Part shown: positions 1 through 34,376 of the stretch, in pieces | Layout of the letters: each line of letters opens with the position of its first letter | How positions within the stretch are numbered: the first letter of the stretch is position 1 | Origin: a virus | DNA: 34,376 bases | Virus record (IMG/VR): IMGVR_UViG_3300005588_000064 | Span: 1 to 34,376 of that record | Direction: 5' to 3' (one strand) | The notes under the pieces: generated by a model | Databases searched by the model: none | Seen by the model: only the letters and a program-made list of their open reading frames with translations | Told to the model about the DNA's origin: nothing | Program-made: the position numbers and the translations under genes

Positions 1-100
1 CAGCCTTTGTTTGTTTTATTATCATCCAAAAAGTCAGGATGGTTTTTAGCAAATTCTTCGCTTACTCCGTTTTCTTCTTTATCGTCTCTTTTTAAGAAGT
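1..100. repeat. Left copy of the 100-bp terminal direct repeat (circular seam)
   Basis: These 100 bases are identical to the last 100 bases of the window. A coding frame starting at 134 (minus) continues correctly through the matching copy at the right end, so the two copies are most simply the same physical sequence seen twice when a circular molecule was linearised. True short terminal repeats on a linear genome are less likely, because P22-like phages package by headful from concatemers. Confidence 0.95.
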
Positions 101-134
101 CAGAATAGCTTTTATAAATCCTTGTATTTTGCAT
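1..134 (-). CDS. Cysteine tripeptide-repeat protein, N-terminal part (continues at 34376 on the circle)
   Basis: This is the start of the gene whose remainder lies at 33598-34376. The ATG at 134-132 stands 2 nt after the csrA stop (TAA at 139-137), so the two genes look translationally coupled. A GAGGG stretch inside the end of csrA could serve as ribosome-binding site, although it lies about 14 nt upstream. The first residues read MQNTRIYKSYSDFLKRDD, a charged, soluble-looking leader with no signal peptide. About 44 codons fall here before the window edge. Joining the ends gives a 270-residue protein. The C-terminal features are described in the entry at the other end. Confidence 0.85.
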   Translation of the reverse strand, partial: MQNTRIYKSYSDFLKRDDKEENGVSEEFAKNHPDFLDDNKTNKG

Positions 135-136
135 GA

Positions 137-316
137 TTAAGACGCCCTCTTACCCAATTGAATCTTGTTGTAAATCTCTTCGCGGTGAACCTGCACCTCT
201 TTAGGTGCCTTAATGCCAATGCGCACCTGATTTCCCTTAACGCCTAACACCGTTACTGTGATGTCATCACCAATCATTAGGGTTTCGCCGAGCTTTCTTG
301 TTAATATGAGTGCCAT
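137..316 (-). CDS. csrA: CsrA/RsmA-family RNA-binding translational regulator
   Basis: A 59-residue protein that aligns end to end with bacterial CsrA (usually about 61 residues). It starts [17 protein letters not shown] and keeps the core [15 protein letters not shown] and the [13 protein letters not shown] segment. The RNA-contacting residues near the N terminus (Leu-Thr-Arg) and the conserved Arg of VHREE are present, so it should be functional. CsrA dimers bind GGA motifs in 5' leaders and block or stabilise mRNAs. The start is set by a strong AAAGGAGAAAG site just upstream. That site contains GGA and could allow autoregulation. The gene sits in the leftward early operon after the recombination genes and directly before the Cys-repeat gene. 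As a phage gene it may retune host carbon-storage, motility or biofilm regulation. Confidence 0.96.
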
Positions 317-384
317 TAAACTTTCTCCTTTTTAATAAACTGCATTAGCAATCGCCCTTCAAAAAGACGATTGGTGAAACAGTT

Positions 385-912
385 TTAAGCCGCATCCAGT
401 TCCATTTGTGCACTATCTTCGGGTCTCGGTGGCTCCAGTGTTAATTCAATGGTGCTGCCATTTAGCTCGTAAAGACGGCCCGCTTCCTCCTTGTTTGGAT
501 CGCAATTGATATTGAACTTGAGCGTAACGGTGCCGCCTTCCTCAACCTCAAAGCTGAACTTATTCAGATCACATTGAACAAAGATAAGATCGTTTTCTTC
601 GGTAAGTCCGCCACCAACAACAACGCGATAGCCTGAAGTTTCATAACTCCAGCTTTGCTTTTTATTAAGCATAGGGAAGCGTAAGCGCGTTAGGTTCGTT
701 CCTTCCTCTGCTACCTGGTCAACCAAATCCTGTTCATCTTTCGGCGGCTCCGTGTAGAAGGTTTTTTTCAAGTTTTCATCCAGCAAGTCAAAAATATTAT
801 TGTTGGATTTAATGGTTATGTTGAGCGTACAGCCAGGCTCGGTATCATCGCCGTGAAGCTCAACGCGCGGGGTGTAGATCATTTTGGCTTGCTGATTTTC
901 AAGTCTGATCAT
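385..912 (-). CDS. Hypothetical protein (175 aa) in the recombination operon
   Basis: I do not recognise the family. The 175-residue product is acidic, has no signal peptide or membrane segment, and looks like a beta-rich soluble protein: it has alternating hydrophobic stretches such as LNITIKS and TVTLKFNI, and it ends in an acidic EPPRPEDSAQMELDAA tail. GGAG lies 9 nt before the ATG at 912. It follows the YqaJ nuclease by 33 bp and precedes csrA by 68 bp on the same strand, so it belongs to the pL operon. The gap before csrA contains a CAATCG/CGATTG inverted repeat. Its place beside RecT and exonuclease hints at a recombination accessory role, but nothing in the sequence shows this. Confidence 0.8.
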   Translation of the reverse strand: MIRLENQQAKMIYTPRVELHGDDTEPGCTLNITIKSNNNIFDLLDENLKKTFYTEPPKDEQDLVDQVAEEGTNLTRLRFPMLNKKQSWSYETSGYRVVVGGGLTEENDLIFVQCDLNKFSFEVEEGGTVTLKFNINCDPNKEEAGRLYELNGSTIELTLEPPRPEDSAQMELDAA

Positions 913-945
913 CGGTTTTTCTCCGGTTTGGTTGGGTGGTAAGGA

Positions 946-2538
946 TCACATGTTTGATACGAGTTTTTCGCTTGCGGCCTCTAAATCCATTTCAAGCAAC
1001 CATTCAACAACTTTTGATTCGTGGACGTTGTAGCGCATAGCAAGCGTGTCGATGATGTGCTGGTCTGATGGACGCTTTTCGTTTTGGCGGCTAGATAGAT
1101 CGGATACAGCAGGTTGCACTGGATCTGTTTGTTCTGAAGGTGGTTCCGAGGTCACAGGCTCTTGCTGAGTAGTGCTTTCAGTCGCTTCCTGTGCGGCGGC
1201 TTCCTGAGCCTTTTCCTGCTCTTCGGCGCGGATTTTCTCACGCTCTTTTTCCAGCCTTTCATTTTCCGCTTTTTCGTGTTCACCAATACGGTAAGCAATC
1301 AGGGTCTGCAGGTCGCCAGTCTCTTTAAGCACCAACTGAACACGATCACCAAACAGGAAGTCATGGCCCGCATCATCTATCAGCTTCAGATTACCCCTGA
1401 TCTTTTCTGCTATTTCGCTGGACTGAATTTTTGCCCTTGCTACTTCGTCATCTGCTGCGCTTTGCAAGGTATCGACTGTGCGCTTGCCTTTCATGGCGCC
1501 ATTGAAATCAGTGATGACTTCGGGCATGTACTGACCGCCAAGGCCGTTATTAAGCTGTTTAACATGCTCATCAACCTTGGCTCTGGCAGTTTGTGCAATC
1601 TCGATTTTGACTTCTTTTTTTCGCTCCTGAACCAGCTTGTTCAGCGCCAGTCGTTTGGTGCGCATTTCTTCTTTGAGGTGGTCAACCGTTTTGAATAATT
1701 CATCAATGCTTGCTGTTTTAGCCAAAGCCTGCTTTTTAACGGATTCAATTTCTTTTTCTGCATTATCGAGAAATTTCACCATACCTTCGGCATCAGCAAA
1801 ATCCTGATCAGTCTTTAGGTCAGTGCTGATAGCCTGAATGCGCGAGGTTACGGCATGCTTATACGTTGCGAGGTTAGTGCCATCAACCTTTCCGGAAATA
1901 TCAATAAACAGCGCTGGGAACTCGGCGACTGGTGCAGCCTGCGGCTCAGGTTCGTAGTTTTTTGGCTCGTACTCCGAAAGATCGCTGTTAAATTGCCTCC
2001 ACCCAGCATCCAAAGATTTCTCTGCTTCTGGTGTCAGGGTTACCCAGATGTGCTCACATTTTTCTTTGGTTCCGTCGGTAACCATGTAGAGACACTTTTC
2101 GGCGCGACTTATCACTAGTTGCTGGACAACCTGCCAAATATCCTCTTCGGGAACATCGCCTGAACGTATGCTTTCCGCCTTTTTTTCATTCCACTGCTTA
2201 CACTCCCAAATGACATCCTCTAACATAGTGATGCCGTCGAAGCTCGCTGCAAGATAGCCGTCGTCATCAGTTGCTGAAACGGGATACAGTTCTTCACCAA
2301 TAATTTCTTCGGCGATTGGTCGCGCCCTTGCTTCAACCTCATGCCCCTTATCCAAGATGTTCGCCTGGAACCAATCACTGAACTCTCGATCAGTTCCGGT
2401 TGCCTTGATATGAAGAAGTTCGTTGCGCTTAACTTTTTCTGAGGCGCCCATCATTGCTGGTGCTTCTGAGGCGTTCAATTTTGTGTGGCGGTGTGCACAC
2501 CATTCTGGTGAGCCTTGGATCAGATCAAGTGTTTTCAT
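946..2538 (-). CDS. YqaJ-type (lambda exonuclease-like) recombination nuclease with long coiled-coil extension
   Basis: Residues 1-200 match the YqaJ/lambda exonuclease fold: GSPEWCAHRHTKLNASEAP near residues 9-27, E68 in GHEVEARARP, D101 in ASFDGI and the E112-C-K114 motif, which together form a PD-(D/E)XK metal site. Such enzymes resect double-stranded ends 5'-3' and hand the strand to a RecT annealase. The protein is 530 residues, about twice a bare YqaJ domain. The middle (about 230-440) is charged and helical, followed by a low-complexity Glu/Gln/Pro linker and a small C-terminal domain. I place the start at 2538, where AGGGGAAA precedes ATG. An in-frame start at 2586 would overlap recT by 62 bp. 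The chosen start overlaps recT by 14 bp, typical of coupled phage genes. Confidence 0.9.
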   Translation of the reverse strand: MKTLDLIQGSPEWCAHRHTKLNASEAPAMMGASEKVKRNELLHIKATGTDREFSDWFQANILDKGHEVEARARPIAEEIIGEELYPVSATDDDGYLAASFDGITMLEDVIWECKQWNEKKAESIRSGDVPEEDIWQVVQQLVISRAEKCLYMVTDGTKEKCEHIWVTLTPEAEKSLDAGWRQFNSDLSEYEPKNYEPEPQAAPVAEFPALFIDISGKVDGTNLATYKHAVTSRIQAISTDLKTDQDFADAEGMVKFLDNAEKEIESVKKQALAKTASIDELFKTVDHLKEEMRTKRLALNKLVQERKKEVKIEIAQTARAKVDEHVKQLNNGLGGQYMPEVITDFNGAMKGKRTVDTLQSAADDEVARAKIQSSEIAEKIRGNLKLIDDAGHDFLFGDRVQLVLKETGDLQTLIAYRIGEHEKAENERLEKEREKIRAEEQEKAQEAAAQEATESTTQQEPVTSEPPSEQTDPVQPAVSDLSSRQNEKRPSDQHIIDTLAMRYNVHESKVVEWLLEMDLEAASEKLVSNM

Positions 2539-3355
2539 TGTTTTCCCCTGTTTCAAGATCACGAATTTGCTGGAGCTGTTCATCACTCAGCACCGCCTTG
2601 GTGCTTAGCATCTTGATAATGTCATCAGCTGATTTCTTGCCGGCCTCAATAAGCAACCGCCAGCTATCTAAATTTTCTTTGAAGCGGTCATCTGGATAGG
2701 GTTCAAGTTCTGCGCGACCGCCACTCTCAGGAGTAATGTCTTTTGGCTCATTACTGATAGGCTGGTCTTGCAGTTCGTCTTCGGTGTAGATACCCAAAAT
2801 AACCTGAGGCATAAAAGCGCGAGCCCAGTTTTTTATTTGCAGATACCCAAGCTGCTGGGGAACGTTTGTTTTCCATAGCGGTGAGTTTTTAACAGTGACG
2901 CTGCTAAATTTGAGCCATTGCCCCCAACTAATTTCAGTCTCATTTTTCAGCTTGAAGCCTACGCGGCACTCTAGGTTGTTGCCTTCACCTTTGTACTCAT
3001 ATTTAGGAAGGCCTGAGACATAGCCTGAAGCTTGAACCAGCGCATTAATCAGTTGAGCTTCGTAGCCCAGTTTACCGCTGACAATGTGGGTTTTCTGTGC
3101 AACCACGTAAGGGTTCATGCGCCATTGAAGGGACTGCAAAACGATGGCGTAACAGTCGCCGACGTTATTCTTTAGGTGATCTGGCACGCTAACTTTTGAA
3201 TTGGCCATGTTGTCTGCTATCACCATTGCTTGATTCATTAATTCCGAATTAAGCATGATGTCGCCGAATTGCTGTGCTTGGTTTGGTGCGGCAGGTGCGC
3301 TGAATTCTTGATCGCTAATAACGGTGATGTCTGTTTGTTCTTGGGTTGCGCTCAT
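2525..3355 (-). CDS. recT: RecT-family single-strand annealing protein
   Basis: The 276-residue product carries the RecT signature: NNVGDCYAIVLQSLQW, NPYVVAQKTHIVSGKLGYEA, and SPLWKTNVPQQLGYLQ followed by IKNWARAFMPQVILGIYTEDEL. RecT proteins coat single-stranded DNA and anneal complementary strands during phage recombination and replication-linked repair. The N-terminal 45 residues and the C-terminal 70 are low in conservation, as is usual in the family. The C-terminal tail is acidic. An AGGAG site lies 8-9 nt before the ATG. The gene is directly upstream of, and overlaps, the YqaJ exonuclease, the normal two-gene recombinase module. Confidence 0.95.
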   Translation of the reverse strand: MSATQEQTDITVISDQEFSAPAAPNQAQQFGDIMLNSELMNQAMVIADNMANSKVSVPDHLKNNVGDCYAIVLQSLQWRMNPYVVAQKTHIVSGKLGYEAQLINALVQASGYVSGLPKYEYKGEGNNLECRVGFKLKNETEISWGQWLKFSSVTVKNSPLWKTNVPQQLGYLQIKNWARAFMPQVILGIYTEDELQDQPISNEPKDITPESGGRAELEPYPDDRFKENLDSWRLLIEAGKKSADDIIKMLSTKAVLSDEQLQQIRDLETGENNENT

Positions 3356-3364
3356 GGCGTACTC

Positions 3365-3601
3365 CTATAGGTTATCTATTGATTCAACTTTATCGGTTGA
3401 TCCTGCCAACCGCTGTATGGAAGTGTTTATTTGCAAGGGCAGTTCGACAATGAGGCATTCACCATATTGGCCTCTTAGGCTTCTTGCTCTGCGCTCGAGC
3501 TCAAGCTTGGTTGTATCGACATGTGATTCCATGATTATTGCTCTTCCGTCGACACCATTATCTGAACACACAAGCGCATATACCGGTCTTGAGCTATTCA
3601 T
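3365..3601 (-). CDS. Hypothetical protein (78 aa)
   Basis: A small soluble protein of unknown family, without cysteine clusters or membrane segments. The start ATG (3601-3599) overlaps the stop of the upstream gene in a TGATG junction, and the stop lies 9 bp before recT. It is therefore part of the same leftward transcript and probably translated by coupling. It contains ELERRARSLRGQYGECLIVELPLQ, best read as a helix followed by a strand. No function can be assigned. Confidence 0.7.
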   Translation of the reverse strand: MNSSRPVYALVCSDNGVDGRAIIMESHVDTTKLELERRARSLRGQYGECLIVELPLQINTSIQRLAGSTDKVESIDNL

Positions 3602-3804
3602 CAGGCCGCACCATCCGTAGTTGGTACGTTGCGTAAATCTTTAAGGCTTGGCTTACGCGGGAACACCTTAACGTTACTGTCAGGCTCTTGCGCTTTACGA
3701 AACTCAATTTTTTCGTTAGATACGTACTTCACTTCACACCCCAGCTGGGCCGCGAACTTGGCTATCTCAATAACAGGGGTTTCATTTGGAATAATTAGTT
3801 GCAT
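3601..3804 (-). CDS. Hypothetical protein (67 aa)
   Basis: A short protein of unknown family with a good GGAGAAACTT site directly before the ATG. Residues 8-35 (ETPVIEIAKFAAQLGCEVKY) look like a helix followed by a strand, a pattern seen in small DNA-binding or adaptor proteins. The C-terminal third is basic and proline-containing. It is the first gene after the intrinsic terminator at 3818-3842, so its expression should depend on readthrough or antitermination from pL. It is coupled to the next gene by a 1-bp overlap. Confidence 0.7.
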   Translation of the reverse strand: MQLIIPNETPVIEIAKFAAQLGCEVKYVSNEKIEFRKAQEPDSNVKVFPRKPSLKDLRNVPTTDGAA

Positions 3805-3817
3805 AAGTTTCTCCGTG

Positions 3818-3842
3818 AAAAAAGCCCCTAAGCCGCAGGGGC
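3818..3842 (-). terminator. Intrinsic terminator (tL1-like) after the first pL gene
   Basis: On the minus strand a perfect GCCCCT/AGGGGC stem (3837-3842 with 3824-3829) closes a 7-nt loop and runs into six T (3823-3818). It is 17 bp after the stop of the 142-aa gene and 14 bp before the next start in the same operon, the position of tL1 in lambda. The rest of the left operon then requires antitermination or leaky readthrough. Confidence 0.85.
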
Positions 3843-3858
3843 ACGTGGTTTACCCCGA

Positions 3859-4287
3859 TTAAGAGACCTGGGTTTCTGTTTGTGCTTTGAGTAGGTGGGC
3901 AGCCTCTTCCTCGAGGCGGCAGATTTTGGTGCCAAGGTACATGGCTGCTTCTTCTCGACAGTACTTGAACATCAACTGCTTGAGGTCGTACGCTGCAATG
4001 AGAACGTCCTGACACTGAGCAATCCTTAACTCAATGCTGATATAGGCATCGTCATCGGTATAAGCTGCTGCTTGTAGGGAGTACTCGGACCGAAAACCAT
4101 TTTCATCCTTTGGGCTGTAGTATTTTTGCCCCTGCATCATGCGATCGGCCAGCACATCTATGGCTTGCAGAGTCTCAAAAGCCGCTTGAGCCAATTCTTC
4201 CTTATTAATTTCGGCTTGCTCATTAAGCTCTGCCTGCTTATCCAAGTAAGCGTTTGTTTCGGCTTCCACTCGACACGTGTTTTGCAT
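3859..4287 (-). CDS. First gene of the leftward operon, hypothetical helical protein (142 aa)
   Basis: This is the first gene behind pL, with a leader of about 35 nt and an AAAAGGA site before the ATG. The product is acidic and strongly helical: the N terminus is rich in Glu/Gln/Ala (residues 8-45) and the C terminus (LKQLMFKYCREEAAMYLGTK) is another helix. Position corresponds to lambda N, and a terminator follows at once. N proteins are, however, short and very basic, so the sequence does not support an N function. I do not recognise the family. Confidence 0.75.
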   Translation of the reverse strand: MQNTCRVEAETNAYLDKQAELNEQAEINKEELAQAAFETLQAIDVLADRMMQGQKYYSPKDENGFRSEYSLQAAAYTDDDAYISIELRIAQCQDVLIAAYDLKQLMFKYCREEAAMYLGTKICRLEEEAAHLLKAQTETQVS

Positions 4288-4328
4288 TGTTCCGTCCTTT
4301 TTTGTGCTTCACTCAATTTGATAATTAC

Positions 4329-4357
4329 AGAATAAAACGTAAACGTATTAATGTCAA
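4329..4357 (-). promoter_or_regulatory. Leftward early promoter pL
   Basis: On the minus strand TTGACA (4357-4352) and TATTCT (4334-4329) are separated by exactly 17 bp. The expected start of transcription is near 4322, leaving a leader of about 35 nt before the ATG at 4287. The -35 region is embedded in the same CGTTTTCGTTTGACA 15-mer found at pR. Confidence 0.85.
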
Positions 4358-4371
4358 ACGAAAACGTATTA
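4335..4371. promoter_or_regulatory. Left operator: two direct copies of the AAACGNAAACGTATTA element
   Basis: AAACGTAAACGTATTA (4335-4350) and AAACGAAAACGTATTA (4356-4371) differ by one base and are spaced 21 bp apart, two helical turns. They cover the spacer and -35 box of pL, as expected for a repressor site. The second copy is shared with the right operator. Confidence 0.8.
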
Positions 4372-4428
4372 CTTTTTTAGTAAGTTTTGTTGCACAGTTA
4401 TTGTTCAATGGATTTAGAGGAGCAGGAT

Positions 4429-4665
4429 ATGAATGAAGAGGTTATGGCTGGGATCTTCATTTTAGTGTGCGCTGGGATAGCTTTTTTTCTGTTTACGCGC
4501 TGGTGGTTTTGGGCTTTAGCTTTTGGTTTGGGGGGGTTGGCTAGCTTTTTCTCTGTGTGCGCAAGTGTTATTCATTTTCAGATACTTGCAGCAGTTGGGT
4601 TTTCTGTTTTGACATTTCTTTGTTATTTGGGGTTGGGGTTTAGTCTTACAAGATCGCCTTACTAA
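4429..4665 (+). CDS. Small multi-spanning membrane protein beside the repressor; possible superinfection-exclusion protein
   Basis: A 78-residue, highly hydrophobic protein with two or three membrane segments (about 6-23, 26-46 and 50-70) and almost no charged residues between them. Start at 4429 is chosen because TAGAGGAG lies 6 nt upstream; a longer reading from 4387 lacks a ribosome-binding site. It is transcribed against pL, between pL and the repressor. In lambda and P22 the sieB exclusion gene lies in the same area with the same opposite orientation. Exclusion function is inferred from position and topology only. It may alternatively be read through from an unidentified lysogenic promoter. 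Confidence 0.65.
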   Translation: MNEEVMAGIFILVCAGIAFFLFTRWWFWALAFGLGGLASFFSVCASVIHFQILAAVGFSVLTFLCYLGLGFSLTRSPY

Positions 4666-4689
4666 GCCTTATTTTGCTTTCTTAATAGG

Positions 4690-4718
4690 TTGACACTGTA
4701 TATATAAACAGTACTCTA
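4690..4718 (+). promoter_or_regulatory. SOS promoter with near-consensus LexA box (4694-4713)
   Basis: CACTGTATATATAAACAGTA matches 18 of 20 positions of the E. coli-type LexA consensus, with the CTGT-N8-ACAG core intact. The box overlaps a TTGACA -35 (4690-4695), and a weak -10 TACTCT starts at 4712, 16 bp after it. The recA promoter is built in the same way. Transcription would begin near 4723 and run rightward, toward and antisense to the repressor gene. Confidence 0.85.
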
Positions 4719-4778
4719 TGGTTCTCGCTGAGAAAAACGACCGAGTTGGGGAAACCAGCGGGATAGGGAATCTCGTCT

Positions 4779-4964
4779 ATGAATAATAATTATTTAACAG
4801 AAGAGGAAGTCAAGGAAGCTATTGTTTTTCTTGACTATTTGATGGATCAATCAGATCAAGTGCCGCCTCGAGCTTCTGAGGAGATGCCTCCATTATCCTC
4901 GTCAGCTTCTTTAAAAATTCGGGGCCTCGCTGGCTTGATTCATACACATACTGAAAATGCTTGA
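4779..4964 (+). CDS. Candidate SOS-induced antirepressor ORF (61 aa), antisense to the repressor 3' end
   Basis: The ORF starts about 55 nt downstream of the expected start of the LexA-box promoter. AGGGA lies 9 nt before the ATG. The first 40 bp are outside the repressor gene; the remaining 146 bp overlap its 3' end on the other strand. Residues 5-26 (LTEEEVKEAIVFLDYLMDQS) form a clear amphipathic acidic helix; the rest is Ser/Pro rich. Several phages with non-cleavable repressors (186 Tum, N15, Gifsy phages) use LexA-controlled antirepressors, and this would fit that role. The alternative is that only an antisense RNA is made and the ORF is a shadow of the repressor gene. Confidence 0.45.
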   Translation: MNNNYLTEEEVKEAIVFLDYLMDQSDQVPPRASEEMPPLSSSASLKIRGLAGLIHTHTENA

Positions 4965-5283
4965 GTTCTTCGGTAAGTGGACCATCTTTTGCTGGCTCGA
5001 GGCTGGCTCTATCACCATTCTGTAGGATGTAGGCTTTTACAAAATCCAGGTCATATATTTCATGCAGCTGTAAACCAAAGTACTTGGCAATGGGGAGCAC
5101 TGTGTTTGGTTTTGGATCTTTACTCCCGCCTTTATCGCTATTTATGGCTACCCGTCTTACCTTAGTTTGAGTCATATCTTCATCAATACGACTCGATGCA
5201 ATATCAACAGCAACCTCATTTGGGTTGGTGTTTCTCCAGTCCATTAATAAATTAACAGCTTCTTTCAGTTCTGATTCATACAT
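4819..5283 (-). CDS. Phage repressor (CI-like, HTH, no peptidase domain)
   Basis: The 154-residue protein is divergent from the Cro-like gene and flanked by matching operators, the position of CI. Residues 40-82 (MTQTKVRRVAINSDKG through KPNTVLPIAKYFGLQLHEIYDL) resemble the recognition helix and the following two helices of XRE-type repressors. The first helices are unusual. The C-terminal 70 residues are helical and acidic, and probably dimerise. LexA-type repressors carry a C-terminal Ser/Lys protease (S24) and are about 200 or more residues; nothing like it is visible here. RecA-driven self-cleavage is therefore unlikely. There is no good ribosome-binding site before ATG. TTGTCA with TAACAA 18 bp further is a possible maintenance promoter. 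Confidence 0.75.
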   Translation of the reverse strand: MYESELKEAVNLLMDWRNTNPNEVAVDIASSRIDEDMTQTKVRRVAINSDKGGSKDPKPNTVLPIAKYFGLQLHEIYDLDFVKAYILQNGDRASLEPAKDGPLTEELKHFQYVYESSQRGPEFLKKLTRIMEASPQKLEAALDLIDPSNSQEKQ

Positions 5284-5321
5284 TTACGCATTATCCGTGA
5301 AATTTATTTGTTACGGAAAAT

Positions 5322-5350
5322 CGTTTTCGTTTGACAATAAAACGAAAACG
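5322..5350. promoter_or_regulatory. Right operator: 11-bp perfect inverted repeat
   Basis: CGTTTTCGTTT (5322-5332) and AAACGAAAACG (5340-5350) are perfect inverted copies around a 7-bp spacer. The right arm continues into GTATTA as in the left operator. The palindrome covers the -35 and spacer of pR and lies between the divergent repressor and cro-like genes, so repressor or Cro binding would shut pR. Confidence 0.85.
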
Positions 5351-5359
5351 TATTAATTT
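5331..5359 (+). promoter_or_regulatory. Rightward early promoter pR
   Basis: TTGACA (5331-5336), 17-bp spacer, TAATTT (5354-5359). The predicted transcription start falls at about 5366, the first base of the cro-like ATG. The shared CGTTTTCGTTTGACA block with pL supports both promoters. Confidence 0.8.
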
Positions 5360-5365
5360 AATTTC

Positions 5366-5554
5366 ATGAAGACAATACAAGACATGACCATTGATCTGCT
5401 TGAGGACTTTTCGGAGCCACAGCTCGCGAAAAAAGTCGATACCAGTCAGACGCAAATCAACCGAATCAAGAAAGGTCAGGAGCCTGGTTTTACCCTTGGA
5501 AAACGTATTGAGAGCTTGTACCTCTCAAAAAAAAGTGAAAATCAGGCCGCCTAA
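5366..5554 (+). CDS. Cro-like small HTH regulator
   Basis: A 62-residue protein divergent from the repressor, at the position of cro. Residues 10-45 (LLEDFSEPQLAKKVDTSQTQINRIKKGQ) form a clear helix-turn-helix with a recognition helix in SQTQINRIKKG, a common pattern in small phage repressors that block CI transcription and lower early expression. There is no Shine-Dalgarno sequence, and pR places the mRNA start at or next to the ATG, so the message may be leaderless, as the lambda CI message from pRM is. The C terminus is basic. Confidence 0.8.
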   Translation: MKTIQDMTIDLLEDFSEPQLAKKVDTSQTQINRIKKGQEPGFTLGKRIESLYLSKKSENQAA

Positions 5555-5682
5555 GTTCCGACCGGTTAGCTGCCGTCTCGCTGTATGAGTGCTGGCCGGT
5601 CTCTCTAACTACAAGTTTGGATATTTTTTGAAATTGGATGAAGTGATTGATGTGAAGTGGCCCCGAAGGGCCAATGATTTAT

Positions 5683-5910
5683 TTAGCGGCCTTGGCCCGC
5701 ATTAAATCCACGGTTATAGCCATCCTGATATGTCTTTTCTCCCAATTTTGGTAGTGGACATAGCGGTGGCAACGGTGCCAGGCAGGAGCTTTTTCCGTAA
5801 CAAGCACCAGCTTTGTAGCCTGCTTTAAAACCTTCACAGAAACCACCCTGGGATAGTGCAGTGATTGAAAATCCAGTCAGTACAACAGCGATGAGTAGTA
5901 ATGATTTCAT
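5683..5910 (-). CDS. Small exported protein with GF/GY repeats, probable moron
   Basis: Residues 1-20 (MKSLLLIAVVLTGFSITALS) are a good Sec signal peptide. The mature 55 residues contain four Cys and two related blocks, EGFKAGYKAG and DGYNRGFNAG. The start at 5910 is set by AAAAGGAC 8 nt upstream; a longer reading to 5946 has no such site. It runs against the rightward early operon, between the cro-like gene and the early terminator, so it likely has its own promoter and may be expressed in the lysogen. The protein resembles small envelope proteins of marine gammaproteobacteria rather than a phage structural gene. Its function is unknown. Confidence 0.7.
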   Translation of the reverse strand: MKSLLLIAVVLTGFSITALSQGGFCEGFKAGYKAGACYGKSSCLAPLPPLCPLPKLGEKTYQDGYNRGFNAGQGR

Positions 5911-5992
5911 TAATTGAGTCCTTTTCTTTTTAAGTGGATATTTCATTGTGCCTAGCCCTAATCAAACAGTCCAATTTTTAAAAATTATCTGG

Positions 5993-6021
5993 CCCCGATT
6001 CACCAGCTGAACGGGGTTTTT
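5993..6021 (+). terminator. Intrinsic terminator (tR1-like) in the rightward early operon
   Basis: CCCCG (5993-5997) pairs with CGGGG (6012-6016). An inner TTCA/TGAA stem extends the hairpin beyond one A-A mismatch, and TTTTTATTT follows (6017-6025). It lies between the Cro-like gene and the next HTH gene, the place of tR1 in lambda between cro and cII. Early rightward genes would need readthrough or antitermination. Confidence 0.85.
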
Positions 6022-6073
6022 ATTTACCCATAATTTTTGGTGTTAAGTCGTGTTAAAAGGTGTGAACAAATAA

Positions 6074-6424
6074 ATGGAAAAAGCCAAAATTTCTATCGAA
6101 TTTACTCCCGGCATAAGCAATGCCTATCCCACAAAGCTTGATTTTTTAAGGGATTATTTGCCTGCCGTCGTTGGCAAACGTGACAATTATAATATGTCCT
6201 CGTTGGCACGGGATCTTGGCTTTTCACCTCAAAAACTCTCTCAGAAACTATCCGGTACCAACAATTCGGCCTGGTCGTCCAAAAATGAGGACAAGCTTAA
6301 AAAGGTATTATCAGCTCCAGAATACCTACCAATCATTGCATACGACATCGAATCAACCCAGCGCGAATATAACGAACTTGAATCCCTGAAAGCCCGATTA
6401 GCTGAACTGGAGGGCGAGAGCTAG
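6074..6424 (+). CDS. HTH regulator in the CII position (116 aa)
   Basis: Residues 25-75 contain an HTH-like segment (MSSLARDLGFSPQKLSQKLS followed by a basic, Lys-rich helix). The C-terminal 25 residues (ESTQREYNELESLKARLAEL) form a short coiled coil that could give oligomers. This combination, together with its place directly after the tR1-like terminator, resembles CII-type activators or replication-control proteins; sequence alone does not decide. AAAAGGTGTG lies upstream at a somewhat long distance (about 14 nt). The stop overlaps the GTG of the next gene, so the two are coupled. Confidence 0.65.
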   Translation: MEKAKISIEFTPGISNAYPTKLDFLRDYLPAVVGKRDNYNMSSLARDLGFSPQKLSQKLSGTNNSAWSSKNEDKLKKVLSAPEYLPIIAYDIESTQREYNELESLKARLAELEGES

Positions 6425-6819
6425 TGAGAAACCCAGACCGAATCATTGGTGGTGACTATCTATTTCGTTGGTACATCATCCCTAGAAATCGTTTTTTCAA
6501 TATTTATTTACATAAATTTGGTCGCTCTGATGATGATCGAGCGCTTCACGATCACCCCTGGTGCAGCGTAAGCTTTTTACTGAAGGGTGAATTCATCGAG
6601 CACAGTTTCAAAGGCATCAGATCAATTCCTTGGTTATTCCCTGTGTTCCGATCAGCAAAATTTGCGCATCGTCTAGAGCTTGTTAAGGGGCCAGTGTGGA
6701 CGATTTTTATCACCGGCCCAAACCTTCGTGAATGGGGTTTTTATTGCCCCAAAGGCTGGGTGAGTTGGAAGAAATTCACTGACTATGATGGCAATACCAT
6801 CGAAGGCGGGTGTGATTAA
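6424..6819 (+). CDS. Cupin-like phage protein
   Basis: The 131-residue protein starts with GTG overlapping the previous stop. It contains HDHPWCSVSFLLKGEFIEH around residues 43-61 and HRLELVKGPVWTIFITGP around 83-100, followed by REWGFYCPKGWVSW. The spaced His residues on short beta strands are typical of a small cupin metal site. Proteins of this kind occur in many temperate phages of Proteobacteria, but their reaction is not known to me. It sits in the replication operon between the HTH regulator and the DUF1376 protein, with overlaps on both sides. Confidence 0.65.
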   Translation: MRNPDRIIGGDYLFRWYIIPRNRFFNIYLHKFGRSDDDRALHDHPWCSVSFLLKGEFIEHSFKGIRSIPWLFPVFRSAKFAHRLELVKGPVWTIFITGPNLREWGFYCPKGWVSWKKFTDYDGNTIEGGCD

Positions 6820-7844
6820 TGCACTATTACAAACGAAATTTAGGTGATTACGCTAAGAAAGCAGGACGCTTGTCCATGTTACAGCACGGAGCGTACACGC
6901 TCCTGCTAGATGCGTGCTACGACCGTGAACGCTTCCCCACGGAAGAGGACGCGATTGAATGGACGTGGGCTAGTTCACCAGAAGAGGTACAGGCGGTTAA
7001 GTTTGTGCTGTCTCGCTTTTTTGAGCTTCAAGAGGATAAAACCTATGTGCAAACAAGGGTTTATGATGAAGTTCAAGTCTACAAGGTGGGTGAAATACAA
7101 AATCGCTTAATAGCGCTCGCACGTGAAGGTAGAAAACAGAAGCGAGATGACTTTGTAAAAGACTGCGATCAACTGCGTGCAGAAATTAAGAACGATCCGT
7201 TAAGTAAATCGCACGCTACGTGGACGGACTTGGTCGAAGCGTTGATAAAAATGCACGAACCGCCACCTAACCATAAACCATTAACCACTAACCAAGAACC
7301 AAGAACCAATATAAAACCTATACCCTCGACATCGGAAAAATCAGAATCGGATTCAAAAAAGGAAGATCCTGATGAATCACCACCTGATCAACCCAAAGAA
7401 AAAAAATCAAAATCAAAATCAAAATTTAAATTCAACGATGAGCAATATCAAATCGCCGTTGAGATGAGCTGCCCCAGCAAAGCCCGTTTTGATGAAACCC
7501 TAAAAATCAATCTCGATGAGTGGGCTGATACCGTTCGCAAGCTCATGGACACCGACGGGTATACCCGCGAGCAGATCCAGTACCTGTGGCGAACGATCCA
7601 TGACAACTCGCTGCAGTTCGACTGGCAATCGAATTGCCGGACACCGATGAAGCTACGCCTACGCAAAGACGGCTTGAGTTATTTCGAGATCATAGCCAAT
7701 CAGATCGTTACCCAGAAACGAAAACCTAAAGCTGACCCCGAAAGGGGGTTTGTTGAAAAGCACACTGACCCGTCGTGGCGTGAAGGTCTTCTTGACTCGG
7801 TCGTGCATACTCAGCAAAGCGGGGAGGAGTTATGTCACGAGTGA
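6819..7844 (+). CDS. DUF1376 (YdaU-like) replication protein
   Basis: The N terminus (MHYYKRNLGDYAKKAG, then LSMLQHGAYTLLLDACYDRE) is the DUF1376/YdaU signature, a winged-helix domain found in phage replication-initiator proteins at the place of lambda O. A long Pro/Ser/Lys-rich linker (about residues 140-200, including KEKKSKSKSKFKF) joins it to a C-terminal domain from about residue 205 to 340. Origin binding or helicase loading is inferred from the family and position. The ATG overlaps the previous stop by 1 bp. The A-rich repetitive DNA coding the linker (about 7380-7430) could be an origin-like melting region, though no iterons are obvious. Confidence 0.8.
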   Translation: MHYYKRNLGDYAKKAGRLSMLQHGAYTLLLDACYDRERFPTEEDAIEWTWASSPEEVQAVKFVLSRFFELQEDKTYVQTRVYDEVQVYKVGEIQNRLIALAREGRKQKRDDFVKDCDQLRAEIKNDPLSKSHATWTDLVEALIKMHEPPPNHKPLTTNQEPRTNIKPIPSTSEKSESDSKKEDPDESPPDQPKEKKSKSKSKFKFNDEQYQIAVEMSCPSKARFDETLKINLDEWADTVRKLMDTDGYTREQIQYLWRTIHDNSLQFDWQSNCRTPMKLRLRKDGLSYFEIIANQIVTQKRKPKADPERGFVEKHTDPSWREGLLDSVVHTQQSGEELCHE

Positions 7845-8002
7845 TGCGTGATCGGAGCTGGACACCCAAACGGCGCTATTACCGGCAAGGCAATCTCTTT
7901 GACAAACAGCTTCAAGAGCGCAACCGCCAGGCCAACAAGCAGGCCATGGCTGAAATTAAGTCCAAAGGCTTACTAAACAATCCTGAAGGGGGTGAGAAAT
8001 GA
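7832..8002 (+). CDS. Small basic hypothetical protein (56 aa)
   Basis: GGGGAGGAGTT lies directly before the ATG, an unusually strong ribosome-binding site. The ORF overlaps the end of the DUF1376 gene by 13 bp and the start of the next gene in an ATGA junction. The product is very basic (MRDRSWTPKRRYYRQGN, then QLQERNRQANKQAMAEIKSK) and could bind nucleic acid. I do not recognise the family. Confidence 0.65.
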   Translation: MSRVMRDRSWTPKRRYYRQGNLFDKQLQERNRQANKQAMAEIKSKGLLNNPEGGEK

Positions 8003-8226
8003 AAAAAAGTAATCAAGGCTCTATGGCGATGGCTCTGATGGCCATGATGGCTGGCTTGGGGAGGTCGCCTTACAGCTCAGAAATACGTAAGAAACAAAAA
8101 CAACCGCGTATACCTACAGCAGAGCAAGCAGCAAAAACACAAGCAAGGCGAGAAAAACGCCAGCGTGATTATGAATTTTGTATTGCAATGAACCCGCTGC
8201 ACAAACCGGTACCCACACGAGGTTAA
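7999..8226 (+). CDS. Small basic hypothetical protein (75 aa)
   Basis: The start overlaps the previous stop (ATGA), and GGGGGTGAG lies just upstream. After a Met/Ala-rich helix (residues 8-20, MAMALMAMMAGLG) the protein becomes strongly basic (KKQKQPRIPTAEQAAK, then ARREKRQRDYEF). The Met-rich stretch is too short for a safe membrane call. It lies in the tight early operon and is probably real, with unknown function. Confidence 0.55.
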   Translation: MKKSNQGSMAMALMAMMAGLGRSPYSSEIRKKQKQPRIPTAEQAAKTQARREKRQRDYEFCIAMNPLHKPVPTRG

Positions 8227-8230
8227 GCCG

Positions 8231-8518
8231 ATGAAAAATGCTAACAGCATCATTGCATTCCACAAGGGGCGACAAATCCGTTTCACTGAATCACGCCAGA
8301 GAATCCTTCGGGTTATGCAGGGACGTAAACGACCGCTTGATGAGTTTCAGATTGCGGACCTGATCGGTAAGCCCATCAACTGTGTGTCGGGTCGTATCAC
8401 CGAGCTCAAAGCAGATAAGTATCTGGTCGTGGTGGGTACTCGAAAAGATCCACACACTAAGTGCTTGCGCAATCTCTATCTGATGAACCTTAAGATCAAG
8501 TTCGGGGTGGCCGCATGA
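8231..8518 (+). CDS. Winged-helix DNA-binding protein (95 aa)
   Basis: Residues 18-70 (ESRQRILRVMQGRKRPLDEF, IADLIGKPINCVSGRITEL) look like a winged-helix domain whose recognition helix is CVSGRITELKA, followed by a beta wing (YLVVVGTRKDP). The protein is basic. Similar small proteins occur in phage replication operons and are likely regulators or replication accessories. Its stop overlaps the ATG of the next small gene. Confidence 0.65.
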   Translation: MKNANSIIAFHKGRQIRFTESRQRILRVMQGRKRPLDEFQIADLIGKPINCVSGRITELKADKYLVVVGTRKDPHTKCLRNLYLMNLKIKFGVAA

Positions 8519-8643
8519 AATTATTTATTTTTGGCATCTTGTTAATTATCACCAGTGCATTGATCTGGTACGCCAGCAAGTCAAAAACAAAAGCCGATTA
8601 TCCAGACTTAGAAACTTGCACTGATGAAATTGAAGAACACTAG
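8515..8643 (+). CDS. Small single-span membrane protein (42 aa)
   Basis: The product begins MKLFIFGILLIITSALIWY, one transmembrane helix or uncleaved signal anchor, followed by a Lys-rich stop-transfer segment and an acidic tail (DLETCTDEIEEH). ATG overlaps the previous TGA (ATGA junction). The size and topology resemble small early phage membrane proteins that affect the host envelope; no function can be named. Confidence 0.55.
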   Translation: MKLFIFGILLIITSALIWYASKSKTKADYPDLETCTDEIEEH

Positions 8644-8707
8644 GGGAGGCGCCACACCTCAAAAGTTGTACCCCAACAGTCGGACGGCCTGACTGTGAAG
8701 GGCGGTA

Positions 8708-8845
8708 ATGTCTTTGCCCGGTGCCCCTTTTGTAGCACGCCGGTTCAAAGGGCAAGCCAAGGCGCTTGGTAACTACAGATTGGCAAATTACCGCAAGCCG
8801 TTTAACCCACTAACCAACAAAGGTAAATACCATGAGTTACGATGA
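8708..8845 (+). CDS. Possible small basic protein (45 aa)
   Basis: Between the 42-aa membrane protein and the gene at 8832 an ATG ORF encodes a basic 45-residue peptide (FKGQAKALGNYRLANYRKPF). AAGGGCGG lies very close upstream, and the 3' end overlaps the next gene by 14 bp, as many genes here do. A competing ORF in another frame (GTG at 8695) gives a 25-residue peptide with a single CPFC knuckle. Only one, or neither, may be real. Confidence 0.3.
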   Translation: MSLPGAPFVARRFKGQAKALGNYRLANYRKPFNPLTNKGKYHELR

Positions 8846-9164
8846 ACAAACCAGTGCGACACCAGAGCGCTTTTCAGGCGGCGGTGCTTTAACGGGAAAC
8901 GCAAAGCTTGGCCCTCAGAAAAAGGCACAAACGATTATGAATCGTCTAGCAGACTTAAATGAACGGCTTGGCACCATCGTTGTCAGTGCCGAAGAAAGCA
9001 CAGATCGGCTGCTGGGCTCTGTACCGAAAGATACAGCAACAAGCATGGGGCAACCTGTAGAGCATCGCTGCCATTTTGATGAAATGCTGCTGTACTGCGA
9101 AGCAATAAACAACAAGCTTGTTGAGTTGCAAAGCATAACGAATCGGTTAGATGACGAGGTTTAA
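8832..9164 (+). CDS. Hypothetical protein (110 aa)
   Basis: AAAGGTAAATACC precedes the ATG. The product has a Gly-rich, disordered N terminus (SGGGALTGNAKLGPQ) followed by two long heptad-like helices (TIMNRLADLNERLGTIV and MLLYCEAINNKLVELQSITN), suggesting a helical-hairpin or dimerising protein. Proteins of similar make-up are common just before rusA in phages, but I cannot assign a family. Confidence 0.65.
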   Translation: MSYDEQTSATPERFSGGGALTGNAKLGPQKKAQTIMNRLADLNERLGTIVVSAEESTDRLLGSVPKDTATSMGQPVEHRCHFDEMLLYCEAINNKLVELQSITNRLDDEV

Positions 9165-9172
9165 TTCAGTCG

Positions 9173-9610
9173 ATGCAACCCATCCACTTCACCATCCAAG
9201 GCGAACCGGCTTCCAAGGCAAATTCACGGAAGCTGGTCACCTTTGGGAAAAAGCCTGCATTCATCAAAAGCGATAAGGCAAGAGCCTACGAGAAAGCAGC
9301 ACTGCTGCAAATTCCTACCGTCGCAAGACAAATGCTCAAAGGGCCTGTATCGGTAACCATGACGATCTACTACGCATCAGAGCGGCCTGATCTCGATGAG
9401 TCGGTAATCTTGGATGTGATGCAGAACCAGTACACAGGCAAAGGTAAAAACCGCAGGCTGATTCAAAAAGGTGTTTACGAGAATGACCGACAGGTGCGTG
9501 AGAAACATATCTATCATGCCATCGACAGGCAAAACCCAAGAACAGAGATCCACGTGAAACCCTTGCTCGCCCAACAACAGGATTTACTTGATGCAACTGC
9601 CAACGGCTAA
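9173..9610 (+). CDS. rusA: RusA-type Holliday junction resolvase
   Basis: The 145-residue product matches RusA: FTIQGEPASKANSRK at the N terminus, then the catalytic block RPDLDESVILDVMQNQY with paired Asp residues, and KGVYENDRQVREKHI with the third Asp. RusA cuts Holliday junctions produced by recombination, here by the RecT/YqaJ system, and prepares linear DNA for packaging. It lies at its usual place late in the rightward early operon. Length is slightly above the E. coli protein (120), with an extra C-terminal tail. Confidence 0.9.
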   Translation: MQPIHFTIQGEPASKANSRKLVTFGKKPAFIKSDKARAYEKAALLQIPTVARQMLKGPVSVTMTIYYASERPDLDESVILDVMQNQYTGKGKNRRLIQKGVYENDRQVREKHIYHAIDRQNPRTEIHVKPLLAQQQDLLDATANG

Positions 9611-9731
9611 AAAAATTCAATGCTGTGCAGAAATGGGCTGGGATTACCTTGGCGACGGACTGTTCACGAATGGTGACTTGATCGGATGGTTTACCGAAAA
9701 AGGCTTTCACAAAGAATCGGCGGAGAACTGA
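9591..9731 (+). CDS. Small hypothetical protein (46 aa)
   Basis: The ATG overlaps the end of rusA by 20 bp in a different frame. The peptide (MGWDYLGDGLFTNGDLIGWF) is rich in aromatic residues and acidic, and has adjacent cysteines near the N terminus. It continues the chain of overlapping early genes up to the Q-position gene. Unknown function. Confidence 0.5.
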   Translation: MQLPTAKKIQCCAEMGWDYLGDGLFTNGDLIGWFTEKGFHKESAEN

Positions 9732-9732
9732 G

Positions 9733-10215
9733 ATGATGGCAAAACGCAAATTTAGTCCAGGTGATAAATTTTATAGCCGGTTTTGGTTCAGCAATGGGCA
9801 GACTGCAAGAGGCACAGAAACTAAATCTAGCAAGCATACCGTTGCACCTCACTCGCGGCTTGGTCCACGTAAACTGACTGGGCCAGCGTATTATCTTAAG
9901 GTGCTAACCACGGATGGACACAGCGGCAATGCACAACAACAAGCGGCTCAAATCCTGTTAGCGCATCTAGCCCACGAACTTGGAAAGCATGTCCGTAAGT
10001 TCGAGATTGAAACCAGAAAAAAATACCGGATACCCTTGAAGAATTATTACACTTGGGCCGGTGTGATTCTGGACAGGTATCTCGGAAAAGTGGTGTCAGA
10101 TCGAAAAGCGGCAGAGCGGATCATTCTCAATCACCACAGTGAATACCAACGTCATTACAAGCGGCATGAAGCTATGATCGAGCAATTACTGCGCTCGTTG
10201 GCCGAAAGCAGTTAG
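9733..10215 (+). CDS. Hypothetical basic protein in the late-regulator (Q) position (160 aa)
   Basis: This is the last gene of the early operon and lies directly upstream of a promoter-terminator pair (10223-10306) and the lysis genes, where lambdoid phages carry antiterminator Q. The product is basic, with His/Arg/Lys-rich helices in the C-terminal half (LGKHVRKFEIETRKKYRIP, then NHHSEYQRHYKRHEAMIEQL). I do not recognise a Q family in it, so the antiterminator role is inferred from location only. Two ATG codons in tandem (9733, 9736) are both possible starts. A GGAGAACTGAG site lies upstream. Confidence 0.65.
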   Translation: MMAKRKFSPGDKFYSRFWFSNGQTARGTETKSSKHTVAPHSRLGPRKLTGPAYYLKVLTTDGHSGNAQQQAAQILLAHLAHELGKHVRKFEIETRKKYRIPLKNYYTWAGVILDRYLGKVVSDRKAAERIILNHHSEYQRHYKRHEAMIEQLLRSLAESS

Positions 10216-10222
10216 TTTTTTC

Positions 10223-10249
10223 TTGCGTTTTGCGCCAAATCGGTATACT
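10223..10249 (+). promoter_or_regulatory. Candidate late promoter (pR'-like)
   Basis: TATACT (10244-10249) is a near-perfect -10. TTGCGT (10223-10228) is a weaker -35 at a short 15-bp spacing. Transcription would start near 10256, some 45-50 nt before an intrinsic terminator, resembling the lambda pR'/tR' arrangement in which Q acts. Confidence 0.55.
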
Positions 10250-10281
10250 TTTTTCCCATACTTCAGAAATTTATCTCTAAG

Positions 10282-10306
10282 ACCCGGCCAACCAGCCGGG
10301 TTTTTT
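10282..10306 (+). terminator. Intrinsic terminator before the lysis and late genes (tR'-like)
   Basis: ACCCGGC (10282-10288) pairs with GCCGGGT (10295-10301) around a 6-nt loop, and the T run reaches 10306. It separates the early operon from all late genes, which share one direction to about 29 kb. Late transcription must pass it. Confidence 0.9.
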
Positions 10307-10359
10307 ATTGCCTAAACAAAATCAAACCCAACTTTCTCCAATAATTTTAAGGACTTAGT

Positions 10360-10779
10360 ATGTCGCCACAACAAGGAATTGACCGCCGCCGCGACAGTGT
10401 CGTTAAAAATATTGTTTTGCCGGTTGTTGTGGCGGTTATTACGGCTGTCATTGTCGGTATGGGCTCTGCCACTCTGGCGATAAAGATCGGCTCTGAAGTT
10501 CTGATAACTCGAGTTAATTACATGGAACGGGATATAGTCGAAGTCAGAGAGCTGGTTAACTCGCTAGGCAAGGTGTCCATCTCTCTGGCCGAAAACACTG
10601 AATGGCAGCGCGGTACTGACAAGGTGATCGATGGGATTTTGATTAATCAGCGTGGGCTGCAAGAAATGACCAAAGACCGTTACCCGAGAGCAGAGGCCAA
10701 AAAGGATTTAAATATTGTGTATGGGAGAATAGATAAGCTCGAGGAGGTTGTTGATCGAATCAGGAGCGGATCGAAATGA
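10360..10779 (+). CDS. Single-span membrane protein with coiled-coil tail; lysis-cassette candidate
   Basis: A basic N terminus (DRRRDSVVKN) is followed by one strong transmembrane segment (about residues 17-44, IVLPVVVAVITAVIVGMGSA) and a long helical region, with a clear coiled coil at the end (LNIVYGRIDKLEEVVDRIR). It overlaps the lysozyme gene by 4 bp (ATGA). A holin or an inner-membrane spanin would be expected at this place, and the topology (N-in, coiled coil outside) is closer to a spanin or an anchor than to a classical holin. The family is not recognised. Confidence 0.65.
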   Translation: MSPQQGIDRRRDSVVKNIVLPVVVAVITAVIVGMGSATLAIKIGSEVLITRVNYMERDIVEVRELVNSLGKVSISLAENTEWQRGTDKVIDGILINQRGLQEMTKDRYPRAEAKKDLNIVYGRIDKLEEVVDRIRSGSK

Positions 10780-11237
10780 TCAACGGCCAGCATTTACGCG
10801 AATACATTATCAGGCCAACACTGGAGCAGATCGGCTTATGGTCTGAGTCGGCTGAAAATCTGTTGATGGGAACCGCAGCGCAAGAAAGTAAGCAAGGGTT
10901 TTACCTTCGCCAACTCAAAGGCGGCCCAGCTGTGGGCATCTTCCAGATGGAACCCGCAACACACGACGATATTTGGGAGCACTTTCTCGAGTACCAGCCG
11001 AGGCTATCAGAAAAGATTCAAACCTTGACGCCATTTGTGGAAGCAGAGCAGATGGTAGGCAATCTAAATTATGCCGCCGCTATGGCGCGTATGCAGTACT
11101 ACCGAAGACCAGAGCCTCTGCCTATGGCAAATGACGTGGCAGCTTTAGCTCATTACTGGAAGCAGCATTACAACACGCGTCTAGGAAAAGGCACCGAAAA
11201 AGAATTCGAGCACAGCTATCTTTTGAGCATCCATTAA
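10776..11237 (+). CDS. Lysozyme/SLT-like endolysin
   Basis: The segment GTAAQESKQGFYLRQLKGGP followed by AVGIFQMEPATHDDIW (residues 32-67) matches the lysozyme-like fold seen in many phage endolysins. The Glu of AAQES is the likely catalytic residue, and GIFQ is the substrate-cleft motif shared with SLT transglycosylases. The enzyme should cleave peptidoglycan glycan strands. There is no signal peptide, so it needs a holin. Length (153) is typical. It overlaps the membrane protein upstream and is followed at once by an amidase remnant. Confidence 0.75.
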   Translation: MINGQHLREYIIRPTLEQIGLWSESAENLLMGTAAQESKQGFYLRQLKGGPAVGIFQMEPATHDDIWEHFLEYQPRLSEKIQTLTPFVEAEQMVGNLNYAAAMARMQYYRRPEPLPMANDVAALAHYWKQHYNTRLGKGTEKEFEHSYLLSIH

Positions 11238-11379
11238 ATCGCGTGCTGAAATAGATTTCATTGTAAAAGAATGGCCGTCAATCGAGGTTTGTGGTCATTA
11301 CGATCTTGACAGCAAAAAGACCTGTCCGAATTTCAACGTTAAGCATTGGTATGAAACCGGTGTAGTTCAACCTATCTAA
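11227..11379 (+). pseudogene. Remnant of a T7-lysozyme-type amidase (C-terminal 50 codons)
   Basis: The open frame encodes EVCGHYDLDSKKTCPNFNV and then KHWYETGVV, which matches the C-terminal end of T7-type N-acetylmuramoyl-L-alanine amidases. The zinc ligands His and Cys (GHYD and TCP) are present. The N-terminal two thirds, with the first zinc His, are missing, and no ATG, GTG or TTG opens the frame. It begins right at the end of the SLT-like gene in another frame. I read it as debris of an older endolysin replaced by the present one. A frameshift extension of the upstream gene is a less likely alternative. Confidence 0.7.
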
Positions 11380-11393
11380 CAGAAGCCATCATT

Positions 11394-11630
11394 ATGAATC
11401 AGATCCTTAAGGCGCTGGTATTGCCAGTGCTAGAGGTTGTTGCGCGTGACAATTTAAAAGATGTTGCGACCGGCAAAAACCTTGTTAACAAATCAACTGC
11501 TGAGTCATTAATGATGATTTCAGTTCTTGCACAAAACACCCCTGAATTCACACCAACAAATGCGCCCGTTTTGATTTTATATGCAGCGGCGTTGATTTGG
11601 TCGGGCGTTAAGTTCATGAGGAATCAATAG
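11394..11630 (+). CDS. Small membrane protein, possible holin (78 aa)
   Basis: The C terminus (APVLILYAAALIWSGVKFM) is a clear transmembrane helix ending in basic residues. The N-terminal segment (MNQILKALVLPVLEVVA) is amphipathic and could insert as well. One or two spans, small size and position after the endolysin fit a holin, but no family is recognisable. Its stop overlaps the GTG of the next gene. Confidence 0.6.
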   Translation: MNQILKALVLPVLEVVARDNLKDVATGKNLVNKSTAESLMMISVLAQNTPEFTPTNAPVLILYAAALIWSGVKFMRNQ

Positions 11631-13249
11631 TGGCTAAGGTTTATGTTGCAACAGATGGTGATGATTCACGGTCATATGCTCAGGCTCAGGTTGAATCTAC
11701 TCCTTGGTTAACACCTGCTGAGGCCACCAGCTCTGCTACAGCAGCGGACACCGTTGAATTGGCTGATGGTACTTATAACGCTGATGCTTCAGGCAGTTAT
11801 GGTTCAGACGCGTACCACAAGTTAGTCAAAGGACTGATCTTTAAGGCTAAAAACCGCAGGCAGGCTATTTTAACAGGCGACTCTGCAAGCTATGCAGTCC
11901 GCTTATCTTCTACTTTGCCGGCCTCTGCTCTTGTCGAGTTGAATGGCGTTGTTGTGGATGGAGCCTCAAGCAATAGCGGATCAGGATCAGCTACCGCGTT
12001 GGATGTTGGTGTTGATGCTAGTGATGCATGGGACTTCCGCTCGGTGGATTCTCATTATATCTGTGGCAACAACTATGCGATAACAATCAATCAGCGTCAT
12101 GGCATACAGCTAATGACTGGTGATTACATTACGGGTAGTCCGGCAATCGCTGCGCTTTCCTTATCCAGTTCAGTTGCAGCTGTTGCGGATCAAATTATAA
12201 AGATCAATAGCTTGGAGATGGATGTCACGGCGAGTGACACATCTTTCACGGGCGTGTTAACCAATCGAAGTGATGATGGCAAAACCTATGCGTTAACCTT
12301 TCAGATGGATTCGCCAAAAATCACAATGCGTGATGGCGGGTTCGATGCCGATATGGTCGCCATTGATAACAAAGCTGAAAATGGTGTTATCACAAATCCC
12401 AATATTACAATTATCGAATCTGCCAGTAATACCAAAACCCATTTCGGTATCTTAAATCGGGGAATGAGCGGAACCACGGTCTCGGTAGATCCTTGGGTTA
12501 TTGGTGGCTTAATTGTCGGTGATGTTAGGAAAAGCTACTTATTGGCGCATGGTCAATCAACTACCGCCTCAAATATTAGTGGTGGCGGTCTTTCTGGCAC
12601 CACTGTAATTGGTAAGAAATACGACGGAACCGGCAGTGATACACCGCATAACATCCTTTTTGGTATGGGTACGGACGCAAAAGGGTATGGCCTTAAATCA
12701 CTTTATGGTTATGTAGGCATTCTATTTTCATTAACGACTGCTCATTACTCTAGCGGTCACTTAGTTGTCGATGCAAACGGCCCTCACTACTACGGAAAAG
12801 GGGCTACCGGGACTATTGATAAAAGCATCGCGGTACACACTGGTGAGGTTGAGCAGACCGGCCACTCAATGTTTGCGGCCAATGCGCAAGGAGCCACGGA
12901 TACCCCTGCGCTTACTTACAAAGACTGTGTCGCTATTGTTGCTGATATTTCTAACTTCAACGCCGTTGCGTCTAACTATGATGCCAATCAAGGTGTGACC
13001 TATGAGGGTGGGTTGGTATTTGTTGATGAGTCTGTTGATTTATCGACTACTGATTTGTTTGCCTACAACCAAGCAGGTGGCGCAGCGAACAACACGATAG
13101 CCGATTTCAACACGAACATGAGTACAGATTGGGAAGCCGTGAAACTTCCTACATCGGCAATCAGAAAGCTGGCTGCGGCACAGAAGGCAGTGGCCTTAGC
13201 TGCAACAATGTCTAGTAGCACAGGAATTGCAAAATCAATTATGAATTAG
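11630..13249 (+). CDS. Parallel beta-helix protein, probable virion or surface adhesin (539 aa)
   Basis: The start MAKVYVATDGDDSRSYAQA, followed by WLTPAEATSSATAADTVELA, is typical of right-handed parallel beta-helix (pectin-lyase-like) proteins. The body is rich in Ser/Thr/Gly/Asp/Ala with repeated short strands and few charged clusters, and Cys is rare. GTG at 11630 overlaps the previous stop. A tailspike, depolymerase or capsid decoration role is plausible. Its place between the lysis genes and the terminase, far from the tail-fibre gene, is unusual for the tailspike of a P22-like phage. A 17-bp perfect hairpin follows the gene. Confidence 0.65.
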   Translation: MAKVYVATDGDDSRSYAQAQVESTPWLTPAEATSSATAADTVELADGTYNADASGSYGSDAYHKLVKGLIFKAKNRRQAILTGDSASYAVRLSSTLPASALVELNGVVVDGASSNSGSGSATALDVGVDASDAWDFRSVDSHYICGNNYAITINQRHGIQLMTGDYITGSPAIAALSLSSSVAAVADQIIKINSLEMDVTASDTSFTGVLTNRSDDGKTYALTFQMDSPKITMRDGGFDADMVAIDNKAENGVITNPNITIIESASNTKTHFGILNRGMSGTTVSVDPWVIGGLIVGDVRKSYLLAHGQSTTASNISGGGLSGTTVIGKKYDGTGSDTPHNILFGMGTDAKGYGLKSLYGYVGILFSLTTAHYSSGHLVVDANGPHYYGKGATGTIDKSIAVHTGEVEQTGHSMFAANAQGATDTPALTYKDCVAIVADISNFNAVASNYDANQGVTYEGGLVFVDESVDLSTTDLFAYNQAGGAANNTIADFNTNMSTDWEAVKLPTSAIRKLAAAQKAVALAATMSSSTGIAKSIMN

Positions 13250-13282
13250 GATCTGGTAGCAAAATTTTTGTAGCTGCCTCCG

Positions 13283-13299
13283 CAGACGTATGTCGTCTG
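13283..13299 (+). other. Perfect 6-bp hairpin between late genes
   Basis: CAGACG TATGT CGTCTG lies in the 78-bp gap between the beta-helix gene and the 94-aa gene. It lacks a T run, so it is not a standard terminator. It may protect an mRNA end, act as a processing site, or be a protein-binding palindrome. Confidence 0.4.
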
Positions 13300-13327
13300 A
13301 TTTATCAAGAGAAAAGAGAATTTTGTC

Positions 13328-13612
13328 ATGCCAAAACTTAATGCAGCGGGTAAATCTTTAAAATATCAAGTTCAAGGTGAGGGAGTAACCATCAAGGCTA
13401 AAGATGTGACGGGGACTATCACTATAGAGATGTTTGATGCAGGTGTTTCCATGGGTAATGCTCTTGATGAAAATAACCTAGAGATAAGTTTCACAACCGA
13501 CTTCCACCGACTTTTCGATTTTAGGGCTGGTGATGAATTCCAAATCTCACAAAGTGGTGGGACACCGACTGGAACCACAATCAAGGTCGGCGGTGCTAAG
13601 GCAGCATACTGA
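13328..13612 (+). CDS. Hypothetical beta-rich protein (94 aa), possible virion component
   Basis: The protein alternates strands (YQVQGEGVTIKA, TGTITIEMF, LEISFTTDFHRLF, DEFQISQSGG) and looks like a small beta sandwich, comparable in character to phage decoration proteins, although no family is recognised. It sits immediately before the small terminase: its TGA stop overlaps that gene's ATG by one base. It is therefore part of the late operon. Confidence 0.6.
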   Translation: MPKLNAAGKSLKYQVQGEGVTIKAKDVTGTITIEMFDAGVSMGNALDENNLEISFTTDFHRLFDFRAGDEFQISQSGGTPTGTTIKVGGAKAAY

Positions 13613-14103
13613 TGGCAAGAGGACCGGGCAAAGAGAATAAGTATTGGAAACTAAGAAAACGAACAGGTGCCCATAAAAAATACCGTTCCGCTGCAGCTCT
13701 ATGGAAAGCTTGTGTTAAGTACTTTGAGTGGGTTGATGAAAACCCGCTTTACGAAACTAAGGCATTTTCATATCAGGGTGATGTGATTACGGAAGATATA
13801 CCTTTAATGCGTGCAATGACTGTATCAGGACTCTGCGTTCACCTGGGTATAACCCGAAAAACATGGATGACATACGGAGAGCAAGACCATCCATTCAGTG
13901 AAATTCACGGCGAAGTAAGCGAGATTATCTGGGCGAACAAATTTGAAGGTGGTGCTGCTGGCTTATTGAATGCCAATTTGATTGCTAGAGACCTTGGGCT
14001 GCGTGAAAGGACGGACAATCAACACTCAGGTCCTGATGGTGGGCCAATTCAAAATACTTGGACAATTCAACCGGTAAAGGCTTCTGAGCAAAATAGAGAT
14101 TGA
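13612..14103 (+). CDS. Terminase small subunit (P22 gp3-like DNA packaging protein)
   Basis: 163 residues, close to the 162 of P22 gp3. After a basic N terminus (GKENKYWKLRKRTGAHKKYR) comes a helical segment (AAALWKACVKYFEWVDENPL) and PLMRAMTVSGLCVHLGITRKTW, the HTH-like part of the gp3 packaging family, then EIIWANKFEGGAAGLLNANLIARDLGL. It recognises pac on phage DNA and recruits the large subunit. The 3' end probably overlaps the beginning of the large-subunit frame. Circular permutation of the genome, suggested by the contig seam, fits a pac phage. Confidence 0.85.
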   Translation: MARGPGKENKYWKLRKRTGAHKKYRSAAALWKACVKYFEWVDENPLYETKAFSYQGDVITEDIPLMRAMTVSGLCVHLGITRKTWMTYGEQDHPFSEIHGEVSEIIWANKFEGGAAGLLNANLIARDLGLRERTDNQHSGPDGGPIQNTWTIQPVKASEQNRD

Positions 14104-15508
14104 AGTTGCTGAAAAAATCTTACCCCTAATAACTACCCCTAAAGCAGTGAAGATTGCAGTTGGCGGAAGGGCTGCAACAAAAACTATTGCCTTTTCTGAT
14201 TGCTTTCTGAAATTTTGTGATGACGGTGAAAAGCTTCTTTGTGCAAGAGAGCATCAAAACTCACTTGAACAATCAGTGCACTCATCAATGCGACGGCGTA
14301 TTTCACATTACGGAATAGAGACTTTAAATCCTACAACCAAAAAGATAACCAGCCAAACTGGTGGAGAGATTTTCTATTGGGGGCTCGCTAGGAACATTGG
14401 TTCGGTCAAGTCGCTTGATGGCGTTAACAGGGTTTGGATAGAAGAGGGTCAATACATCTCTCAGGAATCCATAGATGTTTTGTTCCCAACAATCAGAGAG
14501 AACAATTCAGAAATTTGGATAAGCATGAATAGGGGATCGTCAAAAGATCCTGTATCCAAAGAATTTCTTCTGCCATATGAGCACATTCTAGAGCGAGATG
14601 GGTTCTATGAAGATGAGTACCTAATGATTGTTGAAATCAATTGGTATGACAATCCATGGTTTCCAGAAAAGCTAAATCAGCAACGTATCAGGGCAAAGAA
14701 GATAATGTCACGCGCCAAGTATGATCATATCTGGGGTGGCGCTTATTCAGACACAGTTGAAAACGCGATCATTGAGCCTGAGTGGTTTGATGCGTGTATT
14801 GATGCCCACATTAAGATTGGTTTCGAACCTGAAGGTGTTGAGGTTGTTTCACATGATCCGTTTGACGGAGGTAATGATCCAGCAGGGCTTGCCTATCGTC
14901 ATGGTTCAGTATTCAAAGAGGTGCTCGAGAGCTCTGATGGACGTGTGAATGATGCCTGTAGGTGGGCATTAGATTTCGCCATCGAGGTGGGTGCAGATGA
15001 GTTTGTATGGGATGCCGACGGTGTTGGCGCCGGGCTTAGAGAGCAGGTTGGCAAAAGCCTGAAAGGGAAGAAAATGTCAGCCTCTGAATTTCATGGCCAA
15101 GCAGCTGTTGATAACCCGGATCAAATTTACAACAAGACAGAGATTGATATTGGTAAGGCCCGGAGTAATCGGGAGACTTTCACCAATAAGCGAGCACAGT
15201 GGTACTGGATTCTTCGAGACCGGATGTTCAAAACCTACTTAGCGGTAACTGAGAAAAAGTGGGCCAACCCCGACGAACTAATCAGCTTCAGTAGCGAGAT
15301 CACAGCGCTAAGAACGTTACGCGCTGAAATATGCCGTATACCGAAAAAGCCCAACGGTGCAGGAAAAATACAAATATTAAGTAAGCCGGAGATGAAAGCA
15401 TTGAAAATAGACAGTCCGAACTTGGCTGATAGCGTCATGATGAACTTGTCCGGTACAGGAACATTGAAAAAACCTGTTACTCCTATCGAATACGACAGTT
15501 TTTATTGA
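14084..15508 (+). CDS. Terminase large subunit, non-ATG start
   Basis: ATP-driven packaging motor and nuclease. The sequence KIAVGGRAATKTIAFSD is the Walker A region, RVWIEEG the Walker B region and SMNRGSSKDP the coupling motif. Asp residues in VVSHDPFDGG and EFVWDADGVGAG, and the C-terminal NLADSVMMNL, form the nuclease site. Residues coded upstream of the GTG at 14147 (VAEKILPLITTPKAV) belong to the conserved adenine-binding N terminus, so translation must begin earlier. The frame is open only from 14078 and offers CTG at 14084, ATA or ATT. I chose CTG, with AAAGG close before it. The Walker A departs from the usual GGRGSGKS. The stop overlaps the portal ATG. Confidence 0.88.
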   Translation: MSKIEIEVAEKILPLITTPKAVKIAVGGRAATKTIAFSDCFLKFCDDGEKLLCAREHQNSLEQSVHSSMRRRISHYGIETLNPTTKKITSQTGGEIFYWGLARNIGSVKSLDGVNRVWIEEGQYISQESIDVLFPTIRENNSEIWISMNRGSSKDPVSKEFLLPYEHILERDGFYEDEYLMIVEINWYDNPWFPEKLNQQRIRAKKIMSRAKYDHIWGGAYSDTVENAIIEPEWFDACIDAHIKIGFEPEGVEVVSHDPFDGGNDPAGLAYRHGSVFKEVLESSDGRVNDACRWALDFAIEVGADEFVWDADGVGAGLREQVGKSLKGKKMSASEFHGQAAVDNPDQIYNKTEIDIGKARSNRETFTNKRAQWYWILRDRMFKTYLAVTEKKWANPDELISFSSEITALRTLRAEICRIPKKPNGAGKIQILSKPEMKALKIDSPNLADSVMMNLSGTGTLKKPVTPIEYDSFY

Positions 15509-17571
15509 TGATTGATTATTCTGAACATGCGGCTGTTCTAAAGGCCTTAAAAGCAGACCAAGAAGCTGATTATGATCGTCGAGAGATGATGCGGGAGATA
15601 CATGCCTTTCTGCACCACAAAGACGGGCAATGGGATCCAAGCATCCGCAACAAGTTTAGTAATCGATTCGTTGGTACGTTTGACCGGTGCACAGCATTGG
15701 TTGAGGATACTTGGGCCGATATGGCAAAGAATGAGGCTGAAATTAAAATCAGGCCAAAAGGAGATGGAGCCACTAAAGAAAATGCTAATTATTATTCTGG
15801 GCTAATTCGAAACATTGAAGACTTTTCCAATGCCGATGATGCTTACAAGCAGGCAGGTAAATTAGCTATAGAGGTTGGGTTTAGTTGTGTCAGTGTAGAT
15901 CATGATTACATTGATGCTGATTCCTTTGATCAAGATCTGATTATTAAGGATGAGCCGGATGCAATAGATCGTATCTGGTTTGAGGCAGGCTTTACCAAGC
16001 CAACGGCTGAAGATGCTAACCATGTGCATGTTCACTTTAATATACCGCTTCATGAGTTTGAAGAAAAATACAAAAGACCGCCTCAATCTATTGATAAAGA
16101 CGGCAACTGTGAGCGCTATTTCTATAAAGCAAATGGAGTGACGGTATGCCGTATTTTTTGGAAAGAGGCGATTGATCGGACGCTCTATAAAATGTCCAAT
16201 GGCGAAGTCTACTCTGAGGAAGATAAGCCAATCTTTGATGAGCTCGCGCTCAGGGGCATTACCGTTGTTGCTTCGCGAAAACGCAAAAAAATCGTTGTTA
16301 AGCGTCGGCTTTACGATGCAAAGGGCTGGCTAGGAGACGCTGAAGATACTCCATTTAAACTGCTTCCGTACATTCCTAACTTGCCAAATTTTCGTATTGC
16401 AGAAGGCAAAGTGCTTTCACGTGGCATTGTTGAAAAGCGCATGGATGAGCAGCGTGTTCTTAATTATGCGGGAAGCCGGGCTGTTGATGACTTAGCTTTA
16501 TCAGCTAAAGAAAAAATATGGATTTCTGTTGAGCAGTCAGAAGATGTTGAGTCTGAATTAAAGAGTTATGCGACTAGTGCCGCACCTATTCAGCGTTATA
16601 AGGCGGCAGGTGGACCTACACCACCATTTAAGATGCCTGGTCCACAGGGATCGGGTGGTCTCCAGCAGTTGTTGGAGTTCACAGAGGCGTCAATCGAGCG
16701 CGGTTCGGGTAAGTTCGGCACCAATCCACAAAACAATTCCGGTTTACAGTCAGATATAGCGCTGCAGCGTTTAGAGAATCGAGGCAATAACGGCACATAC
16801 GAGTACTTTTGCTCACAAGAAGTGATGATTCAGCATGTGGCGAAGGTGTGTATTGGTTCTATCCCCAGCGTCTATGATGCAGAGCGTGAAATACGAATCC
16901 TTAATCGCGATGGCTCACACGACGAAATAACGCTGCATAAGCGCATTGTGGATCGCCAGACAGGCAAAGTGCATGAGCCCATCGATTTAAGTGTGGGTGT
17001 CTATGATGCCATTTGCAGTATTGGTCCTGCTTATGAGAATAAGCGCCAAGAAACAAATGACTTCATTATGCGTCTTGCTGATGTTGATCCCAGCATCATT
17101 GAGGAAGGTAAAGACATCTTACTCAACAATATTGACTCCCCAGGTATGGATATTCTTGCCGAGCGAGTAAGGCGTAATAAAGTATTGTCCGGTTCAATTC
17201 CTGAAGAACAGCTCACCGATGATGAAAAAGAAATGTTGCAGGAACAAAGCCAGCAACAGAGTGAGCTAGTTGATCCCGCTATGCTCATTGGTCAAGCAGA
17301 AATAAAGAAAGCGAATACCGAAGCAGAGACTGCAGAGGTTAATCGTGAAATCAAGGTTATTGAACTCCAGCAAAAACAAGATAAACAAGAATTTGATAAT
17401 AGCGTCCGCTCAATAGAGCTGATGCTTGAAGAACAAAAGCAGGTCGCACAGACATTGAAAGACTTAGCAAGCGCTTTTAAACAAATCCAAGAGGGTGAGC
17501 AGATAGGTTCAGAAGACCTAAATGCTGAGCAGTCAATCGAAGGACAGATACAACAAGCAACCAACCAGTGA
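15508..17571 (+). CDS. Portal protein (P22 gp1-like)
   Basis: A 687-residue protein, close to the P22 portal (725). The N-terminal segment (WDPSIRNKFSNRFVGTFDRC), the acidic wing region, and the C-terminal helical barrel (NREIKVIELQQKQDKQEFDN, repeated Gln/Glu-rich helices) fit P22-type portals. The dodecamer forms the DNA channel and seeds capsid assembly. The ATG at 15508 overlaps the terminase stop by 1 bp; TTG at 15505 is also in frame. It lies between terminase and scaffold as in P22. Confidence 0.88.
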   Translation: MIDYSEHAAVLKALKADQEADYDRREMMREIHAFLHHKDGQWDPSIRNKFSNRFVGTFDRCTALVEDTWADMAKNEAEIKIRPKGDGATKENANYYSGLIRNIEDFSNADDAYKQAGKLAIEVGFSCVSVDHDYIDADSFDQDLIIKDEPDAIDRIWFEAGFTKPTAEDANHVHVHFNIPLHEFEEKYKRPPQSIDKDGNCERYFYKANGVTVCRIFWKEAIDRTLYKMSNGEVYSEEDKPIFDELALRGITVVASRKRKKIVVKRRLYDAKGWLGDAEDTPFKLLPYIPNLPNFRIAEGKVLSRGIVEKRMDEQRVLNYAGSRAVDDLALSAKEKIWISVEQSEDVESELKSYATSAAPIQRYKAAGGPTPPFKMPGPQGSGGLQQLLEFTEASIERGSGKFGTNPQNNSGLQSDIALQRLENRGNNGTYEYFCSQEVMIQHVAKVCIGSIPSVYDAEREIRILNRDGSHDEITLHKRIVDRQTGKVHEPIDLSVGVYDAICSIGPAYENKRQETNDFIMRLADVDPSIIEEGKDILLNNIDSPGMDILAERVRRNKVLSGSIPEEQLTDDEKEMLQEQSQQQSELVDPAMLIGQAEIKKANTEAETAEVNREIKVIELQQKQDKQEFDNSVRSIELMLEEQKQVAQTLKDLASAFKQIQEGEQIGSEDLNAEQSIEGQIQQATNQ

Positions 17572-17596
17572 GCCTTTGGCTTAAGAGAGAAAAACC

Positions 17597-18472
17597 ATGT
17601 TAGATGAAGTAATGAGCGAAGAGTCGTTAGAAGAAAGTGCCGCACCAGCGGAAAGTGAAAACACTGATCAGGTCCAGAAAACCGATGATCAGCAAGCCGC
17701 TCAGGAGACTGAGCAGGGCAAGGAAGATAGTGCCAACGAGGACGATGGCAAAGAGAAACAGGAGCCCTCAGTCGAAGCTGAAGGTAAGAGTGGTAGCAAC
17801 TTCATTGATTTCGATGATCCTGAATCGTTCACCAAAGAAAAGGTGAAGGCTCGGATTGATGAACTCACTCGAACAAGCTACGACAAAGACAGCAAATTGT
17901 CCAAGCTCGAGCTGGAATTGAAGGACACGCAAAAGCAGTTGCGCGAACTGAAAAAACCGCAAGCAGTACAACCACCAAACCCAGAAGATAGGGATGTTGA
18001 TCCTGAAAAGTTTGCCGCCGATGAGGAAGCATACAAAGCCTACTTGAAAGATGAGGCTAAGTACGAAAACGAATCAGAGCAGTTAGCGGCTCAGGAAAAG
18101 CAGGAAGCCGAAAACGTTCAACAGGAGCAAGTTCAAGAGTTTCAGGTTAAAGCGACAGAGGCAGGTATTGATCTGAAGCAATTGGCCCATGCAGAGCAAG
18201 TGGTCGCAAGTCAGTTACCGGAAGGTACTCTGGGTGCAACGATTGCCAGTGAACTCATGAACGAACCTCAGCTGGTGATGGAGTTGGCGACCAAGCCGAT
18301 GCAATTAAGCCAGGTGTTGAGTGGTGGTGTAGGGGATGCCATCCGAGAGCTGGACAAGATCAAAAATAGTCTCATCAAACCTAAACAATCTGAAACCCCG
18401 CAACCTGCCGAGAAATTGAAGGCAGGCAGCTCTACTGACACCGTCGATGAGTACGGCGAAATCATAGACTAG
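17597..18472 (+). CDS. Scaffolding protein (P22 gp8-like)
   Basis: 291 residues (P22 gp8 has 303), very acidic and Gln-rich, predicted almost wholly helical: a disordered N terminus (EESAAPAESENTDQVQK), a long coiled coil (SKLSKLELELKDTQKQLREL) and a C-terminal coat-binding region. Scaffolds guide procapsid assembly and then leave. The identity rests on composition and on the place between portal and coat genes. AGAGAGAAAAACC precedes the ATG. Confidence 0.8.
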   Translation: MLDEVMSEESLEESAAPAESENTDQVQKTDDQQAAQETEQGKEDSANEDDGKEKQEPSVEAEGKSGSNFIDFDDPESFTKEKVKARIDELTRTSYDKDSKLSKLELELKDTQKQLRELKKPQAVQPPNPEDRDVDPEKFAADEEAYKAYLKDEAKYENESEQLAAQEKQEAENVQQEQVQEFQVKATEAGIDLKQLAHAEQVVASQLPEGTLGATIASELMNEPQLVMELATKPMQLSQVLSGGVGDAIRELDKIKNSLIKPKQSETPQPAEKLKAGSSTDTVDEYGEIID

Positions 18473-18513
18473 CGGGCTAACTTATTTAAAGCTCAAGGCT
18501 CAGGAGAAATACT

Positions 18514-19812
18514 ATGTCTAACAATCTAGGCTCAAACCACGGCACTAAAGTTGTTCGATCGTTTGCTAAAGCATTCGAATCGATGCTTGTGCTCGGTAAA
18601 ACGGTGGACACTGACACCACAAAAGATGGTCACGATGCAGCAACTGGTGAAACCATTTATGTGAAGCGTCCACATCAACACAAATCCATTCGTACTCCAG
18701 GCGGTGATATTTCAAGCTCTACAGCTGATGAAATCATTGCAGGCCGTATTGCAGTAACGAAGCAGGACTACATTACGGTTTATAAAAACTGGTCTGATGT
18801 TGAGCAGGCACTGGAACTTGACCAGCTTGATGAACTCATGGAAGGCATTGCCGAGGAAATGTGCCTTGAACTGGAAACCTCGCTTGGTCAATTCATGATT
18901 GAGAATGCAGGGTTGCATTATGGCACGCCAGGTCAGGCAGTTAACAACTGGAATGAGGTAAGTGGCGCTGCGGCATTGATGAAAGCTATTGGTGTGCCAA
19001 TGACTAACAGCTACTACGTCATGAACCCTTTCAGTCAGTCGAATCTCGCAAATGTTCAGGCCAATCTGAACGGCGATGACAAGATGATTCGTGACGCTTG
19101 GCGCGATTCGATGTTGTCCCCTAATGTCGGCGGTCTTCGTGCAATGACTTCAAGCAGTCTGAAGAACTACACAGCGGGTGCTGCTTCTGATCGCGCAGGT
19201 ACTTTGGCTGCAACGCCAACAGCAACATATGTTGCTGCCAAGGACTCGATGACGATGTCATTGTCCTTGACCGGCCTTTCAACTAGCACCACAGATGCAG
19301 TCCGTCCAGGTGACATCATCGAATTCACCGGAACGGGTGCTAATGCACGCTCACATGTCAACATCAAGACTCGTGAAACCATTATGGGTGCAAGTGGTAC
19401 ACCAGTGCCATTCAGCTGCACAGTGGTGACCGGTGGAGACACCAATGGTAGTGGTGCTGTGACTGTTACCGTGACAGCCCCAGCTATTTATGAGACTGCT
19501 GGCGGTAAAGGCGCCTACAACAACATCTCTGCGGCTCTGGCATCTGGCGATGCGTTCACCATTAAAGGTGCGGCGGACACTGTGTATCAGCCGAACTTGT
19601 TCTATAACAAGGGCGCCTTCATGGTGAACACCATCCAGATTCCAAAATTGGAAGCGCAAGATGTGACTTATAAGTCCAAGTCAGGCTATGTGATGCGATT
19701 CTCACGCGGCTCTAGCCTTTTGGCCAATACTCACCAGCTGCGTGTTGACATGGTTCCGGCGTTTGGTATTGCTCAACCATTGATGGCTGGTAAAGGTTAC
19801 GGCTTAAGCTAA
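18514..19812 (+). CDS. Major capsid protein (P22 coat gp5-like)
   Basis: 432 residues, almost the same as P22 gp5 (430). The N-terminal pattern (SFAKAFESMLVLGKTVDTDT, VKRPHQHKSIRTPGGDIS) and IAVTKQDYITVYKNWSDVEQ match the P22 coat family, an HK97 fold with an inserted domain. The insertion lies about residues 215-340, where the sequence becomes Ser/Thr/Gly-rich. AGGAGAAAT lies before the ATG, a strong site fitting a highly expressed gene. A terminator directly follows. Confidence 0.9.
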   Translation: MSNNLGSNHGTKVVRSFAKAFESMLVLGKTVDTDTTKDGHDAATGETIYVKRPHQHKSIRTPGGDISSSTADEIIAGRIAVTKQDYITVYKNWSDVEQALELDQLDELMEGIAEEMCLELETSLGQFMIENAGLHYGTPGQAVNNWNEVSGAAALMKAIGVPMTNSYYVMNPFSQSNLANVQANLNGDDKMIRDAWRDSMLSPNVGGLRAMTSSSLKNYTAGAASDRAGTLAATPTATYVAAKDSMTMSLSLTGLSTSTTDAVRPGDIIEFTGTGANARSHVNIKTRETIMGASGTPVPFSCTVVTGGDTNGSGAVTVTVTAPAIYETAGGKGAYNNISAALASGDAFTIKGAADTVYQPNLFYNKGAFMVNTIQIPKLEAQDVTYKSKSGYVMRFSRGSSLLANTHQLRVDMVPAFGIAQPLMAGKGYGLS

Positions 19813-19838
19813 GTCTTATTAATTTACCTTTTAGTGCA

Positions 19839-19858
19839 GGGGCTTCGGCCCCTTTTTT
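19839..19858 (+). terminator. Intrinsic terminator after the coat gene
   Basis: GGGGC TTCG GCCCC followed by six T. The UUCG tetraloop makes it very stable. It lies 26 bp after the coat stop and within the late operon, so it probably lowers transcription of the downstream tail genes relative to capsid genes, partially overridden by late antitermination. Confidence 0.92.
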
Positions 19859-19871
19859 GAGGATATAAATC

Positions 19872-20123
19872 ATGTCAGAGAAAACACATCAGCAAATGTT
19901 TATTAAAGCCGATAACGAAGAAGGTTTTGTATCGGTTATTTGTCACCGTGAGCGTTACGCGGATGACCTGAAAAAAATGGGCTTCGTGAATACCGTTGAA
20001 GAACTTGAGTCAACAGAGAAGAATGACTCCAAAGCGGATGCTGAAGCGAAGGCTAAGGCTGAAGAAGAGGCCAAAGCCAAAGCGGATGCTGAAGCGAAGG
20101 CTAAAAACAAGAATACTAAGTAA
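19872..20123 (+). CDS. Small protein with Lys/Ala/Glu helical repeat (83 aa)
   Basis: The first 45 residues form a compact domain (MFIKADNEEGFVSVICHRER, YADDLKKMGFVNTVEELES). The C-terminal half is a TolA-like charged helix made from two copies of KADAEAKAK, coded by a 26-bp direct repeat. It lies between coat and the gp4-like gene, where P22 has no counterpart. The first gene after the terminator may encode a head or connector accessory protein. TGAGGATATAAATC precedes the ATG. Confidence 0.65.
   Translation: MSEKTHQQMFIKADNEEGFVSVICHRERYADDLKKMGFVNTVEELESTEKNDSKADAEAKAKAEEEAKAKADAEAKAKNKNTK
20031..20104 (+). repeat. 26-bp direct repeat inside the Lys/Ala/Glu-rich gene
   Basis: AAAGCGGATGCTGAAGCGAA plus six further bases occurs at 20031-20056 and again at 20079-20104, offset by 48 bp (16 codons). 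The intervening DNA codes a similar helix. The identical copies imply a recent in-frame duplication that can expand or contract. Confidence 0.85.
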
Positions 20124-20134
20124 GGCTTCACTGA

Positions 20135-20983
20135 ATGGAACGAGTCGGTGACACCATAGAAGATGCGCTCCTAGAGATAGGGGCTCACGATGCGTACCAG
20201 GATTTGCAGCCACATGAAACCAAGTCCGCAATTCGTTCGCTTAATCGTATGATGGCTTCACACTCAGAGATTGCTGCACGCCTAGGCTACACGCCAGTGG
20301 CTAGCACCAGTGAATTCATTACGGTACCCAACTGGTCAACCGAATGGATTGTGAAAGAGTTAGCCGTCAAGCTGGCCCCGCAGTTTGATGAACCGGTTAG
20401 CAGCGAATTACGCGAGCAAGCAAGAACCAGTTATTTAAAGGTTCGCGCTAGAGCTATTGTAATTGGTGAGCCAGACAGGCCAGATATTCTACCGAGAGGT
20501 ACGGCCAATGTTGGGGTTGGGGATAGCAACTATTTTGCTGGCAAAAGTCCTTATGGTCGAGCCAGGCTTAACGGTAATAGTGCGCCAACTGTGATTACAT
20601 CCAATACACCGACGCCAGTATTAGGGTCTTGGGTAAGTGTTGATTCAGTCGGTTTCAGCGTGGATTCTTCAGGCATTATCTGCAGTCTGTTATCAGCTGA
20701 TTTTGATGCTGATATTAGTGTCCAATTGGCGATGAGAGCGGATAGCTCGCAGCAAACTTACAATCTTTACTTAGCTAAAAAACCTAGCGGTGGTGCCTTT
20801 TCTGTCATTGAAGATACGCGCCGACAAGTCATAGTCTCTTCAGATACTGACTCAACATTTGAGTTTCTTTTTACGGAGCATCTTTTCCCGGGCGATAGCA
20901 TTCAGCTATGGGCTGAAGGGGTTAACCATTCCATTGATGTTGTCGTGCCAGTATGTACAGTCTGGATCTCTAAGAATGGCTAG
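20135..20983 (+). CDS. Head completion / portal-adaptor protein (P22 gp4-like) with extra C-terminal beta domain
   Basis: The N-terminal 145 residues (TIEDALLEIGAHDAYQDLQP, IRSLNRMMASHSEIAARLGY, ELAVKLAPQFDEPVSSELRE) have the helical pattern of P22 gp4, the first tail adaptor, which plugs onto the portal. P22 gp4 ends near residue 166. Here residues 150-282 add a beta-rich domain with repeated strands (ISVQLAMRADSSQQTYNLYL, FLFTEHLFPGDSIQLWAEGV) resembling C1q/TNF-like jelly rolls. Its role could be surface decoration or glycan binding near the tail. The stop overlaps the next start by 8 bp. Confidence 0.75.
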   Translation: MERVGDTIEDALLEIGAHDAYQDLQPHETKSAIRSLNRMMASHSEIAARLGYTPVASTSEFITVPNWSTEWIVKELAVKLAPQFDEPVSSELREQARTSYLKVRARAIVIGEPDRPDILPRGTANVGVGDSNYFAGKSPYGRARLNGNSAPTVITSNTPTPVLGSWVSVDSVGFSVDSSGIICSLLSADFDADISVQLAMRADSSQQTYNLYLAKKPSGGAFSVIEDTRRQVIVSSDTDSTFEFLFTEHLFPGDSIQLWAEGVNHSIDVVVPVCTVWISKNG

Positions 20984-22439
20984 AAAATCAGGTGTACCTC
21001 TTTTTTTCACCGGAGGTTTTTATCAGACCCGCTCAAAAAGTTTGTCTGATCAAAATTGCGTTAATTGGTATACAAATATACCTGAGGGAAACACACCAAC
21101 CGAGGAAAACCTGTATGCCACAGATGGTATCTCTTTGGAGGATGCAGCCCCTAGCATTCCAATAGGTACGGCAAAAGAAAAGTGCCGTGGCGCTAAAAGT
21201 ATGTCAGGCATACCTTATTTTGTGTGCGGACAAAAACTCTACCGACTGAATCGAACAGTCACATTAGGGGTAGAAACACTAGCTAGAGAGGATTTGGGAG
21301 CTATCACAGGCTTTGGTCGGGTGTCTATAGCTACCAACGGTACACAGTTGTGTATCGTGGTGCCAGGGGTTGAGGCGTATATTTATTCTGCAGCTGGTGG
21401 TTTGACGACGATCACAGACGGTGACTTTGATGGGCCGGCTGATACCGTAGTTTTTATCAATGGTTATTTTGTGTTTAATAAAACTGGAACACAAAAGATA
21501 ATCCACAGCGAATTACTCGATGGCTCATCATATCGTACCCTAGATGCGGCAGATGCCGAGGCAGACCCAGATGAACTAGTGGCCATGCATGTCTACAAAA
21601 ATCAATTGTATGCATTTGGCACCGAAACCGTTCAACCATTTAATGATGTGGGAAACGTAGATTTCACCTTTGATGCAGTACCCAATGCGGCCTTGGATAT
21701 TGGGCTAAGAGCCAAGTTTGCTATTGCTGAATTTGTAGAGTCGATAGTTTTTCTAGGGGAAGGTGGAGGCCGGGGTCTAGGTGTCTACTTGTATAGCGGT
21801 GGTGCTCCGCAAAAAATTTCTACTGAAGCGCTTGATGATGTGCTTGAGCAATTTACCGACACTGAACTGTCAGAGGCTTATATCATTACATACTCAAAGC
21901 GCGGGGCTGATTTCGCAGCTTTGACGGTAAACAATAGGACGTTTGTTTTTGATCTTGCTGCAACCCGCATGATTGGTTGGAAGCGAAAAGTGTGGCATGA
22001 GAGAAGCTCAAGAGTAGATGGCACGGATTTACAGTGGAGGGTTTCTGCGATTACTAGAGCCTACAATCGGTTATTTGTAGGTGATAGCTTTGATGGTCGT
22101 ATAGGTAGAATTGATAGCCAGTCTGGGAATGAATACGGTGATACCGTAGTGAGAATATGTACAACCCAGCCTTTTGAAAATGCCGGTACACCAGCAAGAG
22201 TGTCTAAATTACAAATCAGTGCGGATACCGGTGAAGGTGAAAGCATTGGTATTTCTTACAGTGATAACAATGGACAGTTCACCAATAAAATATTTAAGAA
22301 TTTGGGTGCTATTGGAGACTATGGCAGATTGTGTATTTTCCGGCGTTTAGGGCGATTTACGAAATCACGTGAGCTTCGCCTTCATTATGCGGGGGATAAC
22401 CCGGTGGGCATCAACAAGATAGAGGTTTTTCCTAAGTAA
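20976..22439 (+). CDS. Packaged-DNA stabilisation protein (P22 gp10-like tail hub)
   Basis: 487 residues (P22 gp10 has 472). It starts MARKSGVPLFFTGGFYQTRS, followed by VNWYTNIPEGNTPTEENLYATDG, the typical beginning of gp10-like proteins, and continues as a beta-propeller-like chain. It forms the hexameric hub between gp4 and the tail tip and keeps DNA in the head. I chose ATG at 20976; an in-frame start at 20859 would run 125 bp into the gp4-like gene. The next gene overlaps its stop. Confidence 0.85.
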   Translation: MARKSGVPLFFTGGFYQTRSKSLSDQNCVNWYTNIPEGNTPTEENLYATDGISLEDAAPSIPIGTAKEKCRGAKSMSGIPYFVCGQKLYRLNRTVTLGVETLAREDLGAITGFGRVSIATNGTQLCIVVPGVEAYIYSAAGGLTTITDGDFDGPADTVVFINGYFVFNKTGTQKIIHSELLDGSSYRTLDAADAEADPDELVAMHVYKNQLYAFGTETVQPFNDVGNVDFTFDAVPNAALDIGLRAKFAIAEFVESIVFLGEGGGRGLGVYLYSGGAPQKISTEALDDVLEQFTDTELSEAYIITYSKRGADFAALTVNNRTFVFDLAATRMIGWKRKVWHERSSRVDGTDLQWRVSAITRAYNRLFVGDSFDGRIGRIDSQSGNEYGDTVVRICTTQPFENAGTPARVSKLQISADTGEGESIGISYSDNNGQFTNKIFKNLGAIGDYGRLCIFRRLGRFTKSRELRLHYAGDNPVGINKIEVFPK

Positions 22440-22705
22440 TGGCTATTCAAATATCCCATCGTGACAGACCTATCCAAGAAAATCGTGGCGGTGGAGATGT
22501 CGCTACCGAGGAAATGCGGGGATGGATGGAGGCAGTCACAAAATTGCTAAATTTTCTCGATGTTGCTGAGGGTAGCGGTTCACCTGAAGGGGTGTTAATT
22601 GGCCAAAAGAAAAAGATGTATCTCAACAACACAGGCTCAGCAGGCACATTGGTTTACATCAAAACCACAACAACGGGTAATACTGGATGGGTAGCAATAG
22701 GGTAA
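22439..22705 (+). CDS. Small virion protein in the tail-needle (gp26) slot (88 aa)
   Basis: In P22 the gene between gp10 and gp14 encodes the 233-residue tail needle gp26. Here only 88 residues are coded. The N-terminal half has a short helix (TEEMRGWMEAVTKLLNFLDV). The end (KKKMYLNNTGSAGTLVYIKT, TGNTGWVAIG) is the small beta motif found at the ends of phage tail proteins. It may be a minimal tail plug or tip, but the sequence does not prove this. ATG overlaps the previous stop. Confidence 0.6.
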   Translation: MAIQISHRDRPIQENRGGGDVATEEMRGWMEAVTKLLNFLDVAEGSGSPEGVLIGQKKKMYLNNTGSAGTLVYIKTTTTGNTGWVAIG

Positions 22706-23109
22706 CAATACAGCGTTCATTTGATGAAGATGCCATCGCTGATGTCTTGTTACATGAGGATGTTCTAGAGCGGTTTTATTTGCCAGACGAACCTATATGC
22801 ATACCTTTTCACCCTAACTGCTTTTATTTAATGGCCCGACTGAATGATGATATAGCGGGTATATTTCCTTGCTATATCAAAGACGATGGATTCTATATGA
22901 ATGTAGGTTTTTTACCAAAGTATCGCGGGAAGATTGCCTTGTATGCGATGCGTGAATTGATTGATTGGGTCAAAAGCCATTTGCCAGAGAAAAAGATGCG
23001 CTGTTTTATCCTCTCAGGCATGAAGGATGTAAGACGTTATGCCGCTTCTGGCGGGTTTAGATGCATTTCCAAAAATGAAGATAAATACCTTTATGAGATA
23101 CCACAATGA
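22687..23109 (+). CDS. P22 gp14-like protein (GNAT-fold, head assembly)
   Basis: The 140-residue protein shows a degenerate N-acetyltransferase pattern: a beta core (FYMNVGFLPKYRGKIALYAM) where acetyl-CoA-binding loops normally lie, then MRELIDWVKSHLP and RCFILSGMKDVRRYAASGGF. P22 gp14 is of similar size and place and is needed for infectious heads. Position between the gp26 slot and the ejection genes supports the assignment. Whether it still acetylates anything is unclear. It overlaps both neighbours. Confidence 0.65.
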   Translation: MGSNRVTIQRSFDEDAIADVLLHEDVLERFYLPDEPICIPFHPNCFYLMARLNDDIAGIFPCYIKDDGFYMNVGFLPKYRGKIALYAMRELIDWVKSHLPEKKMRCFILSGMKDVRRYAASGGFRCISKNEDKYLYEIPQ

Positions 23110-24116
23110 CTGGTTTTGCTAATGATATATTAGGTGATGTTCTTGGTAACGATGACCAAGCTGATGCCGCCGATAGGGCTGCAAGAACTCAAGCTGATGC
23201 CGTTATGCGCGGCCAAGATCTTTTTCAGGAAAACCTTGAAGCGGGAACAGAGATAGCCAAAAGGCTGTTCAGGGGATCAGCAGATAACTTGCGATTTGGC
23301 GCCGAAGCCCAGATCAACAATATCAGTCGCGGTGAAACCCGCGCCATGGATGAACTGAATTCTGGCGAGCAAGGCACAAAAGAGCAGATTGAAAAAACCT
23401 TGGGTGAATCATTGCAAGCGTTGCGATCAGGTTATGCGGAAGCTGAGCAGCCTCTGCAAGGTTATTCGCAGCGCGGCGACCAGGCCAGCGAAATGCAGGC
23501 GGCACTGTCAGGCGCTTTGGGTGAAGATGCTCAACGAACCGCTATAGAGCAGTTTAAATCATCTGGCTTGATGGATTTCTATCAGGATGAGCAAGAACGC
23601 GCTATACAGCGTGGTGCTGCCGCACGTCAAAATTTATTGTCACCGAAAACGCTAACAGCTCTCCAAGATCGTGCATTCAAACAATCGCAATCTGATTACG
23701 ATAATTATGCAAATCGGTTGGGTGAAATATCCGACCGAGGTATGGGGGCTGGCTCTATGCTTGCCTCATTGCGTGAGCGTCTTACAGGTAATACACAGGG
23801 TGCCATTGAGCGCTCCGGTACAACCTTAGCTGACATTATCCGTATGTTCTCTGGCGACCGTGCAGGCTTGAAGCGTGACACTAACAGAGAAATAGGCGCT
23901 ATCCGAGGCAGCGTAAATAAAGATGTAGCTCAAACCAAGCAAAATCTTGGTCAGTTATTGTTGAATGCGAACATTGGCGCCGGTACAACCTTGGCTCAAC
24001 TTGCACAGAACTATGGTACGGCAAACGCTCAAGGCGATGCCTTCAGGGCTGGTCAACCTACAGGAATGCAGCAGGCGCTTCAGTTCGGCTCAAACGCTAT
24101 AGCGGCATTAGCTTAA
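23106..24116 (+). CDS. DNA ejection protein (P22 gp7 position)
   Basis: 336 residues, rich in Gln/Ala/Arg and predicted helical (DQADAADRAARTQADAVMRG, ERLTGNTQGAIERSGTTLAD). The end (QGDAFRAGQPTGMQQALQFG) is small-residue rich. In P22, gp7, gp20 and gp16 leave the virion with the DNA and form a channel across the envelope. Sequence similarity to gp7 is not evident by eye; the call rests on gene order and on its composition. The ATG overlaps the gp14-like stop (ATGA). Confidence 0.65.
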   Translation: MTGFANDILGDVLGNDDQADAADRAARTQADAVMRGQDLFQENLEAGTEIAKRLFRGSADNLRFGAEAQINNISRGETRAMDELNSGEQGTKEQIEKTLGESLQALRSGYAEAEQPLQGYSQRGDQASEMQAALSGALGEDAQRTAIEQFKSSGLMDFYQDEQERAIQRGAAARQNLLSPKTLTALQDRAFKQSQSDYDNYANRLGEISDRGMGAGSMLASLRERLTGNTQGAIERSGTTLADIIRMFSGDRAGLKRDTNREIGAIRGSVNKDVAQTKQNLGQLLLNANIGAGTTLAQLAQNYGTANAQGDAFRAGQPTGMQQALQFGSNAIAALA

Positions 24117-24137
24117 ACTCATTAAAGGTATTTTTTT

Positions 24138-25250
24138 ATGGTCTCACCTCTTCAGCGAGTGATTACCTCGGATATTATCAATCAGGCGGCAGACACGAAG
24201 ATGGCTGTAGCTGATAGTGCCGGAAAGGGTCTAGCAAACGTTGTGCAAGGCAAAAAGCAGCGCGATAAAAAAATTCAATTTCAGGATGCTTACCAAGATA
24301 CGATGATCGCTATGCAAATCATCAACTCCAGTGATATGGATGATGAGCAAAAGCAGGCTGCTCTAAACAACCATCTTCAGCAGCGCGTCGATAAATTGGG
24401 CGCTCAAGGGGCAAATACCGCCGATACGCAAGGCTTGATGGCTAAGCCTTATGCTGAGCAGGTGGCTGAGCTGCGGGGTATAGCTTCCACCTTTGCGCAA
24501 AATGAAGCGCAACTTAAGGCGATAGGGTTGGTAGGCGGCCAACAGGACAATATTCTCACTGCATCACAGGTATCACCCACCGGGCAGGTCTATAAGCTCA
24601 CCAATTCTGGCGGCGTTGTGGCCGAAGAGGTGGAGGGTTACCGAGGTGAAAATAAGGAAGATCCTCAAGGTCAAATAAATACATTGCGTGGTGGTATTGC
24701 AGATGTCACTAAATCTTTCAGGCAGGTAGAAGAGTCATACAGTCGTATTCAAAAAGTAGGCAATAAAGGCACTGCAGCAAGCGATATGTCTCTTATTTTC
24801 AACTTTATGAAAATGCTTGATCCCGGGTCAACGGTAAGAGAGGGTGAGTTTGCGACTGCACAAAATGCCGCCGGCGTTCCTGAAAGAGTAGCTAATCTGT
24901 ACAACAGAGCAATGCAAGGTACACGCTTGGGTGATGATCAAAGAGCTGATTTTATGAGTCAAGCACAAGATTTATTTTCAGCGCAGCGCTTGGCTACAGA
25001 TAACCAAATTGAAAATATTCTTCAGCAGGCCGACCAGGATCAAATTAGCCGTGAACGTGTTTTTGGCTCAGAAAGGCTGAAATCTTTTAATGAGAGAAGA
25101 GATGCAGGTAAAAATCCACCAAGGGATAAGACAGGTCCAATCACAAACAATACACCTCTTGTTAATGGAAAAGGCTGGGGTCTGCAACAGGATGCCAACG
25201 GTAATCGTGCTTATGTTGGCCCAAACGGCGAAATTGAAGAGGTTAACTAA
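24138..25250 (+). CDS. DNA ejection protein (P22 gp20 position)
   Basis: 370 residues, Gln/Asp/Ala-rich and helical, with KMLDPGSTVREGEFATAQNA near residue 230. That segment is a soluble-lytic-like helical motif often seen in phage internal virion proteins. The C-terminal 60 residues are Gly/Asn-rich and end in a small beta segment (NGKGWGLQQDANGNRAYVG). By order it corresponds to gp20 of P22 (471 residues). Its stop overlaps the ATG of the next gene by one base. Confidence 0.65.
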   Translation: MVSPLQRVITSDIINQAADTKMAVADSAGKGLANVVQGKKQRDKKIQFQDAYQDTMIAMQIINSSDMDDEQKQAALNNHLQQRVDKLGAQGANTADTQGLMAKPYAEQVAELRGIASTFAQNEAQLKAIGLVGGQQDNILTASQVSPTGQVYKLTNSGGVVAEEVEGYRGENKEDPQGQINTLRGGIADVTKSFRQVEESYSRIQKVGNKGTAASDMSLIFNFMKMLDPGSTVREGEFATAQNAAGVPERVANLYNRAMQGTRLGDDQRADFMSQAQDLFSAQRLATDNQIENILQQADQDQISRERVFGSERLKSFNERRDAGKNPPRDKTGPITNNTPLVNGKGWGLQQDANGNRAYVGPNGEIEEVN

Positions 25251-27115
25251 TGGCTTTTGATTTAGCGTCTGCCAAGCCTATTCAGGAGAAGTCAGGTTTT
25301 GACCTGTCCACAGCCAAACCTGTGGCGAATGATTCAGCTTTTCAAGATGAGCAATCCATGACGGCGGGTGAGCTTGCATCAGGTGTTTTTAGTGTGGCCG
25401 GCGTAGGAGCAGCAAACGTTGGTAAAACAGCACTTGAGGGTTCATTAGCTCTATCAGGTCAAATCGCCAGGCCATTGATACCTGTTGCCAACAATATCGC
25501 CAGAAACTTCGGTTTTGATGGTCGAATGAAAGACATAAAGGTTGATGATTCACTCAAAGCTGCAGAAGCTTTAACCGATAAGCTGCCCTCAGTTGAGATT
25601 AATGAAGATGGCGAGAGGCTTATCACTATGCTATCTGAAAAATATCAAACAGCTCCTGAATTACTGAAAAATATAGTAAATGATTTCGTTAATATGGGCG
25701 AAAACTTCGGTGAGACGGCATTTAATGCAGTAGAGGATTTACCTATTCCGGCTGAAGCCAAGGGCGCTGTTGCTGCTACTGCTAGAGTTTTACCTGATGC
25801 ATTGGAGGCCGCAACTGGCTTTACAGGAGGGAAAATTGCTGTCGATGCGTTGCAACCCAAACTAACTGCCTTAAAGTCACGTTCTCCCGTCGTATCTGAG
25901 TACATTGAAGAAGTGCTTACCACGCCAGCAGAGCAGGCCCGGAGTATAAAGAGTCCTCGGTATGAATCGGTCAAAAAGGCGAATGCTAGGCAGGGCATCA
26001 TCGATGGAACTATTGAGGGGGCAGGATGGCGCATAGATAAAAAAAGCGGGAAGGTCATACCTGATCGCCTAGGCCGCGATCTTATCAAGCAGGGTGTTAG
26101 TGAAAAGTTGATTGTTGCACCCAACCGCATGACAGCGGGTGATCGTGAAGCAGCTTCAAAAATGATCGAGAGTGCTGAAAACTTCATACGCGGCGTAAAG
26201 GGATCAGAGCGAAATATTCCTCAGTCTGTCATTGGTGAGAATGCGATGAAGCGCTTCAAAACTATCATCAATGCACAAAGGGAGGCCAGCAAACGGATTG
26301 GTGCTGCCGTAGAGAGTGACTTAAAAGGTAAGTCAATTGATATTCAGGAAATCGTTGATGATTTCGATAATAACCTCTATGAGCTAGGTGTCAGAGTTGT
26401 TGACGCAGATCAGCTGGATTTCTCAAACTCCCTCATTCAGCGCAGCAACACCACGCCTATTAGTGATGTGTATGCGCGACTAAAAACGTCCTACGATGAT
26501 GCGTCTGAGCTACATGAATTAAAGCGCTACATATCCAAACAGATTGATTACGATAAAAAGGCACCCCTGGTTGCTTCATTGGATGATGAGGCAGAAACAG
26601 CACTCAAGGCCGTAAGATCCAAGATCAATGAACGGCTTAAAGCTATGTCTGATGACTATACCAAAGCCAACGAGGACTTTGCTATGGCCGCGGAAACCAT
26701 CGTTCCTTTTGCAAAGGAGATGGGTAGAAGGTTTGATCCCCAGTCAGGGCGTGTTGAATCTCTGGTTGGTCAAGAGCTCCGTAAAACTATAACCAACTAT
26801 GCTAAAGCGAATGATTTAATTGAGGCTCTAGACAATCTCGACTCTACGGCCAGAAAATTCGGCGGTGAGTTCGACGACGACATCATGACGCAAATTATGT
26901 TCAACTCAGAACTTGAGAGGGTTTTTGGTTCTTTCAAACCGAATTCGATGCAAGGTGTGATGGAGAAGGGTGCAGGAGTTGCTTTAGATAGAGCGGGTGT
27001 CACTGGGCAGGCCGTTCAGTTTGGCTTGAATGCAGTGAAAGATAGGATTTATGTACCGCCAAGCGAAGAGAAATTGAGGTTAGCCAGGCAATTAAAAGAG
27101 TTAGTTAATCGCTAA
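25250..27115 (+). CDS. DNA ejection protein (P22 gp16 position)
   Basis: 621 residues (P22 gp16 has 609). The N terminus has a duplicated FDLSTAKP-like motif (FDLASAKPIQEKSGFDLSTA), which also occurs in several phage internal virion proteins. A Gly/Ala-rich segment (GVFSVAGVGAANVGKTALEG) at about 45-65 may insert in membranes, and the remainder is helical. gp16 enters the host first and enables DNA transfer across the inner membrane. It is the last of the three ejection genes; a minus-strand gene overlaps its final 4 bp. Confidence 0.7.
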   Translation: MAFDLASAKPIQEKSGFDLSTAKPVANDSAFQDEQSMTAGELASGVFSVAGVGAANVGKTALEGSLALSGQIARPLIPVANNIARNFGFDGRMKDIKVDDSLKAAEALTDKLPSVEINEDGERLITMLSEKYQTAPELLKNIVNDFVNMGENFGETAFNAVEDLPIPAEAKGAVAATARVLPDALEAATGFTGGKIAVDALQPKLTALKSRSPVVSEYIEEVLTTPAEQARSIKSPRYESVKKANARQGIIDGTIEGAGWRIDKKSGKVIPDRLGRDLIKQGVSEKLIVAPNRMTAGDREAASKMIESAENFIRGVKGSERNIPQSVIGENAMKRFKTIINAQREASKRIGAAVESDLKGKSIDIQEIVDDFDNNLYELGVRVVDADQLDFSNSLIQRSNTTPISDVYARLKTSYDDASELHELKRYISKQIDYDKKAPLVASLDDEAETALKAVRSKINERLKAMSDDYTKANEDFAMAAETIVPFAKEMGRRFDPQSGRVESLVGQELRKTITNYAKANDLIEALDNLDSTARKFGGEFDDDIMTQIMFNSELERVFGSFKPNSMQGVMEKGAGVALDRAGVTGQAVQFGLNAVKDRIYVPPSEEKLRLARQLKELVNR

Positions 27116-27309
27116 ATTCCCAACAGGAAAAAGGCCGCTAATGTAAGAATTACTGCTGCCACAATCACAAAAAAAGGCGTCAACTTAAGAAACACTCTAG
27201 ACATACGATCTTCGGGAAAGGTTCGATTGATTATATAGCACAAACAGTAAGCGCAAACACTGAGTAGCACACACTGGATCAGGTCGAAAAAAACAATAAA
27301 AATTTCCAT
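27112..27309 (-). CDS. Two-span membrane protein in the P22 immI position; possible superinfection-exclusion protein
   Basis: The 65-residue protein has two strong membrane segments (IFIVFFDLIQCVLLSVCAYC and LTPFFVIVAAVILTLAAFFL) linked by a short basic loop (NRTFPEDRMSRVF). It is on the minus strand between the ejection genes and the tail fibre, against late transcription. P22 carries its second immunity region, including the inner-membrane exclusion protein SieA, between genes 16 and 9. The location and topology match, but sequence similarity to SieA is not apparent. An upstream TTG at 27363 would add 18 residues. Confidence 0.6.
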   Translation of the reverse strand: MEIFIVFFDLIQCVLLSVCAYCLCYIINRTFPEDRMSRVFLKLTPFFVIVAAVILTLAAFFLLGI

Positions 27310-27402
27310 TGGTGTTTTGCCCAAAACAATCAAGTAACAAGATACATCAACCAAACATTTCAATCAAATGATTCAGCCCACAAGAAACTATAGGCACTTA
27401 CT

Positions 27403-28668
27403 ATGACAAGCCGGTTTAAAAACCCGTTCCCGCAATATTTTGATGACAATGGTCAGATATTAGTGGCAGGACGCCTTTATTTCTACGAGCCTGGCACAAG
27501 CAATATTCAGCGAGTCTATCAGGATCAAGCATTATCTAGCCAGCACCCAGATTATGTGACACTTACAGGTGCCGGCAGAGTTCCAGATATTTTCTTCTCT
27601 GGCTATAGACGTGTTGTGCTAACTGACTCTAGCGGGAATGAAGTTGATGAGGCTGATCCGGTTGATCTTTTCGGTAAGGTTCAGTTCAACATATGGGGGG
27701 CAACCATAGACTATGGTGTGGGCGATATTGCTCAGGACCCCAGCGATAGCGACTTCTATATATCGCTCACTAATAATAACAACAGTAACGATCCCTCAGG
27801 ATCACCGACCCACTGGTCTAAGATAATTTTTATTGGTATTTACAATAGTAACGAAACCTATGCTGCAGATAACGTTGTGGCTGATGGCGGCATTCTCTAC
27901 TTCTCACTAGTTAATAACAATATTGGTAACACTCCTGCATCATCGCCTTCGCAATGGTCTAGCTTTGCCTCTTCTGCAGCCAATACCACATACGATAACG
28001 CAGCCTCTGGCTTGGCCGCCATAACAGTTCAAGCCGCTATCGATGAGCTTGAGTCAGAGAAGGCAGTCAAAGCAAATCCGAGTTTTACTGGTGAAATTAG
28101 CCTTGTGGGTACATCCGTTTCTGAGACAGAGTTAAGCATTCTTGAGGGTGCGACCATTTCAACCGCAGAACTGAATACACTGGACGGTATCACAGCAACT
28201 ACCGCAGAACTGAATACACTGGACGGTATCACAGCAACTACCGCAGAACTGAATACACTGGACGGTATCACAGCAACTACCGCAGAACTGAACCACTCTG
28301 ATGGCCTAACCAGTAATATACAGAGCCAGATAAACGCAAAGCTAGCCTCAAGTTCTGATTCGATTTCTGCTTACTGGGGCAGTATTCGGTTTGTTTCTGG
28401 TACGACCGCCTCGGCTGATCAGGAGTCAGGGTTATCCATTACGTGGTCGGTGCCAGCCACTGGTGTTTATCGGGGAGTTTTTGCCTCAGCACGCTCAGCT
28501 TCAACTTACTGTCTTCAAGGGACTGCTCAGTCAGCCTCTGGGGCTGCCACAATATTGACCATTTATGGTAATGGTAAAACCGTCAACGGTTTTGATCTTT
28601 ATAATTTAAACGACAGCGGCGCAGCTAAGGTTGCTTCGCACAACTATGTAACTATCTGGGAGAATTAA
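27403..28668 (+). CDS. Tail fibre/tailspike with head-binding-like N terminus and 13-residue repeats
   Basis: Residues 1-95 (NGQILVAGRLYFYEPGTSNI, LTGAGRVPDIFFSGYRRVVL, TDSSGNEVDEADPVDLFG) follow the pattern of tailspike head-binding domains, which attach to the tail hub. The middle contains chitin-binding-like WS modules (SPTHWSKIIF and SPSQWSSF) and then a stalk of TAELNTLDGITAT repeats. The last 90 residues are a beta-rich receptor-binding tip (SGLSITWSVPATGVYRGVFA). No enzymatic motif is visible. Its position after the gp16-like gene and the immI-like gene equals that of P22 gene 9. Confidence 0.85.
   Translation: MTSRFKNPFPQYFDDNGQILVAGRLYFYEPGTSNIQRVYQDQALSSQHPDYVTLTGAGRVPDIFFSGYRRVVLTDSSGNEVDEADPVDLFGKVQFNIWGATIDYGVGDIAQDPSDSDFYISLTNNNNSNDPSGSPTHWSKIIFIGIYNSNETYAADNVVADGGILYFSLVNNNIGNTPASSPSQWSSFASSAANTTYDNAASGLAAITVQAAIDELESEKAVKANPSFTGEISLVGTSVSETELSILEGATISTAELNTLDGITATTAELNTLDGITATTAELNTLDGITATTAELNHSDGLTSNIQSQINAKLASSSDSISAYWGSIRFVSGTTASADQESGLSITWSVPATGVYRGVFASARSASTYCLQGTAQSASGAATILTIYGNGKTVNGFDLYNLNDSGAAKVASHNYVTIWEN
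28162..28292 (+). repeat. 39-bp tandem repeat in the tail-fibre stalk
   Basis: Three perfect 39-bp units (28162-28200, 28201-28239, 28240-28278) plus 14 bases of a fourth. Each codes TAELNTLDGITAT. Absolute identity between the units, including silent positions, means recent slippage or duplication. Fibre length could vary between isolates in 13-residue steps. Confidence 0.95.
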
Positions 28669-28670
28669 TA

Positions 28671-29066
28671 ATGTCACGCATCATGTCTATTAACCCTTAT
28701 AGCAGGCCGCTTGATGTCATCGAGGGGATTGCTAAGCAGACGTATCAGGCATGGAAGGACTACTGCGATGAGCACTCGCTTAAGACCTGGCCTGAATGGG
28801 CACAGGATGATCTTTCTGTGATGGTTGAGGAAAACCAAATGGTCGATTACTACTTGCAGAAACCCGATTTAACCCCTGAGGATCTGCATGCTCTTAATCT
28901 GGGTCATTGGCTTGATCAGCGCTGGATGTTTGGCGGTGAAAGAGGGAATGTAGTTGGCGGAAGCTTTTCTACCAACCCGTTTCTGACTGACTACGATTCA
29001 CTGGGTGATCATTACAAGCACCGGTATGATCTATTTTTTGAGACTATAAAAAGTCTAACCGCCTAG
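28671..29066 (+). CDS. Hypothetical protein downstream of the tail fibre (131 aa)
   Basis: A soluble, acidic, aromatic-rich protein (IAKQTYQAWKDYCDEHSLKT, WPEWAQDDLSVMVEENQMVD). Two bases after the fibre stop comes its ATG, so it is co-translated. Small genes in this place often encode fibre-assembly chaperones, which is my best guess; no known family is seen. Its end overlaps the convergent SGNH gene by 23 bp. Confidence 0.65.
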   Translation: MSRIMSINPYSRPLDVIEGIAKQTYQAWKDYCDEHSLKTWPEWAQDDLSVMVEENQMVDYYLQKPDLTPEDLHALNLGHWLDQRWMFGGERGNVVGGSFSTNPFLTDYDSLGDHYKHRYDLFFETIKSLTA

Positions 29067-29601
29067 CCATTTCATCATGATAGCCCTGCATGCCGTGAAT
29101 GCCGTCAATGTAATCTGGCTTTGGCGGCTCTACCACTGTGCTGCATAGCCCTCTTACTGCATTAGCGTACTCTTCACCCTGAGGAAGAATGCAAATAACA
29201 TCCCCGTCAATCGTGTCCAGAACTTGCTGATAGATCATCGTGAAGGTATCTATAGGCGTTTCCCAGAGATAGTTTGCCGTTCCTAGCGAAAGGATAATAT
29301 TTCCTGTAGGCATGCTGTATTCTTCTGGGAGTACCGCCCATATGGGGCGTCCAGGCACGCACTCTGACTGAAGTCCTAATAGGTTGGGCCATGCTGTTGG
29401 GCTTTGAGCTGATGGATCTTCAACAGGGTAGACATACTCACCTAGCGAGTCACAAATTACTGTCCATTCGGTAACTGTATCTTGAGAATGTTCTGAGCAG
29501 CCCACTAAAGCCAGTAATAGCAAAGCCATTAGCTTTGATCTGGCCGATATTGTTCTGTTCAGTGAGTTCCAAGGAGTGTGCACTTGTATCCAAAGGTCCA
29601 T
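29044..29601 (-). CDS. SGNH/GDSL-type hydrolase lipoprotein beside attP
   Basis: The motifs of SGNH esterases are visible: D51-S52-L53-G54 (block I, nucleophile Ser), GTAN at 107-110 (block III) and D166-G-I-H169 (block V). A hydrophobic segment ends in the lipobox LVGC (Cys35), so the protein should be an envelope lipoprotein. It could remove acyl groups from lipids or surface glycans. The start is uncertain: ATG at 29601 gives a long n-region, while ATG at 29529 leaves no basic residue before the hydrophobic core. A longer reading to 29880 is spurious because it translates the tRNA-like attP core. It is on the minus strand at the end of the prophage, typical lysogenic-conversion cargo. Confidence 0.7.
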   Translation of the reverse strand: MDLWIQVHTPWNSLNRTISARSKLMALLLLALVGCSEHSQDTVTEWTVICDSLGEYVYPVEDPSAQSPTAWPNLLGLQSECVPGRPIWAVLPEEYSMPTGNIILSLGTANYLWETPIDTFTMIYQQVLDTIDGDVICILPQGEEYANAVRGLCSTVVEPPKPDYIDGIHGMQGYHDEMARRLDFL

Positions 29602-29648
29602 TTTAGATAACCAAAGCCCAACACAACCCTTCAGAGAATCAAAAAAAC

Positions 29649-29666
29649 CGCAACGAAACGCAACGA
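29649..29666 (+). other. Candidate integrase arm-type sites, left pair
   Basis: CGCAACGA occurs at 29649-29656 and 29659-29666, 10 bp apart, so on the same face of the helix. CTATAGC follows at 29672-29678. The same motif pair with CTATAGC is found on the other side of the attP core, within the end of the integrase gene. Pairs of short direct repeats flanking the core are typical of lambda-type arm sites. Confidence 0.6.
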
Positions 29667-29767
29667 GAAACCTATAGCAGTCGGCATTAATGGCATCAAA
29701 TAAAGCTGAAACAAGGGCAAAAACCACTGTATAAGCACTGTATAGATAGTTTGTTTTGTGGTCTTTG

Positions 29768-29816
29768 AACACTGGCAGTGTTGAGGTCAGCGGTTCGATC
29801 CCGCTAGGCTCCACCA
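29768..29816 (+). other. attP core: 3' part of a tRNA-Ala(GGC) gene
   Basis: The 49 bp fit tRNA numbering from position 28 to the CCA end. They hold anticodon-stem bases, U33, anticodon GGC, a 5-base variable loop (AGGTC), a T arm AGCGG-TTCGATC-CCGCT, acceptor strand AGGCTCC with U70 (the alanine G3-U70 identity base), A73 and CCA. The base before it (G29767) would not pair with G43, so similarity to the host tRNA likely ends there. No 5' half of the tRNA is present. Integration here would rebuild a complete host tRNA-Ala gene. There is no functional tRNA in the phage itself. Confidence 0.93.
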
Positions 29817-29830
29817 ATAAAATCAATGAC

Positions 29831-30985
29831 TTATCCTTCGTCTTCATCTTCTTTACCCTCTTTTTGCAACGAGCGCGCAACGAAACTATAGCTTTTCAGT
29901 GGGTCAAAGTCCTGTAATTTTTCAGACTTTTTGTACACTTCATAAAAGTATCCCTCGATAGACTCTAAACAGTTATCAAGATAATTAGGGTCGTTTGGCG
30001 CGTATATCTCTGTAATTTCACTGCCTTTGGCGCTGTGACCAAGTTGTGCTGATACGTGCCACGCCTTAATGCCTTCGGCGCGCAGATGCCTTGCGATGGT
30101 ATGGCGAATAGATGAGGGGACAACTAGTTCGTCAAGCTGTGCCTTCTGTCGGGCTGGTAGCCAGTCCCGGTTTCTTAAATTGTTGAGGTTCGGGACGTGA
30201 CTTGATTGTGTAATTAGATTCTCATCGTGGTAGATACACCTGATGAAACTAGGCAGCCTAACCGTTGATCGGTATTTATTCGTTTGCACATCACTAGCCA
30301 AGAGATCGATCAACCCCTTTTCCTTATCAACCCTTGAGCCATGAAGCTCTATTGCAGCCATTGGTCTACAGGCACAAGCAATCAATATCATTAAAAAGCG
30401 AACCATTTTGTCATTGGAGTTATCGAATAACTTTGCTAGTTCCTCTACCTCTAGCGGCCTCCACCGCTCAATCTTAGGCATCTTATATTTTGCTAAATGC
30501 TTAGTCGCTGATACCAAAGGGAGAGGAGAGCCTAGCATATCGTTCTTCCAGGCAAATGTGATGGCTGCTGAGCCTGTTTTGAATATTGATTCAATAGTTC
30601 CTTTCGCATACCCCTTTCCCTTTAAGTGTTCAATGAACTGTCTTTGTTGTGGCGGTCTAATTTCTCTTACGAGCTTCTCGGGAAAGTACTCTAGCCACAT
30701 AGCAGCGTTTCTTTTTTCGGTATCTGACCTAGTGAGGTGCTTTGCATGCTGTTTCCAATACTCAAGTAGGCATCTGGACAGCTCAAGGTCATTATCGAGA
30801 ACAGGACTTGTTTTATTGACAAACCATTCTTCGAGTTTTAGCTTTGCGTCTTGAAAACTTTTAGTGCCAAGGCTTGTAGATCTTCTTTGCTTGGTTTGTA
30901 CGTCGTACCATGTTCTACACCAAGATCCGCTTCTATTTCTTGTGAGGTAGTAGTCGCCGACTCGGTACGTTTTCTCAGTTTCCAC
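29831..30985 (-). CDS. int: Tyrosine recombinase integrase
   Basis: 384 residues. An N-terminal strand-rich domain (WCRTWYDVQTKQRRSTSLGT) is followed by a core-binding region (about 65-160) and the catalytic domain. Catalytic residues visible are R207 in ACACRPMAAIEL, R294 in SSIRHTIARHL, H317 in LGHS and the nucleophile Y328 in EITEIYAP. The first His of the usual H-x-x-R box is Ser here. The enzyme integrates the phage at tRNA-Ala and excises it together with a directionality factor. It is the last gene of the leftward operon and ends next to attP. Its start overlaps the upstream gene by 148 bp. Confidence 0.95.
   Translation of the reverse strand: METEKTYRVGDYYLTRNRSGSWCRTWYDVQTKQRRSTSLGTKSFQDAKLKLEEWFVNKTSPVLDNDLELSRCLLEYWKQHAKHLTRSDTEKRNAAMWLEYFPEKLVREIRPPQQRQFIEHLKGKGYAKGTIESIFKTGSAAITFAWKNDMLGSPLPLVSATKHLAKYKMPKIERWRPLEVEELAKLFDNSNDKMVRFLMILIACACRPMAAIELHGSRVDKEKGLIDLLASDVQTNKYRSTVRLPSFIRCIYHDENLITQSSHVPNLNNLRNRDWLPARQKAQLDELVVPSSIRHTIARHLRAEGIKAWHVSAQLGHSAKGSEITEIYAPNDPNYLDNCLESIEGYFYEVYKKSEKLQDFDPLKSYSFVARSLQKEGKEDEDEG
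29865..29883 (+). other. Candidate integrase arm-type sites, right pair
   Basis: TGCAACGA (29865-29872) and CGCAACGA (29876-29883) are 11 bp apart in the same orientation as the left pair, with CTATAGC again following (29886-29892). They lie inside the last codons of the integrase gene, about 50 bp from the attP core. Confidence 0.55.
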
Positions 30986-31170
30986 TTGATTAGATCCTCG
31001 CCTAAATAAACCCGCTTCTTTTTTCCTACCTGAATGTAACTTAGCTCCCCGCCATTGGCGGCGGCATTTAATAAGTTAACGCCAATACGTATCCGTTTAG
31101 CCGCATCCGACGCTTTATACTCTGCATTCAGGTCTATATCTAGACCTTTAGCGTACTGGTATATATTCAT
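30838..31170 (-). CDS. Possible excisionase / directionality factor (110 aa)
   Basis: It is directly upstream of int on the same strand. Residues 15-70 (LNAEYKASDAAKRIRIGVNL, then SYIQVGKKKRVYLGEDLIKW) resemble the winged-helix layout of small excisionases: a helix-turn-helix, a basic wing and a terminal helix. The C-terminal 49 codons overlap the start of int in another frame. If the gene ends there, 148 bp are read in two frames; alternatively int starts later. No better family match is visible. Confidence 0.6.
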   Translation of the reverse strand: MNIYQYAKGLDIDLNAEYKASDAAKRIRIGVNLLNAAANGGELSYIQVGKKKRVYLGEDLIKWKLRKRTESATTTSQEIEADLGVEHGTTYKPSKEDLQALALKVFKTQS

Positions 31171-31202
31171 TTTATGTCTCTGTTTATGCTATAAATCCAA
31201 TA

Positions 31203-31415
31203 ATGAAAAAAATCTATCGTGGTATAACCTTTAACGTTACGGCTTGGTATGACAAGCCAGCCAATACCTTTCGCTCTGAATACAGTATTAGCAACTTTGA
31301 TTTTATCGCTTCAAAAGTGTCCCAGAAGCCTTACGATTCAGAACCCCAAGCCCTAGAGGCTGCTTATCGTGCAGCTTGTTTACATATTGATAAAGTGATG
31401 GCATCTGGGTCGTGA
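31203..31415 (+). CDS. Hypothetical protein (70 aa), opposite to the left operon
   Basis: A 70-residue, mildly basic protein (MKKIYRGITFNVTAWYDKPA, then AALEAAYRAACLHIDKVMA-like helix) on the plus strand between the excisionase candidate and the zinc protein. No ribosome-binding site is apparent; TATAAA (31190-31195) lies directly upstream and might give a short or leaderless mRNA. There is no competing minus-strand gene in 31171-31450, so it is plausible. It may be expressed in the prophage. Function unknown. Confidence 0.5.
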   Translation: MKKIYRGITFNVTAWYDKPANTFRSEYSISNFDFIASKVSQKPYDSEPQALEAAYRAACLHIDKVMASGS

Positions 31416-31450
31416 TCCTCGTTAAATTTGTGCAGCTCTCTTTCCTTGTG

Positions 31451-31864
31451 TTAGGCGTACTCACGCACTATTTTGTAAATTTCTCGCGCCTCTTCAACGC
31501 TTCGTATTTTCGCGGTGTGGTATTTCCAACCAACACGAGCACTAATCTTTGCGTAAATATCTTTTCGACTCATCTTTCCACTTTCCCAAATCGGGTCTAA
31601 CAGCTTATGTATATGCTGCCTTGCCTTCTTTAGCTCTGGCGTTGGTATACAGCCGAGTGGTTGTGTTCTGTTCTTAGTCTTGTGGTGGCAGCCAACAAAG
31701 TTACCGCAACTATCGCACCTCCAAAACGGCAAGCTATACAAATCTTTCCTGTGCGGGTAAATCTCACTACCATCAGTTAAACGCGCCTGTACTTTATTGC
31801 CATCACAACCGCAGCAGCGTAATTCGCGCATAACAAAAGGCTCAACCGGATTCATTACGCTCAC
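31451..31864 (-). CDS. DUF3268-type zinc-finger protein (137 aa)
   Basis: The N-terminal half has CxxC pairs (LRCCGCDGNK and WRCDSCGNFVGCHH) around DGSEIYPHRKDLY, then PLGCIPTPELKKARQHIHKL, which is the layout of the DUF3268 zinc-finger domain. The second half is helical (MSRKDIYAKISARVGWKYHT). The biochemical role of this family is unknown; it is often found in phages. The start is GTG at 31864, because GGAGAGAAC lies 8 nt upstream; ATG at 31855 and a TTG at 31894 are also in frame. Confidence 0.75.
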   Translation of the reverse strand: MSVMNPVEPFVMRELRCCGCDGNKVQARLTDGSEIYPHRKDLYSLPFWRCDSCGNFVGCHHKTKNRTQPLGCIPTPELKKARQHIHKLLDPIWESGKMSRKDIYAKISARVGWKYHTAKIRSVEEAREIYKIVREYA

Positions 31865-31919
31865 TTCGTTCTCTCCATTCACGCGGTTAACCAAGGGTTA
31901 AATCGCAATTTTTTTCAGG

Positions 31920-32078
31920 CTAATGTTTAAATAGTATTTTTTCGAGGTCAGAAATCTTTTCCCTCATTGCTTCTTTTGCGTGATCTGGTATTTCAGGATC
32001 AAAAAGCATTCCGCGCATAAAATTGCTAGCACCCTCAATAGTTGATTTTAGCTCCTCAAAAACCTCATCTTGTTCCAT
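31920..32078 (-). CDS. Small acidic hypothetical protein (52 aa)
   Basis: A strong GGAGGCGAG site lies just before the ATG at 32078. The product is helical and acidic (MEQDEVFEELKSTIEGASNF, then PDHAKEAMREKISDLEKILF), two amphipathic helices around a FDPEIP turn. It could be a small inhibitor or adaptor. No known family. Confidence 0.65.
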   Translation of the reverse strand: MEQDEVFEELKSTIEGASNFMRGMLFDPEIPDHAKEAMREKISDLEKILFKH

Positions 32079-32114
32079 TATCTCGCCTCCTAAGACGTAA
32101 ATTGTTCAAATCTG

Positions 32115-32309
32115 TTAGTTACAGTCGCATGACTGCCATTCTTGGTAGCAGTTAGGACAGCAATCATCATCGTCTAATTCTTCATCATCCAAACCATCGG
32201 GACACTTCCCGAAGGGAACCTCAACGCACTTCATGTACCCGTAATCGTAATAATCACAAAAGGTTTCACCGCCTTGGTGTGTACACATCATGCAGCTTGA
32301 TCTATCCAC
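32115..32309 (-). CDS. Small Cys-rich acidic protein, probably metal-binding (64 aa)
   Basis: It starts with GTG behind AAGGAGAACATT. Nine cysteines occur in 64 residues as MMCTHQ, TFCDYYDYGYMKCVEV, GKCPDG, then an Asp/Glu block (GLDDEELDDDDCC) and PNCYQEWQSCDC. The pairs suggest one or two zinc knuckles with an acidic connector. It has no signal peptide. It is one of several small Cys-rich proteins in this operon and has no recognised family. Confidence 0.65.
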   Translation of the reverse strand: MDRSSCMMCTHQGGETFCDYYDYGYMKCVEVPFGKCPDGLDDEELDDDDCCPNCYQEWQSCDCN

Positions 32310-32348
32310 AATGTTCTCCTTCTTTAAATATGCGTTTACAGTTCAGAT

Positions 32349-32510
32349 CTACGAGTTAACGTAAATCGTACCTCTGTTTAGATTACCTATAATCCTCCTA
32401 CCTTCCTCTTCATCTTTAGCTGCAGCTTTTGTTATCCAGTGCCCGAACCAATACGATTGGACAAGGTAGCCTCCATCAGCCTGCGGTTTTAATCGCCATT
32501 CATTATTCAT
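32349..32510 (-). CDS. Small hypothetical protein (53 aa)
   Basis: GCGGAGAGAG precedes the ATG at 32510. The product has an aromatic-rich N-terminal part (MNNEWRLKPQADGGYLVQSY, WFGHWITKAA) and an acidic helix (AKDEEEGRRIIGNLNRG). The pattern suggests a tiny alpha/beta fold. It follows the same order and direction as its neighbours in the left operon. Unknown function. Confidence 0.6.
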   Translation of the reverse strand: MNNEWRLKPQADGGYLVQSYWFGHWITKAAAKDEEEGRRIIGNLNRGTIYVNS

Positions 32511-32538
32511 ATCTGACTCTCTCCGCATGAATTAAGTG

Positions 32539-32697
32539 TTAACGTTTAAATTTGTATTTATCACACCAGCACTTCTCTGAGTCCGCTGGGTGGCCGCACC
32601 ACTCATCACAGATGTAAGGCTCTCTTTCTTTTGGCTGCTCTTGAGTTGTGTAATGCTCTTCAAAAACATAATTTGGCTCGTCGGTTGGATCTACCAT
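32539..32697 (-). CDS. Small Cys-rich hypothetical protein (52 aa)
   Basis: GAGGTAAGGAAA precedes the ATG at 32697. The acidic N terminus (MVDPTDEPNYVFEEHYTTQE) is followed by a C-terminal cysteine cluster, YICDEWCGHPADSEKCWCDK, with four Cys and a His that could hold one zinc ion, and a basic end. No recognised family. It sits next to the LuxR-type regulator gene. Confidence 0.6.
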   Translation of the reverse strand: MVDPTDEPNYVFEEHYTTQEQPKEREPYICDEWCGHPADSEKCWCDKYKFKR

Positions 32698-32722
32698 TTT
32701 CCTTACCTCTAAATATGCGTTT

Positions 32723-32992
32723 CTATTCGCCTTTCAGCAAAGGATGTTTAGCCCTTACCATCGGCGGAATTACTTTCAATAACAACTCTCTATCGTTCGT
32801 TACATCGAATGCTTTTCTCACTCTTACGATAGAGTTCGTTAGTGCTGACCTTGTTACATTTAAACTTGCCACCATTTCATTATTGGAATAGCCGTTAAGC
32901 ATTAGAATTAAACATTCCTTTTGTCTTTCGGGTAGAGTATCTAGTGTGTGCAAAGCCAAAAAGTCAGAATATTTCATATTCTTTTTTGGCAC
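32723..32992 (-). CDS. LuxR-type (GerE) HTH protein (89 aa)
   Basis: Residues 16-72 (LDTLPERQKECLILMLNGYS, NNEMVASLNVTRSALTNSIV, RVRKAFDVTNDRELL) follow the GerE/sigma-region-4 pattern: LPERQKE begins helix 1, NEMVASLN and TRSALTNSIVRV are the turn and recognition helix. It has no receiver or ligand domain. The GTG start directly follows the stop of the Fn3 gene (TAAGTG) with AAGGA 7 nt upstream, so it is coupled. It probably regulates phage or host promoters. Confidence 0.75.
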   Translation of the reverse strand: MPKKNMKYSDFLALHTLDTLPERQKECLILMLNGYSNNEMVASLNVTRSALTNSIVRVRKAFDVTNDRELLLKVIPPMVRAKHPLLKGE

Positions 32993-33544
32993 TTAAATAT
33001 CCTTGCACACTGACTGCTCACCCTGACTAATAACGCCATCAATAATTGATCTAACGTAACCGCATACATATCCCGTCACTTCTCGATCATCTAGAATGAA
33101 GGTTTCTTTTGTTTCAACGTAAGGCGCTCCGTTAAAATCTACGTCATAGCCATCAACAGTGGCTCTAACGCGATAAGTAATCACCTCATCACCCTTTAAT
33201 GGCGTGCCGTCTTTGCGGGTTGTTGGTCTAACCCATGATATGCTTACTTTGCCTTCAGCTTCTTCTATAACTAAACAGCTATCACGAACATACTCACAGT
33301 TAGTAAAGCGATTCACATAACCAGTGTTCTTGTCGTAGATGAAGTCAAAGCTGAGCCGCTCTTGCGGTAAAGATTCAATAGTTTCGCACCCCAGCAAGTC
33401 CTTCACTTTCTGTTGAGTGGCTGGCTGAAAGGGACAATCGCTTACTGGGTGTGCGCCAGCAAAGTTGCTAATAATGGTAAAAATCAAGAATAGACAAACC
33501 ACCATCACCACTCGTAAAAAGTTTCTTTCAAATCGTGTTTTCAT
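32993..33544 (-). CDS. Secreted protein with a fibronectin type III-like domain (183 aa)
   Basis: The N terminus (RFERNFLRVVMVVCLFLIFT) is a Sec signal peptide with probable cleavage after SNFAGA. The C-terminal 90 residues (GKVSISWVRPTTRKDGTPLK, EVITYRVRATVDG, VTGYVCGYVRSIIDGVISQG) show the strand spacing of an Fn3 domain, with extra cysteines that could form disulfides in the periplasm. Such a protein in an early recombination operon is unusual. It might modify the host surface or block infection. Start ATG at 33544 has GGGAG upstream; an in-frame ATG 12 bp earlier lacks one. Confidence 0.7.
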   Translation of the reverse strand: MKTRFERNFLRVVMVVCLFLIFTIISNFAGAHPVSDCPFQPATQQKVKDLLGCETIESLPQERLSFDFIYDKNTGYVNRFTNCEYVRDSCLVIEEAEGKVSISWVRPTTRKDGTPLKGDEVITYRVRATVDGYDVDFNGAPYVETKETFILDDREVTGYVCGYVRSIIDGVISQGEQSVCKDI

Positions 33545-33597
33545 TTCAGCTCCCAATAAAGCCCTTCTTAAAAACGACTACGGGCAAGAAACGTGGA

Positions 33598-34376
33598 TTA
33601 AGTTGATTCAGCCAAATCCTTCATGTCTTCCATTGCAGCTTCATTGCTGTCGAAAAATCTACAAGGGTTGATTTCATAGCCGCTTTCTCGGTAAATCAGT
33701 TGTGCTGCAAGACATGTGCTACTAAAGAATTTTTCAAGTGCATATCCTTCATTACCTGCGAGATGAACCACCCATCCGGCACGGCAATGAGTCGTGTCGC
33801 ACGTATGCCAATCCCCCATATTTAGTGCGTTTTCAGCACTTGCGGCCTCAAAAACTTTTTTATGGATGCCTTCTATTGAGGGCGTCAAAGGCTTCTTACT
33901 TTCCTCGCTGCCCTTTTTTTCATGGCAAGAGCTGCAATAGCTGCAATCGCTGCAAGAGCTGCAATCGCTGCAAGAGCGGCAATCGCTGCAAGAGCTGCAA
34001 GAGCTGCAATCGCTGCAAGAGCTGCAATAGCTGCAATAGCTGCAAGAGCGGCAATAGCTGCAAGAGCGGCAATCGCTGCAAGAGCGGCAATAGCTGCAAT
34101 CGCTGCAAGAGCGGCAATAGCTGCAAGAGCGGCAAGAGCGGCAATCGCTGCAAGAGCTGCAAGAGCTGCAATCGCTGCAATCGCTGCAAGAGCTGCAATA
34201 GCTGCAATAGCTGCAAGAGCTGCAATAGCTGCAATCGCTGCAAGAGCGGCAATAGCTGCAATCGCTGCAATTCCAACAGCCTTTGTTTGTTTTATTATCA
34301 TCCAAAAAGTCAGGATGGTTTTTAGCAAATTCTTCGCTTACTCCGTTTTCTTCTTTATCGTCTCTTTTTAAGAAGT
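33598..34376 (-). CDS. Cysteine tripeptide-repeat protein with C-terminal HxC-HCRAGW domain (main part)
   Basis: The full protein (270 residues) starts at 134 and enters here across the seam. After a charged leader, about residues 45-162 consist of 39 uninterrupted C-x-x units, mostly CSD, CSY, CSS or CRS, with 40 cysteines exactly three residues apart. A linker (HEKKGSEESKKPLTP) joins a 100-residue domain with NMGDWHTCDTTHCRAGWVVH and FFDSNEAAMEDM. From memory, that domain also occurs in phage proteins behind pentapeptide repeats; I know no function for it. A three-residue period places every Cys on one face of a polyproline- or 3-10-type helix, which suits metal or iron-sulfur binding, or disulfide stacking. 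It has no signal peptide, so it is cytoplasmic. It is coupled to csrA. Confidence 0.85.
   Translation of the reverse strand, partial: FLKRDDKEENGVSEEFAKNHPDFLDDNKTNKGCWNCSDCSYCRSCSDCSYCSSCSYCSYCSSCSDCSDCSSCSSCSDCRSCRSCSYCRSCSDCSYCRSCSDCRSCSYCRSCSYCSYCSSCSDCSSCSSCSDCRSCSDCSSCSDCSYCSSCHEKKGSEESKKPLTPSIEGIHKKVFEAASAENALNMGDWHTCDTTHCRAGWVVHLAGNEGYALEKFFSSTCLAAQLIYRESGYEINPCRFFDSNEAAMEDMKDLAEST
33925..34278. repeat. 9-bp tandem repeat tract coding the C-x-x array
   Basis: About 39 units of the type GCNGCAANN (forward), with GCTGCAATC, GCTGCAATA, GCTGCAAGA and GCGGCAATC the main versions. Variation is limited to three bases of the unit; the TGC Cys codon is constant. The units are not identical, so the array is old enough to have diverged. 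At 354 bp, longer than the 100-bp assembly overlap at its edge, its exact copy number in the assembly is uncertain. Confidence 0.95.
34277..34376. repeat. Right copy of the 100-bp terminal direct repeat (circular seam)
   Basis: Exact copy of positions 1-100. It begins at the very edge of the 9-bp tandem repeat tract (33925-34278), which suggests the assembler opened the circle at that repeat. Removing one copy gives a circle of 34,276 bp. Confidence 0.95.

Follow-up and report, generated by a model that had tools for sequence, protein, structure and literature searches.

A P22-like phage genome carries, in its early region, a gene for a protein in which 40 cysteines are spaced exactly three residues apart. 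The gene is neither an artefact nor unique, being one of a family that is widespread in phages and that we found only as uncharacterised entries. In this family selection at the level of the protein maintains the cysteine register, the length of the array changes quickly, and, in front of one common C-terminal domain, the array looks interchangeable with pentapeptide repeats. The reading that we tentatively prefer is that of an early phage protein built as a cysteine-cored beta-solenoid rod, which would hold a binding surface and an end domain against a host target.

An array gene in the early region of a P22-like phage

The stretch of DNA analysed here (the window; 34,376 nucleotides) is a circular record of 34,276 bp with a terminal overlap of 100 bp, positions 1-100 being identical to 34277-34376; the identical ends indicate a circle cut within the array gene, which therefore crosses the join. 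The first-pass annotation had placed the gene at 33598-34376. It lies on the minus strand with its stop codon at 33598-33600, but the window ends inside the gene, and the open reading frame runs on over the circular junction into 1-134 (minus strand), as far as an ATG at 134-132. Joined in this way, the protein has 270 aa and begins with MQNTRIYKSYSDF, and a probable ribosome-binding site (AGAGGG, 145-150, minus strand) can be read in the sequence 10 bases 5' of the ATG. By inspection, the N-terminus of this 270-aa reading has no recognisable signal sequence.

The window also encodes P22-type portal and coat proteins, a Terminase_3 large subunit and an integrase. Upstream of the array gene, all on the minus strand, are a neighbour with no assigned function (385-912), whose family is found in Bordetella plasmid pA too, next to the pentapeptide form, a RecE/YqaJ-like recombination exonuclease (946-2586) and a RecT-like annealing protein (2525-3355). 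With RecE- and RecT-like genes directly upstream, the array gene belongs to the early or recombination region, and its position suggests that it is expressed early. A zinc-finger-containing protein with a DUF3268 domain (31451-31894) lies in the region of the array gene as well. Elsewhere in the window, a 421-aa ORF (27403-28668), possibly a gene of tail-fibre type, contains a perfect 39-bp tandem repeat of 3.4 copies (28162-28292; TAELNTLDGITAT repeats).

The array and its flanking modules

The 39 unbroken C-x-x steps first reported for this early-region gene were confirmed: the array (33925-34278, minus strand) has 40 cysteines at exact spacing in an uninterrupted frame (33598-34374 within the window), reading ...GCWNC(SDC SYC RSC ...)SSCHEKK. 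After a single W-N unit come, in total, 11 S-D, ten S-Y, nine S-S and eight R-S units. The longest C-x-x run reached by chance in 20,000 composition-preserving shuffles of the protein was 8. At the DNA level the units are of 9 bp, (A/C)GC-(GAT/TAT/TCT)-TGC, and form a tandem repeat of 38.6 copies (33925-34271), which leaves the other frames open as well; the coding frame is nevertheless fixed, since the modules flanking the array on both sides are conserved in frame. The N-terminal module shares 74% identity with a protein of a Vibrio phage, and the C-terminal domain is up to about 70% identical to that of other relatives.

The N-terminal cap module is encoded for the most part (residues 12-44) at 34279-34376 on the minus strand, with residues 1-11 at 134-102, and its pattern, I-F-K-S-Y-x-E-F..R-x-D-K..N-G-V..N-K-G-C-W-N-C, is kept in 22 aligned relatives. 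At least two kinds of N-terminal module stand before C-x-x arrays: a second has the pattern W-I-x-D-x-N-G-N-R-C-S-V-E-Y-F-G-S-x-E-A-A...C-x-N-C, and a third type occurs at two loci, L052 and L078. The C-terminal domain (33601-33891, minus strand) is about 97 aa long, mostly helical, and matches phrog_31265 (E 2.6e-21). Its signature motif, WHTCDTTHCRAGW (33772-33810, minus strand), has H, C, H, C and GW invariant in the alignment, and the domain as a whole follows the family pattern WHxCxTTHCRAGW...LAG..G..L and has columns that are invariant in 21 relatives. A profile search of the PDB with this domain gave nothing convincing, the best match being ribosome-binding factor A (E 0.15).

A widespread family in phages

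Searches with the C-terminal domain recovered at least 438 encoded relatives in the viral contigs of one collection, and searches with the N-terminal module about 30; about 100 relatives have C-x-x arrays, which range in length from 8 to 62 units. The window protein matches phrog_15341 (E 6.8e-17), and the cysteine register is unbroken in all 24 aligned members of that group. The first-pass annotation knew of no described system with such an array, but relatives are already on file in phrog_15341 and phrog_31265, both listed as of unknown function and with neither a fold nor an array rule named, and public records call such proteins 'insect antifreeze protein' or 'cysteine rich'. The former label, with InterPro IPR016133, is borne by gp68 of the cultured Vibrio phage 1.238.A, which shares the N-terminal module and the C-x-x array, lacks the C-terminal domain, varies in its outward residues and is little more than cap and array; the latter is found in the record of Campylobacter phage F379. 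Pfam, NCBIfam and PADLOC gave no match for the window protein, Pfam none even at E 10. We found no description of C-x-x arrays, triplet-cysteine solenoids or cysteine-rich Campylobacter phage proteins in the open literature, nor does the genome paper of CP220 make any mention of cysteine.

The cultured Flavobacterium phage FL-1 has the same N-terminal module and C-x-x array as the window protein. In its record (L014 4521-5337, KY421186.2) the deposited annotation translates the array in an Ala/Pro/Val frame, while the conserved cysteine frame begins at 4521; the deposited sequence drops out of this frame inside the end-domain motif. The Campylobacter phages CP21, CC_R7, WX1, IBB_35, F379 and others also carry arrays, some in several copies, with a different cap, the same array rule, varied outward residues and no C-terminal domain, and one such protein matches phrog_15341 with an E-value of 6.9e-74. 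Here the array gene lies between the portal and DNA ligase genes. Phages with two or more array genes, which are often close together, include those of L021/L022 (158-kb contig IMGVR_UViG_3300035703_000016), L034, L035, L050, L012 and L153. In bacterial genomes, a scan with the N-terminal module found a single Bacteroidota locus, and the end domain is present in 3 of 222 genomes from that locus's family.

Selection on the register and rapid change in length

Across 110 arrays with 2,924 units, cysteine is coded by both TGC (2539) and TGT (385), serine at the second place by TCN and AGY alike, and only four units are broken. Campylobacter arrays, which are varied in sequence with no single repeated 9-mer, have cysteine at 444 of 460 register positions. 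Taken together, the mixed cysteine and serine codons, the rarity of broken units and the persistence of the register in Campylobacter phages show that the spacing is a property of the protein and not just of DNA expansion; the cysteine register is thus under selection at the protein level. At the outward third place, codons across the family mostly combine A or G as second base with C or T as third, an unusually narrow set (Asp, Gly, Arg, Tyr, Asn and His).

The number of units, on the other hand, changes quickly. Two loci (L028 and L029) with no differences in their flanks, compared over 2 kb on the upstream and 1 kb on the downstream side, have 25 and 28 cysteines respectively, and in a second pair (L026 and L037), with flanks 99.65% and about 98% alike, the counts are 30 and 50.

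Exchange with pentapeptide rods

The first-pass annotation described the C-terminal domain as otherwise found behind pentapeptide repeats. It does stand behind them in L011, L012 and Bordetella plasmid pA, but C-x-x arrays are far commoner in this place: among the distinct relatives listed, the region upstream of the end domain is a C-x-x array in 86 and a pentapeptide array in 4, with 3 of another kind and 3 too short. Pfam confirms the pentapeptide repeats in L011 and in a Bordetella locus (L015). The neighbourhoods are also shared. Of 101 relatives, 29 have recombination genes no more than a few kb away; L011, a pentapeptide form, has both ERF and YqaJ nearby, and one or both are found near C-x-x loci such as L044, L057, L063, L093, L108 and L111, while L015 has as its neighbour the gene family found upstream of the array in the window. 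Given the same end domain and these common neighbourhoods, C-x-x and pentapeptide repeats look interchangeable. Such an exchange suggests that the array is probably an element that sets length and presents a surface, rather than a thiol reagent. At the same time, some relatives (Vibrio gp68 and the Campylobacter proteins) have no end domain, so the array itself must hold part of the function.

Pentapeptide-repeat proteins form beta-solenoids that may look like DNA, and they typically dimerise through C-terminal helices (PMC10886550). The sister phage genes place members of this class (PF00805, which includes the gyrase-binding Qnr/MfpA group) before the domain that follows the window array, but the array itself differs from them in having a three-residue cysteine unit in place of the five-residue A(D/N)LXX, no PF00805 match and a weak net charge. 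The suggestion made at first of a DNA-mimic-like rod finds no support in the charge, which is -4 over the 40 units of the window (in the family the median is -0.13 per unit and values run from -0.65 to +0.73); unlike Ocr, Qnr and MfpA, the array does not have a strongly acidic, DNA-like surface.

The fold of the array

What kind of structure might keep such a register? Non-cysteine residues at register positions are mostly of core type: the 35 cases, a count that excludes 8 wrong-strand L001 matches and comes from few lineages, so that the cases are not independent, comprise S 15, L 8, I 3, T 2, Y 2 and one each of G, N, F, M and R. No D, E or H is among them, although outside the register these three account for about 20% of positions. 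Such substitutions speak for a solenoid core with the register facing inward rather than for metal ligands, since a ligand position would be expected to accept His or Asp and the register has neither.

The same observations bear on the suggestion of a metal store or redox sponge, in which the cysteine ladder would bind Zn, Cu(I) or Fe-S in series, or buffer redox or metal stress of the host, with the Cys/His domain at the C-terminus as part of the same chemistry. Forty cysteines in 270 aa, C-x-x-C pairs with the spacing of classical ligands, and an end domain with invariant His and Cys are what such a device might look like. It is weakened, however, by register substitutions that run to Ser, Leu and Ile and never to Asp, Glu or His, and by a pentapeptide rod with no cysteine ladder that takes the array's place; nor is there any match to a metallothionein or other family in Pfam, NCBIfam or PADLOC. 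We consider this reading unlikely, although it is a main rival to the solenoid.

The only relative of solved structure is the Tenebrio antifreeze protein (1ezg), with E 0.006 for the family profile and 0.096 for the single sequence, a match that can arise from cysteine-rich composition alone. In the Tenebrio solenoid, inward residues (Cys/Ser/Cys/Ala) occur every three residues in coils of 12. The inward residue proposed for the window array likewise falls at every third position, but in 1ezg, a secreted, disulfide-bonded insect protein, cysteine occupies only every second inward place, and the array has neither the Thr ice-binding ladder nor the TCTxSxxCxxAx coils of insect antifreeze proteins. 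Cysteine at each third residue is also known from Drosophila male-germline proteins with Cys-Gly-Pro repeats; these are eukaryotic and Gly-Pro rich, with no known domain in common, so the similarity is one of resemblance only. In C-S-x arrays, bulky third-place residues recur every four units, that is, 12 residues (z 3.0-4.6), and this persists after removal of pairs with duplicated context. The non-repetitive Campylobacter arrays do not have this periodicity (lag 4 is negative), and coils of 12 residues are therefore not established.

AlphaFold2, run on the full window protein and the Vibrio form, was confident for the N-terminal cap (pLDDT about 82-91) and most of the C-terminal domain (87-95), but built no confident array (one model gave 28-49, a second about 40), and Foldseek found no significant match in the PDB or among viral models. 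An unnamed 81-aa viral protein (BFVD entry A7RAH6; 58% identity, structural score not significant) may also be a C-x-x protein. A solenoid is thus our preferred reading of the fold, as suggested by the register and its substitutions.

Low confidence confined to the array could also point to an unfolded, reduced and flexible cysteine-rich tether between two end domains, expanding mostly by replication slippage, and both the wide range of lengths and the highly regular 9-bp repeat of the window would fit. A mere linker would however be hard to reconcile with cysteines that are strongly conserved despite synonymous changes and kept in register in the divergent Campylobacter array, with forms such as Vibrio gp68, or with folded repeat rods that take the array's place, and we regard it as improbable. 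Improbable to a greater degree is a thin beta-solenoid with a continuous thiol core (up to about 60 cysteines) that would be reversibly reduced, disulfide-bonded or metal-filled, acting against a host target as a length-tunable rod responsive to redox state or metal. An adhesin or structural rod of the virion or cell surface, cross-linked by disulfides like cysteine-rich structural proteins, would suit the rod-like repeat and the location of the Campylobacter gene next to the portal gene, but seems very unlikely given the lack of a recognisable signal sequence, neighbours in the window that are early-region rather than tail genes, and the improbability of disulfides in the cytoplasm. Finally, the openness of every frame might suggest a non-coding 9-bp repeat inflated by assembly and open by chance, a reading with next to no probability and already refuted by the identical complete gene in a separately assembled IMG/VR record (L002, 24,553 bp; its reads are not necessarily independent), the conserved in-frame domains on both sides, the many relatives and the arrays of cultured phages; assembly error and stop codons in relatives, which the first-pass annotation had named as what would overturn its account, were looked for and neither occurred.

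A putative solenoid rod directed at the host

In the cysteine-cored rod that we prefer, the small N-terminal cap would start a narrow beta-solenoid in which the cysteine at each third residue is turned inward to pack the core while the other two places, occupied by Ser and Asp/Tyr/Ser/Arg, face outward, and the helical Cys/His domain would close the C-terminal end. The rod may fill the role that the pentapeptide-repeat solenoid has in sister phages, providing length and a repeating polar surface beside the C-terminal domain, and the 9-bp unit would allow coils to be gained or lost quickly. The early position of the gene, its occurrence mainly in phages and its fast change in length point to binding of a host target, which the rod might occupy during the early recombination phase, in host takeover or counter-defence.

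A widespread class of phage protein has thus been present only as unknown families, sometimes misnamed or read in the wrong frame. Two unrelated-looking repeats are used interchangeably before one domain, and phages identical in other respects differ in the length of the rod. A thiol core, if borne out, would make this an unusual fold for a cytoplasmic protein. The common end domain offers a handle for locating the host target, and the cultured Vibrio, Flavobacterium and Campylobacter phages allow direct testing.
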